DNA from: Fabrea salina | Lineage: Eukaryota; Ciliophora; Heterotrichea; Heterotrichida; Fabreidae | Assembly (NCBI GenBank): GCA_022984795.1 | Contig: JALIHJ010000025.1 | Coordinates: 62,001 to 126,000, forward strand | Direction of reading: 5' to 3' | Length of the DNA stretch: 64,000 bases | In this document: piece by piece, positions 1 to 64,000 of the stretch | How positions within the stretch are numbered: the stretch's first letter is position 1 | Layout of the letters: every line of letters starts with the position of its first letter | Position numbers and translations under genes: made by a program | Notes under the pieces: generated by a model | Database searches by the model: none | Told to the model about the DNA's origin: nothing | The model's input: the letters and a program-made list of their open reading frames with translations, nothing else

Positions 1-3000
1 GAAACAGCTTCGGTTTTAGACTTACTTGGAATCTGCAGGGGGTTCGTTTCTAGTGGGTCAACTGAAGTGAGTTCTTTGGGGGACTTAGAAAGCACACAAG
101 GAGAAAGGCTTCCTACTCCTATTCCCTCTGACCCTAACTTTAGCAAGATAAGGAACAACTTAGCAGCAACTCCTTTATCCAAAACCTTTGCTGAAGCTAC
201 TAAAGGCAAAAACGAACTAACTGCAGAGGAGTTTGTGGAGTACATGAACGAAAAAAGCAGAGGAACAATTAAACCTATAGAAGCCAGCAGTGCTTTCAAC
301 AAAGTAAGTCGAGGCAGAAGTAGAATTGGTGAAGAGGAGTTTGTGTCCGCTTTCCAAGACTACAACTCTGCTAAAATTGCCCAAAACATCACTAAAAGGC
401 TCAAAAAGTGGCTTAGAGAAGAAAAACTTACTTCTGAAAAAGCGTTTAAAAAGCTCTGTGAAAAAGTAGGCGCTTCTGAGTTTCTGGACTTACAACAGTT
501 TGCAGAGGCTATGAACGACTTTGGTCTGAACTCTTACGATTCTTACTTGGTTTTTTGTGAACTTGACACTAAGCAAGACAGAGTCCTAGACCTAGCAGAG
601 TGGACTAACAAAATATACGAAGAGTACGGACCTTTCCAGTCCTTGCGCGACATTATATTGCAACACGGAATTGAAGCTGACGACTTACTAATTAAGATGA
701 ACATAGGAGACAAACAAAAAATCACCATTGAAGACCTTACTTTAATACTCCAAAGAATGGACCCAACACTCACAACGAGCAAAGCTGTGGACATAGCTCG
801 CGAGTCAGCTGGGAAAAAGGGTTACTTAGACACTCAAGAATTTTTGCTGCAGTTATCCCAGGAGCCCAGGACTTACGAAGGAGACTGGAAAGAACAGATC
901 CTACGCAAGATCCAAAACAACATTAAAGGCAACCCCCAAGCTCTGAAAAAACACTTTGAAAAAGCTGACACTTTTCACAAAGGGAAGCTTTCTATAGTGG
1001 ACTTCCAGGACTCCTTGTACCGAGCTAAAGTAGGACTTCAGGACAAAGAAATCGAAAGACTTGCCAGAATTCTAGACAGAAAAAACAACAGAATGGTGGA
1101 TTACACTGACTTCTTAGAAAAAATGCACGGAGAACAGACTCCTGCTCCAGACCCCTTGAAGAACTCCATAATCCGCATGAAAGTTTTTATAGACCAAAAC
1201 AAAACTACCCCTGCTCAGCTGATAAAAAAACTAGGCAACAAAGTAACAGTGAGTACTTGGGGAAAGTTTCTTAAACTTAAGATCAACAAAAAACTGGAGG
1301 ACTCCACACTCCAGTACTTAGCTGAGAAGTACGACGTGAACAAAGACGGCTACATAGACGCAGAAGACCTAAAAGCTGTTTTAAACGGCGAGTCTTACTT
1401 AGAAATGCAAGACTCCAAACCTTTCCCCACTAAGCCCCTTGACACCGAAAAAGCTAAAGACATAGTGCGCAAAATCAGACACGCACTTGTAGAAAGACGC
1501 ATTAACTACAAAGACGCCTTCAACCTTTTCGACAAACAACAAAAAGGAATCCTTACGGCAAAGGAGTTCTCTGACGGACTCGAAAGCATCATAGAACTTT
1601 CCAAACCCATCAAAAACGGACTGTTCGCAGTGATGGACCGCCAGAAAATAGGAATAGTTGACTACAAAAACTTCTTAAAAGTCATGAAAGATAACGAAAT
1701 GGAATCTACCAACCACGAAGACAGTTGGACTTGGGAAAAAAGTACACTTAACTCAATAAAGCAGTGGATAAACTCACAAGGACTAACTGTAGAGGACGCT
1801 TTTAGAGTATTTGACAAAGACTTTGACGGAGTAGTTAACTTCAAAGACCTAAGAAGCACCTTAGTAACTAACCTCAAGTTCAAAGAGTCAGAGATTGCTT
1901 CAAGTCGCCTAGAAAGGCTTTACAAGTTACTAGACAACTACAAAAGAAACAGCGTGCAGTTGTCTGACTTTAAACTACTTTTCGAAGAAAACAAAGTAAC
2001 CAACTGGAAACAAGCAGCTAAACAGCAGATTGGGATTAAGCTTTCAAAGGAGTTTTCTGACTGGCATAAGTCTTTTGAAAGCATTTCAGAACTCACTGGA
2101 AAAATCACTTTCCAGCAATTCGAAACCTGGACTGCTAAGTCCCAGGCCTTAAAAGGGTTCAACTTAACTAAGAACTTGCTGCAGCAGTTGTTTGCCCACT
2201 TAGACCCACAGCGCAAAGGGTACTTATCTGAAAAGGACTGGCGCTTAGCTTTTGGCAAGTTCAACTGGCCTACTCAGTGCTTAAGTGAGTTTAAAGACTG
2301 CATTAGTTGCAACTTCACTGACCCAAGTGCAGCCTTTTCTTACTTCAACAAAAGCAAAACTGGCGGAGTTACTTATGAAGAGTTTAAGGAAGGAGTTAAC
2401 TCTATCATTCCAAACAGGTTCTCTCTACAAGAAATTGAGTCAATGTGGAACAAGATTTGTGAGTCCAATCAGAACCTCACAGTTAACCAGTTCAGAAGTC
2501 TTTTCGAGAACTCTTCTTTCTCAAGAAGCTCCTCAAAGCAGTCCAGACTCTCCAGGTATTCCCGGACAGGCACTTTGCACACTCCTTTTTCTTATGTTTC
2601 TTACAAGTCACACGCAGAAGACCCCATCAAACGACTCCAGCAACTCATAAAAGCCAGTCCAAACAGTCTCAAGTCTATATTCAAGTCTATTGACAAAGAC
2701 GGAAACGGCTACCTGTCAGCCATTGAGTTCAGAAAAGCCCTGAGACAACTCAACTTAGGCCTTACTGCACGGGAGATTGACTTGATTCTGCTAAGAGTAG
2801 ACACAAACGCTAACGGCAAAATCAGTTGGAAGGAGTTCGAAAACAAGTTTAAGGCTTCAGAAGTTGAAAGTACTATTTCAAACAACGTTTCTTTAAAACT
2901 GAAACAACTCGGCCAAAGGATGAGTGACTACATGCTTTCCCCCAAAGACGCTTTTGGAGAGTTTGACAAAAACAGAACCGGACACCTAGACTTCAACGCT

Positions 3001-3414
3001 TTCAAAGCACTTTTGAAAAAGGTTTCGGAGGTCTCCAACACCCCAATGCCTTCTTTTCCCGTTATGAAAGACCTTTTCCAACTCATAGACATCAGACACG
3101 ACGGACTCATTGACCTAAACGAGTGGCTCAGTGCTTTCAAACCCCCAGGAAGCCGTTCTTCAGACGCCTCTGCAGCCACTATAGCACGCAACCGGAAAGT
3201 CCTGCAACTCACTTTTGAAGCAATGTCTAAAGACGGCTACGTCACACACGACCAAGCCAGGAACGTGCTAGGAAGTGTGTTGAAAGAGGTTCCAGACCAT
3301 GACTGGAGTGAAATTTTGAGAGTAGGCGAGAAAAAAGGACTTATTGACTACAAGTTCTTGTTGGACATTTACAAAGACAGAGCAGCCTTTAAGCAAAAAC
3401 ATCCTAAAGTTTAA
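1..3414 (+). CDS. EF-hand array protein, 5' end outside window
   Basis: The frame is open from base 1 and ends at TAA 3412-3414, giving at least 1137 residues. No ATG lies near the left edge (a GTG at 67 is not a credible eukaryotic start), so the gene probably begins outside the window. Many degenerate EF-hand units run along the whole length. Canonical calcium loops are clearest near residues 445-456 (DVNKDGYIDAEDL), 610 (DKDFDGVVNF), 898 (DKDGNGYLSAIEF) and 934 (DTNANGKISWKEF). Other units keep the helix-loop-helix spacing but lack acidic ligands. This suggests a calcium-responsive structural or cytoskeletal protein. I cannot assign it to a named family. It converges on the CEP164-like gene with a 9-base gap. 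Confidence 0.8.
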   Translation, partial: ETASVLDLLGICRGFVSSGSTEVSSLGDLESTQGERLPTPIPSDPNFSKIRNNLAATPLSKTFAEATKGKNELTAEEFVEYMNEKSRGTIKPIEASSAFNKVSRGRSRIGEEEFVSAFQDYNSAKIAQNITKRLKKWLREEKLTSEKAFKKLCEKVGASEFLDLQQFAEAMNDFGLNSYDSYLVFCELDTKQDRVLDLAEWTNKIYEEYGPFQSLRDIILQHGIEADDLLIKMNIGDKQKITIEDLTLILQRMDPTLTTSKAVDIARESAGKKGYLDTQEFLLQLSQEPRTYEGDWKEQILRKIQNNIKGNPQALKKHFEKADTFHKGKLSIVDFQDSLYRAKVGLQDKEIERLARILDRKNNRMVDYTDFLEKMHGEQTPAPDPLKNSIIRMKVFIDQNKTTPAQLIKKLGNKVTVSTWGKFLKLKINKKLEDSTLQYLAEKYDVNKDGYIDAEDLKAVLNGESYLEMQDSKPFPTKPLDTEKAKDIVRKIRHALVERRINYKDAFNLFDKQQKGILTAKEFSDGLESIIELSKPIKNGLFAVMDRQKIGIVDYKNFLKVMKDNEMESTNHEDSWTWEKSTLNSIKQWINSQGLTVEDAFRVFDKDFDGVVNFKDLRSTLVTNLKFKESEIASSRLERLYKLLDNYKRNSVQLSDFKLLFEENKVTNWKQAAKQQIGIKLSKEFSDWHKSFESISELTGKITFQQFETWTAKSQALKGFNLTKNLLQQLFAHLDPQRKGYLSEKDWRLAFGKFNWPTQCLSEFKDCISCNFTDPSAAFSYFNKSKTGGVTYEEFKEGVNSIIPNRFSLQEIESMWNKICESNQNLTVNQFRSLFENSSFSRSSSKQSRLSRYSRTGTLHTPFSYVSYKSHAEDPIKRLQQLIKASPNSLKSIFKSIDKDGNGYLSAIEFRKALRQLNLGLTAREIDLILLRVDTNANGKISWKEFENKFKASEVESTISNNVSLKLKQLGQRMSDYMLSPKDAFGEFDKNRTGHLDFNAFKALLKKVSEVSNTPMPSFPVMKDLFQLIDIRHDGLIDLNEWLSAFKPPGSRSSDASAATIARNRKVLQLTFEAMSKDGYVTHDQARNVLGSVLKEVPDHDWSEILRVGEKKGLIDYKFLLDIYKDRAAFKQKHPKV

Positions 3415-3423
3415 AGTATCATG

Positions 3424-5127
3424 TTAATACAAATGGGAACCTGGAGTTCTGCGTCTGAAGCGAGTGAGTTCTTCCATCTCACTGAACCACTTAGAAGGGC
3501 GTTTGGGTTCGTCTAAGTCGTGACTTATAGGGCTTAAGTCTCTGCTTACTTCTCTTCCGCCTCTCCATTCTTCAAGGATTCTTTCTTCATCACTGCTGCC
3601 TTCTTTAAGTGCTAACTCAAACTCGTTGTCTTCTTCTGCGAACCTGCGCAAGTTCTGGATTTCTCTTTCGAGTTTTTCAATGCGGCTGGGGTTTTCGTCT
3701 TTAGATTTGAGTTTCTGGATTTTTTCTTTGTACTTAGATATTTCGCTGTGTGCTTTGTGGATTTGGTTTTCTTTGTCCTGAAGAAGAGCTTTGGCTTCGT
3801 TGAGTTCTTCTCTGAGTTTCCTTAGGTGGAAGTCGGATTCGCTTGCAAAGGACTCTTTGATTTCTTCTTCGATTCTTTTTTTTTCATTGAAGTAAAAGGT
3901 GTCGAATTCTTTGTCGATTGCGTTTAGTTCAGCTTTTTTCTTGATTTGGTATTTTTTGTGGAGTTCGTCAAGAGTGCGTTCTTTTTCAGTTTCGTCGAAA
4001 CTGGTGTTCAGGGGGTCTTCTGGTTCTTGGGTTTGGAGGGTTTCTATTTGTTTTTGGTAGGACTCGTTGATTTTGTCAGTTTCAGTTTTTAGTTTGAGTT
4101 GGTACTCTTGGTGGAGTTCTTTGATTTTGTCTTCTAAGTTGCTTTTATAAGAAGAGTTTTCGGTTTGGAGTTTTTTGATGGTTTGTTCGTTTTGGGTTTT
4201 GATGGAGTCTAGTTCTTCCATCATGGACTTTTGGAGTTTTTTGTGTTCGAGTTTGAGTTCTTCGTCTAGGTCTTCTTGGAGTTCACTTGCTTTCTTTTTG
4301 TACCTTTCTTGGAGTTCTAGTTGTTCTTGGATTAGTTGTTGGAGTTTCTTTTTTTCAGTTTGGTGTTTGTTTTGCATGGCTTGGATTTCTAGGTCTTTGT
4401 GGCGTTGTTGTTCTAGTCTGATTTGTTCTAGTTCTTCTTTAAGTTGTTCTTCGAACTTTTTCTTTTCTTCTGCTATTAACTTGTCGTAGTGGTCTTTGAT
4501 TTCTTGGGAGCGTTTTTCTACTTGTTCGTGGACTGCTTTTTGGTGGTCTTGTTCTACAGAGTCTAGTTCGTTTTCGAGTTGTTGGCGTTTTTTCTTAAGT
4601 TCTTTTTCGCACTGGTCTTGGAAGTGCTTGGCTTCAAGTTCTTTTTGGAGCTTCAAGTCTTGTATGTGGTCTTTGAGTTCAGCTTCGCAGCGCTGTTGGA
4701 GTTGGCTTTTCTGTTCTTTAAAGTCTTTTTCGAGTTGAGTGATTTCTAACAAAGGGTCTTGTTTTTTGTCGAAGCTAACTGGTGACTTGGAAGCGGGTTG
4801 TTTAACTTTGGGTTGGGAGTCTTTGCGTGGGGCTTTTTTTTTGCGAGCTTTGGCTTCTTGGAATTGTTTTTTGTAGTACTGGTCGCAGGGGTGTTCCCAG
4901 ACTGAGCTTCCTGTTTCAAAGTTAAAAAAGTAAATTTCGCCTTCTTTGGTTTGGCAGGGTTTCCAGGGTTCTGGCAAGGGTGCCTTCAAGCCTTCTCTAG
5001 CAATGTAAAGGAAGTCTTCGTCTTCAGGCAGTTTCATTCCCAGCCACTCTGCGTAGTCTTCTACTTCTTCGCGGGTTGGCTCGTAGTTCTCGTCTATTTC
5101 TTCTTCAAGGATCACACTGTCTGACAT
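3424..5127 (-). CDS. CEP164: CEP164-like basal-body distal appendage protein
   Basis: 567 residues. The N-terminus (about 20-95) matches the CEP164 WW region: DYAEWLG, then AREGLKAPLPEPWKPC, then GEIYFFNFETGSSVWEHPC, with both WW tryptophans. From about 120 to 500 it is a long, charged coiled coil rich in E, K and Q. The C-terminus (about 510-567) is acidic then basic. In animals CEP164 sits on distal appendages of the mother centriole and recruits TTBK2 and ciliary vesicle factors. The same basal-body role is inferred here. It is much shorter than human CEP164 (about 1460 residues), but the diagnostic N-terminus is intact. The start context is TAAATG. Confidence 0.88.
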   Translation of the reverse strand: MSDSVILEEEIDENYEPTREEVEDYAEWLGMKLPEDEDFLYIAREGLKAPLPEPWKPCQTKEGEIYFFNFETGSSVWEHPCDQYYKKQFQEAKARKKKAPRKDSQPKVKQPASKSPVSFDKKQDPLLEITQLEKDFKEQKSQLQQRCEAELKDHIQDLKLQKELEAKHFQDQCEKELKKKRQQLENELDSVEQDHQKAVHEQVEKRSQEIKDHYDKLIAEEKKKFEEQLKEELEQIRLEQQRHKDLEIQAMQNKHQTEKKKLQQLIQEQLELQERYKKKASELQEDLDEELKLEHKKLQKSMMEELDSIKTQNEQTIKKLQTENSSYKSNLEDKIKELHQEYQLKLKTETDKINESYQKQIETLQTQEPEDPLNTSFDETEKERTLDELHKKYQIKKKAELNAIDKEFDTFYFNEKKRIEEEIKESFASESDFHLRKLREELNEAKALLQDKENQIHKAHSEISKYKEKIQKLKSKDENPSRIEKLEREIQNLRRFAEEDNEFELALKEGSSDEERILEEWRGGREVSRDLSPISHDLDEPKRPSKWFSEMEELTRFRRRTPGSHLY

Positions 5128-5154
5128 TTAAATTATGAATCAAATAATTTATGA

Positions 5155-5970
5155 TTACCTATTCCTTCTTGGTTTTGTGTTGCGGCCTCTTGTAGAAGGC
5201 CTTGAAACTTGAGGCGTAGGGGCTCCTTGTAAAGGTTTAGATAGAATTTCTTTGGCCAAGTTGGGGTCTGACCAAGCAGGAATAGCTGGAGCTACAGGCT
5301 TGGGCGGAGCTTTGGGCTGAGCTTCTTCTGGTTGTTTAACCTCGGATTCTTTTTTCTCAGCTTGTTTTTTTTCAAACTCAAGTTCTTTAGAACGGCTGTC
5401 AATAGGTTTGGCTCCTCCGAAGGGATCTTCTTTAGGCTTGTTATCACTTCTGGTGATTACAATTTTCCTGGGCTGGAAGTTCCCGCGGGTGTTTCTGCCT
5501 CTTCTAGGAGCTCCTCTTGGGGCCCTGCTGCCGCGCTTGGGCCTTGGCTTCTCTTCGCCAAAAGCTATTCTTATAGAGCGTCCTCCGAGACTTGAATCGT
5601 GTCTTTCAATAACTTTATAAGCAGTGTCTGTACCATCCACAGAGAGCGACGCGAAGCCTAGAGGTTTTCCTTCTTCGTTTTTGCTAATAGTGATCTTAAC
5701 TGATTGCTGCTCTTGGGCAGTCAACGAAAGGAACTCAAGGATTTCTTTTTCTGTGGACTTGAAAGGTAAGTTTAATAGGGTGAACTTGTAAGGTGGTGAG
5801 GCGCTTTCAACTGAACTTTGGAGTTTGATGATTGCTTGGGAGGGTTCTGCTGAAGCTAAAGGTTCTCTGGGTGGAGATTTGGGCGACTGTTCTTCTTCGC
5901 TGGTCCATTCGTCTTCACTTTCATCTGCCCACTTGGACCTTTTTCTTTCTTCAGTTCTTTTCCCTTCCAT
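5155..5970 (-). CDS. eIF4B/eIF4H-like RNA-binding translation factor
   Basis: 271 residues. An acidic, serine-rich N-terminus containing KWADE is followed by one RRM (about 60-140): FTLLNLPF fits RNP2 and PLGFASLSV fits RNP1. An RGG/RG-rich basic stretch (about 143-170) follows, then DPFGGAKPID (about 182-191), which resembles the DPFG/NPFGxARPVD boxes of eIF4B. The tail is low-complexity, charged and proline-rich. eIF4B stimulates the eIF4A helicase during cap-dependent initiation. RRM plus the PFGGAKP box favours eIF4B over a generic RRM protein. The next gene on the same strand starts 27 bases downstream. Confidence 0.75.
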   Translation of the reverse strand: MEGKRTEERKRSKWADESEDEWTSEEEQSPKSPPREPLASAEPSQAIIKLQSSVESASPPYKFTLLNLPFKSTEKEILEFLSLTAQEQQSVKITISKNEEGKPLGFASLSVDGTDTAYKVIERHDSSLGGRSIRIAFGEEKPRPKRGSRAPRGAPRRGRNTRGNFQPRKIVITRSDNKPKEDPFGGAKPIDSRSKELEFEKKQAEKKESEVKQPEEAQPKAPPKPVAPAIPAWSDPNLAKEILSKPLQGAPTPQVSRPSTRGRNTKPRRNR

Positions 5971-5983
5971 TTATATTTAACAC

Positions 5984-7102
5984 TTAGTTAGAAGACTCTG
6001 GGTACTTTTTCTTCATTCTTTCAAGTATAATGCTTGCGGACTTAGGCATTCTCTCTATGAGTTTTTGAGTGGAGGCTTCTTCTTTCAGTGAGTTTGCTAT
6101 TTCGTTGACCCTGCCTGTTAAGAGTTCTGTCAAGCACTCGGTTATTTGTTGGGAGGAGTTTACTAGTCCTGTTTCTAGTGTATGTGCTATGGTGTTGCTT
6201 AGGTGTTTTGTGTGGGTTTTTATTTCTTGGAGTATTAAGTGCTTGCTTAGGTCTGGAGTGGGGTTTTTTAGTAGTTCTGAGTAGTTAGTTTGTTGGGGCT
6301 GAGGCAAAGAAGTTTCAGGAATTAAGGGGTTAAATTCTACTTCTGGAACCAAACTTTGGGGAGTTGATAGTTCTGAAAATGCTTCATCAATGCTGAACAA
6401 TATGTTTGTTTTTAAAGACTCAAATAAATCTTCAGAAGACTTTTTCAAAATACTTAATAGTACCTTTTGAATGCTTTCTTGGGCCTTGAGCATTTCTTCG
6501 CCCAAGCTAGTTTGTATTTCGGAAAACTCACTGATGGCTTTGGTTATTTCTGGTTTAGTGACTTTGGGAAGGGCTATTTGCTGAGGTTTCTTTCCAGCAA
6601 TGGACTTTTGGAGAACATTGATGACTTTGGAGTCCCTGGCTCTGTCTAAGGCGCTTTTTCCAAACTACTTAGGAGTTACAGTGTCTTTGTGGTTTGGGTC
6701 AGCTCCATAACTAAGGAGCAGCACTACGAGTTGGTAGTGCCCGTAATAGGAGGACAGAATCAAAGGAGTCCATCCTCTTTGGTCAGGTTCATTAAACTGT
6801 GCTCCGTTTTCAATTAGTAACTTAGCAGTCTCAAGCATGTTTTGTGAACAGGCTAAAAACAGCACACTTTGTTTAGCCTATGTAAAGCCTACATTGTTTC
6901 TAACGTTGGGGTCAGCTTTGTTTTTGAGAAGGACTTTAGCAACTTCTGGATGTTTGTTTTTAACTGCTAAAGTAAGTGCAGTGCAGCCTGACTTGTTTCT
7001 TTGGTTAACAACAGAACTTGGAAGTAACTGGTTTACTTCTTGCAGGTTGCCTTCTTCGGCTGCTATCATAAGTAGTGTGTAGCCTCCTAGTAGTTCTGAC
7101 AT
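5984..7102 (-). CDS. Ankyrin-repeat protein with helical C-terminal half, two 15-base introns
   Basis: Three exons, 7102-6893, 6877-6680 and 6664-5984, join in frame into 362 residues. Without removing 6878-6892 and 6665-6679 the frame meets TAG twice. The N-terminal half has about four ankyrin repeats with typical cores (GYTLLMIAAEEGN, GCTALTLAVKNKHPEVAKVLL, GWTPLILSSYYGH, GADPNHKDT), and the first splice restores a continuous repeat. After the second splice comes a last partial repeat (GKSALDRARD), then an amphipathic helical region to the end. This is a protein-binding scaffold with unknown partner. An ATG at 6505 can look like a separate 173-residue gene, but the splicing evidence makes it the third exon. 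Confidence 0.85.
6665..6679 (-). other. 15-base intron 2 of ankyrin gene
   Basis: On the minus strand this reads GTAACTCCTAAGTAG, with A at position 10, phase 0. Its removal joins NHKDT to FGKSALDRA, completing an ankyrin repeat and opening the C-terminal half. Confidence 0.88.
6878..6892 (-). other. 15-base intron 1 of ankyrin gene
   Basis: On the minus strand this reads GTAGGCTTTACATAG: GT at the 5' end, TAG at the 3' end, A at position 10. It is in phase 0; retained, it adds an in-frame TAG, and removing it rejoins RNN to AKQSVLFLA within an ankyrin repeat. Confidence 0.9.
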
Positions 7103-7118
7103 TTTAAATCGATTACAC

Positions 7119-7397
7119 TTAAGTATTTATGATACTTCCACAGAAGCAACTAACTTGTCTGGCGTTTGCAGGGTACACAAGGGAGGTGTTGCAAGCACTG
7201 CAAGTAACTTGAGACACAGGCTGTGTGGCTGTCAAAGTGCTGCATGAAGGACATTTGATGCAGTAAGCTTCTATTGGGTATTTCAGAAGCATCTGGCAAT
7301 GCCCGCACTTCACTGCATTGTGAGGACTTAAAGGCTGCAGTTGGATTTCTTGGTAGCCTTCCTGAAGAAGAGGTTGCTTGGATTGCTTCTTTTCCAT
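7119..7397 (-). CDS. LSD1-type zinc-ribbon protein
   Basis: 92 residues with two zinc ribbons of the plant LSD1/LOL type. Around residues 32-54 is CGHCQMLLKYPIEAYCIKC, and around 71-88 is CSACNTSLVYPANARQVSC; both keep CxxC, then YP, then a CxC/CxxC pair. In plants such modules mediate protein interaction in cell-death and metacaspase pathways; the ciliate role is unknown. The start context is TAAATG and 9 bases separate it from the next minus-strand gene. Confidence 0.75.
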   Translation of the reverse strand: MEKKQSKQPLLQEGYQEIQLQPLSPHNAVKCGHCQMLLKYPIEAYCIKCPSCSTLTATQPVSQVTCSACNTSLVYPANARQVSCFCGSIINT

Positions 7398-7406
7398 TTA
7401 AGTTAC

Positions 7407-8015
7407 TTAAAGACTGAACTTAAGCAGCATCCTCATGATTTTGCCCAGGTCAACTCCGGAGCTGCTGTAGTCTCCGTCTGAAAAGTCTTTAGCAAAGTAT
7501 CCGGCAGTGTCCAGGACGTCATCATAGTTGAGTCCGAATTCCAGAACTAATTCTCCAAAGCCATCTCTAGTAGGGATGTTTGAGAGTTTCTCCATAAGGA
7601 TTTCAACTCCACACAAGTCGAAGAAAGAAACTAGGTCTTTAACCATCTCGTTGAGAGAAATTATGCTTTCAATTGCATACTGGGGATTTTTGTTAACGTA
7701 AATGGCTTGGAGTTTCTGTAGCAGTTCTTTAGAGGACTCTTCAAGAGGGTCAAGGGACTTAACGCACTCAGAAATAGAGGAAGGGTTGGCTTGCAGTCCG
7801 TAGTACATGCCTCTCATGAAGTCTTCAATGTAGCCTAGAACATCCATGAACCCGTCAGCCTTTACCGGAGTTGGGGCTTTAAGGAATTTCTTAAGTGCCT
7901 CAGCTACCAAAGAGTCTTGGCTGCTGTAAACCAGGGGTTCTTCAAAGCTGTTGTCAAAGGCAGTACAGACCACTCCACAGCTAACGATGGCTAAGATAAA
8001 TACTTTGCTGACCAT
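7407..8015 (-). CDS. Secreted protein of unknown family
   Basis: 202 residues from the ATG at 8013-8015. That start gives a clean signal peptide (MVSKVFILAIVSCGVVCTAF) and leaves 10 bases to the divergent neighbour; an upstream ATG at 8042 would run into that neighbour. The mature part is helical and acidic, with few cysteines, and no transmembrane segment is seen after the signal. Likely secreted or lumenal. I recognise no family. Confidence 0.7.
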   Translation of the reverse strand: MVSKVFILAIVSCGVVCTAFDNSFEEPLVYSSQDSLVAEALKKFLKAPTPVKADGFMDVLGYIEDFMRGMYYGLQANPSSISECVKSLDPLEESSKELLQKLQAIYVNKNPQYAIESIISLNEMVKDLVSFFDLCGVEILMEKLSNIPTRDGFGELVLEFGLNYDDVLDTAGYFAKDFSDGDYSSSGVDLGKIMRMLLKFSL

Positions 8016-8025
8016 CTTAAATATT

Positions 8026-9714
8026 ATGAAAAAAAATGACACTCTGGATCCCTATGCTGACCAAAATCACCCTATGAACTTAAAGCTGGACTCTATAGGT
8101 GACCTTTACGAAACTGAAGCTGGCTGTACTGACAAGTGCTTTTTAGTAGTTCTGGGAATGCTTAAAGCAGCTTTGGTGTACTTGGTTTACTATGTAGAGA
8201 TTAACTCTGAGCTAAGCAGACTCCCTGCACTTGACTATGCAGGCAAGAGTTGCGAACACTTTTACTGGCCAGATAAAGAAAACTTAGATTTAAGGGTTTG
8301 CTTGGAGCAATGCCCTAGCAACGAAACTGAACTGTGCATAACTGAGCAATTTTGTTTTATGTCTTACAAAACTTCTGTTTATAGTTTGTCTTGCTTGCCT
8401 TTAGAAGATAAAAACAACTTTTTAAGTCAGTTTTCTTTGCTTGAAGTGCTTAAGTACTCCAGCTGGAACCTTTACTCTGTGGGTTTGGCGTTTTCGGGAC
8501 TTACAGGACTGTTTCTGGTGCAGTTCTTGTGTGTGGTCTTGCTTAAGTGTTCAGGCAGGGCTTGCATAGGGTATTTTGTAGGGGCTTTTTGCAGTTTGGG
8601 GTTTTTATGTTTAAGTTACCTTTTTTGGGTTACTTGGGAAATGCACTCTTTGGGTACTAAGGAGTTGATACCAGTTTACTTGGCAGTGTTTTCTGCGCAT
8701 GCTTTAGCAGTTTACACCATTTCACAAAGAACCCAAGTTAAGTTAGGAACTCAGCTGCTAAAGTTTTGTTTGGAAACCTTGCCCAAAAGGTTTTACTTCT
8801 ACTGGGCTGTTTGGGGGCTAATGAGTAGTGCTTTGATAGGAGGTATGTACTTGGCTTTGTACAAAGCTTTAAGTTTAGGAACTATCCAGCAAGTTCCAGA
8901 CAAGCAGGCCCCTGAAGGAAGTGTTTGTATTCTGGAGTATGGAACCTATAACGCGTGTGTGTTGGGGTGCCTGGCAGTGGTCACTTTATTTTGTGCTAGG
9001 TTTGTTGTTACTTTTAATGGGTTTTGGGTTTCTTACTTTGTGCAAAAAACTTACTTCAAAGGCAACACTAGCTTTGTAAGAGGTGTTTGTAGAGTTCTGG
9101 GGCACCTTGGAACAGTTACTAAAAAGTCTTTGGTGCCTAGTTTTAGGTCCTTTTCTTGTTACTCCCGTTCTTTTATGCTTATGTTTAGGAAGACCTACAC
9201 TGAGTCATCTAAGCACTCTTATTGGCTTTTTAAAAGAAACCAAAAAAGGATTTTTGACTTGGCCCACGGAGCCAGAGTGTTCTTTTCCATGGTCAAGGTC
9301 TTTAGTTTCGTGGTCCCTTCTGCTGTTTTGTTTAGAGTGCTTTTAGCAAGTAACTTGTTTTCTAACTGGACTGCAGTTTTGAGCTCACTGCTTATAGGAA
9401 CTCAAGGGGTGCTTTTTAACAGTTGTGTGGAGGAGTCACTTAATGCTTTTAGTTTCTGTATAGCAGTGGACGAAGAACTCAACCCTTTAGGCAACAGGAA
9501 CTACTCGCCTGAACTTTTGGGTTTTTTAGACAGTTTTAACGAGCCTAGTCAGCCTAACACTCCTAGACTCACTCAGTACTCTTCTGTGTCTATATTTTAC
9601 CACGACAAAGACTTTTTGTACGTTCATGAGCCCAGATACTCTGAACCATGTACTTCTCCAGTGGTTAAGTTTCCTTCTGATCAAGTTTCACAAGTGTTTA
9701 ATAGGTCTATATAA
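8026..9714 (+). CDS. Choline-transporter-like (SLC44/CTL) multipass protein
   Basis: 562 residues from the ATG at 8026, chosen because it lies just past the start of the divergent gene. The pattern fits SLC44: a short cytosolic N-terminus, a GCTDKC box before transmembrane helix 1 (about 40-60), a cysteine-rich extracellular loop with VCLEQCP (about 95-130), then a row of hydrophobic helices to about residue 500, and a polar tail with a SPVVKFPS stretch. The segment around 335-375 (RFVVTFNGFWVSYFVQ, then VRGVCRVLGHLGTV) resembles the conserved CTL C-terminal region. CTL proteins move choline or related solutes across plasma or mitochondrial membranes; the substrate here is not shown. Confidence 0.68.
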   Translation: MKKNDTLDPYADQNHPMNLKLDSIGDLYETEAGCTDKCFLVVLGMLKAALVYLVYYVEINSELSRLPALDYAGKSCEHFYWPDKENLDLRVCLEQCPSNETELCITEQFCFMSYKTSVYSLSCLPLEDKNNFLSQFSLLEVLKYSSWNLYSVGLAFSGLTGLFLVQFLCVVLLKCSGRACIGYFVGAFCSLGFLCLSYLFWVTWEMHSLGTKELIPVYLAVFSAHALAVYTISQRTQVKLGTQLLKFCLETLPKRFYFYWAVWGLMSSALIGGMYLALYKALSLGTIQQVPDKQAPEGSVCILEYGTYNACVLGCLAVVTLFCARFVVTFNGFWVSYFVQKTYFKGNTSFVRGVCRVLGHLGTVTKKSLVPSFRSFSCYSRSFMLMFRKTYTESSKHSYWLFKRNQKRIFDLAHGARVFFSMVKVFSFVVPSAVLFRVLLASNLFSNWTAVLSSLLIGTQGVLFNSCVEESLNAFSFCIAVDEELNPLGNRNYSPELLGFLDSFNEPSQPNTPRLTQYSSVSIFYHDKDFLYVHEPRYSEPCTSPVVKFPSDQVSQVFNRSI

Positions 9715-9717
9715 TTA

Positions 9718-10533
9718 TTAACTTATATAGTGAGGTAAAATAGGACCTCTCTGTGTAGAACTCTTAAGTTTTGTGAAGTCAACGTTTCTAAAGAAACTGT
9801 GACTCTTTATCTGCTGCACGTCTTTAGGGCGCTTTCTAGGGTTTGTTTGCAGCAGCCAGTTCAAAAGAGACCTGCACTCATCAGAAAGCATAGAAGAGAA
9901 CTTAACTGGAAGAGTAACTGGTCTTTGCTCAATTATCTGGAAAATAAAGCCACCTAAGTTCCAAAAGTCACTTTGAGGAGTCTTGAAGCACCCCAAAAAC
10001 TCTTCAGGAAGCTGGTAAGTGTTTTTACTTGAGTCTTCTGGCAAGTTGAAGTGCCTTAGTTTCAAGTGGCCATTTTGGTCTAACTTGGCGTGGTGTGGGC
10101 CGAACTTTCCATAAGTAGAACCCAGTTTGTGCAAGTTTTCTAGCTCTATAAGCATTTCTCCAGCGTAGAACTTAGCAGTTCGCTCAGAAGCTTTGCCTGA
10201 CATTTGGATTTCTTTCAGCAAAGACCTGCTTTGGACCTTTTCAAGAACTAAATGGTAAGATTTGGAGTCGTAGTACAAGTCCAGGATGTTAACCATGAAC
10301 TTGGAACTTAACTGGTGGAAAGGCTCTTTGCACAGGTCTTTGCTGATGCTTAGAAGTGAAACTTCTGTCCTTTTGGACTTGTAGTAAACAAGGCAAGTTT
10401 TGAAGTCTTTGGTATCCTTTAGAGTTTTGAAGGTTTCGTATCTAAGAGACATTTCTGAGTAAGGAAGAGGACTCATAGGACAAGGCAAACTGCAGTTCTT
10501 TTGCCTTTGGCGCTTAGATATCGACTGGCCCAT
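9718..10533 (-). CDS. Pseudokinase with N-myristoylation signal
   Basis: 271 residues. It starts MGQSISK, a good N-myristoylation signal. The rest has a protein-kinase fold outline: the C-lobe helix FYAGEMLIELENLHKLG, the catalytic-loop equivalent YGKFGPHHAKLD, then GHLKLRHFNL, then DFWNLGGFIFQII in place of helix F, and NPRKRP in place of the usual NPxxR box. The catalytic Asp of HRD is replaced by Lys143 and the Asp of DFG by His161, and no glycine-rich loop is seen, so phosphotransfer is unlikely. The flow resembles AGC kinases. It is probably a membrane-tethered scaffold or allosteric partner. The convergent stop is 3 bases from SLC44. Confidence 0.8.
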   Translation of the reverse strand: MGQSISKRQRQKNCSLPCPMSPLPYSEMSLRYETFKTLKDTKDFKTCLVYYKSKRTEVSLLSISKDLCKEPFHQLSSKFMVNILDLYYDSKSYHLVLEKVQSRSLLKEIQMSGKASERTAKFYAGEMLIELENLHKLGSTYGKFGPHHAKLDQNGHLKLRHFNLPEDSSKNTYQLPEEFLGCFKTPQSDFWNLGGFIFQIIEQRPVTLPVKFSSMLSDECRSLLNWLLQTNPRKRPKDVQQIKSHSFFRNVDFTKLKSSTQRGPILPHYIS

Positions 10534-10539
10534 TTTTAC

Positions 10540-13068
10540 TTAAATTAATCTTTCGAGACCACTTAGGTCTATTAAAAATTCTTGTTCAAGGCTTTCCCAA
10601 AGACCAGTTTCTAGTTCAGAAAGTTTTTGTATGCTGAGTTGTGTGAGTTTGTCGCTGTGTACCTTCAAAAAGCAACTGAGTAAGCTTTGTAAGAAGTCAA
10701 AGTCCTTTTTAGAAGCCAAAGCTTTTTCTAGAAAATCAGTAAACATGGGGACTTGTTCTTCTGTGAGTTGCACTATAGCTAATTCGATTTTGCCTGGAGA
10801 CAGAGTTTTTAAAAAGCTCGTTATGGACTCTGGCGAGTGTTCTAAGTGAGGAGTTAACTCTGAGGGTGCTTCTAGTTTTGGCTTTTCTGTGGGAGTCTCT
10901 TGAGTTTCGGGTTTTTTTACTATGTTGAGTGAGTCAGGCAAGAAAAAAGGGATTTTTTCTGGTTTTTTAGGGGGTTGTATGGGCTTGTTCCTTTCTTTTA
11001 CGTAGTCAATGTTGTGGAGTGCTTGCACTCTGTAAAGAGGCAAGTCAGATAACTCTAAAGTGTCGAATTCTGGCTTTTCGGGCATCTTGTCAATTTGGAC
11101 TGGCTTTTCTAAATAGTCAATAGGCTGGGTAACTAGGTTTTCAAGCTTAATAGGCTTAGTTGAGTAAAAGTCTTTGCCTTTTTTGATGTCGAAGCCTTTG
11201 AGTTTGTGTGGTTGAGTTGGACTTTTTTCAACTATTACGTTTTGGTAGTGCGACTTGTTTATCCATAAAAACACACCTAAACTCCCTTTGTGGGCTGTCG
11301 CTAAGTACTCTCCACTTGGGGAAAAAGCCAAGCTTACAGGGGGTTTTTCAAAGCTTACCCAGTCAATAAGTCTGTCACTAGGAATGTCCCAGACTTTAAC
11401 TGTCCTAGACTCAATAGCTCCTACCCACCTTGAGTCGTGACTGAAAGCCAAGTCTTTTGAGTCTTTGCATTCAAATTGCCTGACTAAAGCACACGTTCTA
11501 ATGTCATAAAGCAGCAAAGAACCATCTGTAGCTACTCCTAGCAGATTGCTGAACTTGTCTAGTTCGATGAACTTCACATTAGCAACAGGGATGTACCTTA
11601 AAAGCTTCCCAGTGAGGAAACACCAGAAGTTAACAGAGCTGGAGCTTGCAGACACAAGTACTCTGTTCAAAGAGTCGAGTTTCAAACTAAGCACTTGTGA
11701 AGTGTGTGAAGCTTTAAACTGGAATTGGTGCAGTCCAGATTGCATGTTGAATTTTTCAATATTGCCTGAAGAAAACCCTACTACTCCGTAATTCCCACAA
11801 AAACTCACAACACAAGAACTAACAAAACCCCTGTCCTTGGTTTCGACAGGTTTGTTTCCTAAAGCTTTGTTTTCATAAGACCACAAAAAGGCCATGTCCT
11901 GTTCTTCGTGGCAAGTGAGTACGTTACACCAGTCTTTTTCTCTAGTTAGTGAGAAACTGAACTCTTTGAAAGGGTTTAATCCAAAAGCCACCTTAGCTTT
12001 TTTAAGAGTTTTGTGAATGTGTTTATAGGAAAAGTTAGTGCTTTGGTGTTCGTTCAGAATAGACAAGTCCCTTAAAGAGTTGCTAGAACACGCAAGTAAA
12101 TGCTTGGAGTCGTAAAACCTAATGTAAGAAGGACTGGAGTTAAAGCCCGTTCTTTCTCGAAGTAGTCTAGGGTCAGGGTTGTCTAAGTCAAATATCCACT
12201 GCTTCAGTGAGTTGTCTGCTCCTGAGGCAGTTGTTAACACTGGCTCTCCAGGCAAAAAGAACACTTTTGAAACGCAAAGGTTTTTGTGGGCAGTTACTGT
12301 GGACTGGATCCTTTTGTTGGGCAAGTCCCATATAAGCACTTCTCCGTTTTCACAGCCAGTTGCAAGTATTTCCCTTCCAGCTTCAGTGCAGAAACTCAAA
12401 CTAGTGACACTGGTTGTTTGTTTGAGTTCAAATAAGTAAGTGTCTTTCAGCGTGTTGGCGAAAACTATACTTCCAGTCTCTAAGCCTAAAGCTACCACGT
12501 CTAGTGCAGGGGACTGCTCTATGCTGAGGATTTCACCACTTAACTGCTTGCAAATGTTGGGGAAGTCGTAAATCTTTTGGGCTGTTTTCACGTTCACAAG
12601 TATAAGTCCTTTGCCTTTGGTAACCACTAGTGCCTTGTTAAGGTAAGTTGGAGGGTGCACCATAGCTAGTCCTTCGTGAGGCAGTGGCACTTTTCCAAGC
12701 AGTTCGCCATTTTCGGCGTCCCAAACCACTAACTGAGCACTATAGTTTAGAGCCAACAAGTAGTTCCCGAAGACCAGAATTTCAGAGATTCCAGAGTCAC
12801 TTCCTTCGTAAGTGCGGACTTGCTTGACTTTGTGCCAAGCAGAAACTTCACTTCCCACCGCAACTAACACTAGGTCTTTGTAAGCGCTTGCAGAGTTAAC
12901 TTTTCTTTGGAACTGAGGGCCTAAGAACCTTATCCTCAAAGAGTCAGCTCGGTAAGTCAGAAAAGACTTTCCTAAAGGAACGGTTAAGTAGGCGTCTTTG
13001 CCTTCAAAATGATGTGTAAAGCCTAATTCACCAGTTATAAGCCCTAAAGTTCTATAAGCCTCAAACAT
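10540..13068 (-). CDS. UTP21: UTP21/WDR36 small-subunit processome protein
   Basis: 842 residues. An N-terminal tandem WD40 array fills about 1-590 (GDNxLxxW-like units such as ILATGCENGEVLIWDL, and VGAIESRTVKVWDIPSDRL). A linker follows, then the Utp21 C-terminal helical domain (about 720-842; SITSFLKTLSPGKIELAIVQ, then FLQSLLSCFLKVHSD). Gene order, N-terminal TLGLITGELGF and the C-terminal domain match UTP21/WDR36. It acts in the nucleolus in the UTP-B complex for 18S pre-rRNA processing. It is divergent from kinesin-13 with 20 bases between starts. Confidence 0.88.
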   Translation of the reverse strand: MFEAYRTLGLITGELGFTHHFEGKDAYLTVPLGKSFLTYRADSLRIRFLGPQFQRKVNSASAYKDLVLVAVGSEVSAWHKVKQVRTYEGSDSGISEILVFGNYLLALNYSAQLVVWDAENGELLGKVPLPHEGLAMVHPPTYLNKALVVTKGKGLILVNVKTAQKIYDFPNICKQLSGEILSIEQSPALDVVALGLETGSIVFANTLKDTYLFELKQTTSVTSLSFCTEAGREILATGCENGEVLIWDLPNKRIQSTVTAHKNLCVSKVFFLPGEPVLTTASGADNSLKQWIFDLDNPDPRLLRERTGFNSSPSYIRFYDSKHLLACSSNSLRDLSILNEHQSTNFSYKHIHKTLKKAKVAFGLNPFKEFSFSLTREKDWCNVLTCHEEQDMAFLWSYENKALGNKPVETKDRGFVSSCVVSFCGNYGVVGFSSGNIEKFNMQSGLHQFQFKASHTSQVLSLKLDSLNRVLVSASSSSVNFWCFLTGKLLRYIPVANVKFIELDKFSNLLGVATDGSLLLYDIRTCALVRQFECKDSKDLAFSHDSRWVGAIESRTVKVWDIPSDRLIDWVSFEKPPVSLAFSPSGEYLATAHKGSLGVFLWINKSHYQNVIVEKSPTQPHKLKGFDIKKGKDFYSTKPIKLENLVTQPIDYLEKPVQIDKMPEKPEFDTLELSDLPLYRVQALHNIDYVKERNKPIQPPKKPEKIPFFLPDSLNIVKKPETQETPTEKPKLEAPSELTPHLEHSPESITSFLKTLSPGKIELAIVQLTEEQVPMFTDFLEKALASKKDFDFLQSLLSCFLKVHSDKLTQLSIQKLSELETGLWESLEQEFLIDLSGLERLI

Positions 13069-13088
13069 GCCGAAAATATAAAATTCAA

Positions 13089-14708
13089 ATGGCAGATCAA
13101 AAAATAAGGGTGATTGTTAGAAAACGTCCTCGTTCAAAAAAAGAACAGAAAAGAGGAGACATTGACATTTTGAGTCAAAGATCTCCTCACACAATAGTAG
13201 TCCGCGAGCAAAAACAAAAAGTTGACCTAACTAAATTCATCGAAGAACACCACTTCACTTTCGACGGAGTTTTCAGTGAGGAAATCAAAAACGAACAACT
13301 TTACACTGAAAACATCCAACCGCTAGTCCAAGCTGCTTTCCACGGTACAAAAGTTACATGCTTCGCTTATGGACAGACCGGTAGCGGAAAAACCTTTACC
13401 ATGATGGGGGAGTCTCGGGCTCCTGGAATGTACGTACTCGCTGCGCAGGACATATTCAACTACCGCGACTCCTTCTTCCCAGGTATCCGCGTGACTGTAT
13501 CATTTTACGAAATCTACTGCAACAAGTTGCACGACTTACTGAACAATAGGAACCAGCTCTTCGCACGCGAAGACGGACGTCAGAACGTGGTTGTGGCCGG
13601 ATTGACCCGCAAAGAAGTGAACGATGTAGAAAGCTTAATGCACTATATCAACTTTGGGTTGGGTGCCCGAACTACAGGCCAAACCGGAGCTAACGACGAC
13701 TCTTCAAGGTCCCACGCTGTGCTTGAAATAGTGCTGAGAGAAGGCAAAATAGGAAGGGGAAAGATGACTTTCATTGACTTGGCGGGAAGTGAAAGAGGAG
13801 CTGACACCAGTAACTCAGACGCCAAAACCCGTCTTGACGGAGCTGAAATCAACAAGTCGTTACTGGCTCTTAAAGAGTGCATCAGAGCACTGGACCAAGA
13901 CAAGAAGCACACTCCTTTTAGAGGAAGCAAGCTTACCTTGGTGCTTAAAGATTCCTTTGTAGGGAACTGCAAAACAGTTATGATTGGGAACGTGTCTCCT
14001 TGTTTGAGCAGCTGCGAACATACGCTCAACACCCTTCGCTACGCTGACCGAGTCAAAGAACTCAAAAAAGATGGATCTGGTGGACCCAAAGACCCCAACG
14101 CTGCTTTGATGTTACCTCGCCAAAATAAAAACGTGGTGAGGTACGATTACAAAGAAGACGACGACGAAAACGACTACCCCATTTTCCAGCAGTCAGTTTC
14201 AGAAACTTCTCTTTCCAAGCCCACTCTACCCTCCGACTTTGGTTTTAAACCCCCAGAAACCAAGCCTACTTTTGGCTTCAAAAACGGAGGAAACAATTTA
14301 AACCACAAGCCCCAAGCAACTGCTCAAATGGTGCCCCAAACAACACCTCAAATGGCACCTCAAGTTCCTCCTAGGCCTGAACCAACGCCTGCCCAGCCTT
14401 CAATAGACAGTCTTTCTCAGGAAAACATTACTATTCTTCTGAACAAAGAAGAAAGCCTCATAGGAGCCCACAAGCAAATGCTTAACGACATGGTGGACCT
14501 TATTAATCACCAAATGACTATGCTGAGTGAAGTGGACAAACCCGGGAGCGACGTCCAAAAGTACGTGGAAAGTTTAGAAAAAGCTTTAGGACTCAAAGAA
14601 GCCATGATCTCCCAGGTAAGGACTTGTCTTGACTCTTTCAAAATCTACCTTAAACCAAACAACCTAGACACCTTCGACATTGACAGTATGGACACCGATT
14701 TGGTATAA
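13089..14708 (+). CDS. Kinesin-13 microtubule depolymerase
   Basis: 539 residues. The motor domain begins at residue 4 (KIRVIVRKRP). It has the kinesin-13 KVD element followed by LTKFIEEHHFTFD, P-loop GQTGSGKTFTMMG (about 96-108), switch I NDDSSRSHAVLE and switch II DLAGSERG. Kinesin-13s use ATP to peel protofilaments at microtubule ends and set spindle and cilium length. It lacks the long N-terminal targeting region and clear neck of animal MCAK; the motor is nearly N-terminal. A proline/glutamine-rich linker (about 375-450) and a C-terminal helix follow. The next same-strand gene starts 10 bases after the stop. Confidence 0.92.
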   Translation: MADQKIRVIVRKRPRSKKEQKRGDIDILSQRSPHTIVVREQKQKVDLTKFIEEHHFTFDGVFSEEIKNEQLYTENIQPLVQAAFHGTKVTCFAYGQTGSGKTFTMMGESRAPGMYVLAAQDIFNYRDSFFPGIRVTVSFYEIYCNKLHDLLNNRNQLFAREDGRQNVVVAGLTRKEVNDVESLMHYINFGLGARTTGQTGANDDSSRSHAVLEIVLREGKIGRGKMTFIDLAGSERGADTSNSDAKTRLDGAEINKSLLALKECIRALDQDKKHTPFRGSKLTLVLKDSFVGNCKTVMIGNVSPCLSSCEHTLNTLRYADRVKELKKDGSGGPKDPNAALMLPRQNKNVVRYDYKEDDDENDYPIFQQSVSETSLSKPTLPSDFGFKPPETKPTFGFKNGGNNLNHKPQATAQMVPQTTPQMAPQVPPRPEPTPAQPSIDSLSQENITILLNKEESLIGAHKQMLNDMVDLINHQMTMLSEVDKPGSDVQKYVESLEKALGLKEAMISQVRTCLDSFKIYLKPNNLDTFDIDSMDTDLV

Positions 14709-14718
14709 ATAACTTTAA

Positions 14719-17109
14719 ATGGAGGACTTGCTCAAAGCAATAGCTGAAGCTGACGAAGAAATCCGGGCTTTTCGAAACGAGTTTCCTAAAGAAAAGCCCA
14801 AAACTCCACACAGAGGTCCGGGGACTTTTGGAACTTCTAAAAGAGCTGTGTTTCAGAAGAAGGAAGAACAAAGGCAAACTTGGGCTTCAGGTCCTTCTCA
14901 AAGAGTTAAGGGAGGAGTCATTCCTAAAGCCAAGCCTAAAGAGTTCAAAAACCCCACCCCTGCCTTGCCTATTGAGCCTAATTGGAAGTACACTAAAAAA
15001 ACAACCCCTGGAGTTTCTATTAAGCCAGACAAAAACAAAACTCAAATAAAACCTACGAAACAAGTAGCTAAAACTATTCCTAAAGAAGAGTTCCAAGTTC
15101 CTATCGAAAGCGTTTCTACCAGTGCAACTGAGTTTGAAGAGTTCTTCAGAGCTGTAGAAGAGTGGAACCAAGAAACCTCAAGTTGGATAGAAACCCACCC
15201 TGAGTACCTAGAAGTTAAGTTTTTCCAACAAGAAGTGTCTGAAGCCTCTACTTCTTGTGAAGAAATTTCTGGACCTGGACCTGCAGCTTACTTGCCTAAC
15301 TTTTCAAGTGTAGAAAGACTCCCTAAAAACACTTCCTTTGGAAAGTCTTCTAGGTACTGCAAGCCAGAGGAGTTGCCTGTATTGCCTTTGAGTCCAGATT
15401 ACAACGCCGTTAAAAAGTCCACTCCCGGTTTCAAAATAACCAGCGAGTCTCCTAAGTCCCAAAAGCTTCTTGATAAACTTGAAAACGAAGCTTTGCTTGC
15501 AGAAAAAGCTGCTTTGTTGAAAAAACTTGAGAAACTAGAGGTTGCCACCCACATTGAAGGAGGAGTAATCAACCCTGAATCCAAAGTCCCAGAAAGGCCC
15601 AAAAACACCAAACTGGGCCCAGGACGGTACAACATTTCTTACAAAGCACAAGACCCAGAAATCAAAGGAAACGTTAAGTACCAAGAACCCCAAGAATACT
15701 TAAAACCTTACTACGAAAAAGAACCGCCAGGACCCGGAGTCTACGAAACCTTGATAGAAGACCAGGTCCCTGGAGGGTACATTCCGCAATCCACAGGGCC
15801 TAAAGAACCCCCAGAAGACCGAAGAAAAGCTTTAGAGGTTAAAGACCACCTAACTAAAAAACAACCCCCCAGGCCTTTTATCAACAAGCCCCACTCCAAG
15901 CCTCCCCTTCCTCCAGACCTCTCTAAAAAAATAGGTCCAGGCCAGTACGAACCCTCTCACAACCTTGTTGAAAGAAGGAACAGTATTTCAGTGCCCACTT
16001 TCATTCCCCAAGAAGAAAGCTCTCCTGAAAAGGACATGAAAATTCCTCTGAACCCCAACTATACTCTAACCAAGCCCTCGAAACCCTCTTACAAGTACCA
16101 CGAACCCTCAGAAGTAATGCCTCCCCAAGTCCCTGACAAAGTACTTAACCCTGAAAAGTGGAAGTTCTATGACTACTCTAAAGACAACAAGTTCCACAAA
16201 GTTCCAGAATTTAACTTTTCTTCAGGCTTGGAGTTTTATGAGTTCCAAGAAGCTGAAAAGGACAAAGAAGTCATGATTAGAATCAACAAAAAAATACAAG
16301 GAGTAGTGCCAAATCCAGCAGTAGGCACTTACGAACCTCAACCAGTGTCAGAAAGGACTCCTGCCTATGACTTTTCCAAGTCAGTGTCACGCGACCCAAC
16401 TTACAACGGGGACTTTGAAGAGGAGGTTAAAGAAGGCGACGTGTTAATTCTGAACACGGAACTCAAACACAAAGTTCCAGTGCTGTTTAACATGGAAAAA
16501 CAAAGTGGACGCGAGGAGTACACTGAAGACCCAGAGTACAAACAAGAAGTTATCATTGACCCTAAACCAGTGAAAAAGAAAACTCCCAACCTAGTTAACA
16601 TGAGCAAAGCTACAGGCAGACTTGAACCAATCCAAGAAGAAGAAGAAGTACTGGACCTAAACCCCAACTACCAACTCACACAAAGAAAAACTAAGAACTT
16701 AGTGAACATGGAAAAACAACAAGGCAGGCTTTTTGAAGAGGTTACTCAAGAAGAATACGTCATAGTGACAGAAGACACTCCTGGAGTAGGAGCCCCTGGT
16801 GCTGAAGTTTACATCCAGCCAAAGCACTCCACCAAAAAGACTTTAGTCAACATGGAAAAAAACACAGGCAGAGAAGAAACTAAACAAGAACAGGATATGT
16901 TCTTAATCCCTGAGTACACTGAACCCAAACCCAAGGAGCCTAAGAACGTTCCAGACTTTAGTAGAGCTACTGGAAGAACCACCTATAAAGAACCTGACTT
17001 GTCGCCCCAAGTAATTACTCATTCTGAAGCTGTTCCTGACCTTGAAAAAGCTTGGCAAGCTGTTGAACCCCATCCTTTAGCGCCGAGTTTCAACAGGTAC
17101 TCTAAGTAA
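14719..17109 (+). CDS. SHIPPO/STPG-type microtubule-associated repeat protein
   Basis: 796 residues of low-complexity repeats. The first two thirds hold spaced PGP/GPG motifs typical of sperm-tail PG-rich (SHIPPO) repeats: RGPGTFG, GPGPAAYLPNF, LGPGRYNIS, PGPGVYE, IGPGQYE. From about residue 585 a second repeat appears five times at 28-50 residue spacing: FNMEKQSGRE, VNMSKATGRL, VNMEKQQGRL, VNMEKNTGRE, DFSRATGRT. SHIPPO proteins bind ciliary microtubules, often inside doublets. The second repeat is likely another microtubule or tubulin contact, by inference from its regular spacing. The next gene starts 4 bases after the stop. Confidence 0.75.
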   Translation: MEDLLKAIAEADEEIRAFRNEFPKEKPKTPHRGPGTFGTSKRAVFQKKEEQRQTWASGPSQRVKGGVIPKAKPKEFKNPTPALPIEPNWKYTKKTTPGVSIKPDKNKTQIKPTKQVAKTIPKEEFQVPIESVSTSATEFEEFFRAVEEWNQETSSWIETHPEYLEVKFFQQEVSEASTSCEEISGPGPAAYLPNFSSVERLPKNTSFGKSSRYCKPEELPVLPLSPDYNAVKKSTPGFKITSESPKSQKLLDKLENEALLAEKAALLKKLEKLEVATHIEGGVINPESKVPERPKNTKLGPGRYNISYKAQDPEIKGNVKYQEPQEYLKPYYEKEPPGPGVYETLIEDQVPGGYIPQSTGPKEPPEDRRKALEVKDHLTKKQPPRPFINKPHSKPPLPPDLSKKIGPGQYEPSHNLVERRNSISVPTFIPQEESSPEKDMKIPLNPNYTLTKPSKPSYKYHEPSEVMPPQVPDKVLNPEKWKFYDYSKDNKFHKVPEFNFSSGLEFYEFQEAEKDKEVMIRINKKIQGVVPNPAVGTYEPQPVSERTPAYDFSKSVSRDPTYNGDFEEEVKEGDVLILNTELKHKVPVLFNMEKQSGREEYTEDPEYKQEVIIDPKPVKKKTPNLVNMSKATGRLEPIQEEEEVLDLNPNYQLTQRKTKNLVNMEKQQGRLFEEVTQEEYVIVTEDTPGVGAPGAEVYIQPKHSTKKTLVNMEKNTGREETKQEQDMFLIPEYTEPKPKEPKNVPDFSRATGRTTYKEPDLSPQVITHSEAVPDLEKAWQAVEPHPLAPSFNRYSK

Positions 17110-17113
17110 ATAA

Positions 17114-18700
17114 ATGTTAGAAGATTTAGTTAGTCAGGGAAACTTAGAAAAACTTAAACAACTTTTATCTCCTCAAAGCGAATGGGAAAACTTCAAAGAC
17201 CTTTCCACTGGGGACTGGCTGCTCCACACTGCAGTTAAATTCCAAAACTTACAAGTTATTGAATTTCTCTTACTCAACAAACACCCAGTTAATGTGTGCA
17301 ACAAGCTCAACCAAACTCCTATTTGCCTTGCTTGCAGTTTTGGAAACCCCAAAGCAATAAAAGCTTTGCTAGAGTTCAACCCTGAACTTGAAATTAAAGA
17401 CTTGCAAGATGGGTCAACACCCCTACTGCGATCAGTTGAGTCACTCAGTTTAGAATCAGTAAAACTTATAGTAGGAAAAGACCCAAATTTAAATAGTGCT
17501 AACTTTGAAGGTGAAACTGGTCTTCATGTTGCAATCGACTTAGGATCCACAGAAGTGTGTGAGTACCTGATTCATTCTGGAGCAAGCATTCAAGTTGCTG
17601 ATAACTGGGGAAACACTCCTTTGCACACAGCTTGCAGAGTCAACAATACTGCAGTGTTGGATTTGCTAGTTTCTAAAGGGGCAAAACTAGACACTGAAAA
17701 CAACAGAAGCCTAACGCCCCTTGCAGTGGCTGTTAAAAACGGAAGCAAAGACTGCATTGAAAAGCTCTTAGAAGCAGGAGCCTTTGTTACAGAAAAAGAT
17801 GTAAGACTTGCCAGGGAAGTAGCTAGGCTTTCAGTGTGGCAGTACTTGTGTGCTGAGTACAAGAAGCAAAATGAGTGCTCTCCTAAGTACAGCACTGACT
17901 CCTTTGAAAGCCCACCTAAAAGGTCTGTAGAAGCCAATGACACTATTTGTTTTGAAGAAGTAGTAGTTAAAGAAAGCATCGGCAAAGGCATGTACGGAGA
18001 AGTCTTTAAGGGCTACTGGAGAAACACCAAAGTAGCTCTTAAGTTTTTTGAGTCTTCAAGTGAAGAACTCCAGAGAGAAGTTGGTTTGTTGAAGGAACTT
18101 CGCCACCCTAACATTGTTTTGTATATGGGAGTTTGCTTAGACCCTCCTTTTTTAGTGACTGAGTACCTAAAAGAAGGGTCTTTAGCTAAGCTTTTGCACG
18201 AGTCACAACTACCTTTAAGCTTGAAGCAAAACCTTAAAATACTTAAAGGGATTTCAAGGGCCTTAGCTTTTCTGCACAGCTTTTCAATAGTCCACAGAGA
18301 CCTTAAACCTGAAAACTGCTTGACAGACTCTAATTTGAACGTTAAACTATGCGACTTCGGTTTGTCAAGAGTTAAACAAGAAACCCAGATTAAAACCAAC
18401 ACCTTCGGAACACTCCAGTACGCGGCACCCGAAGTTTTAAGCAACCAAGACTTTTCCTTTAACTCAGACGTGTACTCCTTTGGAGTGCTTGCTTGGGAGG
18501 TACTTGCACGCAGCAAACCTTACCAAGGCTTAATGCCTCCACAGATACTTGCCCAAGTCCTCTACAAAAACCAAAAACCCCCTATGAGTCAAAGTTTTCC
18601 TTTCAAAAAACTCATTCAGAGCTGCTGGGCAGACAACCCCCAAGAAAGGCCTTCAATGCAGCAAGTCTACGAATGCTTGCATATTAGTAACCCGCTATAA
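17114..18700 (+). CDS. Ankyrin-repeat TKL-type protein kinase
   Basis: 528 residues. About six ankyrin repeats fill 30-250 (for example GETGLHVAIDLGSTEVCEYL, WGNTPLHTACRVNN). A kinase domain runs 275-525: glycine loop GKGMYGEVFKG, VALKFF lysine, HRDLKPENC catalytic loop, DFGLSRV, APEV, then DVYSFGVLAWEV. The order and the SFGVLAWE helix fit TKL kinases with N-terminal ankyrins. All catalytic residues are present, so it should be active. Substrate and signal are unknown. The start is 4 bases past the SHIPPO stop, and WEE1 follows after 12 bases. Confidence 0.9.
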   Translation: MLEDLVSQGNLEKLKQLLSPQSEWENFKDLSTGDWLLHTAVKFQNLQVIEFLLLNKHPVNVCNKLNQTPICLACSFGNPKAIKALLEFNPELEIKDLQDGSTPLLRSVESLSLESVKLIVGKDPNLNSANFEGETGLHVAIDLGSTEVCEYLIHSGASIQVADNWGNTPLHTACRVNNTAVLDLLVSKGAKLDTENNRSLTPLAVAVKNGSKDCIEKLLEAGAFVTEKDVRLAREVARLSVWQYLCAEYKKQNECSPKYSTDSFESPPKRSVEANDTICFEEVVVKESIGKGMYGEVFKGYWRNTKVALKFFESSSEELQREVGLLKELRHPNIVLYMGVCLDPPFLVTEYLKEGSLAKLLHESQLPLSLKQNLKILKGISRALAFLHSFSIVHRDLKPENCLTDSNLNVKLCDFGLSRVKQETQIKTNTFGTLQYAAPEVLSNQDFSFNSDVYSFGVLAWEVLARSKPYQGLMPPQILAQVLYKNQKPPMSQSFPFKKLIQSCWADNPQERPSMQQVYECLHISNPL

Positions 18701-18712
18701 ATTTAAAATTAA

Positions 18713-19816
18713 ATGTCTGCGAAAGAAGAAACCCTTAAATGCCGCGAAATCATAGAAATGTTTACAGAACCCCTTAAAGAAACCCAGCACTCCAAAGTGC
18801 CTGAAAGTAACTTTATCAAACGAAGAAAAATAAGTGATGTACCTAAAACTCCTCCGGTGCAAGAAACTAAACTCTCTGCTAAGACTCCTTGCAAGTCCAG
18901 AGGCCCCTTTAGCATCTGGGAAGAGTTTGAAGTGTCCAGGTACGATAGTGACTTCACAGACATGGAAGTCATTGGAAGTGGGGACTTTGGGACTGTCTAC
19001 AGAGCCAAGCACAGACTGGACCAGATGTTTTACGCTGTGAAAGAAATCAGGATAGAGCCAAAACCCCAAATTTCTGTAAACAGGGCGCTCCAAGAAGCCT
19101 TGGCTTTAGCTGCTTCCTCTAGCTGGGATGACAATGTCTACATCATTCGGTACCACAACGTGTGGCTGGAGCAGAACTCCTTGTTCTTGTCGATGGAGTT
19201 GTGTGACTGCTCTTTATCTAAGTACATTGAAAGGTCACGGGACGTTTCAGAACAACTTTTGAAAAAAATCATGAGGGACGTTTGCAAGGGCTTGGAAAAA
19301 CTCCACAGAAGTAATATCGTGCACTTAGACATCAAAGCTGAAAATATTTTGTTCAGCTTTACTCATAAATTCAAACTTGCAGATTTAGGACTGGCCCGAA
19401 TCACTACTAACTTGGTGGGCGAAATCCCAGAAGGGGACTCTAGGTACTTAGCTCCTGAGTTGCTTGAGTTTGTTGACCATAAGGTTCTTGACTTGACCAA
19501 AGCAGACATCTTTTCTCTGGGAGCTACTATTCTTGAGATCCTTAGTGAGAAGCCACTGCCTTCTAGAGGAACTGAGTGGCACAAACTCAGAGAAGGGTCT
19601 TTTTCAGTGCCTAACCATTTTTCTCACGGATTCAAAACTGCTCTTACGAGAATGCTTGCTAAAGACCCTAGTCAGCGCCCTTCAGCTTCTGAGTTGCTCA
19701 ATACTTACCTTTTGTCTGAGTCCAAACAGCTCTTACAGGGGTACAGGCACTATACACACCTACTCCACCAGCAACTCCGAGCAAAGCCTTATAAAAAGCG
19801 GAAGCTTTCTGTGTAA
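18713..19816 (+). CDS. WEE1: WEE1-family CDK inhibitory kinase
   Basis: 367 residues. A short phospho-site-rich N-terminus (about 1-70, several S/T-P sites) precedes a WEE1-type kinase domain: GSGDFGTVYRAKHRLDQMFYAVKEI, then NVYIIRYHNVWLEQNSLFLSMELC in two blocks, HLDIKAENI catalytic loop, ADLGLAR (DLG rather than DFG is normal for WEE1) and EGDSRYLAPE. WEE1 phosphorylates Tyr15 of mitotic CDK and blocks early division. MYT1 is the nearest alternative; no membrane segment is seen, which favours WEE1. The RPN11 start lies 3 bases after this stop. Confidence 0.9.
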   Translation: MSAKEETLKCREIIEMFTEPLKETQHSKVPESNFIKRRKISDVPKTPPVQETKLSAKTPCKSRGPFSIWEEFEVSRYDSDFTDMEVIGSGDFGTVYRAKHRLDQMFYAVKEIRIEPKPQISVNRALQEALALAASSSWDDNVYIIRYHNVWLEQNSLFLSMELCDCSLSKYIERSRDVSEQLLKKIMRDVCKGLEKLHRSNIVHLDIKAENILFSFTHKFKLADLGLARITTNLVGEIPEGDSRYLAPELLEFVDHKVLDLTKADIFSLGATILEILSEKPLPSRGTEWHKLREGSFSVPNHFSHGFKTALTRMLAKDPSQRPSASELLNTYLLSESKQLLQGYRHYTHLLHQQLRAKPYKKRKLSV

Positions 19817-19819
19817 TAA

Positions 19820-20746
19820 ATGGATTTGTCAAGGTTACTTCAAGGAGGTATGATGGGACGCCCAGCTGCAGCAGGAGACATGAAGATGGTAGACACTGCT
19901 GAGCAAATTTACATATCTTCACTGGCCTTGCTGAAGATGCTCAAGCATGGACGTGCAGGAGTTCCTTTGGAAGTAATGGGGTTGATGCTTGGAGAGCTTG
20001 TTGACGACTACACTGTAAGAGTAGTTGACGTCTTTGCTATGCCTCAATCGGGAACTGGAGTGAGTGTCGAGAGTATTGACGAAGCCTTTCAAATAGAAAT
20101 GACTGAGATGCTTAAACAGACTGGCAGGGGCGAAACAGTGGTGGGTTGGTACCACTCACACCCTGGATTTGGGTGTTGGCTTTCAGGAGTAGATATGAAC
20201 ACCCAACAAAGTTTTGAACAGCAGTTAGGAAGAGCTGTAGCTGTGGTAGTCGACCCCATTCAGAGTGTGCGCGGTAAAGTGGTGCTGGACGCTTTCAGAC
20301 TTATAGATCCACAACTCATCATGAGGGGAATGGAACCCCGCCAAACTACTTCTAACGTTGGGCACCTGACTAAGCCAAGCATCACTGCACTTCTCCATGG
20401 ACTAAACAGGCATTACTACTCAATGGCAATCAACTACAGGAAAAACGAGTTAGAGCAGTCCATGCTTCTTAACTTGCAAAAACAAAAGTGGGTGAAGGGA
20501 CTTAAACTCGAAGACTTCAACAAGCGCGAAGAAGACAACTTGAAGACCATAGAAGAAATGCTTTCGTTGCTGGACACCTACAACAAGTGGATCCAAGAAG
20601 AGATGAAAAAGTCCAAGCAAGAAATGATAGTGAGTACTGTGGGCAAACTTGACCCCAAAAAGAGACTTGAGAGTGACGTTGAGAACTTGCTAACTGACAA
20701 TATTCTGCACTCTCTTTCTTCTATGATAGACACTGTCATTTTCTAG
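19820..20746 (+). CDS. RPN11: RPN11/PSMD14 proteasome deubiquitinase
   Basis: 308 residues, close to the 306-310 usual for the family. The JAMM zinc-metalloprotease motif is intact around 108-126 ([17 protein letters not shown], with both histidines, the serine and the aspartate). RPN11 sits in the 19S lid and cuts ubiquitin chains from substrates as they enter the proteasome. The N-terminus MDLSRLL lacks the usual longer MERL...G leader but keeps the following GG and [20 protein letters not shown] block. It ends in TAG. Start: TAAATG 3 bases after WEE1. Confidence 0.95.
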
Positions 20747-20762
20747 GGAGTAATAGTTAAAT

Positions 20763-21089
20763 TTACCTTTTAAGATACTCTTTCATTGACTTAAAGCCTT
20801 CTCTAGCACTTGAGTAAACCTCTTTTCCGAAGTTTTTTATGGAGTTTTTTACACTAGTTTTTGGGAGGTTTTGCAAGGGTTCTTGGTGGTGAGTGGTAGG
20901 TTGTTGGATTTTAGTTGCTATTTCAGAAGTTGGAGTTTCAGGAAGGTGTTCTAAAAACTGCAGAGTGGTTTGCTCAAGGTTAGTGTTGATGTCCTCAAAC
21001 TTAGGAGGGTCTTGAAGCAGTTCTGCAGGGAACTCGAAAAGCTGAGTGTTGATGTTGATGTACTGGATAGTTTCTGAGAGTTCTTGCAT
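20763..21089 (-). CDS. Small hydrophilic helical protein, unknown
   Basis: 108 residues. A glutamate/leucine-rich N-terminal part, a PTTHH turn and a basic amphipathic C-terminal helix (KNFGKEVYSSAREGFKSMKEYLKR-like, about 85-108) are visible. No family recognised. It lies between RPN11 (convergent, 16 bases) and another unknown minus-strand gene (14 bases), and the tight fit supports a real gene. Confidence 0.6.
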   Translation of the reverse strand: MQELSETIQYININTQLFEFPAELLQDPPKFEDINTNLEQTTLQFLEHLPETPTSEIATKIQQPTTHHQEPLQNLPKTSVKNSIKNFGKEVYSSAREGFKSMKEYLKR

Positions 21090-21103
21090 TTTTATATAAG
21101 TAG

Positions 21104-21631
21104 CTAGTTACTTAATAGAGAAGAGAAATACTGGTAAAGCTGCTCTTCAAGTTGAGTCTGTTGCTCCTGGTTCATAGGTCGCGACATGTTAGGGTAGTTG
21201 AGGCCAAAAGCCTCTATTTTAGCAGCCACTTGCTGCACGTAGTTGTAGGACTTACTAGCATCCTCCCAGTTGGTGACTTTAGTAAACAAGGGTTGGCCTG
21301 GAGTGGGCGCGGTGTAGTTGAGATGGTTGATTAGTATTTCTTGGCAGTGGTCTGTGGGATAGTCATTTTGAGTTAGTCTCCAGCATTTGGCTAGTTCCCT
21401 TCCACTGTGAAACCTCAAGTACCCAAAAATCCCCCTTGTGAGTCGCTGTGCCAAAGCGAATTCTTGGTTCTGTTCTTTAGAAAACTCTGGACGCAGCCTG
21501 TTGAAATGGAACCTCCACATTTCGTAAAACTGTGCTTTATTTAAGTGGCGGGAGTGGAGAACTCTGCCTTTTCGTTCGTCGTAGATTAGGAAGTCGTTGA
21601 AGGAGTTAAGTAGAGTTCCGTATTCTTGCAT
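21104..21631 (-). CDS. Unknown protein, tryptophan/tyrosine-rich helical
   Basis: 175 residues, with many aromatic residues (MWRFHFNRLRPEF, FGYLRFHSGRELAKCWRLT). No signal peptide or membrane segment. The gene fits its gap precisely, with TAAATG start context. I do not recognise the family; a mitochondrial or ribosome-associated role cannot be shown. Confidence 0.65.
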   Translation of the reverse strand: MQEYGTLLNSFNDFLIYDERKGRVLHSRHLNKAQFYEMWRFHFNRLRPEFSKEQNQEFALAQRLTRGIFGYLRFHSGRELAKCWRLTQNDYPTDHCQEILINHLNYTAPTPGQPLFTKVTNWEDASKSYNYVQQVAAKIEAFGLNYPNMSRPMNQEQQTQLEEQLYQYFSSLLSN

Positions 21632-21659
21632 TTATAAATGGACTTAAGGTTAAATAGAA

Positions 21660-24600
21660 TTAAGTGTTTTCTTCGAGAGGTTGGTTTCGGTTTCTTCTGA
21701 AGAACAAGAGCACGTCGTTTTTGGATTTTTTGCAGGATTCTGGGTCCTGGACTACTTCGGTTTCTTCTTGGACTTTTTCTTCTTCTCGGATTCTTGCTTG
21801 TTCTCTTCTTCTTTCAATCATTTCTTTGCTTTTTTTGGCGATTTGTTTTATTGTTTGAGCCAGGCTCAAAAAGAAGTGGATTATAAAGATGATGATTTGG
21901 AAAGCCATGAGGCAGAGAATGAGTATTTTGGTGACTAGTTCAATGGTGTCTTTGGGCTTGTCTTCAATTTCCATGTGCAGAAGTCCTACTAGACTGAACA
22001 CAACTACTATTCCGATCTCCACAACTATGTTAGAGAACAGAATTATGTTTTCGGCAAAGGGCTTGTACATGATTATAAACGCTACGTTCAAGCAGCTGTG
22101 AGTAATGTTGATCATGGTTTGGAACACCACTGAGTGGGACAGAAACACTTGGTTGAGTATATAAACTACTCTTCTCAAAAAGAAGTAGGAGTAAAACTGC
22201 ATACTGATCAGTCCGTTTTTGCCTTTGAACTCGTAAAAGAAGCTTCCCCAGACTTCGAAGAGGTCTGAGTCTTCGTTAAGGATCTTTTCTTTGTTTCTGT
22301 TTGAAAAGAATATTAAGAAGATGGGGGACACAAACATCAGTAAAGAAAACGTACTTGCTAGCACTGAGTCAGTCAAGCATATTCCAGTTTCACAGCCTAT
22401 GTAGAAAAAGTTGATCACACAGGCAAAACCTATTTCTAGGTAGGACTGTATCCACCATCTAATGAACACGTTGAACCTGAACTGACCCAGCAGTTTCTTG
22501 AACTTGTTCCTCATGCCTTCAAAGCACACTTTCGACAGAAGATACACTACAGGAATGGCTAGCAAGAAAATAACAAGCATCTGAATGAGTTTGCCAGAGT
22601 TTAGTAGAAAAGAACTAGACTCAAAACCTACTGTTTGCATTGACTCTGAAGGCTTTTCAGCTTCGTCTTCAATGAAGAGTTCAAAAGCATTAGGCAGTAT
22701 GTTGTAGTCTTGGAAGCCCACTAAGAAGTCCACGAGTGAAGAACTTATGTTGTAGTTGCCAACCGGAATAAAAGATATGATTTGAATAGTGTTGATCAAA
22801 CTCCAAGCACTCGAAGGGTTGGACATCAAAGCTGTTCCCACTGCCACAGTCGAAGCTGTTCCTATTTGTCCCACTGCTGCTGTCATTGCCCCAGCTTCTT
22901 GTTTTTCTTTGCTGGCAAAAAGAGTCCCCGATACACTGTCTTGGCCTAGAAGGTTCTCAGACTCAGACTGGATGCTGGAAGGGTTGTAAAAGATGACTTC
23001 TACTTTCTGGCCTTCTTCTATGGGGTCTTGGCACTTAAGTGAGATAAAGTACTTGTTGGGTTTTTGCTTTTCGTAAGTGAAGGAACAGGTTGTGCCTTCT
23101 ACCTTTACATTGAAGTCCAAAAGTTCCAGGTCGTTTTCTAGGTTTTCTGAGAAAATTAGAAACAAGCTGTTGTTTTCAGTCACTTCTAGAGCCACGCTGA
23201 AGTAGTTGCTTTCTTTGCAGGTTGCTTCTTCTTTTTTGAAGTTTTGGTTGCACACACAGTTCCCTGAATCGTCCACTGAAGCATTCGGAACACAGGTCAA
23301 ACACTTAGTTTGAGTACAGGTTTCACAGAGCTCAGAACACTCAACACAAGTTGCGTCTTGGTAGTAGTAGCCCTGGTTGCAAGTGCAAGTTGTGGAGTCT
23401 AGAAAAGAGTTAGCAGGACACACACAGTCGCCAGAGTCTTGGTAAGCATTAGTTGCTGTGCAGTCAATGCAGTTAGGATCCTCTTTGGTAGAACATCTTT
23501 GGCAGGTAGCTGTGCAGGGAGTGCAAGTTAAACCTGAAGGGTCTGAGTTGTAGTAGCCATCTTCACACACACAGGCACTGTCGTAGAGTGAGGAGTTGGC
23601 TGGACAAACTTTGCACTCACAAGAAGTTCCAGAACAAACTATTCCTTCTCCAGGATTGCAGAGACATTCTCCTCCTGATAAAGAGGCACCAGTAGGGCAC
23701 ACACAGTCTCCACCAGAGTCTTGGTAAGCATTAGTTACTGTGCAGTCAATGCAGTTAGAGTCTTCCTTAGTAGAGCACCTTTGGCAACCAGTAGTGCAGG
23801 GAGTGCAAGTCAAACCTGAAGGGTCTGAGTTGTAGTAACCATCTTCGCACACACAAGTGCTGTCGTAAGGTGATGAATTGGCTGGGCACACGCAGTCTCC
23901 AGTAGCATCGTTAGAAGCATGGGTTACTGTGCAACTTACACTGCAATTAGGATCATCCACAGGGCACCTTCCACAGTCAGTAGTGCACTGAGTGCAAGTC
24001 AAACCTGAAAGGTCTGAGTTGTAATAACCATCTTCACACACACAAGTGCTGTCGTAAGGTGATGAATTGGCTGGGCACACGCAGTCTCCAGTAGCATCGT
24101 TAGAAGCATGGGTTACTCTGCAATTTACAGTGCAATCAGGGCTGTCTGCCGGACATCTTTCGCAGCCAGTGGTGCATACTTGACAATCTAGCCCACCAGG
24201 ATTCGAATTGTAGTAGCCACTTTGACATACACAAGCAGTGCTATAAGCCGATGAATTGGGTGGGCACACACAGTCTCCGTCAGAATTAGTTATAGCACGG
24301 TCGGTTGTACAATCAATACAGCCAGGGCTATCTATATCACTGCACCTTTCGCAGGAAGTAGTGCAGGAAGTACAGGTTAGCCCACTTGAAGCCGAGTTAT
24401 AATACCCATCTTCACAAACACATTTGTTGTTATAAGGCGATGAATGATCCGGGCACACACAGTCTCCGTTAGAATCTTGGGAGGCATACTCAATGAGGCA
24501 TTCTATGCAGTTTATGTCTTCTTTGTCCGAAGGATCAGTGCACCTTTGACATCCAGTAGTGCAAGCACTGCAAGTCACTCCAGTTGAAGCTGAATTATAG

Positions 24601-25106
24601 AAGTTGTTTTCACATACACATGTATCATCATAAGGTGAAGAATTATCCGGACACACACAGTCTCCACCATCGTTATAAGCATGAGTTACTTCACAAGCTA
24701 CAATACAATTAGGATCATCTATGGGGCACCTTGTACACTTAGTAGTGCATTGTTGGCAACTAAGAGTATCAGTACCAACATTAAAATAATTATCTTCGCA
24801 AACACATACTAAATTGTAAGCAGAAGAATTGTCAGGGCATGCAGCACAGGTAGTACCAGTCCATGCGTCTGACCCCGAGCAGTTTGGAATACAGCATTCG
24901 TCTGCAGAATTAGGATCAGGAGTGCATTCTGAAAAACATTGCTTAGCTGAACCACCATCACAGTCAACTTGAGCACTATTTCCATTCCCTGGGTTGTCAC
25001 AGCAGTTCTTTATAGTTGTGCTAGGACAATCAATACCCGAATTGCCATTATTTGAAAGTCCATTCCAAAGTAAAAATCCTAGTACGAGAAACAGTTTAAC
25101 ACCCAT
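21660..25106 (-). CDS. Large cysteine-rich surface protein with multi-pass C-terminus
   Basis: 1148 residues. A signal peptide (about 1-18) is followed by about nine cysteine-rich units to residue 620, based on CVCP-NSSPYDSTCVCEDGYYNS-like EGF/furin-type motifs with CxxC pairs. A beta-rich stretch (about 630-735; ENLENDLELLDFNVKV, then EGQKVEVIFYNPSS) comes next, then about seven to nine hydrophobic helices (about 745-1090) and a basic, charged cytosolic tail. Ciliates have large families of such receptor-like or adhesive proteins with unknown ligands. A plasma-membrane location is inferred. The repeat units are also visible at DNA level (see the repeat entry). Confidence 0.85.
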   Translation of the reverse strand: MGVKLFLVLGFLLWNGLSNNGNSGIDCPSTTIKNCCDNPGNGNSAQVDCDGGSAKQCFSECTPDPNSADECCIPNCSGSDAWTGTTCAACPDNSSAYNLVCVCEDNYFNVGTDTLSCQQCTTKCTRCPIDDPNCIVACEVTHAYNDGGDCVCPDNSSPYDDTCVCENNFYNSASTGVTCSACTTGCQRCTDPSDKEDINCIECLIEYASQDSNGDCVCPDHSSPYNNKCVCEDGYYNSASSGLTCTSCTTSCERCSDIDSPGCIDCTTDRAITNSDGDCVCPPNSSAYSTACVCQSGYYNSNPGGLDCQVCTTGCERCPADSPDCTVNCRVTHASNDATGDCVCPANSSPYDSTCVCEDGYYNSDLSGLTCTQCTTDCGRCPVDDPNCSVSCTVTHASNDATGDCVCPANSSPYDSTCVCEDGYYNSDPSGLTCTPCTTGCQRCSTKEDSNCIDCTVTNAYQDSGGDCVCPTGASLSGGECLCNPGEGIVCSGTSCECKVCPANSSLYDSACVCEDGYYNSDPSGLTCTPCTATCQRCSTKEDPNCIDCTATNAYQDSGDCVCPANSFLDSTTCTCNQGYYYQDATCVECSELCETCTQTKCLTCVPNASVDDSGNCVCNQNFKKEEATCKESNYFSVALEVTENNSLFLIFSENLENDLELLDFNVKVEGTTCSFTYEKQKPNKYFISLKCQDPIEEGQKVEVIFYNPSSIQSESENLLGQDSVSGTLFASKEKQEAGAMTAAVGQIGTASTVAVGTALMSNPSSAWSLINTIQIISFIPVGNYNISSSLVDFLVGFQDYNILPNAFELFIEDEAEKPSESMQTVGFESSSFLLNSGKLIQMLVIFLLAIPVVYLLSKVCFEGMRNKFKKLLGQFRFNVFIRWWIQSYLEIGFACVINFFYIGCETGICLTDSVLASTFSLLMFVSPIFLIFFSNRNKEKILNEDSDLFEVWGSFFYEFKGKNGLISMQFYSYFFLRRVVYILNQVFLSHSVVFQTMINITHSCLNVAFIIMYKPFAENIILFSNIVVEIGIVVVFSLVGLLHMEIEDKPKDTIELVTKILILCLMAFQIIIFIIHFFLSLAQTIKQIAKKSKEMIERRREQARIREEEKVQEETEVVQDPESCKKSKNDVLLFFRRNRNQPLEENT
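23400..24850 (-). repeat. In-frame cysteine-rich tandem repeat array
   Basis: About nine units lie inside the gene at 21660-25106. Two neighbouring units (around 23855-24110) are 189 bases (63 residues) apart and nearly identical at DNA level, including the block encoding HASNDATGDCVCPAN, while outer units are diverged. The near-identical pair looks like a recent unit duplication or gene conversion. Confidence 0.75.
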
Positions 25107-25134
25107 TTATAAATTAACTGAACATAACCCGTTT

Positions 25135-25522
25135 AAACATTAAATCATTATGCAAGAGGACAGGCTTGTAAGGAACATGGAAGCAGATGCCAGCTACAGA
25201 CGGCGCAATCAGGAAGAAGCACATTCTGGAACATTTTCCACAAAGTAGGATTCCAGAAAACTCTTTGAACCAAGGGAATCACTAATCTGCATGCAATCTC
25301 TGAATTAGACAGGCTACAAGAAGAATGAGACCGACCGATAACGAAAAAACTAGAGAAATTCAAGAACTATCAAACTAGAAAAACAAGAAAAAACAGGCCA
25401 AGAACTATAAAGAAGCGGTCATCAGAGAACCAAAACTCAAGAGAAACAAAGCAACACAAAACAACCAAAATTCAGCCAAAGACTCATAAGGCTAAGAATT
25501 CACATGATGAATAAAACATTAA
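25135..25522 (+). mobile_element. Decayed LINE 3' fragment
   Basis: The body is a degraded relative of the LINE 3' end at 34865-35390, in the same orientation. They share blocks such as the one around CTTTGAACCAAGGGAATCAC, and the order of matching blocks is kept over about 350 bases. A 9-base direct repeat AAACATTAA flanks it (25135-25143 and 25514-25522), as left by target-primed insertion. No useful reading frame remains: the C-x2-C of the zinc knuckle is lost and stops interrupt it. The insert lies between two minus-strand genes and harms neither. Confidence 0.72.
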
Positions 25523-25523
25523 G

Positions 25524-26054
25524 TTATTTCTTACAATGTAGACTTTGGATCAGCTTATTGAGTCTTTGCCTTCCGTAGAACAAGCACTTTTCGATGACTC
25601 TTTTTTGCTGAACAAGCCTGTTTAATTGTATTTTTTTCTCGAGTTCAGTCAATTTAGAGGGGTCTTGGTTTATGTCTTTCATAAGCAGCACAAGTGGATC
25701 TTGGTTCTCCTCCTTTTCTATCCAACCGGAATTCACTAGGCCTCTATTAGTTCTTTGTTGATATTCCTTGACTTGCTTCTTTACAGCACTGTAGAACCTG
25801 TTTCTTATGCTATTGCAGTCTCTAGCATTCATTTTCGACCCGATTTTGGCCCAATTAGGACCGAACTTCATGTAGAGCTGCATTAGTGTTTGGTCTTCGC
25901 GCATTGACCACTCTGCTTTTCTAGAACAACTACTTTTAAGCTCCTCAGAGTCTGTCGAAGTGCAACCACTGCACTGTTGTTCTTGAAAGGAGACCAGTTC
26001 TCCAAATGCTTCTTGGAAACTTGGAAGGCTTTTATGAGGTTTCAGTTCTTTCAT
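25524..26054 (-). CDS. Myb/SANT-domain protein
   Basis: 176 residues. A Myb/SANT helix-turn-helix is seen at about 48-100 (AEWSMREDQTLMQLYMKFGPNWAKIG, then RDCNSIRNRFYSAVKK), with tryptophans at the usual spacing. It has a serine/cysteine-rich N-terminus and a basic C-terminus. A single repeat suits DNA or chromatin binding; target unknown. The stop codon lies against the target-site repeat of the old LINE insert. Confidence 0.75.
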   Translation of the reverse strand: MKELKPHKSLPSFQEAFGELVSFQEQQCSGCTSTDSEELKSSCSRKAEWSMREDQTLMQLYMKFGPNWAKIGSKMNARDCNSIRNRFYSAVKKQVKEYQQRTNRGLVNSGWIEKEENQDPLVLLMKDINQDPSKLTELEKKIQLNRLVQQKRVIEKCLFYGRQRLNKLIQSLHCKK

Positions 26055-26149
26055 TTTTTAACTATTAAATCTAGAGTGTGATTATTAGATCCATTTTACA
26101 ACGGCTAACAAATCAACACTCCCAAGCCTAGCTTTACTCTAGTTACAGG

Positions 26150-27815
26150 TTAAAGAGGTTGTATAATACTAAGGTACTTTCTGGGGACGTAGATGTTTTT
26201 TAGGTCAAGGCTAGAAATCTTTCCGTTTTGGAGGGCTTCTGATAAAGCCGGTTGCTGCTAGCTCTCCTAAAGTATCGCCTTTTAAGCTGAGTTTCTCAAG
26301 ACTCGGGGCAACCTCTAGAACTTCTTTGATAAACTCATCGGCCGTGTCGGCAAAAACCAGTGTCATCTTTTTTAGGTTCTGATTTAAGCTTAAACTTCTA
26401 AACAGCTCCTTAAGGGTGTAGTTCCTCACTCTGAAGGCAACTACTCTCTCGTGGCTGAGTTTAATGGTAAGTTTTTGGAAGTCAATTGGTTGAGAAAAGT
26501 AGTAATCCAAAAACTCTCCGCTCTTTAAGTCATTGCTCTCTAAAACAAGCTTAGTATAAGACTTGTTGACTGCTAGTTTGCACACTAAGAGCAAGCTATC
26601 CTCAATGACTCTGAAATCTCTCTGATTGGTCATTGCTTTTAAGTCGTAAAGCTTCTTATTGTCCACCCATTTAACTCCTCTTGCAAAAAGGTAAGAAACT
26701 AGCTCTTGGAACAAATAAGTGTTAAAGTCATAGAGTCCAATGAACTCCCTAAACACTTTTGAAGTTACCTTTGAAGTTTGCTTTTTGAGCTGGACTTTAT
26801 TGAACTCTTCTAAGTTGCCGTAGTTCACAGAGTAAACAAGTAAGTTAAAGAACTCACTTAAACAGCTCCTAGGAATACCTGGAAAAACTAAGCATAGCTG
26901 GCTAACTTGGCTATTCAAAAGTAGCTTCCAAACCTCCATAGACGTTTCAGGTTTGTTTGGCTCTTGAAAGTGTCTTGGGAAATGCAATGAAAGGTTCCAC
27001 TTGAACTTTTGAATGTTTGAAGACTTAACAGCAGCGGCTACACTCACTAATGCTTCTGACTGCAGTGAAAAGTGAAGCGCAAAGTAATCTTGGACTTGCT
27101 TGAAAGGATAAAAAGTTAAGCTTTTAAGTGTTTTGTTGAGTGAAACCGCTTGGGTAAAGGCCGAGTGGAAAACAAGGACCTTGTTGGGAAGTCCAAGAGT
27201 TTCTAATGGGTTAGTTTTTAATAAGTCTATAATATTACGTGCGTTATTTGCAGTTATGTTCAAAGCTTCATTTAGTTTTAGTGACTTCAAGTGTCTAAAA
27301 GTGCACTTGTCAAATAAATCAAAGCTTTTATACAACTTAAGTTCTAAGCTGCTATAAGGCCTTTTTTGATGCTTCAAGCATAAAAGGTTTAAAGTTCTAG
27401 TGAACTTTCCAGGGGTTTTGATTGATAAGGAATTCACAAAAACAACTTCAAGCAAAGCACATACAAGTTTGGTTTCTTGAAAGCACTCAACACTCAGGGA
27501 CTCTAGCTGGTTTACACAACCCATCAAGCTTACCTTCCAAGAATCCTTTGGGTAATTTTGATCACTTTTAATCAGTCTAAGACTAAGTGATTTTAAGCTG
27601 TGGGCTTTCGAAAGCAGCTTCAAAAACCCACTGGGTACTTTTTCGGAGCTTCCACACACAAATATTGGAACTTCTAAATCCAGGCACTTGGACCTACCGA
27701 TTTCTTTTTCAATGAATTCTTTGAAATAAGAACTCACTCCTAAAAGGCCTAGCTTGGCTCGGACACTGAGGTAACTAAGAATCTCCTGCAGAAGGTCTTT
27801 CCTTAAAACCAGCAT
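26150..27815 (-). CDS. F-box-like leucine-rich-repeat protein with one-base frame break near its end
   Basis: The start at 27813-27815 (MLVLRKDLLQEILSYLSVRAK) gives an F-box-like first 45 residues, then an irregular LRR series. The frame ends at TAG 26211-26213 (about 534 residues). A +1 shift near 26249 opens 33 more codons to TAA 26150-26152 that continue the LRR pattern (ALSEALQNGKISSLDLKN), with correct spacing from LEKLSLKG. No 15- or 16-base GT...AG intron fits. This may be a real shift, recent mutation or sequence error. F-box LRR proteins act as SCF ubiquitin-ligase receptors; that role is inferred. Confidence 0.7.
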
Positions 27816-27822
27816 TAAGAAT
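27816..27822. promoter_or_regulatory. 7-base gap between divergent starts
   Basis: Only TAAGAAT separates the F-box/LRR start (27815, minus) from the FAM136A-like start (27823, plus). Promoter and 5' UTR for each must extend into the other's coding sequence. Confidence 0.45.
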
Positions 27823-28290
27823 ATGGACAGTGTGTATGAAGGACCACTGCAACCGAACGACCAAGTGCTGACAGAAGACGTTTCAAACCTACAAACAGAA
27901 GTCCAAAACATGTTGTCTAGAATCCAAGTTCCACACAGAAAGTTACTAGTAAGTTTTACTCAGAAAAGGGCTTTTGAGTGCAGCAGTGACTGCTTCTCAG
28001 TTGAAGAGTTTTCTGTGCAGGAGTCTTCTGACTGCCAAAAGGACTGCTTTAAGTCACTCAACTGGGTCAAGTCGCGCCAAGAAATAGCTTTTGCTCAGTT
28101 CGACGTAAGAACTATTTAGACCATTCTAAATGTTTGCTTGCACTCTTGCACGAAACAAAAGCGCAAAGGTCCTTTTTTGTCGCATGAAGCTTTGATTTGT
28201 TACAAAGACTGCTTAGAAAGGGCCCATGTTACCTTAGAAGACCTAGAACAACACTTAGTTTCTTGCTACAGACAAGCTTTAGCTGAGTAA
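27823..28290 (+). CDS. FAM136A: FAM136A-like twin CX3C protein, one 15-base intron
   Basis: Two exons, 27823-28104 and 28120-28290, give 150 residues; without splicing the frame stops at TAG 28117-28119. Four CX3C motifs are visible: ECSSDCF, DCQKDCF, VCLHSC and ICYKDCL. Four CX3C pairs in a short helical protein with a C-terminal helix match FAM136A (DUF842). FAM136A is a mitochondrial intermembrane-space protein, probably oxidised by the MIA40 pathway; its molecular role is unclear. The downstream MTG1-like gene starts 4 bases after the stop. Confidence 0.82.
28105..28119 (+). other. 15-base intron of FAM136A-like gene
   Basis: Reads GTAAGAACTATTTAG, with A at position 10. Phase 0: unspliced it ends the frame at TAG, spliced it joins AQFD to TILNVCLHSC and restores the third CX3C motif. 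Confidence 0.9.
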
Positions 28291-28294
28291 TAAA

Positions 28295-29203
28295 ATGGCT
28301 CATAACTTCAGACACCACTTTCCTTTTCCTAAGTTAAACTGGTTTCCAGGCCACATGCAAAAGGCTTCTAGGAAAATACTCCAAACTATTAGTGACTGCG
28401 ACATATTCATTGAAGTTAGGGACGCACGTGTAAAAGCCACTTAGATTCCTTATTCTTCTGCAAACCTTCTCAACTCTAAGATCACTCCTAAAAACAGACT
28501 GCTTGTCTTCAATAAACTAGACTTGTGCTCTTATGCTTACACACAAAAAATCATCAAAAACATTCAGCAAGAAGGCCACCACACACTACTTATGTCTTCT
28601 ACCAACGCAAAAAACGTTAAAAAGCTTCTAGAGACCATTAAAGAAACCAACCCTCCTAAGTTCCAAACTGTAGGGACTTGGGCCATGATTGGAGGAATCC
28701 CCAACGTAGGCAAAAGCTCTATAATCAATGCTTTGCGCAAGCAAACTAAAGACTTTCCAAACAGTAACTAACACTTAGAACCCATAGCAAAAACAGGGCC
28801 CAAACCTAGCGTAACCAGGGGAGTCGAAGGTTTTAAAGTGTCGCTTGACCCACTCATCTTTCTGAAAGACACCCCTGGAGTGATGATTCCCAGAATTGAC
28901 TCTCCTGAACAAGGAATGAAACTTTCACTTACTGGAGCAATCAAAGACGAAATTGCTGGAGAAAGTCTTATTTGTGACTACTTGCTTTTTGTACTCAACA
29001 AACTCAGTATCTTTGACTACGTGAAGAAGTACGGTCTAGAAGGCCCTACAGATGACATCGACAAACTAGTCAACCACCTTAAAAAGAGGTACAACTGGAA
29101 CGAAGAAGCTATTTGCAGAGCCATTCTCAAAGACTACCGCAAAGGCAGACTAGGCAAGTTCACTCTTGATAAAATTAACACTTCAATATATGTCCGCATT
29201 TAA
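28295..29203 (+). CDS. MTG1: MTG1/YlqF-type mitochondrial ribosome GTPase, two 15-base introns
   Basis: Exons 28295-28429, 28445-28763 and 28779-29203 give 292 residues. The N-terminus has NWFPGHMQKASRKI and, across intron 1, EVRDARIPYSSAN, both classic for the circularly permuted YlqF/MTG1 GTPases. G motifs occur in permuted order: NKLDL (G4), then GIPNVGKSS (G1), then KDTPGVM (G3). It aids assembly of the large mitochondrial ribosomal subunit at the inner membrane. Unspliced, the frame looks broken in two places. Its 3' end overlaps the next gene's start by 14 bases. Confidence 0.9.
28430..28444 (+). other. 15-base intron 1 of MTG1-like gene
   Basis: Reads GTAAAAGCCACTTAG, with A at position 10, phase 0. 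Removal rebuilds the conserved VRDARIPYS motif. Confidence 0.92.
28764..28778 (+). other. 15-base intron 2 of MTG1-like gene
   Basis: Reads GTAACTAACACTTAG, with A at position 10, phase 1. Removal joins FPN to KPIAKTGPKPSVTRG, restoring the switch region of the family. Confidence 0.9.
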
Positions 29204-29561
29204 CTTAAGCAGAGTGCTGGCAGAATGCCAGCAAAAACTAGACAACGAAGACTACTCCTGCATACACGGAATAAAGCTTTCCAGGTGTTCAGTGTGCTCA
29301 CGCAGTCGTGTGAACAATATTGGCCGTTTGGATAAACTAGGGTGCTTTAAACTAGACCCTGAGATCGAAAAGCGACTGGTAGGAGTAAAGGAAGAAAGTT
29401 TCTGGGACAAAATTAAAGGAGATTTTAAAGAAAAGCACGAAAAAGAAGCCCACTTGAAAACTGTAAAGCTTTTATCAGAACTGATGCAAGAAATGCTCGA
29501 GCATATTCCTCAAGAAAACGCGCCTCAAACCTTTCTGGAGTTTTTAACTCAGCCAATGTAG
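29190..29561 (+). CDS. Small helical protein with CxxC, unknown
   Basis: 123 residues from the ATG at 29190, which I prefer because it gives a clean protein (MSAFNLSRVLAECQQKL). A longer frame from 29166 would lie inside MTG1. A CIHGIKLSRCSVC stretch (about 28-40) may bind metal; the rest is charged and helical. Not recognised. Its first 14 bases overlap the MTG1 end in another frame. It ends in TAG. Confidence 0.6.
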   Translation: MSAFNLSRVLAECQQKLDNEDYSCIHGIKLSRCSVCSRSRVNNIGRLDKLGCFKLDPEIEKRLVGVKEESFWDKIKGDFKEKHEKEAHLKTVKLLSELMQEMLEHIPQENAPQTFLEFLTQPM

Positions 29562-29566
29562 TTAAA

Positions 29567-29716
29567 TTAATTGATTTTAGATGTTTGGGAATGCAGAAAA
29601 GGCTTTTGGGACTTAGGGTCTTCTTTAAGGGGTTCTGGAATTGGACAGCACACTAGTTGGAATATTTTAATTAAAGTAGAATTTTCATCTTGGGCACTGA
29701 CTAGTTGCTTTTCCAT
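29567..29716 (-). CDS. 49-residue small protein candidate
   Basis: An ATG at 29714-29716 and TAA at 29567-29569 frame 49 residues starting MEKQLVSAQDENSTLIKIF. It has a CC pair near residue 23 and a proline-rich middle. It exactly fills an otherwise odd 180-base gap between two plus-strand genes, 5 bases from one stop. No family recognised. The evidence is position and framing only. Confidence 0.45.
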   Translation of the reverse strand: MEKQLVSAQDENSTLIKIFQLVCCPIPEPLKEDPKSQKPFLHSQTSKIN

Positions 29717-29743
29717 ATTATAGAGACAAAAACAGCTAGTAAT

Positions 29744-30664
29744 ATGGATAAACCCAACAAGCCTTCAGACACAAACTTCAAGCAACAACGACTCCAAGGC
29801 TTGGTATTTACTCCTTCATCTTTAGTTCTTGGAGTGATTTACTTGTCTATAGGAATTAGTTTTATAGTATTTGGGATAATAGTTCTGGAGGAGTCGAGTA
29901 AAGTCGAAGAAGTGTCTAAAAGGTATGATGACATAGACGAGTGCCAAGCCAACTGGCGGACTCCAAGGACCTGCACCATCACTGTGGACCTTGAGTCTAG
30001 CATGGAGGCTCCTATTTTCTTTTACTACGAAATCCGCAACATGCTCCAAAACCATCGCAGGTTCAACAAAAACAGAGACATCTTCCAGCTAATGGGAGAA
30101 GACCTCAACGTTAACGAAATCGACCAAAACTGCGACCCAGTAGTTGACATGGACGACTTGGGCTTCTACACAAGTTTGGATTTAGATGGAAACGACCCTG
30201 CGAATCCTTGTGGGCTGTTTGCTAAAGCTTACTTTAATGACACTTTTTCTCTGTTGAGCCAAAATAGCCCTAATGAAGAGATTCCTATAGAACAGAGCGG
30301 AATCGCTTGGGACATTGACAAAGAAGACAAGTTCCAAAGAGTAGAGGGCTGGCAAGGCAAACAGTGGATTGACATTGAAAACGAGCACTTCATAGTTTGG
30401 ATGAGCACTGCAGGGTTGCCTAGGTTCAGAAAGATCTGGGGCAGGATCGAAGAAGACCTAGAAAGTGGGTCTTATCAACTAGTAATAGTAAACAACTACG
30501 ACGTAAGTTCTTTTGATGGCCAGAAGCACATAGTAATGAGTACAAGTTCGGCTTTCGGAGGCAAAGCAGACTTTCTGGGAGTGCTTTACATAGTTGTAGG
30601 AGTCTTAGCTATGCTAGGTGCGCTAGTGATCTTTTTGACTTACTACTTAAAAACAAGAACTTAA
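29744..30664 (+). CDS. CDC50: CDC50/TMEM30-family flippase subunit
   Basis: 306 residues from the ATG at 29744 (MDKPNKPSDTNFKQQRL). An earlier ATG at 29705 would lie in the small minus-strand gene. Two membrane helices bracket a large extracellular domain: about 25-47 (LVLGVIYLSIGISFIVFGII) and 280-300 (FLGVLYIVVGVLAMLGALVIF). The ectodomain has ECQANW, a TCTITV block, PIFFYYEIRNMLQNHRR and the paired cysteines typical of the family. CDC50 proteins pair with P4-ATPases to move phospholipids between leaflets and to exit the ER. Confidence 0.9.
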   Translation: MDKPNKPSDTNFKQQRLQGLVFTPSSLVLGVIYLSIGISFIVFGIIVLEESSKVEEVSKRYDDIDECQANWRTPRTCTITVDLESSMEAPIFFYYEIRNMLQNHRRFNKNRDIFQLMGEDLNVNEIDQNCDPVVDMDDLGFYTSLDLDGNDPANPCGLFAKAYFNDTFSLLSQNSPNEEIPIEQSGIAWDIDKEDKFQRVEGWQGKQWIDIENEHFIVWMSTAGLPRFRKIWGRIEEDLESGSYQLVIVNNYDVSSFDGQKHIVMSTSSAFGGKADFLGVLYIVVGVLAMLGALVIFLTYYLKTRT

Positions 30665-30677
30665 GTAATGTACTAAT

Positions 30678-32288
30678 ATGGAACAAAGGGAGTGGAAAGA
30701 AAAGTACTTCGAACTCTTAAAAGAAAACAGCCAACTAAAACAAGCCAACAAACAACTCCACAGCCAACTCCAGAGTTATACTGAAAAAACTCAAAAAGAC
30801 CAAGAAATCATACTAAGCCTCAAACAAAAAATCCGCAATTTAAAAAGCCAATTCAGGACTTCGCAACTAAGTGACTCTTCCTTTGAAGAATGCTTCCAAA
30901 GTTTGTGCTCGCCCTACACTTCACTGCACTTTTCTATGCAAAAGTACAAGTGCCTCCACAGACAAGTAGCTAAAGAGTACACAGAAGTTCCCTTAGAAAG
31001 GAACTACAGTGGAACCCTAGCCTCGCCCAGAATGTTTGAAGAGTTCTTTATCATAGGCTCTGAACTTTCAGAAGTTGACAAACTTAAAATTCTATTCCAG
31101 TTTCCCAGCGAAACAAATGACCAGTGGAAAGTCCTGCCTACTTTTGCTTTCCCTGAAGGACTCAAAACCTCTAGGATCAGCGAGGACTCCAGTGTAATTT
31201 CAAGAGGTTCTGACCGAACTGGGAGCAGTTTCGTGTTTACAATAAAGTCTAGTATGAGTCAAGAACCGTTTTTCTTCGAAGTGCCTAACAAAGACAAAGA
31301 ACTGCTGTATTGTTGCTGTGTGGTCCAAGAAGAAGTTTTGTGCAGCAAGTCGGGCGAGCACTACTCCCAGCCTCGGTGTTACTGCTTTGTGTCTCACTGT
31401 GCAGCTTTCCAACTGCACTTCCAAGTTTTGTTCAAACTACTAGACTTAAAGAACCTGTATACCGAAGACTCCCAACTTATAAATGACGAAATGTTTGGAC
31501 TACTAGAAGAGTATGCTGAAAACTACAACTTTTCTCCTTCTTCTAATGTTTTCATTAACTTGCAAAGTGTGGACAGCATTGAGTATAGCTTTCCTTTTGA
31601 CTTGTCCAACTTGGACTCCCAGTGGTTTTGTCCCCTAATGTTTTCCCTTTTAGAACTCAATGACTTTTTTTGGCTGCTCTGCGCTGCTATGCAAGAAAAG
31701 TCCATTGTTTTTGTGAGTCAGAAGCTAGACAGAGTGACAAGTTGTGTGCTAGGACTAGTTTCACTCATGAAGCCTTTTAAGTGGAGTCACATACTCACGC
31801 CTATACTGCCCAATTCACTTTTCGACATACTAGAAGCTCCAGTGCCTTTTATTGCTGGAGTCAAAAAGCCGCCAGATAACTTGTTAAGTGCTTACTCACA
31901 CATAGTGTGGGTGCTACTTGACGAAAAAAACAAAATACTTAAACTGGGCAAAGTCCAAAAGCAAGTTAAAGTTCCCTACGCAAATAATATGCTAAGTTAC
32001 TTAAAGTTGCCTTACAGCAAGTTTGCTGGGGAAGAGTGCTTAGTTCCTAACTTGGAGCAAAAAGAGTGCACTAAAAGGATACTTGGCGAGATCTGTAAGT
32101 ACTGGAAAGAAATACTGGGACTACTACCTCCGGTACTACCCGACCAAAAAGTACTGGACTTAGACCATATTAACATAGTGTTAATGAATAAAGCCAACCC
32201 TTTAGACCAGAACTTCATCAGAAAGCTGATTGAAACTCAACTTTTCATAAACAAAATAGAGGAACTCTACAAACTCCAAGACTCCTAA
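30678..32288 (+). CDS. DENN-domain protein with N-terminal coiled coil
   Basis: 536 residues. Residues 1-60 form a coiled coil. A DENN module follows: uDENN (about 115-190; EEFFIIGSEL, LFQFPSE, FAFPEGLK), cDENN (about 205-400; CCVVQEEVLC, HFQVLFKLL, then DFFWLLCAAMQEKSIVFVSQ and PILPNSLFDILEAPVPFIAG) and a shorter dDENN end. DENN proteins are GDP-GTP exchangers for Rab GTPases in membrane traffic; which Rab is not shown. Confidence 0.88.
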   Translation: MEQREWKEKYFELLKENSQLKQANKQLHSQLQSYTEKTQKDQEIILSLKQKIRNLKSQFRTSQLSDSSFEECFQSLCSPYTSLHFSMQKYKCLHRQVAKEYTEVPLERNYSGTLASPRMFEEFFIIGSELSEVDKLKILFQFPSETNDQWKVLPTFAFPEGLKTSRISEDSSVISRGSDRTGSSFVFTIKSSMSQEPFFFEVPNKDKELLYCCCVVQEEVLCSKSGEHYSQPRCYCFVSHCAAFQLHFQVLFKLLDLKNLYTEDSQLINDEMFGLLEEYAENYNFSPSSNVFINLQSVDSIEYSFPFDLSNLDSQWFCPLMFSLLELNDFFWLLCAAMQEKSIVFVSQKLDRVTSCVLGLVSLMKPFKWSHILTPILPNSLFDILEAPVPFIAGVKKPPDNLLSAYSHIVWVLLDEKNKILKLGKVQKQVKVPYANNMLSYLKLPYSKFAGEECLVPNLEQKECTKRILGEICKYWKEILGLLPPVLPDQKVLDLDHINIVLMNKANPLDQNFIRKLIETQLFINKIEELYKLQDS

Positions 32289-32326
32289 TCCTAATTCGTA
32301 CTGCGATTTACTGTAATAATCTAAAA

Positions 32327-32836
32327 ATGAAAGAAGACTCAAACAAATCCATTTCGTTTGAATCAACTAACGAAAAGTCCATGCAGATACTTGCCCAGGA
32401 ATTTAACAGAGGTTTTTTAGAAACACAAACTAGCTTTATGGACCTAAGGAACTCCTCTCCTAAAAAGTTTTCCATGACTCAGAAAATTAAGGACTCTTCA
32501 AGCATCCAAGAAAAGTCCAACTTGCTTCCTTCAAGAATCAAGTCTTACGACTTCCAGTCTCGCTACTTGGAAGCTGGACTCTGGCCTAACGTGCCTCGGT
32601 CGGAATACAAGAAGTTGCAAAAGAAGTATTTGGACTTGAAAAGCCAAAAAAAGTCCCTTAAACAAAGATTTCAAACTGTAAGATCTAAATTCAGATCTTT
32701 GAAGAAAAAACCGGTAGTGTGTAAAAAGTGCGATGAGCACAGAAAAAAACAGGCTATTACTGAAGAAAGCCTCCAAGAAGCTGTTTCGCTAACTCAAATC
32801 CTTTTGAATGAGTTTCATAGAATCTCTATAGAGTAA
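32327..32836 (+). CDS. Coiled-coil protein with CxxC, unknown
   Basis: 169 residues. The serine-rich N-terminus includes SRYLEAGLWPNVPRSEYKK, then a basic coiled coil (about 90-130) and a VCKKCDEH motif. Not recognised. It lies 38 bases after the DENN gene and converges on a small membrane-protein gene. Confidence 0.6.
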   Translation: MKEDSNKSISFESTNEKSMQILAQEFNRGFLETQTSFMDLRNSSPKKFSMTQKIKDSSSIQEKSNLLPSRIKSYDFQSRYLEAGLWPNVPRSEYKKLQKKYLDLKSQKKSLKQRFQTVRSKFRSLKKKPVVCKKCDEHRKKQAITEESLQEAVSLTQILLNEFHRISIE

Positions 32837-32848
32837 CTATAATTTTGA

Positions 32849-33037
32849 TTACTTTAACTTAGCTTCTCTTCGTTCACGTTGCTCTATGTACTGCCTTCTG
32901 TAGTCTTCAATGTCATAAGTCTTCACCTTGAAACACCAGCCTAACAGAAGCACCAGTATGTAAGCAAAAACTGAGTACAGAAAAAACCCTAAAAATGAAT
33001 TGGGAGCCGGAAGCCAGCTTAAAGGGAGTTTTGCCAT
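32849..33037 (-). CDS. 62-residue single-pass membrane protein
   Basis: It starts MAKLPLSWLPAPNSF, has one hydrophobic helix at about 16-36 (LGFFLYSVFAYILVLLLGWCF), then a charged tail ending YIEQRERREAKLK. No clear family. The size and topology would suit a small ER or inner-mitochondrial-membrane subunit. It fits between two genes with gaps of 12 and 9 bases; start context is TAAATG. Confidence 0.6.
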   Translation of the reverse strand: MAKLPLSWLPAPNSFLGFFLYSVFAYILVLLLGWCFKVKTYDIEDYRRQYIEQRERREAKLK

Positions 33038-33046
33038 TTAATATAA

Positions 33047-33814
33047 ATGCAAGCAGTTCTTGAAGTCTTTAACGCTGAGAAAAAACTTCAAACTCAGAAC
33101 TGGACATCCTCAGGGCAAGTTTCCAAGATCCACGACAGGTTTGTAAAAAGCGACGTGCTTTCACTGGCTAACAATGCAAAGCTCCAAGCTCCACGTTCCC
33201 TAACTCGAGCTCGCAAAATAAGCTACCCGTACTTAATACTGCAGATTTTCATACCGTCAGGAAGGCCTTTTAGTTTAGAACTTTTGGTTTCAGACTCTTC
33301 TTGTTCTAAAAAGAAAATAAGTTTCACACAAACCAAAAGTATTTCTAAAACATCTAACTCAGCCCGTATTCCCCAGCAGATCTTCGAAAAAGACACTTGG
33401 AACAACCTGTGCATTGACCTTCCCGGGTTAATGAAAAGCTGCTTCTCGTCACCCTTTAATTGCATTGAAGGGATCCAAGTTTCTGGAAACTGCAGAGTTA
33501 AACTCATACTAGGCTGCAAGTTAGGTTTGAGGAATTCAAGTGAAGGCATCTCTTCACAGTTAAGCTTACTAGCTGGCTACGAGTTGCCTACCAAAGCAAT
33601 TTCACAGGTGATCGACTACAGGTCCTTGAGTATAGCAGAGGGTCCTTTTTCGGACAAAATAACTAAGAAGTCAAGGAACTTCCTAAGTAAGTCACCTCAA
33701 AGAAACTTTGGCGTTGAAAACAAAAAAAGACTTTACACCAAAGAAATGGTTTTTTACGACAACATCATACGGAAGCAACTAGGTCCTAAACATCTGGGCA
33801 AATGTAACCCTTAA
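33047..33814 (+). CDS. CFA20-domain (CFAP20DC/WDR90-like) ciliary protein
   Basis: 255 residues. The CFA20/DUF667 domain fills about 55-170: YPYLILQIFIPSGRPFSLEL, then SDSSCSKKKISFTQ, and FEKDTWNNLCIDLPGLMK. CFA20 proteins bind axonemal or centriolar microtubule inner junctions; WDR90/POC16 keeps centriole walls together. No WD40 repeats follow, so CFAP20DC or a short POC16 relative fits best. The C-terminal quarter is basic and disordered. Confidence 0.72.
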   Translation: MQAVLEVFNAEKKLQTQNWTSSGQVSKIHDRFVKSDVLSLANNAKLQAPRSLTRARKISYPYLILQIFIPSGRPFSLELLVSDSSCSKKKISFTQTKSISKTSNSARIPQQIFEKDTWNNLCIDLPGLMKSCFSSPFNCIEGIQVSGNCRVKLILGCKLGLRNSSEGISSQLSLLAGYELPTKAISQVIDYRSLSIAEGPFSDKITKKSRNFLSKSPQRNFGVENKKRLYTKEMVFYDNIIRKQLGPKHLGKCNP

Positions 33815-33820
33815 TTAGAC

Positions 33821-34048
33821 ATGATATCCAAGATTGCTGTACAGAATTCTTTTCCTAAAATAAAAAAACCAAAAAAGCCTAGCTTAAGGGCTTCTCCTGT
33901 ACCCCAAAGGGACTCTCCATCTTTTTTCGAAGAGTACTTTTCTAGGATGTCTAACATCAGACACCAAACTCCTCCTTTTGTAAACACTGAAGAAGGCTTA
34001 ACTTATGATCCGATTTTTAGAAACTACTCGCATAACAGTTCTCTTTAA
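33821..34048 (+). CDS. 75-residue basic protein, unknown
   Basis: A lysine/proline-rich N-terminus (KIKKPKKPSLRASPVPQR) and a serine/tyrosine-rich C-terminus are visible. No domain. It starts 6 bases after the CFA20 gene, whose plus-strand order it continues. Confidence 0.5.
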   Translation: MISKIAVQNSFPKIKKPKKPSLRASPVPQRDSPSFFEEYFSRMSNIRHQTPPFVNTEEGLTYDPIFRNYSHNSSL

Positions 34049-34169
34049 CTACTAACTTACGGTAGTCAGTTCTTATAAATGGATTTTAAGTAACATTTTT
34101 ACTCATAAGTGAATTAGCATATTGAACTGATGTTTTGCATTTTATTGAGTTTAAATAAAAAATAAACTA

Positions 34170-34838
34170 ATGGAAGACAATTTTTACAACAACTACTTCC
34201 CAGAAGTACTATCTTACGTTTCCTCAAAAACTCAAACTCAAAGAGGAAAGTCCTGTAACTACAAGAAACTTCTTAATGATTCCGTCCACAGAATCTTTGA
34301 GTTCTCGAAACTTGGAATTGTTCCAGAAACCGTGGCGCAGTTGGCCTGTAATTACCTTGTAAATTTGCTCCACAAAAAGGACATTCCAGGGGCCTCACCT
34401 TTGAGGTTGATCGAGAAGGTCTGTGTTTCTTTGGCCTGTAAGTATTTTCAGACCGTACATATTTCTGAACTAAATATTCCTCTCTCTTTGTTCAGAGCGG
34501 CAGAGTTGTGGGTGCTTGAAAACCTTGATTGGAAGCTAGACATTCTTACTCCAGGCGAACTAGTGGTTTGCATGCTTAAGCTTGCTAATCTCACAGAAGT
34601 TAACGGCATTGTTTCCTTTTGCTATCAAATTATTGAAAAAACTTATAAGTGTAGTGTACTAAGGGAGTTTTCGGCTCCTGTGATAGCAGCAGGTTCTTTA
34701 AGTTTGGCTTTAAAAGAACTGTCAAATCGGGAGGAACAGGGTGTTTGGAATTCCTTTTTGGAAACTAAAGCTCAAATTACTTCACAAGAACTTAAGGAAT
34801 TCATTATGATTTTTGAGAGTGAATCACAGAATAACTAA
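34170..34838 (+). CDS. Cyclin-fold protein
   Basis: 222 residues. The cyclin box is seen at about 80-125 (IEKVCVSLACKYFQ, then FRAAELWVLENLDWKLDILTPGE), and a second helical repeat follows. The E-x-x-VLENLxWKLDxxTP pattern is characteristic of A/B/D-type cyclin boxes. No N-terminal destruction box is obvious. It is a likely CDK partner; subtype unclear. Confidence 0.82.
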   Translation: MEDNFYNNYFPEVLSYVSSKTQTQRGKSCNYKKLLNDSVHRIFEFSKLGIVPETVAQLACNYLVNLLHKKDIPGASPLRLIEKVCVSLACKYFQTVHISELNIPLSLFRAAELWVLENLDWKLDILTPGELVVCMLKLANLTEVNGIVSFCYQIIEKTYKCSVLREFSAPVIAAGSLSLALKELSNREEQGVWNSFLETKAQITSQELKEFIMIFESESQNN

Positions 34839-34864
34839 ACTTAGTAACTTAATTAATTGAACCT

Positions 34865-35390
34865 TAAATGCTAGACGAAATCGCGGCGATCCACAGATGG
34901 AGAGCAGGACACAGCGACGCGAGAAGCACACGCTTCATCAGACACATGGAACCAGACCCCAACTGCACATGGTGCGGACGAGAAGAAACAGTCGAACACA
35001 TCCTGGAACACTGCCCAAAAAACAGCATTCCAAGGGAAAAACTCAGGAAAATCGCAAGAAAACTCTTCAAACCAAGGGAATCACTCATCTACCACCTAAC
35101 ACTAGAGTCAGACAAATTAGAAAACGAAAGGAACCAGCTCACGACGAAGCAAAAGCAAAAACTAGACACAGAAATTAAGAACTACGTAAACACAATCATT
35201 AAAACCAGAAAGACTCTACACGAAGAAACAAAGCAGGAAGACGGAACAACGACGCTCCCAAAACACGAAGAAACACGACCGGAACTCAAGAGGAAAAGAA
35301 CGGCAGAAGAAAATGACAACCCAACCAAAAAACTACCCAAGACACGAAGCAGAGGCCTAGACGGCTTACAACAATTCCAATAAATAAATA
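34865..35390 (+). mobile_element. 5'-truncated LINE copy with target-site duplication
   Basis: The repeat AATTGAACCT flanks the insert (34855-34864 and 35391-35400), and the match continues loosely into AAAT on both sides. The body ends in a short TAAATAAATAAA-type tail. Its only frame encodes the C-terminal end of a LINE reverse transcriptase, so most of the 5' end is missing, as is common for LINEs. The clean direct repeat and open frame suggest a young insertion compared with the decayed copy at 25135-25522. Confidence 0.85.
34868..35383 (+). CDS. LINE reverse-transcriptase C-terminal fragment
   Basis: 171 residues with no stop. The first part holds a CCHC zinc knuckle typical of non-LTR reverse transcriptase C-termini: C38-TW-C, then ETVEH, then ILEHC (CX2CX7HX4C), followed by P and basic residues. 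The rest is lysine/glutamate-rich and of low complexity. The reverse transcriptase and endonuclease parts are absent. ATG at 34868 lies at the insertion edge, so a transcript could in principle be translated, but there is no sign of use. Confidence 0.82.
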   Translation: MLDEIAAIHRWRAGHSDARSTRFIRHMEPDPNCTWCGREETVEHILEHCPKNSIPREKLRKIARKLFKPRESLIYHLTLESDKLENERNQLTTKQKQKLDTEIKNYVNTIIKTRKTLHEETKQEDGTTTLPKHEETRPELKRKRTAEENDNPTKKLPKTRSRGLDGLQQFQ

Positions 35391-35492
35391 AATTGAACCT
35401 AAATTACTAACACCCTGACTTACTACAAAGCACACTTGATAATAGACTATTTTAGCAATGAGGAATAATATTGCCTAATAACTAATCTTATA

Positions 35493-36287
35493 ATGGGATG
35501 CACGTTCAACAGATCCCCAAACGAAGTTGAAGAGAAACTTATTTGTAGTGCAGAAAAGTCACTTAATTTCCACAAAAAAACCTGCAAAGAAGTGACTCAA
35601 AGAATGCACCGCTACTGCACTAGCTTCCACCTTAGCAAGCAGCAACTCGACCAAACCCTAAAAGAACTTTCAACAACTCAAGAGCACCCTTCTTTTTTCG
35701 AACTGTTTTTAGAAAACCACGAAGACTGCTACTTTAAGTTTTGGCTGCCTAAAAAAACCCAAGACCGCGGTTACTCAGTTAAAAGACTTGCAGTTTTAGG
35801 TGTTCTGCTTTCAAATGGCAAAGTTTCCGAAAAGGCCAACCGCCTTTTTGACCTGTACGACATAGACGCCTCCAAAACACTTGACCAACAAGAAATTAAC
35901 ATTATGGTCACAGACTTACTCCTTGTGTCTCTTGAGTACCTTCCAAAACTTTCAGAAATGGTCCAGCAGACCCAGAGTCCTTACAACCAAAAACTCTTTC
36001 AGATGCACAGCACTCTAGTGGAGTACTTTGAGTTTGCTCTTTTAGGCGAAGAAACAAGTCTGAACTTAGACAAGTTTATAGAAAAGTTCCAAGACCCAGA
36101 AGTACGTGTTCTACTCAGCACAAGTGAAACCAGAAAGTTCGCTTACCAAAAGTACAACGAGGCTCTAAACGTAGACATTGACGACTCCGAGTGCAACTCT
36201 TTGCCCCTCAAAAACAAAAAAAGGATCAACAAAAAACGCAAGAGTCGGAAAATCAAACTACGCGAAAGAAACTCCCTTAAAGTTTAA
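35493..36287 (+). CDS. EF-hand-like protein with myristoyl/palmitoyl N-terminus
   Basis: 264 residues. It starts MGCTFNRS, a glycine-2 plus cysteine-3 dual lipidation signal. One EF-hand is visible at about 125-150 (FDLYDIDASKTLDQQEINIM, with D-x-D-x-S-x-T-x-D-x-x-E), then a helical region and a very basic tail (KNKKRINKKRKSRKIK). A membrane-bound calcium sensor is inferred. Its last 11 bases overlap the end of a small opposite-strand gene. Confidence 0.75.
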   Translation: MGCTFNRSPNEVEEKLICSAEKSLNFHKKTCKEVTQRMHRYCTSFHLSKQQLDQTLKELSTTQEHPSFFELFLENHEDCYFKFWLPKKTQDRGYSVKRLAVLGVLLSNGKVSEKANRLFDLYDIDASKTLDQQEINIMVTDLLLVSLEYLPKLSEMVQQTQSPYNQKLFQMHSTLVEYFEFALLGEETSLNLDKFIEKFQDPEVRVLLSTSETRKFAYQKYNEALNVDIDDSECNSLPLKNKKRINKKRKSRKIKLRERNSLKV

Positions 36288-36459
36288 GTTTTTTTGAGTT
36301 AATTTCCTTTTGAAGTGCCTTAATTTGCTCTGAAAGTTTTTTGATTTCTAGTGATACGCCTTGATTGAGTTGTTGATACTCAAGAATTGAAGCCTGTGTT
36401 TTTTTAATGTCTGTTTGTAACTTGTTTTTGTACAGAGTAACCTGATCTGTTTTTTCCAT
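36277..36459 (-). CDS. 60-residue coiled-coil protein candidate
   Basis: One predicted coiled coil spans nearly the whole length (KNKLQTDIKKTQASILEYQQ, then LSEQIKALQKEINSKK). It fills an otherwise unusual 184-base gap. Its stop overlaps the end of the EF-hand gene by 11 bases and its start is 12 bases from rotatin. No family assigned. Confidence 0.5.
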   Translation of the reverse strand: MEKTDQVTLYKNKLQTDIKKTQASILEYQQLNQGVSLEIKKLSEQIKALQKEINSKKLKL

Positions 36460-36471
36460 AGATTATTTGAA

Positions 36472-39400
36472 ATGGAAGACTTAATCAAAAAACTAGGACA
36501 CCGAATTCCAGAGGTTTCAGACCGCGCAGTGAAAACCATTAACTCCAAACTTTCAGCCAAACTAACTAGTATCTCCACTCTTTTGTCTTTTGAAAACGGA
36601 ATTTTATGCGGCTTAATTCTGCATTGGATAAACCAACGCCAAACAGAAGCAGACGTCCAAACTATAAGTGCAGCCTTGAAAATACTCAGACAAGCTGTTC
36701 TTGAACCCAGAGGCCACAGACTAGTTCTTGACTTGGGCGGCAAGGAGTTCCTAGATGCTTACTCCAAGTACGCGCCCCAAACATTGCAAAGTTCTATCAG
36801 TGATATTATGAACGCACTTGTATCGCCTAGTTTCCAACCCTTAGAAGAGCCCAAAATCCTTCTTAAGAAAGAAGAGCCCAAAACTGAACTGCCCCAGGTA
36901 ACCCGCAACAAGCCAGCCAAAAAAGAAGTTAAGTACGAAGACTTTGAAAAAACCTCTATAGAAGACCCTTGTGAATTCCCTCCAGTGATGCTTTTGGAGT
37001 CTGATGAAAAGGTTCTGTTTGACTTAGGAGTCACGCTTAAGTACGGAAACCCTGATGAAATCCTAGAAAGCTGTGAAGAAGTCCAACTTAGAGTTCTTGA
37101 AGACTTTCCTGCAGATTGCTTGCTCCAAAGAACTGACTTAATTCTAAGCCTTACAGGGCTAGTGAAAACAGCAACTAGTAAAGGAGTGGTTTCTGTGGCT
37201 TACAAAGGCATTACTACTATTGGGGAGTTCCTCAGCAAGTTAGAAAACTTTTCCAAGCAAGTAGCCAAGCCTGAATTCAGAGTAGCTACCTACATTCCTA
37301 AGAAGTCCCTGAGCTCCCAAGAGCACCTGGAGCTTTCTTATCCTTGCTTGAAAAATGAACAGTGGGAAGTAGGCACTCCTGGACCTACCTTGTCACTGCT
37401 GGCAGGGGTGGAGCTTTTAGTTACTAGTTTACCCCTAAACGAACCTAGTCTTATTGGGGCCTCTATCAGTGCTTGGGATCGTGCATTGTGGGCCTTGCCT
37501 AAGTTGCTTAAGTTTCCTAAACTAGTCAAGAAACTCTTTGATTCCTTAGGAGAGTCTATCCACCTGCATGTTCAGAACCCTAATACCATGCAACTACCCG
37601 AAAGCAAGGTACTTATCAGAAGCATTTTGGAACTTGGAATACGTATAATGCTTATGCTGCCTGTTAACTCAATAGCAGACTGCCTTTCTGCAAACTCTGA
37701 ACTGGCTAAATACCTTTCAGACTATTTTGTTTTCCAAGGAGAAGACTGCACTCAAATCCTGCCTTACATAGAAGCCATAGACCCCCGAGCCACTAAAGAG
37801 TACCAACACGCCCAAAAAGTCAGCAATGCTATCCACGCAAGTCTTCAACTCAATCAGATACTTGCCGCTGAAAAGCACGTTCCAGTGAGTTCACCCAAGA
37901 TGCTTCATAACGCTTTAGACTTCTTTGAAAAACTACTAGCAGGGGTAGAGTTTTCTTCAGTACCGACTGAAGTTGTAATTGACCTAAACATTTACTCCTA
38001 CATCCTGGTCAGGGACTCTGCCTTAGAAATCAACATTGAGAAGGCCAACGAACTATTGCTTGCCATGATGAGTTGCAAACTAGAACCAGTAAGAACTAAC
38101 TGCATACTTAAAATGAAAGAAGCTCTTCAAGACCAAACAGAGTTGCCAGGAGTTGGTTCTGGCTACTTAAGAAGCGAAGTAGCAAAGCAAGTGTTTTTCA
38201 CCAAAAAGATCTTAGAGCACTTTATTTACAAAAACAAAGCTGCAAGTGAACTGCTTCCTTTGATGCTGGAGACTCAAGAGGAGTACCAAGCTTTAGTGCC
38301 TTACTTCACTTTTTTGCAGGCTTATGCTTCTTCTGACCCTGAACTGGCAGCTATCGTCCACTTCATAACTTCCCACTGCTCCCAAACACAGCCTCTTAGG
38401 TTTATTCGTGACCTTTTTTCTAAGAACCCAGCTACACGTTCACTAGCTTGCAAAATTATTCAGTCTTGTTCTGAGCCTGAACAAATCCAAAATTCTTACT
38501 TGTCTGCCCAGGAAAACCTTTGGGAACTCAGTGCTCTGGACCCTGCTGAGTTCCTTACTGAAGGTGAAGAACTCGAGAGTTACCAACTGCCTTCTAAAGA
38601 CGAAGTTACCTTGGCAGAGCTGCAAAATTTAATTAGCATACTTAAGTCGGAGGGACTGGAGGCTAGCTTAAAAGTAGCGAGTGCAGAGCAAATGATTGTG
38701 CATTTACTGTGCGGAAAAGCTGAAGAGGTTGTTGACGAGCTCATAACAATATCTATAAAGTTACTTGCAACTAAACCTGAAGACAGAGCTAAAGTAAGAC
38801 TAGTGGCTAAGAGTTTGCAAATCTTAGTAGTAGTAGCTTTAAACTACTCAAGTAAAGCTGCAAAGGTTTACGAAGCTGGAGTTAAGTTTGTGTGCAGTTT
38901 ACTTCCACTCGTTTTTAGTAAGTATCCACCAGTGAGGTACTACTGTTTGTACTTGTTGTACTTGCTTGTTTTTTCATACGATATTTCCAGAAACAAGTTT
39001 GTTAGGAGCGAACTCTTCTGCGTTGTTCCTGTGCCAAGTAAAGCTCAAGTTTTAGTTAGGCCTGTTAGGATACTAGAAGACATTTCTGCAGGCTTTCTAA
39101 CTCCTTTTCCAGTGCAACTTATGCAATTTAACTACTCTGATGAATGCAGTTTTTTGGGTTACTGGGAAATGATTCCTAGTTCTCAGAGAGTTAAGGACTA
39201 CGTTTTCAGCAACCAGACACACAACTTAGACCCAGGAAACTTACTTAACAAATGGGAAAAAGCACTAAATCAAGCTGAAAACCACACCCAAATCATTCAC
39301 ACAGTGCGCGAGTGGTCCAACCTAGTTTTGTGTTCCAAACCAGTTAACCAGTCACTATACAGAGACTTACTTTCTCCTTCTGACTTTTTTTCAACCCTTT

Positions 39401-42057
39401 TAAGCATTTTGAGAGTGCCTCCTACCAACCGTTCTGAAGACAACTTATCTTCAAAACTCCTTGGCTACATACTTGACACGGTAAAGGTTGTGGACCCAAC
39501 TGGTTCCTCTCAAGAGTACGACTTTTGCCAAAACATTTGCTACTTACTTCAAAGGAACCTTCTTCCTTTCATAGCAGAGGCCTCTAGCCCAGAGCACCGC
39601 CTAGGCGTTATCCAGAAAGTGCTGAGTTTGACTTACGTTTTGCTTCCACACCACTCTGTGTATCATCCTACTTCTTCAACAACTCTTCTTCAAGTTTTAA
39701 CTCGGTTTCAGCTTCAGCCAGGGGAATACTCTTTGCTTAGTCTTTTAGCTAACTTGTTGACTCAAACTAACTCATTCCAGATGTACTCCCAAATCTGTCA
39801 AATCTTGTGTCTCTTGCTAAGCCTTCCTCATCTGCGTGTGTGCTTGGACCTTGAATCACCTACTTCCCAAGAACTCCTAAAAAACTCAGTGGAAGCACTT
39901 CACTCAAAGCTCATTCCTTTTGTGTCGGGGCAGTCTTTTATGCACAAGCACGCTTTAAAGCAAGCTTACAGGTTGTTTATAACAGTTCCTGAGCTCATTA
40001 ACCACTCCTCTTACATGTGGATTTACAAAGCTTGTGAGGACAGAGAAAGCTCCGTTAGAATGATGGGCTGGAATTTGTTTACCAAGAAGTGCCAAGAGGT
40101 TTACTACTTGCACCATTGTGTAGTAGATTCTGCCCTTGACTGCTTGTTTGGCTACAAAGACTGCTTTGGAGTAAAGTCCCAAGCCTGTGGGTTTCTGGTT
40201 AAGGTTACAGAAATGTCTGGGGAAATGGAAGAGGGCTCTAATGACATTTTAAAAGTACTGTACTCTTACGGAGTAGTCAGTAATTCCAAGTCACTGCTTT
40301 ACGAAAACACAGGTCCTTCACCAGCTTACTTTTCGTCTATAATGAACTTGCTTTACAACATGGCTGTGTTAGACACTAAAAAAATATCTGGAATATGCAT
40401 CCAACTAGACATTTGGGATGCATTGGTGAGACTCATAAGGCCTAAAGCACTTAGTGAAAGAGTTTACACAGAACACAGAAAGCCCTGTGCAGCTCTGTGT
40501 GTTTACAGTTTCGACGAGGTGCTTTATGCCTTAATAGCTCTTTTGGACTTTACAGTGCACTTGATGTACGATGTGCAAATTGCAGAGTATTTACTTGAGT
40601 CTACACACATTTTGGCTTACTGCAACGACTGGCTACAGGAACTTGCAGACCATTTTGATGAGCACAAAGAAGCCCTTCACGGGAAAGCAATTTCAAGTGT
40701 AGTTACTTGCATCCACATAGCTTTATACAAAGCCCCTAAAAAGGCCATCCACAGACTAGAGGGGTTTAGTTACGGAGCTATTTCGGACTTGCTAGACGTA
40801 GTAAAAGGCTTAGAAACAAGACTGAGTATTTTGAGGCTAACTACTTGCTTACTAGAAGAGTTCCCTATTGGTGAGGAGTCAGAGCGCATCATACTGCACT
40901 TGTTGGGGTTGTACAAAGAAATCAGGGAAAAAGAAAACCCACTAAAAGAAATCAGCTGTGCTTTAAGTTGCTTTATTTACCGCTCCGAAAGCGCTAAAAA
41001 CGTAGCGATCCTTACTGGCTTTGCTAACGAATTATTTGAGGAAAGCAAGGAACTCATAGCTGCTTTGCAAAACCAAGAAATCCAAAAACGCCAAACATTT
41101 GAAGACTCCAACATAAAGTCTTGTATCAGGTTGCTTTCTATCTTTAGGTTTTGGAGTGCAGGAAGCACTTCAGCCAAGGCACAACTAGCAATCACTCAGT
41201 CTGTGCCAGGACCGCTTATAAAGTTTTTGTTTAACTTATGGAACTTAACTCTCAACAAAGAAAAACTCCACTCTTCTCTATTGCAAACCCTTGCTACACT
41301 TATATCTGAAAGTCCAGAAGCTAAGAAAGCCATGGCCTTAACTCAGTCTAAACAGTCTATTTTAGGACAAATCATTCACTACGTGTCCAGACCCACTACT
41401 GCTGGGGAAAACAACTTTTGGCTATGCCTTAAAATACTAGGAAGCATATGCAGCAGCAAAGAAGCCAGACAACTTTTAATCAAGACCAGGTACCCTCAAG
41501 GCTTAGCTCAGCGTTTAGTTAAAGTTTGGAACGAGTGCAAAGACCCCAATGCTATACCTATTAAGTCTTCTGCAATGATAGAGTTTATGGCTAGCTTTGC
41601 TTTTTACTCAGAAGGACAAAAGGTACTAAGCAATGTGGGGGGGTTAATTGAAGTACTGGTAGAAGTGCTAGACAGGTACTGCAAAACAGGCATGAAATAC
41701 GAAGTAGTTGAAAACTCTTTGCTTCTGCTAAGGAACTTATGCTTCTCAACAAAGGCCCACGTGCTAGCTAACGAACAAAGCTTGCCTTTGCTACTAGCTT
41801 ATATCAGTTCTCCTCAACAAAAGTCCCAACTTAGAGCTTTGGCTTCTTCAGCTTTATGGGCATTGCTTTACCACAACCAAAAAGTAAAAGGTATTTTGAG
41901 CAGAGAACAAGTTCTGAACGAAATCGATCGTGTTTACAAAGAAGTCAACAGAGACATTGACAGAGCCAACCGAAGTCAAAATACAGAAGACCTAGACTCA
42001 CTTAACATGACTTCAGAAAACCTTAACTCAGTACTGAAAATTTGTGTAAATCCTTAA
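36472..42057 (+). CDS. RTTN: Rotatin-like centriole/basal-body protein
   Basis: 1861 residues without introns. The N-terminus carries the rotatin/Ana3 signature (LIKKLGHRIPEVSDRAVKTI, then a helical repeat with LVLDLGGKEFLDAY). The rest is an all-helical ARM/HEAT-like solenoid. Rotatin is needed for centriole maturation and length and for cilia in animals; basal-body assembly is the likely role here. It is shorter than human rotatin (about 2226 residues). Its stop shares TTAA with the convergent kinesin-8 gene. Confidence 0.85.
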   Translation: MEDLIKKLGHRIPEVSDRAVKTINSKLSAKLTSISTLLSFENGILCGLILHWINQRQTEADVQTISAALKILRQAVLEPRGHRLVLDLGGKEFLDAYSKYAPQTLQSSISDIMNALVSPSFQPLEEPKILLKKEEPKTELPQVTRNKPAKKEVKYEDFEKTSIEDPCEFPPVMLLESDEKVLFDLGVTLKYGNPDEILESCEEVQLRVLEDFPADCLLQRTDLILSLTGLVKTATSKGVVSVAYKGITTIGEFLSKLENFSKQVAKPEFRVATYIPKKSLSSQEHLELSYPCLKNEQWEVGTPGPTLSLLAGVELLVTSLPLNEPSLIGASISAWDRALWALPKLLKFPKLVKKLFDSLGESIHLHVQNPNTMQLPESKVLIRSILELGIRIMLMLPVNSIADCLSANSELAKYLSDYFVFQGEDCTQILPYIEAIDPRATKEYQHAQKVSNAIHASLQLNQILAAEKHVPVSSPKMLHNALDFFEKLLAGVEFSSVPTEVVIDLNIYSYILVRDSALEINIEKANELLLAMMSCKLEPVRTNCILKMKEALQDQTELPGVGSGYLRSEVAKQVFFTKKILEHFIYKNKAASELLPLMLETQEEYQALVPYFTFLQAYASSDPELAAIVHFITSHCSQTQPLRFIRDLFSKNPATRSLACKIIQSCSEPEQIQNSYLSAQENLWELSALDPAEFLTEGEELESYQLPSKDEVTLAELQNLISILKSEGLEASLKVASAEQMIVHLLCGKAEEVVDELITISIKLLATKPEDRAKVRLVAKSLQILVVVALNYSSKAAKVYEAGVKFVCSLLPLVFSKYPPVRYYCLYLLYLLVFSYDISRNKFVRSELFCVVPVPSKAQVLVRPVRILEDISAGFLTPFPVQLMQFNYSDECSFLGYWEMIPSSQRVKDYVFSNQTHNLDPGNLLNKWEKALNQAENHTQIIHTVREWSNLVLCSKPVNQSLYRDLLSPSDFFSTLLSILRVPPTNRSEDNLSSKLLGYILDTVKVVDPTGSSQEYDFCQNICYLLQRNLLPFIAEASSPEHRLGVIQKVLSLTYVLLPHHSVYHPTSSTTLLQVLTRFQLQPGEYSLLSLLANLLTQTNSFQMYSQICQILCLLLSLPHLRVCLDLESPTSQELLKNSVEALHSKLIPFVSGQSFMHKHALKQAYRLFITVPELINHSSYMWIYKACEDRESSVRMMGWNLFTKKCQEVYYLHHCVVDSALDCLFGYKDCFGVKSQACGFLVKVTEMSGEMEEGSNDILKVLYSYGVVSNSKSLLYENTGPSPAYFSSIMNLLYNMAVLDTKKISGICIQLDIWDALVRLIRPKALSERVYTEHRKPCAALCVYSFDEVLYALIALLDFTVHLMYDVQIAEYLLESTHILAYCNDWLQELADHFDEHKEALHGKAISSVVTCIHIALYKAPKKAIHRLEGFSYGAISDLLDVVKGLETRLSILRLTTCLLEEFPIGEESERIILHLLGLYKEIREKENPLKEISCALSCFIYRSESAKNVAILTGFANELFEESKELIAALQNQEIQKRQTFEDSNIKSCIRLLSIFRFWSAGSTSAKAQLAITQSVPGPLIKFLFNLWNLTLNKEKLHSSLLQTLATLISESPEAKKAMALTQSKQSILGQIIHYVSRPTTAGENNFWLCLKILGSICSSKEARQLLIKTRYPQGLAQRLVKVWNECKDPNAIPIKSSAMIEFMASFAFYSEGQKVLSNVGGLIEVLVEVLDRYCKTGMKYEVVENSLLLLRNLCFSTKAHVLANEQSLPLLLAYISSPQQKSQLRALASSALWALLYHNQKVKGILSREQVLNEIDRVYKEVNRDIDRANRSQNTEDLDSLNMTSENLNSVLKICVNP

Positions 42058-44222
42058 TAACTTTTTTTACCTGGACTAAGAGAGTTCTTTTGAGCTCTTT
42101 GAAGAGGCAACTTAGGAGCTCTGGTGCTTGAGTTTTTGCTTGAATTAACATAAGGACTGCCTGAGAACCTAGAAGCAATGTCAGGGGGTTTTAAAAAGTT
42201 CTTGTCAGAGTCAGTTGAAATGTTAAGTTTCTGGTCTTTGTCAATTGGAGTTTTTGAGCCTTTTGACTGGCTAGACAAACGAACTCCAGAGTTTCTTCTA
42301 GGCATTTTAGGTAGGTGTTGTTTAAACCTAGTAGGAGACAAACTTGGAAGCTTAGTTTCCTTTTTAAACTTTTGAGATTTAACGTAGTCAGGCCTTTTGC
42401 TCATAGAAATACTAGAGTTTATTTCATCAATAGTTTGAAGTTCTTTATAAGCTTTTTGGACTTCCAAAGGAGGATTAATTTTCTTTTTGCTTAAAAAGTT
42501 TTCTTGCTTGTTTAAGATGTTATCCCTGATTCTTAGTTGGTCTTCAAGGAGCTGAATGTAGAGTTCTTTTTGCTTAAAAGCTGCTTGGTCTTGGCTTTTT
42601 TTCATTTGCAAACCTTTGTTGTCTAGGTTGATTACGTGCTGCTGCATGCTTACTTGTAACTTAGTTAAATAAGGCTCTTTCAAGCCAGCTTTAGTCCAGT
42701 TCTCGTAGAAAAAGCTTCTTTTGCTTTCAAACTGTTTCAAACGTGACTCTAAGTTTTCTTTTGAGTTGTTTCGGGTTTGAATGTCTGACTTGATTTTGTT
42801 TATTTCCTGAGAAAGGCTTTTGGTGTTGCTTTTTTTGTACTGTAGTTGTTTGTTGAACAGTTGGAACTCAAGTTCAGCCTTTTGCATTTCAGTTTCGTGT
42901 ATGGACTTTCTGAGTTTAGCTTCTTGTTTAAAGTGGTTGTTGAGTTCAATGTTGAATTTTTGAACTTCAGAACCACAACTGTCTGAAGTAGTTTTCGAGT
43001 CTTTTAAGGAGTTTCTGAGGTGGGATATTTCTTTTCTAAGTTCAGATATTATAGCCGTGTACTTAGATATGTGGTGCGACACGTTAACTACGTTTCTTTG
43101 CAGCTTAGTTTTGATGTTTTTGGCTCTGTTTGCGTACTCTAAAGTGTTGTGGGTGTCTTCGTAAGTCCCTGAGTAAGGAGAAATGCAGGCAACCATCACT
43201 GTGCGACAGTTCCCTCCTAAAGAGTCTTTCAGGAGTCTTGTGAGCTTAGAGTCCCTATAAGGTATGTGGACCTTACAGCCTTTTTCGTTAGCGTCGCACA
43301 AAGCATTGATGCAGTTTGCCAAAGACAAAAGCGACCTGTTGATGTTTGCTCCTTCTATCAGCCTCATGCCTCTGTTCTTGGTGTTAGAGGCCCTTTCCGA
43401 ACCAGCCAGGTCAATCAAACTTAGTTTGCCAACTGCAACTTCACTATTGATGTCGTAAGCTTTGTCTCTTTGTTGTACGAAAATTTGCAAGACAGCGTGG
43501 GACCTGCTTGAAGTTTTGTTAGCTTCAGTGGGTTCGCAAGTCCTTCTTTTGTTTCCTTTCCTTATGCTGTCTACTACTTCTTCAGGAGTGTTAGGCATTA
43601 TTTCAGTTAAGTTAGCAACCATCACTCCTTTTGCTGGGTCTTCTCTGATGTCAAGCATGCCTTTGGAAGGGTTGAGTAAGTCCCTTATGACTTCGTTGTA
43701 TATTTCTAAGTAGCTGAGTTTAACTTGGTAGTCCCTTTCTAAAGACAGTTCTTCAACAAGCGAAAACAGTCCTCCTAGGGTCATAAGCATCAGTCCTGGA
43801 CTGTGGGCTTCTCCTAGCATTGTAAAGGTTTTCCCTGCACCTGTAGCGCCATACGCAAAGACTGTAGCGTTGTATCCGTCCAAAACACCTTTTAGCAAAA
43901 ATTCTGTCGTTTTATTGTAAATCTCTTGTTGGGAAGAAACTTCGTTAAACACATAGTCGTAAGTGTACTGCTTTTCTTGAAGTCTAAATTTTTTGGAGTT
44001 ATACTCTGAGTTAGGAGGACTAATAACTAAGAACTTGTCGTCAAGAATGTGGACTACAGGGGTAGGGTCTCTTTGGATTTCCTTGTTAGTAAAAGGCCTG
44101 CACCTTACAGCTACCAGTATGTTGTTGTTTCCTTGTTGCATTTCCTTTACAAAGTCCTCTGTTGTTTCTGCTCCTACTGGCGACCTGGGGTAGCTGTTGT
44201 TTTCACTTTTAATAAGGGACAT
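42054..44222 (-). CDS. Kinesin-8 (KIF18/19-like)
   Basis: 722 residues. The motor is N-terminal: ILVAVRCRPFTNKE (about 35), P-loop AYGATGAGKTFTMLG (about 125), switch I NKTSSRSHAVLQ, switch II LIDLAGSERAS. The VRCRPFTNKE start and NYNATVFAYGATG-like block are characteristic of kinesin-8. A coiled coil follows (about 390-560) and a basic serine-rich tail. Kinesin-8 walks to plus ends and limits microtubule and cilium length. The stop TAA is embedded in the shared TTAA at 42054-42057. Confidence 0.92.
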   Translation of the reverse strand: MSLIKSENNSYPRSPVGAETTEDFVKEMQQGNNNILVAVRCRPFTNKEIQRDPTPVVHILDDKFLVISPPNSEYNSKKFRLQEKQYTYDYVFNEVSSQQEIYNKTTEFLLKGVLDGYNATVFAYGATGAGKTFTMLGEAHSPGLMLMTLGGLFSLVEELSLERDYQVKLSYLEIYNEVIRDLLNPSKGMLDIREDPAKGVMVANLTEIMPNTPEEVVDSIRKGNKRRTCEPTEANKTSSRSHAVLQIFVQQRDKAYDINSEVAVGKLSLIDLAGSERASNTKNRGMRLIEGANINRSLLSLANCINALCDANEKGCKVHIPYRDSKLTRLLKDSLGGNCRTVMVACISPYSGTYEDTHNTLEYANRAKNIKTKLQRNVVNVSHHISKYTAIISELRKEISHLRNSLKDSKTTSDSCGSEVQKFNIELNNHFKQEAKLRKSIHETEMQKAELEFQLFNKQLQYKKSNTKSLSQEINKIKSDIQTRNNSKENLESRLKQFESKRSFFYENWTKAGLKEPYLTKLQVSMQQHVINLDNKGLQMKKSQDQAAFKQKELYIQLLEDQLRIRDNILNKQENFLSKKKINPPLEVQKAYKELQTIDEINSSISMSKRPDYVKSQKFKKETKLPSLSPTRFKQHLPKMPRRNSGVRLSSQSKGSKTPIDKDQKLNISTDSDKNFLKPPDIASRFSGSPYVNSSKNSSTRAPKLPLQRAQKNSLSPGKKSY

Positions 44223-44229
44223 AAATTAA
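44223..44229. promoter_or_regulatory. 7-base gap between kinesin-8 and GPN3 starts
   Basis: Only AAATTAA separates the two start codons. If transcription starts upstream of each ATG, it begins inside the opposite gene. Confidence 0.45.
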
Positions 44230-45039
44230 ATGGCGCAATACTTTAGATACGCACAGCTGGTGATGGGTCCTGCAGGTTCGGGCAAGTCTACATACTGCCA
44301 AGTAATCCAACAGCACGGAGACATTATTGGAAGAGGCGTCCAGGTTATGAATTTAGACCCAGCAGCTGAACAATTTAAATACAGGTGTGACATAGATATA
44401 AGGGATCTTATTACTTTGGACGACGTCATGGAAGAAACTGACTTAGGGCCAAACGGAGGCTTGGTCTTTGCTTTAGAGTACTTAATTGAAAACACAGACT
44501 GGCTTAAAGACGAGTTAGACGGACTAGGCGAAGAAGACTACATTCTAATTGACTGTCCTGGCCAAATCGAGCTTTACACACACATGACTGTTATGAGAGA
44601 CTTTGTGAAGTCCCTTCAGAGTTTAGGTTTTAGTGTCTGCGGAGTGTACTGTTTGGACTGCACTTTTCTGACGGACTCCAGCAAATTCATCTCAGCTTCT
44701 TTGATGGCTCTGGCTGCAATGAACCAACTCGAAATACCCCACATCAACGTTCTTACAAAGTGCGACTTAGTTTCGGACAAGTCGCTGATAAACGATATAC
44801 TAGACAAAGACCCTACAGAACTGACCTCAGAACTAGCTACCTCAGCAGTCTCTTCTAGGTTCAAAAAGATAACTGAACACTTAGCTTCAGTGGTGTCAGA
44901 GTTTAACTTAGTGCAATTTTTTCCACTAGACATAAACGACGAAGACAGCATCCGCAACATCACCTACCAAGTAGACTCCAGCATGCAGTACGGAGAGCTC
45001 CAAGAAGTAAAGGCTTCACAAGACATGGAAATTGATTAA
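44230..45039 (+). CDS. GPN3: GPN3 GPN-loop GTPase
   Basis: 269 residues. Motifs: P-loop GPAGSGKST (13-21), NLDPAAE, GPN loop LGPNGGLVF, switch DCPGQIELYTH and G4 TKCD. The N-terminal RYAQLVMGPAGSGKSTYCQV favours GPN3 over GPN1 and GPN2. GPN proteins help assemble and import RNA polymerase II. The stop shares TTAA (45036-45039) with the convergent methyltransferase gene. Confidence 0.92.
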   Translation: MAQYFRYAQLVMGPAGSGKSTYCQVIQQHGDIIGRGVQVMNLDPAAEQFKYRCDIDIRDLITLDDVMEETDLGPNGGLVFALEYLIENTDWLKDELDGLGEEDYILIDCPGQIELYTHMTVMRDFVKSLQSLGFSVCGVYCLDCTFLTDSSKFISASLMALAAMNQLEIPHINVLTKCDLVSDKSLINDILDKDPTELTSELATSAVSSRFKKITEHLASVVSEFNLVQFFPLDINDEDSIRNITYQVDSSMQYGELQEVKASQDMEID

Positions 45040-48000
45040 TTAAGTTTACCTTGGCAATCTATAGAACCACAAAAGCACTCAATTTTTTCTTGCTCCACTT
45101 CAAAGTTGTAGTCGTAAGTGATTTCTTCCCCTTTGTGGATTAACCGCTTTGCAAAAAGCAGTATGTGCTTTTCTCCGTCGATTTCGCAAACTGTAGCTTC
45201 ACAATTAGCTTGACAAGAGTGGTTGATGAACCTAGCTTTGCCTCCTTTTACTGTGGCGTCCACTACTTTTTCAGAGTCCATTCTGAACATGTAGCAGCTT
45301 CCGTCACCTATTCCTTTTTCTTCGTACTCCTTTTCTCTTAAGTCAGCTACTTTGTTCCGGATGATTTCGCCTATGTACTCAACTACAATGTTTCCAGAAG
45401 GGATGTCTACTGAGGTGTAGAGTCCTAGTCCGTGGATCCCCGAAGGCAGAACTTCAAGGTGGGCTAGTTTGTTTTTGTTTTTTTTGTACTTTCTGAAGTC
45501 ACTTACTAAAGAGTTTTCGTCCTTTATTTCTTGTACAAAAGACTCTTGGTAGTTCACGGACTTCTGACTTGTGACAGGCATTGCTTTTTTGGGCTTGGAC
45601 TCTGTGTGTTTGCGGTAGGGTGCAATAGAACTTGCTCCAAAGGGAGAGGGTTCCAGTTTCTTGAGAATATCAAATATGGACTTGGGTTTGGGTTCTTTGG
45701 GCGGCTTGTAGTTCCTAACTTGCGGAATTGGGGGCAAAAAGTTCGAAAGCATAGGGTACCCAAAGAAGTCAGAGGCCGACTTCATTACAAAACTTTCGCC
45801 TTGCTTGAGCATAGGCCAGAGCTCTTCTAAGTTCTGGGAACGCATAAGCTCCTGACCTGGGTCTTGAGGGTGGTTTATCAGACTTGTCGTAAAAGTGCCG
45901 TTTTCCTTTTCGCACTTAACCATGACTCGTTTGCCCCACATCCAGCACCTCCTTATGCTTCTGAATCTTTCGTGTATGCCTTCTTCAGGAATCTCCAAAA
46001 AGATCGCAGAGCCTATTCTGTTGTAGCAGTCCCGCACAAACATTGGCTTTCTGCTGAATTTTTTCCCTTTTGAAACAAACAGTTTTCTGTGGTTGTTCGC
46101 CACAAGGTCTTCGGTTGAAACTGGGTCAGAGTTGGAGAGGCTCTTTGGAACTGAACAGTTATTGCAAATAAGCGACTTGGGCTTCAAAAGTCTAGCATTT
46201 CCTAGCAAAGCACATGGAAAATGATAAGAGTTATGGCACTTCTTGGCAGAACAACAGATAGTAGCACCTAGTTCGCCACAGTCTTTACACTTGGTTTTTT
46301 TCGACTTTGTTAGAGCCACAACAAAGTTCTGCAAGCCTCCTAATTCATCCTCAGTAACTTCAGAACTCCAGTAAGCACAGTTCACGTGCACCCAAATTCC
46401 GTCTTCTACTGGCAGTAGTCTGCCTGGCAACTTGCTTTCTCCAGAGTGTTTGCACAAAGAACAACTTAGCGACAAAAGTCTTTCTTCTTTTGGTTCAAAG
46501 CGGTACAGTACATTGTTGTGGTTATTGAGACAACTGGGCTCTGGAGTCTGTGCTTCTGGCCTGTTTAAGAAGTGGAGGGTGAGTTTTACAATGTTTTCTT
46601 GAAGCCAAGTTTCAAACTTGTCAGCAAAAGCTATGGCAGCAGGGAGTTCTTGCTTAACATAGAGTTCTGCAAGTTGCTCGCTCGAGAGTTCTTGTGTAAG
46701 CACGTCTTGGGGAGTGTCGACCGGTTTGAGGGGCTCAGGTCTAGTTTCTTCAGGCTCGCTTTCTTTGAGTGGAGGCACAAAGTCTGACTCGGACCCTAAC
46801 CAGTAACACCTTTCGTAAAGCATTTGGTCTGAGTCCCTTGGAAGACTCATGTTCAAGTTGATTTCTGTGAAGTCCCAAACTTTTTCCTCATGAACAAACA
46901 TGCCTGTGCTTGAAATAGGAGTTACGAACTCTTCCACTACTTCAATTTGGTCGGTGGGGTTGTAAATGATGTTTAGTGAGTTCATCAAACAAGAAGTGTC
47001 CCACTCCACGTCGTATACTTTTAAAGTGGAGTTGAACCTGTGGAGTTTTACAATGGGGTAGGTCACACTAGGGACTTCACTGCGTCTTAGACCTTCTACC
47101 ATAGGCAAACTTGTAGTTCTGTAAAAAGGTTTTCTAGAAGTTTTGGTTTTAACTATTTCTACACCTCTTCCTTGAAAAAGTTCCCTTATCTCTGGAGAGT
47201 TAGCTAGGAATTCAGAGTTGTCAGCTAAAAAAGCCTCAGCTAACTCTTTAGCTAGTTCTTCGTCAATTCCAAACCTTCTTTCTATGCAGTCTTTTGTAAG
47301 TTGTTTGTAAACGCTTGACTGAGAAATCAAACTCATCAAGTACTGAATCTTTTCAAGAGTGAGCTTTTCAGCCTGTGCGTAGTTCATAGAATTAAGAGTG
47401 CATTTAGAACAGCACCCCTTCCAGTCCTCAAAGCACTCCTTGTGGAAGTAAAACTCACACGGTCTGCAGAAGTGCATTTCCTGGGGCTCTTCAACTTGGT
47501 TGTAAGGAGAGCACCAGTCTTTTTCGCACTCAGGACAGTACTTTTTGTTCTCTAGGACCCAAGCACACTTGTAACACAACTCAAAATCTGTGTAAAAGTT
47601 TTCTTTAGTCGGTTCAAAGCCTAACTCGTGGTAGTTAGAGGCTCCACATCTTTTGCACTCAAAACACTTGTCGCACACCCAGTTACTCAGATGGAACTGT
47701 CCTGTAAAACTAGGCCACAAACAGTTAACATGGTACCCTCTAGAGCACTTACTGCAGTCTATCATAGAAAAAGCGTCCTTAATGTTTTTGCAAACTTCGC
47801 AAACTCTGCAGTCTTTGCAATGCCAGTGTTTAGAGTTAGCGTCTACACAGAAGCTGTGGAAAGCCCTTCCGCAGGTTAAACAAGCTTTGAAATAAGGCTC
47901 TTGGATGAAACTTCCACACACAAAGCACTGCTCTTCCAAGCAAAGTTCACAGTCAGTGTAAAATATTGCCAAAGGAGTTGGGTAAAAAGAGAGCGTGACC

Positions 48001-50096
48001 TTAGGTCCCATGTAAGGCTGGATGTCCTTTTTGTTTATAACTATATTGAGGGACTCCTTAACAGGTGAAAAAGACAACTCAGGAAGGAGACTTAACAAGT
48101 TCTGCGAAAAGTCGTATTCCATAGGCTCTTCGAGTTCTGAAGGAAGTGGCAGATCTAAGTCAGGTATGTTCTTTGCTGAGCTTTTTGGCTTCTTTGTAGG
48201 AACAGACACTTCTGCCTTTTTTCTTTTGTGTGGAAAAAGCTTGGTTTGAAGGAGTTCTTGTCCTTCTTGAAGAAGCTTTTCAGCAGTTTGGTACCCGTTT
48301 GTGTTGGCTTTGAAGAAGCACATAGCGTTGTCGCATATAAGTTCGAAGTGGTCCCAGAGCAGGTCTTTGTTTTTGGAGTAAACTCCTTCTTGTGCGTTTT
48401 CAAGCATTTTTTCAAAGTACATTTGGTTCTTGATTACTTTGTTGTAGTAAGGGTCGTCTACTTTCTTCAGAAAAAAGTTGTTTTTTTCTAGTTCCATTAG
48501 CTGCATCACTACCTCAGACATTTCTTTGTTTTGGTTGGCTTCTCTGCACACAGGGCAATAGTACTTCATGTTTTGGTTGTTAATTAGCATGCCCCACATT
48601 TCAGTGTTTATTCCTGTGTCGCAGTTTATGTGCACCCACCTCCGGCACTTGTCACACTCTATCATGGCAGGGTCATCTTTTCTGCTGAGTCGTTGTTCGG
48701 TTCTGCTTTGTCTTCCTTTTTTTGAGAACCAAAACCTAAAACACACTGGACAGTACTCTCCTTTTTTCCATTTCATGTCACAGCTTGTGCACTTAGTAAT
48801 TGTTTCGTTCCACTTAACGTTGCCTTCAGTTGCTTTAATTCCACAGTGCTCGCATACTGCACAGAGTTCACAAATCCACCTTTTAGTTGGAGAAGGCGCT
48901 ACACTTAAGTCCAAGCACCTTTCGTGAAAGTTGTTGTTGCAAACGCTGCACTTAACCATTTTCCCTTGAATGCCAAGGCAGTTTTCGCACCTAGGACAGT
49001 CAGGACACCGCCAAACTCCCCTTAAGCCAACTAAGGAAGTGACGCCTTCTAAGCACTGTGTGTGGTAGCACACACCACAACTGTCACACTGTCTGAACTC
49101 CAGTATGTCCAAAATGTATCCACAGCACTTGCACCTGTTTTCTTTGCGAAAGATTTTGTCTTCAGTAGGAGTAGAAGGAAAAGGAAGTTTGTAGTTAAGA
49201 AAGAAGTTTTTGTACTGCTTCCGTAAGTCAGACCCTGGAGTCAAGTTCAGCAAAAGCGACACTGGAACTGGTGGTTCTGTGAGTTGACAAACTAAGGTTT
49301 GGGGTTCGTAGTTTATCCACTTGAATTGCTTTTGGTTGTAAATAAAAAGCTTTTCCGTTACAGGGTGCTTTCTGAGCAAAACAACTTTTTGTTTGTAGTT
49401 TTTGATTGTGACAAACCAAAAGTAGTACTTTTCAATTTCTAAGTCAGGGATTTGGAAGTCGCGATTCGCGTTTAGCCAGGTTTGGTACGCAAGTTTGAGC
49501 TGTAAAGCTTGTGAATTAGCTCCGTAGTACTCAGTTAAGTCTCCTAAGTACACTGACTCAATTTCTCCTTCGTCCAAACCTTTGACAAGGATCTGCTGAT
49601 CACTCTGAGGACCTGGAATGTACCACAGAATCTCTACAGGTTTGCCCTGATACTCCATGAGTCTCCCGCCTAAAAAAGCCTCAACTTCTCTCAAGTCAAC
49701 CCAGTTAGGCCCAATCTTGTACTTAGAGGGAACTAGGTCTTCTCCGGAGACTGCTTCAAAATCTTCTATCAAATCAACTTTCCAGGTATCTTCTAGCTTC
49801 ACCCACACTCGTCGGGAAGCTGCTTGTGACCCGTAAACACAGCCTTCTAAGTAGTTAAGTTTGACTTTCTCTTCAGGGGGACTTGGAGGGACCACTGCTT
49901 CTGGTTTGCGCTTTTTGACAGGATGCGGCGATTTTTTAGGAGGTCTTTTTTGGGGTTTTGGAGGAGTTGGAGGGGGTTCAGTTGCTGTGCGTGTGGCATG
50001 GCGTGTGAGTTTTTTACCTGCTTGGAGTAACTTGTAGTACTCTAGAGTTGACAAGTTTCCTAGCTCTGGAAACTCTATTTGCCGACCTCTTGACAT
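45036..50096 (-). CDS. Trithorax/MLL-type histone H3K4 methyltransferase
   Basis: 1686 residues. The order is: basic proline-rich N-terminus; PHD cluster 1 (about 322-520; CKCCGY..., CENCLG, CEHCG, ECDKCRRWVH); a bromodomain-like helical stretch (about 545-620); PHD cluster 2 (about 715-830 and beyond); an extended PHD (about 1210-1325; CSLCKHSGESK, then WVHVNCAYWSSEV); an F/Y-rich-like region; SET and post-SET (about 1545-1686; HGLGLYTSVDIPSGN, then RFINHSCQANCE, then YDYNFE and CFCGS.DCQG). The catalytic NHS and tyrosine are present, so H3K4 methylation is likely. Confidence 0.92.
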   Translation of the reverse strand: MSRGRQIEFPELGNLSTLEYYKLLQAGKKLTRHATRTATEPPPTPPKPQKRPPKKSPHPVKKRKPEAVVPPSPPEEKVKLNYLEGCVYGSQAASRRVWVKLEDTWKVDLIEDFEAVSGEDLVPSKYKIGPNWVDLREVEAFLGGRLMEYQGKPVEILWYIPGPQSDQQILVKGLDEGEIESVYLGDLTEYYGANSQALQLKLAYQTWLNANRDFQIPDLEIEKYYFWFVTIKNYKQKVVLLRKHPVTEKLFIYNQKQFKWINYEPQTLVCQLTEPPVPVSLLLNLTPGSDLRKQYKNFFLNYKLPFPSTPTEDKIFRKENRCKCCGYILDILEFRQCDSCGVCYHTQCLEGVTSLVGLRGVWRCPDCPRCENCLGIQGKMVKCSVCNNNFHERCLDLSVAPSPTKRWICELCAVCEHCGIKATEGNVKWNETITKCTSCDMKWKKGEYCPVCFRFWFSKKGRQSRTEQRLSRKDDPAMIECDKCRRWVHINCDTGINTEMWGMLINNQNMKYYCPVCREANQNKEMSEVVMQLMELEKNNFFLKKVDDPYYNKVIKNQMYFEKMLENAQEGVYSKNKDLLWDHFELICDNAMCFFKANTNGYQTAEKLLQEGQELLQTKLFPHKRKKAEVSVPTKKPKSSAKNIPDLDLPLPSELEEPMEYDFSQNLLSLLPELSFSPVKESLNIVINKKDIQPYMGPKVTLSFYPTPLAIFYTDCELCLEEQCFVCGSFIQEPYFKACLTCGRAFHSFCVDANSKHWHCKDCRVCEVCKNIKDAFSMIDCSKCSRGYHVNCLWPSFTGQFHLSNWVCDKCFECKRCGASNYHELGFEPTKENFYTDFELCYKCAWVLENKKYCPECEKDWCSPYNQVEEPQEMHFCRPCEFYFHKECFEDWKGCCSKCTLNSMNYAQAEKLTLEKIQYLMSLISQSSVYKQLTKDCIERRFGIDEELAKELAEAFLADNSEFLANSPEIRELFQGRGVEIVKTKTSRKPFYRTTSLPMVEGLRRSEVPSVTYPIVKLHRFNSTLKVYDVEWDTSCLMNSLNIIYNPTDQIEVVEEFVTPISSTGMFVHEEKVWDFTEINLNMSLPRDSDQMLYERCYWLGSESDFVPPLKESEPEETRPEPLKPVDTPQDVLTQELSSEQLAELYVKQELPAAIAFADKFETWLQENIVKLTLHFLNRPEAQTPEPSCLNNHNNVLYRFEPKEERLLSLSCSLCKHSGESKLPGRLLPVEDGIWVHVNCAYWSSEVTEDELGGLQNFVVALTKSKKTKCKDCGELGATICCSAKKCHNSYHFPCALLGNARLLKPKSLICNNCSVPKSLSNSDPVSTEDLVANNHRKLFVSKGKKFSRKPMFVRDCYNRIGSAIFLEIPEEGIHERFRSIRRCWMWGKRVMVKCEKENGTFTTSLINHPQDPGQELMRSQNLEELWPMLKQGESFVMKSASDFFGYPMLSNFLPPIPQVRNYKPPKEPKPKSIFDILKKLEPSPFGASSIAPYRKHTESKPKKAMPVTSQKSVNYQESFVQEIKDENSLVSDFRKYKKNKNKLAHLEVLPSGIHGLGLYTSVDIPSGNIVVEYIGEIIRNKVADLREKEYEEKGIGDGSCYMFRMDSEKVVDATVKGGKARFINHSCQANCEATVCEIDGEKHILLFAKRLIHKGEEITYDYNFEVEQEKIECFCGSIDCQGKLN

Positions 50097-50190
50097 TTTA
50101 ATAAATGGGTCTTTAGCTGGTCTTTATTCGTTTCGTTATTACTTAACTTAGACGTCTACTGTAAGTAAAGTGGGTACCTTAATAATTTAA

Positions 50191-50808
50191 ATGGAAGACT
50201 TAAGCCTAATTTTTGGAAGTGCTTTCTGGCATGAGAAGTTGATGCCAGCAATAGAAGCTATTAAAACTACACTAGACAAATACCCAAAAGGTTCGGTTGC
50301 TTTGAGTTTCAACGGTGGAAAAGACTGCACTACTCTGTTAGACCTTTGCGAGCTGTGCTGCAAAGAAGACTTGTTTATAGTGGTTTTCAAAGAAGCAGAC
50401 TCCTTTCCAGAACTTGAGTCTTTCATTAACTCAAGACTTGCTCAAACTCCCTTCAAAGTGATTTGGATGGAAGAAAGCATCAAGTCGGGAATGGAAACTT
50501 TGGTGCGCAGAGGACTCCAGGCAGTAATCATGGGTCAGAGAAAAGGCGACCCATACTGTCCAAGCTCGGTTTGCTCGCCTTCTACTGCTGGATGGCCCGA
50601 ATTCATGAGAATCAACCCTATCTTGGAGTGGTCCTACTCCGATGTGTGGCACTTTTTGATCAGTAACAAAAGCGAATACTGCTGTTTGTACGACTGCGGA
50701 TATACTTCTTTAGGGCCTAAATCCCACACAAGCCCTAATCCCTTCTTGAATGGAAGGCCTGCTTGGATGCTTGAAAAACAGGACTCCGAAAGGATTGGAA
50801 GGGATTGA
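50191..50808 (+). CDS. FLAD1: FAD synthase (PAPS-reductase-like domain)
   Basis: 205 residues. Motifs: SFNGGKDCT nucleotide loop (about 39-47), MGQRKGDPYCP, RINPILEWSYSDVWHFL, and CLYDCGYTSLG. These fit the FMN adenylyltransferase domain of yeast Fad1 and human FLAD1, which makes FAD from FMN and ATP. No molybdopterin-binding domain, so it is the short yeast-like form. It ends in TGA, which shows TGA is a stop here. A 94-base gap precedes it with nothing recognisable. Confidence 0.9.
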   Translation: MEDLSLIFGSAFWHEKLMPAIEAIKTTLDKYPKGSVALSFNGGKDCTTLLDLCELCCKEDLFIVVFKEADSFPELESFINSRLAQTPFKVIWMEESIKSGMETLVRRGLQAVIMGQRKGDPYCPSSVCSPSTAGWPEFMRINPILEWSYSDVWHFLISNKSEYCCLYDCGYTSLGPKSHTSPNPFLNGRPAWMLEKQDSERIGRD

Positions 50809-50851
50809 ATTCTTTTCCCCCTAAAACATTTCATTTTAAGTAAATGAACAC

Positions 50852-52525
50852 TTAACTTTTACCGATATGTTCTGTGGACATTGAGCATTCGTGCCCGCAT
50901 CCAGAAGGGCACTTGGTGTTGTCTTGGAACCACTTTTTAAGGTGCAGAAGGTGACCTCCATGACTGCACCCTTGGCACCAGGAGTATAGTCCTCTTACTT
51001 GCTTGTTGCACACTGCACATAAAGAAATGTTTTTGCACTTCTCACAAAAGCTTTCTTCGCAGTCTTTTCCACAAGGACACTTACAGAAGATTTCTACGTT
51101 CGACTGGGGGATCTCAAGTTTAGTGGCTTCTTTGTGGATTTGGAGTTGTCTGAGAAGTTCTGAGTATTCTTGGATAGGACCTTCTGTTTTGAAGGCTGAA
51201 GAAATGCAAGCAGCAGTTTGTACATCGCCTAGTTCGGAGTAGTACTCTACAGTTTCTTTAAGTGACTCCTGAATTATACTGGATAGCCACAAGTTTGCAG
51301 GTTCCCGGATACTTGCTAGTTTGCTCAGTGCTTTCCAAAGCTCCTTTTTGTTTTTAGAAACTTGAGAGTTGCTTTGGCAGAGTTGCTGAGTGTCTTTGGA
51401 TTTAAATTGGTAGTTTTTAGCTAAGTTTTGAATCTGCAACTTATGCTGGCCTAAGGAGTGAATTTGTGTAGAAGCATGGTGCTTGGCTCCTGAGTTTATT
51501 GCTGAAATAAACTCTTGCGGGTTCCTTGACGAAAGACTGTCGAAATGGACTGCAACTTGGTTAAGAGGACTTACAGCTATTGCTTGGTTTGGCACAAACT
51601 TATACGGTCTGTAAGCGTTTTGAGGAGAGTGCTTGATAACATTCCCGTCGCCTCCACATGTCACAATGCTTTCACCCACTAGTATAAAGTCAGTTATAGG
51701 ATGGGCATGGCCCTTAAATACATAGTGCGGTAGCCAGGGTTCCTCTAAGTGCCAGGTGTACAAGTTATTGTCATGAGTATGGGATGCAGAGGCAATTTGG
51801 TTAGGGGACTGAGGAACCCACTTGATTCTACTTACAGGTTCAGGAGCCTGAACTTTACTAATCATCTCGTAAGTTTCAGTGTCCCACACTTTAATGTTTT
51901 TGTCGCTGCCTCCTGAAGCCAGTACGTTGTGCTTTTCAGGGTGCCAGTCAATGCTTAAAGCATTTCTTTTGTGAGCTGTTATCCTGGCAAAGCAGTTGTT
52001 AGCTTTTCTCCTGTCCCACAGCTGGACACACCCTGAATCGTAACTAGCTGCAAAAATATCGTTCATAAAGGGCGAAAAAGCTACGTCCCGGGCGCCTTCG
52101 CTGTTGCCTCGCATACTAAAAAGAGCTGACCCGGGAACTCTGCGGTCCCACAGCCGTAGTATTCCGTCTTGGCCTGCTGACAAAAACAAGTCAGGCTCAG
52201 TCCAGTGCCATTTTACTCTGTTGACTACTTTGGTGTGGCCTTTAAAAACTTGCTCGAGTTTGTTAGCACCAACTCGGTTAAGGTTCCACAAAACCACAAA
52301 GGAGTTTTTGGCAGCCGATAAAATCCAGTCTTGCTCGGTAAGGTGCCAAGCTAAGTCTTGGGTTGAGTAGTTTAGGTTGGGTTTTCCGACTCGCAGACTC
52401 CTTTTTTCTTCTAAATGGTTAACATTGATGATTTTAAGTATTTCACGGCCCCCACAGATCACACTGCTTTTGTCAGGAGAAGAGGACATTGAGTTTATTG
52501 AGTACTTTAAAGGCAGCACTTCCAT
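50852..52525 (-). CDS. WDR24: WDR24-like GATOR2 subunit
   Basis: 557 residues. WD40 repeats fill about 10-310 (QDGILRLWDRRVP, GCVQLWDRRKANNC, GSDKNIKVWDTETYEM). The C-terminus has a cysteine-rich RING-like zinc domain: CAVCNKQVRGLYSWCQGCSH, then GGHLLHLKKWF and CPSGCGHEC, which is diagnostic for WDR24/Sea2. WDR24 belongs to GATOR2, which relays amino-acid signals to TORC1 at the lysosome. The C2 gene's stop codon touches this gene's start with no gap. Confidence 0.88.
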   Translation of the reverse strand: MEVLPLKYSINSMSSSPDKSSVICGGREILKIINVNHLEEKRSLRVGKPNLNYSTQDLAWHLTEQDWILSAAKNSFVVLWNLNRVGANKLEQVFKGHTKVVNRVKWHWTEPDLFLSAGQDGILRLWDRRVPGSALFSMRGNSEGARDVAFSPFMNDIFAASYDSGCVQLWDRRKANNCFARITAHKRNALSIDWHPEKHNVLASGGSDKNIKVWDTETYEMISKVQAPEPVSRIKWVPQSPNQIASASHTHDNNLYTWHLEEPWLPHYVFKGHAHPITDFILVGESIVTCGGDGNVIKHSPQNAYRPYKFVPNQAIAVSPLNQVAVHFDSLSSRNPQEFISAINSGAKHHASTQIHSLGQHKLQIQNLAKNYQFKSKDTQQLCQSNSQVSKNKKELWKALSKLASIREPANLWLSSIIQESLKETVEYYSELGDVQTAACISSAFKTEGPIQEYSELLRQLQIHKEATKLEIPQSNVEIFCKCPCGKDCEESFCEKCKNISLCAVCNKQVRGLYSWCQGCSHGGHLLHLKKWFQDNTKCPSGCGHECSMSTEHIGKS

Positions 52526-53053
52526 TTAAGGTTTATTACTTAAAAATGTTGTGTTAGGGGTGCTATAAGCACTGTATGGGTAAAAGGACCCTAGAGGAAC
52601 AGCGCCTGTGCCAGGCGGCAAAGGATTTTTGGTTCGAGGTTTTAGAGGCTTTTTGGGTTTTTGGAGTTGTTTTGTGTGGTTTTTGTCAGGTTTCCACTGA
52701 ATGTCTAGTTCTAAGTGCCCTACTTGTTTATCTTTGTGAAACAAAAACACCCTTTGGGACAACCCAGAAACTAAGTTGTCTAAGTTAATCTTAGCTGAGG
52801 CTATTAACTTATCTGACAGTATAGTTTGGTGGTTCCAAATGTCTATGTACATTTCCCTTTGGTAGGAATGCTTCCTCAGTACTAGTGTTTCATTCCATTG
52901 AGGAGTTTTACCTCCGCGGCTGTGGTAGGAAGTTCTCATTACTTGGGAGCCTAACTTTACAATTGCGTAGGGACTCATCTTCCCTACTGTCTTTTTATTT
53001 CTGAAGAGTTTTGCTTCTACTGGCTTCACAAGTAAGTTTCCCGATTTGTCCAT
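52526..53053 (-). CDS. C2-domain protein
   Basis: 175 residues. A C2 domain fills about 5-120 (EAKLFRNKKTVGKMSPYAIVKLG, in two blocks, then GKTPQWNETLVL and MYIDIWNH.TILSDKLI), with a short basic/proline tail. C2 domains bind phospholipids or proteins, often with calcium. Not all calcium aspartates are evident. TAA at 52526-52528 abuts the next same-strand ATG. Confidence 0.8.
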   Translation of the reverse strand: MDKSGNLLVKPVEAKLFRNKKTVGKMSPYAIVKLGSQVMRTSYHSRGGKTPQWNETLVLRKHSYQREMYIDIWNHQTILSDKLIASAKINLDNLVSGLSQRVFLFHKDKQVGHLELDIQWKPDKNHTKQLQKPKKPLKPRTKNPLPPGTGAVPLGSFYPYSAYSTPNTTFLSNKP

Positions 53054-53066
53054 AATGTTTCTATAA

Positions 53067-54434
53067 ATGACAACTGAATGGCAAAGAGTCCAACCTATCT
53101 TTATTGACCACTCTCAGGAATTGGACTCCATCTACAACTCTTCTACGAAGAACACCCACTCCAGAACCCCAAGTGAGTTGTTTCTCAGTTTTATTCCTTT
53201 TGAAACTTTAGCATGTATTGCAGAAGCCACTAATTGCAACTACTTCAAGACCACTCAGAACAAAACAGTTTCCAAAAGAAACAAGCACTACAAACCACTT
53301 TCAGAGAGTGACATTAGAAGATACATGGGAGTGACTATTTTCATGGGGATAAACAGGCTGCCTTCTTACAAAATGCATTGGAGTTCTCAAATGACCACTA
53401 GTCCCTGCATTACAAGTGCTATGACCTACAACGAGTTTGTTAGAATTGGAACTTGGCTTAAGTTGTCGCACAAATCCTTTCCTAAAGACATGCAGAAAAT
53501 TGAAATACTAGCTGAGTCTTTGCAGAAAACTATCAAAGATCTTGCTCCAGGTACTAGTTACTACTGTATTGACGAATCAGTTATTGCTTTTAAAGGAAGG
53601 CACAAACTTAAACAGTACCTTCCTATGAAGCCTAACAAATGGGGATTCAAGGTGTTTTTGCTCTGTAACTCACTGTCAGGTTACGTCCACAAATTTTCAA
53701 TATTCACAGGCGGAGAAAAGTTCAAGCCCTTCAGAATCACCAAAGAACTAACTAAGGACTTAGAAGGAGTTCACTTAGCTACTGACAACTGGTACTCCTC
53801 TGTAAAGCTTTTAGAAGAGTTAAAAGCACAGGGTATTTTGTGCACCTGCACTATAAAAAAGTCCGCAAGGGAGTTTCCTCCTGACTACTCTTCTGTGTGC
53901 AAAACTCTGAAGCACAAAGAGTTCTGTTTTTGGCAAAAAAAAGGACTTTTGCTAGTGGCCTATAAAGACAAAGCACTAGTGAACTGCATTACTACACACA
54001 GCAATTCACCCACTATAGTCAATAAAAACGGAACCTCCAAACCAGAGTGCATAGTTATTTACAACCAAGTAATGAAAGGAGTGGATCAGTTCGATCAAAA
54101 CATGAGTTACTACTTGTACTCACACAGGTTTTCTAAGTGGTGGAAAAACTGCATGATATACTTGATAGAAATAGCAATATACAACTCTTATGTTCTTTAC
54201 AAGGGCTCCAACTCAGTTTCTTACCTTCAGTTTAGAATTGAACTTGCTTACCAACTTGCCAAGTCTACTTCTGTTAAAGAAACCATAGTTACTAAACACA
54301 AAATGGTTTTTTCAAGCAAAAAGAAAAAATGCCAACTTTGCAAAAAAAGAGCTAAAGACTCCTCAACCCAGTACACTTGCCAGGAGTGCCAAGTTGCTTT
54401 GCACAAAAAGTGCTTTGAAGACTACCATAGTTAA
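53067..54434 (+). CDS. PiggyBac-type transposase, probably domesticated (PiggyMac-like)
   Basis: 455 residues, single open frame. The DDE transposase core of piggyBac is seen: D169 (CIDESVIAFKGRH), D240 (ATDNWYSS), D340 (KGVDQFDQN), so all three catalytic aspartates are present. Residues 422-454 form a cysteine-rich finger (CQLC, CQEC, HKKC, H). Neighbours lie 13 and 0 bases away, so there is no room for terminal inverted repeats. In ciliates PiggyBac-derived proteins cut internal eliminated sequences during nuclear development; that role is inferred here. It is likely a host gene rather than a mobile element. Confidence 0.88.
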   Translation: MTTEWQRVQPIFIDHSQELDSIYNSSTKNTHSRTPSELFLSFIPFETLACIAEATNCNYFKTTQNKTVSKRNKHYKPLSESDIRRYMGVTIFMGINRLPSYKMHWSSQMTTSPCITSAMTYNEFVRIGTWLKLSHKSFPKDMQKIEILAESLQKTIKDLAPGTSYYCIDESVIAFKGRHKLKQYLPMKPNKWGFKVFLLCNSLSGYVHKFSIFTGGEKFKPFRITKELTKDLEGVHLATDNWYSSVKLLEELKAQGILCTCTIKKSAREFPPDYSSVCKTLKHKEFCFWQKKGLLLVAYKDKALVNCITTHSNSPTIVNKNGTSKPECIVIYNQVMKGVDQFDQNMSYYLYSHRFSKWWKNCMIYLIEIAIYNSYVLYKGSNSVSYLQFRIELAYQLAKSTSVKETIVTKHKMVFSSKKKKCQLCKKRAKDSSTQYTCQECQVALHKKCFEDYHS

Positions 54435-55811
54435 TTAAAATAGCTTCTTCATAGAACTCAAAACCAGTCTGACAACTGTAAAGTTCCACAAAGTTTTAGA
54501 CTTGTTTGTAAGAACTGAATCCAACCCTAGCGTATTAAGGTGGCTATTAGGAAGGGTGTTAGCTATTCGATCTAAACCTAAACCTCCTATTTTGGCGTCC
54601 CACAAATAAAGTTCAGTCAGCTTGGAGTCTGGAATGGTTCTTACAATAGCTTCAGCTCCGCCTTTTTGAATTGAGTTTTTTCTAAGTCTTAGCATGATGA
54701 GTTGAGAACTAGGAATAGCTTTAGCAATGGCTTGGGCTCCAGCATCTGCAATTTGGTTGTTTTCTAGCAAAAGGTAGGATATTTCTGAGTTACGCAGAGC
54801 ACCTGCCAAAGCAATTGCTCCTAAGTCCCCTATAGAGTTTTGTCCTAAGTCTAAGTAAATAAGTTTGGAGTTAGGAAGAAACTCAGCTACTCTTTGTGCA
54901 CCTTCTGAACCCAATGAGTTGTTGTACAAGTAAAGTGACCTCAGTTTGGAGTTAGGCAGTGCCTTTCCCAGAGCTTTTGCTCCTTTGGCACTTAAAGAGT
55001 TGCTTGACAAAATCAGCATAGTAAGTGAAGACCCAGGAAGAGCTTTTCCTAGTGCTTTTGCTCCTTTGTCACTTATTTCGTTGAGCCACAAGTTAAGTTT
55101 CGAAAGTTTGCACTTAGGCAGCGCTTGAGCAATGCTTTCTGCACCTTCGTCACCAATTCCGTTTGCTCCTAAATGAAGTTCAGTTAACTTTGAGTAAGGA
55201 AGAGCTAAAGAAAGCACCTTTGCTGAGTCCACTCCTAAAAAACTTCCTTGTGCAATTAAGAGACTCATAGGTTTACCTTCAGTGCCAATTTGGTTCAGGA
55301 AACTAGAGATCTGCTTGCTCTTTGAAACTGCTTTTCTGTAGTTGTTTTTAATTCCGTGAATCATAACTTTCAGTTTAAGTTTTTCAAGTAAGTCGAACTT
55401 GTCTGACCTAAATTTTACCACTCTGGCTGTTTTGTCGTAAACTTGGCCAGGCTTCAGCCCTTCGAACTTGTCCAGAAGGCAACTTAGTCTAGTTTCGCTT
55501 TCGCTTAAGCTCGTTCTGATTCTTTCGCACTCAATTTGCACTGAGTTTAGGTTTTCTAACTTGTCAGCACAGATTTCTTTTATGAAGTTAATGTATACTT
55601 GGGCTCTTTCTTGTATGTTTTCTTGGAGGTCTTTGGACTCCTTTTGGATCTTATTCAGGGCTCTTATAATTAAGTTGTGTGGGAGTTTTTCTAGTTTGTG
55701 GTCAAAGTGCTGGCTACTTTTTGCTAGGCATCCACAAATGTAAACCCCTGCGCAACTGCACTTGTACTCAACTCCTAAGCACCCTCCTTGCATACAGGAC
55801 TCTTCTGTCAT
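54435..55811 (-). CDS. Cys-rich, coiled-coil, RNI-type LRR protein
   Basis: 458 residues. The N-terminus has several cysteines with histidines (CMQGGCLGVEYKCSCAG, then CGC, then HFDHK), a possible zinc module. A coiled coil follows (about 55-150), then about eight 28-residue RNI/NOD-type leucine-rich repeats (for example GAKALGKALPNSKLRSLYLY). Such LRRs bind proteins; a signalling or assembly role is possible. The stop TTA directly follows the transposase TAA, with no gap. Confidence 0.75.
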   Translation of the reverse strand: MTEESCMQGGCLGVEYKCSCAGVYICGCLAKSSQHFDHKLEKLPHNLIIRALNKIQKESKDLQENIQERAQVYINFIKEICADKLENLNSVQIECERIRTSLSESETRLSCLLDKFEGLKPGQVYDKTARVVKFRSDKFDLLEKLKLKVMIHGIKNNYRKAVSKSKQISSFLNQIGTEGKPMSLLIAQGSFLGVDSAKVLSLALPYSKLTELHLGANGIGDEGAESIAQALPKCKLSKLNLWLNEISDKGAKALGKALPGSSLTMLILSSNSLSAKGAKALGKALPNSKLRSLYLYNNSLGSEGAQRVAEFLPNSKLIYLDLGQNSIGDLGAIALAGALRNSEISYLLLENNQIADAGAQAIAKAIPSSQLIMLRLRKNSIQKGGAEAIVRTIPDSKLTELYLWDAKIGGLGLDRIANTLPNSHLNTLGLDSVLTNKSKTLWNFTVVRLVLSSMKKLF

Positions 55812-55822
55812 ATTTTATTAAA

Positions 55823-57061
55823 TCATATAAAGTCTTCGTCGGAGGACTCGCAGTCATTAAATTCACAGGGCAACTGGACGTTTTCGTACTCGCCTAGAAT
55901 CTCTTCTAGGTTAGCTTCTGCTTCAAGGAACTCTAGTTCTTCCATTCCTTCTTGCAAGTACCAGTGCATGTAAGCTTTTTTTGTATGCATGACTCTAAAT
56001 TGACTACTTATTCTTTCAAAGACTTTTTTAATTCCTGTAGAGTTGGCTACTAAAGTTGCACTATTTTCTCCGGTTGCAACTTTACAAACAGAAGTGTGCA
56101 TGTTGTGCGGAATCCACTCTGCAAAGTTAGCTGAGTGCTTATCAGCAGCTGACCTTACATGGCTTTCAACCTCCGCTGCTGAAAAGTCGCCTCTGAAGAT
56201 TCCAGCAGCAAAAAGGAACTGACTGTACTTAGAGTCAAAGTCACACAAAGGCGATGTGAAGAGTTGCGATGTAAGCTCTTCAAGACTGTGAGTTTTAGGA
56301 CAAGCAATAGGGGAGTAGCTAGTAGTTAAGAAGTGCAGTCTTGGAAAAGGAATAAGGTTCAAGGAGAGTTTCCTCAAGTCGTTGTTTAGTGTACTGGGGA
56401 ATCTGAAACTGCAAGTTAGTCCGCTCATAACTGCACTTGCTACTTGGTTTATATTTTTATAAGAAACTGTTTGCATGCGTTTGTGACAAATATTAAATAA
56501 AGCTTGGTTGTCTAGAGAAACTACGCTATCTGAGTTTTCAATTAACTGGTGCGTAGCTAACACTGCGTTGTAAGGTTCCACTACAATGTCTGAAACCTTT
56601 TTTGAAGGAAAAACCGAAAAGGTTTGAAGTAGTTTGTCAGGGTACTCCTCTCTAACTTTACTCATAATGAGGGTTCCCAAACCAGACCCAGTTCCTCCTC
56701 CTAAACTGTGAGCCAACTGGAAACTCTGCATCGACTCACAGTGCTCTGCTTGCTTGCGCAGGGACTCCATAATATCCTCTATGACTTCCATTCCTTCAGT
56801 GTAGTACCCTTTAGCCCAATTATTACTAGCAGTGCGGTTTGCGCACACGTAAGACTCCTTGTCAAATACTGACCCCAGAGGTCCCGCGCGCAAGGAGTCA
56901 AGTGGACTAGAGTCCAAATCCACAAGTACTGACCTTGGAGTGTAAGAGTTAAAGTACACTGAGTCTGGAGTTTCTGAGTGCTCAGAAATCAACTGTTGCC
57001 AAAACTCCTTACCTAGCTGGACTCCGCATTGCCCTACTTGGACAAGTATAATTTCTCTCAT
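55823..57061 (-). CDS. Divergent beta-tubulin paralogue
   Basis: 412 residues from MREIILVQVGQCG (start 57061, chosen for the MREI start and the 7-base divergent gap). GTP-binding GGGTGSG and NNWAKG are present, as are FRFPSTLNNDLRKL and EWIPHNMHT. It is about 30 residues shorter than normal. The H1-S2 loop lacks about 20 residues, and the M-loop (lateral contact) is about 5 residues shorter. The C-terminal tail is LPCEFNDCESSDEDFI rather than the usual EGEF/poly-Glu tail. It could make special microtubules; the function is unknown. Confidence 0.85.
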   Translation of the reverse strand: MREIILVQVGQCGVQLGKEFWQQLISEHSETPDSVYFNSYTPRSVLVDLDSSPLDSLRAGPLGSVFDKESYVCANRTASNNWAKGYYTEGMEVIEDIMESLRKQAEHCESMQSFQLAHSLGGGTGSGLGTLIMSKVREEYPDKLLQTFSVFPSKKVSDIVVEPYNAVLATHQLIENSDSVVSLDNQALFNICHKRMQTVSYKNINQVASAVMSGLTCSFRFPSTLNNDLRKLSLNLIPFPRLHFLTTSYSPIACPKTHSLEELTSQLFTSPLCDFDSKYSQFLFAAGIFRGDFSAAEVESHVRSAADKHSANFAEWIPHNMHTSVCKVATGENSATLVANSTGIKKVFERISSQFRVMHTKKAYMHWYLQEGMEELEFLEAEANLEEILGEYENVQLPCEFNDCESSDEDFI

Positions 57062-57068
57062 TATTAGA
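57062..57068. promoter_or_regulatory. 7-base gap between tubulin paralogue and next start
   Basis: Only TATTAGA separates the minus-strand tubulin ATG from the plus-strand ATG at 57069. Confidence 0.4.
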
Positions 57069-58154
57069 ATGTATAATATCAGAGCCAAGCAAAAAGAAAA
57101 GTTGAATGTAGACTACTTAGCAAAACCCCAGATAGTTTTTAGCACAGATACTTCATTTAACCAAAAGCAACTCAAGCAAATCTGCATCCAAGGCCAGGTA
57201 CTGTTTGAGTTCTTTGCTAGAAAGCACGAAAAAACAGTGGCTTTTTGGTACAGAAGCGGGGTTGTATACATGACTGAGTCTTTAGTAGGTTATGTTGACA
57301 AAGCTCTTCATTTGAAAAAAAGCAGAAATCAAGTCCTTAACATAAGTTTGCACGGAGAGTCTCTGTACTTGCTAGAGCAAAACGCAGTTTGCAAGTTTTT
57401 AAATGAAAAGTTGACCGAAAAGATCAAAGGCACTTTTAAATTTCCCACGAAAAAGGTTATTGAAGTAGAAAACTTATACAAAGTCTACTCTGAAAAGGAC
57501 TTGAGAGCTTGCTTTTCCTTTGCAGAGACCTCTGAAAACTCTTTTTTAGTTTCAAACCAAAAACTATCTGTTATAAAACACAAAGAAATCATCCAAACTA
57601 TTTTTGTGGAAGAAAGAATAAGGGGGTTCCTACCTAAACACCCACTCACTATAGAAGGAACTCTTTTTGACTTCTGTGTAGAAAAGGACCTACCTCTGAA
57701 CTCCCCTGAGCTGGACCAGTCTCCAGAGTTCAAGCCAGACATGAAAACTCTGCATGCTATTGAAAACTCAGACTTTGTTTCAACAGCAATCGACCTCCAC
57801 TGGAAAAACCACTTTTCTCAGGACTTAGAAGAGTACTTAAACACTCAGTGGAGCTTAGAGCCTCTAGACAGGTCTTACTTAAGTTCACACGAGTTTTACG
57901 AAAAACTCTACGACTACCTAGAAAACTTCCTGCCTTTAACAGTCCAGGGGTTCTTCATGACCAACCCTCAAAACTTAATTTTTTTACAAGAAGCTCTTAG
58001 AGAACAGGAATCCAAGTTATACGCAGACGGCCACTTGCACCCTAAGAAGTCTATTACTTCACTCATTTCTGAAAGCATTCCCCCAGTGTCTCCTTTCGAC
58101 ACTCAACAACAAAAAAGAATTAGAGCCCACTTTTCAAGCCACTCTAACAGTTAA
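57069..58154 (+). CDS. Unknown 361-residue protein
   Basis: No signal peptide or membrane segment. A mixed alpha/beta composition and several KL/FP clusters (FKFPTKKVIEVENLYKVYSE, YEKLYDYLENFLPL) are visible. No family recognised. The stop shares TTAA (58151-58154) with the convergent MTFMT gene, and it is divergent from the tubulin paralogue. Confidence 0.65.
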   Translation: MYNIRAKQKEKLNVDYLAKPQIVFSTDTSFNQKQLKQICIQGQVLFEFFARKHEKTVAFWYRSGVVYMTESLVGYVDKALHLKKSRNQVLNISLHGESLYLLEQNAVCKFLNEKLTEKIKGTFKFPTKKVIEVENLYKVYSEKDLRACFSFAETSENSFLVSNQKLSVIKHKEIIQTIFVEERIRGFLPKHPLTIEGTLFDFCVEKDLPLNSPELDQSPEFKPDMKTLHAIENSDFVSTAIDLHWKNHFSQDLEEYLNTQWSLEPLDRSYLSSHEFYEKLYDYLENFLPLTVQGFFMTNPQNLIFLQEALREQESKLYADGHLHPKKSITSLISESIPPVSPFDTQQQKRIRAHFSSHSNS

Positions 58155-59200
58155 TGGAACTTAAAGTCTTCGCCTGTAGTTCTTTTTAAGATCGACTTTT
58201 CATAGTAGATGCCTTGGTTCATGTGACTTCCTAAGAACTCTTTGATTTCTGTGCCACTATGAGGCTTGGAATCCAACTGCATGCTTTCCACACAAACCCA
58301 AGAGTCGCCTGTTTTAACAAAAAGAAAATTGTCAACTTTGCCAAGAAACTTAGAAGTTTTTTTCTTTTTTGTGAGACTGGGGTAGATTACCCATATCGAA
58401 CCTTCAACTGCAGAGGGGTACTTTTGGTTAAGTACTTCAAGTTCTTCTTGGCTGGGTCTCCGCATTTGTTTGGGAAGGATTTTTTTGTGTCTGAAGTTAA
58501 AGTGGGGGTTGTAGCTTGTTCCTTTTAAAGCTCGGAACTTAGCAAGGGTTTCTTCGGAACTCCTAAAGTCTAGTTTGGCGAACTGAGTGGTGATCTTGGG
58601 GGCTTTGGTAGCCAGGGACTCTTCTTGTTCTTTGGAATTTTCGTAGTAAAGCTTGTAGTTGTCTATAACCTCTACAAGGGTTTCAGCCCCTAAATGGGCT
58701 AGTTTGTAACTTAAAGTTTCAAAGGTTTCGTTGAACAAGTCAGTTCTCTCTAGTTTCACTTGTTTGAGAATTCTTCCTTTATCAAACACTTTTTCGTGGA
58801 TGTCAATGATAGAGACTCCTGTGATAGAGTCTCTATTGTAAATAGTGTACGGAATAGGGGAGGCTCCTCTGTGTCTAGGAAGCAAAGAGGGGTGCATGTT
58901 AAGTTTTGAGTCGCAAACTTCTAACAAAGACTTTGGAATCAAGTGCCCAAAAGAAGCTACTACTAAGTAGTCGTAGTTAGTGCTTAGGAGCTCAGAGCCT
59001 GGCTGGAGCAAGTTCCATTCTTTAATAGGTCCTTTGGAGCCCAGCATTACATTAAGTCCAAGTTTCTTTCCGAGCACTGCAGGCTTGTGTTCTTGTGAAC
59101 TGGTTAAAATGCTTAGCTCGTACTTAGAAAAGGAGCTTATCAGTTTTTTAAGCACTACTTCTGAGATGTGGTCCGAACCTAAAAATAGTAATTTTTTCAT
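58151..59200 (-). CDS. MTFMT: Methionyl-tRNA formyltransferase, mitochondrial
   Basis: 349 residues. It has a Rossmann start (MKKLLFLGSDHISEVVL), the YLVVASFGHLIPKSLL block, catalytic SKLNMHPSLLPRHRGASPIP (SLLPxxRG with Asn, His and then Asp in ITGVSIIDIHEK), and a C-terminal tRNA-binding domain. It formylates initiator Met-tRNA for mitochondrial translation. A clear targeting peptide is not seen. Its start codon overlaps a small upstream frame as ATGA. Confidence 0.9.
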   Translation of the reverse strand: MKKLLFLGSDHISEVVLKKLISSFSKYELSILTSSQEHKPAVLGKKLGLNVMLGSKGPIKEWNLLQPGSELLSTNYDYLVVASFGHLIPKSLLEVCDSKLNMHPSLLPRHRGASPIPYTIYNRDSITGVSIIDIHEKVFDKGRILKQVKLERTDLFNETFETLSYKLAHLGAETLVEVIDNYKLYYENSKEQEESLATKAPKITTQFAKLDFRSSEETLAKFRALKGTSYNPHFNFRHKKILPKQMRRPSQEELEVLNQKYPSAVEGSIWVIYPSLTKKKKTSKFLGKVDNFLFVKTGDSWVCVESMQLDSKPHSGTEIKEFLGSHMNQGIYYEKSILKRTTGEDFKFH

Positions 59201-59364
59201 TTTGAAGAGTTACTTATTATCTGGTTATCAGAACTTTTTTCCCTTTGAGATGAGCATTCTTCTTTCCACTCCTTGAGGGTGGCCAGAACTTGTTCTCCAA
59301 GAACTTCTTTGCCTTCAGAGTTCAGTACTTTTGTTATGAAGTTTTCTATTCCTTGACTTTCCAT
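59197..59364 (-). CDS. 55-residue small protein overlapping MTFMT start
   Basis: From the ATG at 59362-59364, it encodes MESQGIENFITKVLNSE, then helical, lysine/glutamate-rich sequence. It ends at TGA overlapping the MTFMT ATG as ATGA, so the two frames share 4 bases. It is 4 bases from the divergent zinc-finger start. It may be a real small protein or an upstream frame in the MTFMT transcript. No family recognised. Confidence 0.5.
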   Translation of the reverse strand: MESQGIENFITKVLNSEGKEVLGEQVLATLKEWKEECSSQREKSSDNQIISNSSK

Positions 59365-59368
59365 TTAT
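59365..59368. promoter_or_regulatory. 4-base gap between divergent starts
   Basis: TTAT alone separates the small minus-strand frame from the zinc-finger gene. If the small frame is translated, this is the smallest divergent spacing here. Confidence 0.4.
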
Positions 59369-59923
59369 ATGGAATCCTTCTGCAAGATTTGTAACAAGAA
59401 ACTTTCTTCTCAGAAAACACTACTGCAGCACTTAAAACTCCATCAAGAAATCAAACCTTTTAAGTGCTTAGCGTGCAACCGAGACTTCACTCAAAAAGCT
59501 AAGTTTATAGAGCACAAGCAAAGACACTTAGGAGTTTTTCCCTACGAGTGCGAACTGTGCAATAAAGGGTTTTACCGAAAAGACAGACTCAAAACCCACA
59601 TCATGGACCACAACAACGAAAGGCCCTGGGAGTGCGAAGAGTGCCAACTAACTTTTAGAAGAAAGTATGAGTTAAATCGGCACTTAAAGCACCACAACTC
59701 AGAAAAACTCCAGGAAATGAAAAAGTTCACATGCGAAGTGTGTGGAAAGAAGTCTTTTAGTTTAGCAGAGAAAAAAAGACACATGCTTAAGCACACTGAC
59801 GAAAGGAACTTTACTTGTGAAGTCTGTCGCAAGAAGTTCAAAGACAAGTACACTCTAAAGTCACATTTTGTCATGATCCACATTGATATTGAAGAACGGA
59901 CATTTTTCAGTCACCTAATATAA
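59369..59923 (+). CDS. C2H2 zinc-finger protein, six fingers
   Basis: 184 residues almost wholly of six C2H2 fingers with standard linkers, for example CKICNKKLSSQKTLLQHLKLH, CELCNKGFYRKDRLKTHIMDH and CEVCRKKFKDKYTLKSHF. Every finger keeps C-x2-C and H-x3/4-H. Likely a DNA-binding (or RNA/protein-binding) transcription factor; a 5S-type (TFIIIA) role is only a possibility. Confidence 0.85.
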   Translation: MESFCKICNKKLSSQKTLLQHLKLHQEIKPFKCLACNRDFTQKAKFIEHKQRHLGVFPYECELCNKGFYRKDRLKTHIMDHNNERPWECEECQLTFRRKYELNRHLKHHNSEKLQEMKKFTCEVCGKKSFSLAEKKRHMLKHTDERNFTCEVCRKKFKDKYTLKSHFVMIHIDIEERTFFSHLI

Positions 59924-59936
59924 GTTTCATATAAAA

Positions 59937-61058
59937 ATGTTTAGAGCTATCCCAGTTAGCAACAAGTACCTTTCAGAGAAGTGGTTTGAGAAAAAGAAGA
60001 AGAAACACTACTCCATCATCAAGAACATGAAGCCCAAGGTAGACTCTTCTTGTCCCTACACTTTTCGCCCCGAAAATCAAAAACCCAAAACTCCAAACTA
60101 CAAAGTCTCTGGCCTGCGGAAACTCGAAATAGACCGCGAAAACCGAATCCTTCTGCAGAAAATGTCCAAACTGGGCTCTACTCACACCCCTGCAGCAAGG
60201 AACTCGTCTAGTAAGTCACTTAACAGGGACTTCCGCAAAAGACAGTCCATCCAGATAACTATGGAAAACCTAGCACTTCTGAAACGCATACACCAGTCCA
60301 AGTCCTGCTACGACACTCAAAAGTGGGAATCAGACAGGAAGAAACATGAAAGGTATCTTAAGCACATGTGCCAGTACGAGTACAAACTAGGAACTCCTTC
60401 AAGTAAAACTATGAGCAGTTGTGGTACTGAAAAAACCCTTAAAAAGCCTCGCTCAGGAAACTTACCACCCTTATCAAGCACTTCAGCTCTAGGGAAATTC
60501 ATCTTAATCGAAAACAAAAGTTTCAAAGTGGAAATCCAGAAAAAGCAGTCCAAAATAGTAATTGTTGCAAAGGAACCAGAAAGTGGCGACAGGTTTAAAC
60601 TCATGCTTGGTGTGGAAGAAGCCAAACAGATACTAGGAGGAGACAAATACGAAAACCTAACTGACTTTTTAAGTTTAGAAAATGGAGCACTTGTGCTTAT
60701 TGACCCCAGAGCTCTTCCCAAGGACCCAGAATCCCCCAAAGAACCATTAGAAGACTCCCCCAAAAAGTCCCTAAAAGAGCCTAAAAAAGAAACAACAGAA
60801 TTCAAGGACTCAGAGCCAGCCAAACAACCAACAAAGCGCAAAGGCACTAAGTCCAAAACTGAGAGTGTGACTCCTCAGCCCCAGAGAGAACAAAACATCT
60901 CATACGAAGAAAGCAAAGCAACAAAAAGTTATAGTCTTGAGTTTCCTAAAATAGACCTAGAAAATGCTATACGGGAAGTAAGGCAGTCAGAGGATCCTCT
61001 AAGCAACGACTCACTATTGCAGTCTTCAAGCAATATTTCTATCCAAGAAGACTCTTAA
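59937..61058 (+). CDS. CFAP97: CFAP97/hemingway-domain ciliary protein
   Basis: 373 residues. The CFAP97 domain (about 58-140) shows REIDRENRILLQKMSKL-type, then SLNRDFRKRQSIQITMENLAL, LKRIHQSKSCYDTQKWESD: repeated ExEN-L-L patterns typical of the domain. A long acidic/proline-rich, phospho-site-like tail follows. CFAP97/hemingway is linked to axoneme construction; that role is inferred. Tandem with FAM221, 6 bases apart. Confidence 0.78.
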   Translation: MFRAIPVSNKYLSEKWFEKKKKKHYSIIKNMKPKVDSSCPYTFRPENQKPKTPNYKVSGLRKLEIDRENRILLQKMSKLGSTHTPAARNSSSKSLNRDFRKRQSIQITMENLALLKRIHQSKSCYDTQKWESDRKKHERYLKHMCQYEYKLGTPSSKTMSSCGTEKTLKKPRSGNLPPLSSTSALGKFILIENKSFKVEIQKKQSKIVIVAKEPESGDRFKLMLGVEEAKQILGGDKYENLTDFLSLENGALVLIDPRALPKDPESPKEPLEDSPKKSLKEPKKETTEFKDSEPAKQPTKRKGTKSKTESVTPQPQREQNISYEESKATKSYSLEFPKIDLENAIREVRQSEDPLSNDSLLQSSSNISIQEDS

Positions 61059-61064
61059 TTAAAT

Positions 61065-61697
61065 ATGATTCAAGCAACTGACAAGCAAAGTATAAGGTCT
61101 GCAGTTTCCCAGTTCGGACCTGCTCCAGGGGCTTTGTTTTTACTGAATCTTGAAAAAGAAGCTGCTGAACAAGCCATCCAAACAGGACTGTACATAGTGT
61201 GGCGTCACCCTAACTCGCAGCAAGATTGCACCCGAGTAGGTCCGAATAGTAAATGTTTCTGTGGGCATCTTTTCCAAAACCATAACATTTCAAAAAGAAC
61301 CAATCCCTGCAGCAGTTGCCATTGCAACAGGTACAGGTTCATTCCCCAGCGTCCTGAAGAAGTGGGGGAGTGGTGGCTTCCTAGACGGAAAGAATTCGAC
61401 ATCAGGACTTACAGAGTGAAATGCAGATGCAGACACACTCATGAAGAACATGACCCACGAACTGAGTCCTGCAGAATGTGTTCCTGCTTCAGGTTTGAAA
61501 GTAACTTTTTGTGCCTGGTGTGCGATAAGCACTGGGAAGAACACGAAACCCTTTATGAAGACGAGTCTGAAAGAAGAATGGCCGGCAGAGCAACTGGCGG
61601 AGACTTCATGCCTTTGGCAAGAGACCAAGATATACAGCAAATGGTATTTGCTTCTAGAGGAAGAGGGCGGTATGTCAAGAAAAGACCTCGCAAGTAA
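61065..61697 (+). CDS. FAM221: FAM221-type cysteine/histidine-rich protein
   Basis: 210 residues. The cysteine/histidine pattern of FAM221A/B is visible: CFCGHLFQNHN, CSSCHCNRYRFIPQRPEEVG, CRCRHTHEEHDP, CRMCSCFRF and CLVCDKHWEEHET. The domain fills about 40-175. Its function is not established; some members are sperm-linked. Tandem after CFAP97. Confidence 0.8.
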   Translation: MIQATDKQSIRSAVSQFGPAPGALFLLNLEKEAAEQAIQTGLYIVWRHPNSQQDCTRVGPNSKCFCGHLFQNHNISKRTNPCSSCHCNRYRFIPQRPEEVGEWWLPRRKEFDIRTYRVKCRCRHTHEEHDPRTESCRMCSCFRFESNFLCLVCDKHWEEHETLYEDESERRMAGRATGGDFMPLARDQDIQQMVFASRGRGRYVKKRPRK

Positions 61698-61706
61698 TGT
61701 AATAAT

Positions 61707-62207
61707 ATGGAATCTAAAAACCTAAGTCTGAAGAAAATTGAATTGAAGTTGTTTGAAAACGACAGACAAAAAACACTCAGAACTAGGAATTTAAGTCTTA
61801 AAAAAAGACCCCACTTAAGTCCTAGAAGGCTTAAAAGGTCAAGCACCAAACAAGAAATCAGACAAATTCCTGTAACAAACATTGCTAAAAGCATATGTTC
61901 TTTCAAAACAAAACCAGAAGACACTGAGAACTTAGCTCCTTTTAAAGTCACTAAGAACTACTATCTGGACAAACTTAAACAAAATAATTCCGTTATCAGA
62001 GCACTTTCTAGAGGAGGTGGCTTCATGGCGTCTGGAGCACTGAACTCAGAAAGGTACAGACCTAAGATCACTACACTCGTAAGACCTAAAGCTTTAAATC
62101 AAAGCAAGTCTGTCCTGAACATTAACAAAATTCCAATCAAGCAACTGAGCTCCAAAAGGTTAATGGGTCCTATTCACCTTAAGCTCCAAAGAAATTTAAA
62201 TACTTAA
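61707..62207 (+). CDS. Basic disordered protein, unknown
   Basis: 166 residues, rich in lysine, arginine, serine and leucine, with a repeated NLSLKK motif near the N-terminus. No domain is visible. It starts 9 bases after FAM221 and converges on the AGC kinase with a 9-base gap. Confidence 0.55.
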   Translation: MESKNLSLKKIELKLFENDRQKTLRTRNLSLKKRPHLSPRRLKRSSTKQEIRQIPVTNIAKSICSFKTKPEDTENLAPFKVTKNYYLDKLKQNNSVIRALSRGGGFMASGALNSERYRPKITTLVRPKALNQSKSVLNINKIPIKQLSSKRLMGPIHLKLQRNLNT

Positions 62208-62216
62208 ATATTAAAA

Positions 62217-63953
62217 CTAACTTTCTACAGATTCTTTTTGGAGATCTGGTTTTACCTTCACAGGCTTAACTGAGGTTTCTCTGGGAAACTTGAACTTAAA
62301 GTCCATTTCAACTTTTTGTGGCTCAATAAAAAACGGAAGCTTTTTGGCAGGGTAGGCTTCTTTGTCAATTAGGTTTTTGGGGGACTGTCTAGGTTTTTTC
62401 TCTGCAATTCTTTTAAGGGACAAAGAAAACTTAGTTTTTCCGCTGCTGAAAAAAGACCTGTCGAACTCTAGTCCTTCAGAGTGCCTGTTAGGTGGGGAGA
62501 GGTCTTCCTTGCTTGGACGGTAACTCACTTCATCGTCAAGAAGAGAGCTTAGTTGGTTCTGCGAAGCGTTCCGGCTAATAGCAGTGGACCTGCTAGCATA
62601 GGAAGTACTTTGGGACACTTCGTGTTCTTTAGGACGTTCGAAGGCTGTGAATTCGTTTAGTGGGTCGTCCTCTGCAGGGACTTCTAGGTCAAAGAACTCT
62701 TCTTTAAGCAGGGGCTTCCCAGTGTACTCAGTGTCGAAGTTAGAACGCCGCATGCTAGGTCTGAAAGGAGGAGTTACTTCTTTCCTTAAAAAAGCTTTCC
62801 AAGAAACCCCTTCACACCAAGGGTGGTCTTTGAGTTCCTGGACTCCTCGAGAACTGCCTAGTCTCAATTCAGGGTCTTTTTGAAGAAGCCCCAGTAGCAA
62901 GTCTTTAGCAGCTTTACTAATGAACTTAGGAACAAAAACTTCTTCAGCTTTAATCCTGTGGTACATTTTGGAGCGGTTCCTTTCGTAAAAAGGCGGAAGT
63001 CCAGTTAGCATTTCAAAAAGCAAGGCCCCTAGACTATAGAAGTCAACCGGGCGACCGTGGCCTTGCTGAGAAAGCATCTCAGGACTCATGTACTCAGGAG
63101 AGCCACAAAAACTGTAACTTCTGCCTTTAAGCTTGACGTTTTCTTTGCAGAGTCCGAAGTCAGTCAAACGAACGTGTCCGTCTAAGTCGAGCAGCACGTT
63201 TTCGGGTTTGAGGTCCCTGTAAACGATGTTGTTGTTGTGGAGGTGCTCGATTCCTAAAAGTATCTCTGCAAAGTAAAACCGTGCTTGGTCCTCGGTAAAA
63301 CGTCCTAAGTTGTGGAGATGGAAAAACAACTCACCCCCAGGACAGAACTCCATCACCAAATACAAAAACCTTTGGGACTGAAAAGCCCAATTAAGAGTAA
63401 TTATAAAAGGGTGCTGTAGTTTAGTGAGTGCGTTTTTTTCAGTAAGTATTTGGGCAACTTTTTCTTCTCTTAGAATAAAAGTTTTGCTCATAACTTTAAC
63501 AGCATAAATCATTCCAGTATCTTTTTTTCTCATTTGGAGCACAGTTGAAAAACCACCTTTCCCTACTACTTTGATGGGCTCGAAGTAACTGATGCCCATA
63601 GCTCCTTTGACTTCTTCTGCAAAAACTGGAAATAATTTTTCGCCATCCTTAATGGGACGCAGAGACCTTTCTAGACAGACCAGCCAATAGTCAAGAGTTT
63701 CTATGTTCCGTGAAGTAGAAAGTCCTACTATTGTGCCATTGCCTTTGTAGACTCTAATCACTTCGGACAGCAGCCAACCACATGTTAAGTTGTCGTCTTT
63801 TGCTTCAACTTCGTACTCAGAGTCTTCAAATTCGATTTGAAATGACTTTTGAACTCCAGTTTTAGAGGGAGTGCGACTAGTCTTTTTGGGGTTTTTCTTG
63901 AAGGCAGATAACTGACTTTTTGGACTAGAAGGCTTTGAGTTATTCTGTCCCAT
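62217..63953 (-). CDS. AGC-family protein kinase with N-myristoylation signal
   Basis: 578 residues. It starts MGQNNSKP, an N-myristoylation signal. A PH-like or regulatory N-terminal region (about 35-115) is followed by a kinase domain (about 125-385): VVGKGGFSTVLQ, YAVKVMSK, YRDLKPENVLLDLDGHVRLTDFG, FCGSPEYMSPEM and DFYSLGALLFEMLTG. A C-terminal AGC extension holds FDTEYTG and a serine/proline-rich tail. It is likely active. Similar to S6K/PKC/SGK kinases without a precise match. It shares the MGQxxSK start with the pseudokinase at 9718-10533. Confidence 0.88.
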   Translation of the reverse strand: MGQNNSKPSSPKSQLSAFKKNPKKTSRTPSKTGVQKSFQIEFEDSEYEVEAKDDNLTCGWLLSEVIRVYKGNGTIVGLSTSRNIETLDYWLVCLERSLRPIKDGEKLFPVFAEEVKGAMGISYFEPIKVVGKGGFSTVLQMRKKDTGMIYAVKVMSKTFILREEKVAQILTEKNALTKLQHPFIITLNWAFQSQRFLYLVMEFCPGGELFFHLHNLGRFTEDQARFYFAEILLGIEHLHNNNIVYRDLKPENVLLDLDGHVRLTDFGLCKENVKLKGRSYSFCGSPEYMSPEMLSQQGHGRPVDFYSLGALLFEMLTGLPPFYERNRSKMYHRIKAEEVFVPKFISKAAKDLLLGLLQKDPELRLGSSRGVQELKDHPWCEGVSWKAFLRKEVTPPFRPSMRRSNFDTEYTGKPLLKEEFFDLEVPAEDDPLNEFTAFERPKEHEVSQSTSYASRSTAISRNASQNQLSSLLDDEVSYRPSKEDLSPPNRHSEGLEFDRSFFSSGKTKFSLSLKRIAEKKPRQSPKNLIDKEAYPAKKLPFFIEPQKVEMDFKFKFPRETSVKPVKVKPDLQKESVES

Positions 63954-64000
63954 ATTGTTTATTATTGATTTAAATAATTATCATAAAACGCTTACTTGCA

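Follow-up and report, generated by a model that had tools for sequence, protein, structure and literature searches.

We consider it probable that the gene at positions 53067..54434 (plus strand) of the window, a 64,000-nucleotide stretch of Fabrea salina DNA, belongs to a set of three old, domesticated piggyBac genes in a macronuclear heterotrich genome and encodes a PiggyMac-type excisase. A literature search returned no paper linking Fabrea salina with piggyBac; the Fabrea genome paper (PMC9004412) lay outside the reach of that search.

Genome setting and gene packing

The window comprises bases 62001-126000 of a contig of 285,652 bases (C21), in an assembly of 18,328,466 bases and 103 contigs. 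To our knowledge, the genome of Fabrea salina is the smallest known among ciliates. Both ends of C21 and both ends of C19, the four contig ends examined, bear CCCTAACA telomere repeats, and CCCTAACA is also the telomere repeat of Blepharisma (PMC9942806). By its telomeres the assembly resembles the macronuclear genome of a heterotrich. The GC content of the window is 39-44% per 2-kb step, and the standard stops of 44 window ORFs are 37 TAA, 5 TAG and 2 TGA. Assembly size, GC content and stop codons, like the telomeres, fit Fabrea salina.

Packing was measured on 44 window ORFs, each at least 100 aa long and picked mechanically. These span 93% of its length; the median of the 43 gaps is 13 bases, and 24 gaps are no longer than this. 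Next to the piggyBac gene lie a divergent C2-domain gene 13 bases away (52526..53053, minus strand; PF00168, 2.7e-14) and a convergent leucine-rich-repeat gene 0 bases away (54435..55811, minus strand; PF13516, 1.4e-25). Both gaps are as reported in an earlier reading made from the sequence alone (the sequence-only reading), which held that packing so tight favours domestication. That argument is weak: since packing of this kind is ordinary in the window, it adds little.

At positions 50852-53067 one minus-strand ORF directly follows another with 0 bases separating them, and the second begins 13 bases from the divergent start of the transposase gene, an arrangement that leaves hardly any space for separate promoters. 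At window positions 42054-42057, 45036-45039 and 58151-58154, convergent ORF pairs overlap by exactly four bases, a TTAA that holds both stops; the same four-base TTAA overlap occurs at the end of the paralogue A described below (L004:6013-6016). The window also contains a tubulin-family gene of 412 aa (55823-57061; PF00091, 4.3e-58; PF03953, 4.3e-20). A 1686-aa protein encoded in one open frame at 45036-50096 combines PHD fingers, a bromodomain and a SET domain, and could be described as trithorax-like.

A full-length piggyBac transposase with three aligned aspartates

The window gene is an uninterrupted open frame of 455 codons plus stop in the ORF list, giving a protein of 455 aa. Residues 34-375 match PF13843 (DDE_Tnp_1_7) at 9.1e-63, with 213 bits against a cut-off of 22.4; the protein covers positions 1-349 of the 349 of the profile, and the match is therefore full-length. 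Among solved structures, phmmer placed piggyBat best (9c0f, 1e-34) and also returned moth piggyBac (6x67, 3e-26). The profile and phmmer matches together bear out the earlier identification of a piggyBac transposase.

The three aspartates that the sequence-only reading had singled out as the piggyBac core also hold up. In a five-sequence alignment D169 (codon 53571..53573), D240 (53784..53786) and D340 (54084..54086, all plus strand) align with D268, D346 and D447 of T. ni piggyBac, respectively, which constitute the active site of the moth enzyme (PMC7351741). D343 is the equivalent of piggyBac D450 and is likewise kept. Y332 and N333 (codons 54060..54065, plus strand) map in the alignment to Y439 and N440, through which piggyBac touches the hairpin and A-2 of TTAA (PMC7351741).

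The piggyBac DNA-contact residues Y283, K290, V414, Y439 and N440 are identical in the window protein and in both of its Fabrea paralogues. At other contacts the window protein has Lys in place of R275 and R372, Arg at R376, Ala in place of K375 and Cys in place of L416. This last residue, part of the TTAA pocket, is substituted in all three aligned Fabrea proteins (C, S and A). Because all three proteins keep Y439, N440 and V414, with which piggyBac holds the hairpin and reaches the inner TA, and have smaller residues at L416, the alignment would be compatible with a TA-centred cut with some relaxation of the TTAA pocket. We do not infer an excision-only activity in which integration is lost, since the changes at R372 (K, K and R) are conservative, and K375, whose counterpart is Ala in the window gene and Arg in A, falls on a gap not just in B but in piggyBat as well.

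Hidden in-frame introns of 15 bases (GTA...AG, the only length and start sought) yielded two candidates in the window gene. Both are unlikely because they fall in ungapped aligned stretches, one of them covering the first catalytic motif. When the structure of the window protein was predicted by itself, the model had a mean pLDDT of 36 and was discarded.

Two further homologues in the assembly

The sequence-only reading described a single host gene. This does not hold for the 18.3-Mb assembly, in which a whole-assembly PF13843 search (E <= 10) found three loci and a protein search with paralogue B found the same three. Paralogue A (471 aa; G000:C21:12600-14015) shares the contig of the window gene at a distance of approximately 101 kb, whereas paralogue B (506 aa) lies at G000:C19:86747-88267. 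Pairwise identities fall between 35 and 39% (34.7% for window-A, 35.3% for window-B and 38.9% for A-B). Further copies could be hidden in stretches outside the reach of the search, in any missing part of the assembly, in the germline genome or as very degenerate copies. When relatives were sought with the three-protein alignment, 45 pattern matches in viral_contigs and 96 in genome_contigs were obtained, and tblastn confirmed 0 of them.

The catalytic triad is complete in all three homologues found, as are the equivalents of D343 and of the hairpin contacts. Of these homologues, the window gene has diverged most by both bit score and branch length: its PF13843 score is 214 bits compared with 265 and 263 for A and B, and its branch in the five-sequence tree measures 1.03 compared with 0.69 and 0.56. 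This tree (363 columns) pairs the window gene with B (81.8/73) despite A and B sharing the highest identity, and separates piggyBat and piggyBac from the three Fabrea genes with a support of 96.2/94. With these three as its sole ciliate sequences, the tree weakly suggests that they share an origin.

Because the window gene is the most divergent copy, another copy may be the main excisase. We give somewhat less than an even chance to this variant of our preferred reading, with which it is compatible, and in which A or B would be the main excisase and the window gene an accessory or specialised protein that has kept its catalytic residues. The higher profile scores of A and B and their closer mutual identity are consistent with it, as is the requirement in Paramecium for several PgmLs alongside Pgm (PMC6143343). 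The accessory PgmLs of Paramecium and BPgmLs of Blepharisma, however, are described as having incomplete triads, whereas that of the window gene is complete, and the modestly supported tree joins the window gene, not A, to B.

ORFs with a short Cys-rich N-terminus, similar by eye, were seen at window 54435-55811, L004:6013-7362 and L005:8802-9689. They adjoin the window gene and A and lie approximately 3.5 kb from B, and perhaps belong to a large family. IS1595-type transposase domains occur at G000:C21:254693-255067 and G000:C30:80594-80971; the open frames that contain them are 395 and 376 aa long. These genes have possibly been domesticated too, and one of them shares its contig with two of the piggyBac genes.

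A domesticated gene rather than a mobile element

The sequence-only reading had reasoned from gene spacing that terminal inverted repeats were lacking. A direct search agrees, with nothing beyond control at any of the three genes. Within 2.5 kb of the window gene, none of the 18 x 18 pairs of TTAA sites was followed by an inverted 12-mer match when up to 3 mismatches were allowed. At the same distance, paralogue A gave 0 among 13 x 18 pairs, and paralogue B gave 1 among 31 x 19, as did its control orientation. TTAA-anchored inverted 16-mers with at most 5 mismatches numbered 0 within 2.5 kb of the three genes. Exact inverted matches between flanks stayed below 11 bases at the window gene and at A and reached 11 bases at B; the longest in the direct-orientation controls were 10-12. 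Missing terminal repeats alone are not decisive, because the five germline-limited piggyBac homologues of Blepharisma, as described in PMC9942806, are likewise without flanking terminal repeats.

Multiple near-identical copies elsewhere, which the sequence-only reading had named as evidence that would tell against domestication, were sought by a DNA search of the assembly. Besides the window gene itself, the search returned two short segments of a single paralogue (73% over 126 bases and 95% over 22 bases), and no near-identical copy. At fourfold sites coding for the same residue, third-position identity between paralogues is 0.24-0.39 (37, 46 and 50 sites), an agreement near random, and second-position identity is 0.59-0.61. 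The frames of 455-506 residues are open; shuffled frames carry approximately 28-34 stops. Near-saturated silent sites in open frames therefore indicate that the three genes are old and have been under long purifying selection. The window gene has a codon-usage gain of 0.163, while A and B have 0.079 and 0.118. The mean over 18 other window genes is 0.126 (sd 0.030, range 0.063-0.178), placing all three piggyBac genes inside the range of host genes.

Domestication of the piggyBac gene is well supported, because no terminal repeats were found, its paralogues are of low identity and wedged between genes, the silent sites are near saturation and its codon usage is that of host genes. It is very improbable that the gene instead belongs to a recently inserted piggyBac transposon, whether still mobile or recently dead. 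The intact catalytic core would be expected of such an element, but it would have to be reconciled with TTAA-anchored inverted repeats that do not exceed control, the lack of near-identical copies, the near-saturation of the paralogues at silent sites, and gaps to neighbouring genes of 13/0 bases for the window gene, 100/-4 for A and 105/31 for B. PiggyBat, the closest solved structure, comes from a bat transposon with terminal repeats, unlike the three Fabrea genes.

The C-terminal finger

The C-terminus of the window protein contains a Cys-rich C1-like domain (54297..54431, plus strand), recognized by PF03107 and by comparison with the piggyBat CRD. Residues 415-449 match a C1-type finger (C1_2, PF03107, 1.4e-6). 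The Cys-rich finger that the sequence-only reading placed at residues 422-454 is real; its ligands are C422, C425, C438, C441, H446, C449 and H454, and H411, upstream of the finger, is an eighth candidate ligand.

Guerineau et al. (PMC8086355) contrast the PHD-like finger of piggyBac with the Pgm type, in which a His lies upstream and the fold is C1-like. The finger of the window gene is of the Pgm type, with H411, C422xxC425, C438xxC441, H446, C449 and the final H454. Paramecium Pgm is likewise a domesticated piggyBac protein with a DDD triad and a C1-like CRD with upstream and final His (PMC6143343, PMC8086355). At the fifth conserved ligand the Pgm motif has a Cys (PMC8086355), but the window protein has a His (H446) and so does piggyBat; the order C-C-C-C-H-C-H is common to the window and piggyBat CRDs. 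All three Fabrea proteins end in a Cys/His tail, and in paralogue A the upstream His is absent from the last 75 residues. In Blepharisma, Singh et al. (PMC9942806) describe the CRD of 3/8 proteins as resembling that of human PGBD4 and of an armyworm element more than those of Paramecium and Tetrahymena.

The ligand order shared with piggyBat, and the Pgm-like finger arrangement that PGBD2-4 also have (PMC8086355), speak for a further alternative, namely that the window gene encodes a domesticated piggyBac protein that serves the host in a different way, for instance through the DNA or chromatin binding suggested for some PGBD proteins, and removes no germline DNA. The divergence of the window copy from its paralogues is compatible with such a role. 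So is the example of human PGBD4, which keeps its DDD and has no known function (PMC6143343); because of PGBD4, an intact triad is not proof of excisase activity. We nevertheless regard another host role as unlikely. The triad, D343 and the hairpin-contact residues are kept in all three paralogues, whereas PGBD1, 2 and 3 are described as having no intact triad (PMC6143343), and the full-triad ciliate relatives described are excisases or candidates for that function.

Comparison with known ciliate excisases

The PiggyMac-like role proposed in the sequence-only reading is plausible for a gene in a heterotrich macronuclear-type genome, Blepharisma having a PiggyMac candidate of its own (PMC9942806). 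BPgm and the BPgm-likes of Blepharisma stoltei are, like the Fabrea genes, heterotrich macronuclear piggyBac homologues with a DDE_Tnp_1_7 domain and no reported terminal repeats, and BPgm has a complete DDD triad as the Fabrea genes do (PMC9942806). Compared by description, 1/8 of the Blepharisma homologues has a complete triad and 3/3 of those in Fabrea (PMC9942806). None of Paramecium PgmL1-5 is described as having a complete triad (PMC6143343), unlike the three Fabrea genes, and complete triads in Paramecium number 1/10 by the count of Singh et al., who list ten paralogues in one passage and nine in another (PMC9942806). At 455 aa the window protein is short; the Paramecium PgmLs are given as 578-1085 aa. 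Tetrahymena Tpb1 and Tpb2 are both domesticated piggyBac proteins with DDD, as in Fabrea (PMC9942806), and several complete-triad paralogues in one ciliate are thus not unprecedented. Tpb2 excises intergenic sequences imprecisely, and Tpb7 and Lia5 are reported without the triad (PMC6143343), whereas the Fabrea proteins are known from sequence alone.

In Paramecium, Pgm makes double-strand breaks centred on flanking TAs through its DDD while complexed with Ku, and end joining follows (PMC6143343). For Fabrea, we envisage that, as a new macronucleus forms after sex, a complex of piggyBac-derived proteins would be brought to germline-limited DNA via small-RNA or chromatin cues. The C1-like finger may contact chromatin, as extrapolated from Paramecium and Tetrahymena, and the DDD site would cut staggered double-strand breaks at a TA-centred site. 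Ku-dependent end joining would then close the gap. This scheme presumes developmental expression, DNA cleavage, a suitable substrate and joint action of the three proteins.

The assembly contains domain matches to Piwi (5), Ku (2) and the Spo11-type TP6A_N (1), and 6 RNase III domains in 3 ORFs. This set is in keeping with sex, small RNAs and end joining in the organism. It is no demonstration of DNA elimination, because Piwi, Dicer, Ku and Spo11 are found in many eukaryotes. Other matches in the assembly are IS1595-type (2), DDE_3 (1) and reverse transcriptase (5, of which 4 are over the cut-off); a search for MULE domains gave 0 matches.

Implications for ciliate genome editing

The active-looking triad, put forward in the sequence-only reading as notable for a heterotrich, is present, but such a triad was already known from Blepharisma BPgm. 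What is new in Fabrea is that all three homologues found keep it, which is mildly surprising. Paramecium and Blepharisma are each described as having a single catalytically complete paralogue, an arrangement of one active and many dead proteins. It is possible, though we hold this only tentatively and think it rather doubtful, that this heterotrich excises germline DNA with three competent piggyBac proteins and no dead subunits, a state that would stand before or beside the one-active-many-dead arrangement and in which the excisases would be split by class of eliminated DNA.

PiggyBac excisases have been proposed as ancestral to ciliate genome editing (PMC9942806). A minimal heterotrich genome in which three paralogues are intact would offer a test of whether the catalytic loss seen in PiggyMac-like subunits is old or repeated, and the comparison with Fabrea also bears on whether several active excisases can divide the work.
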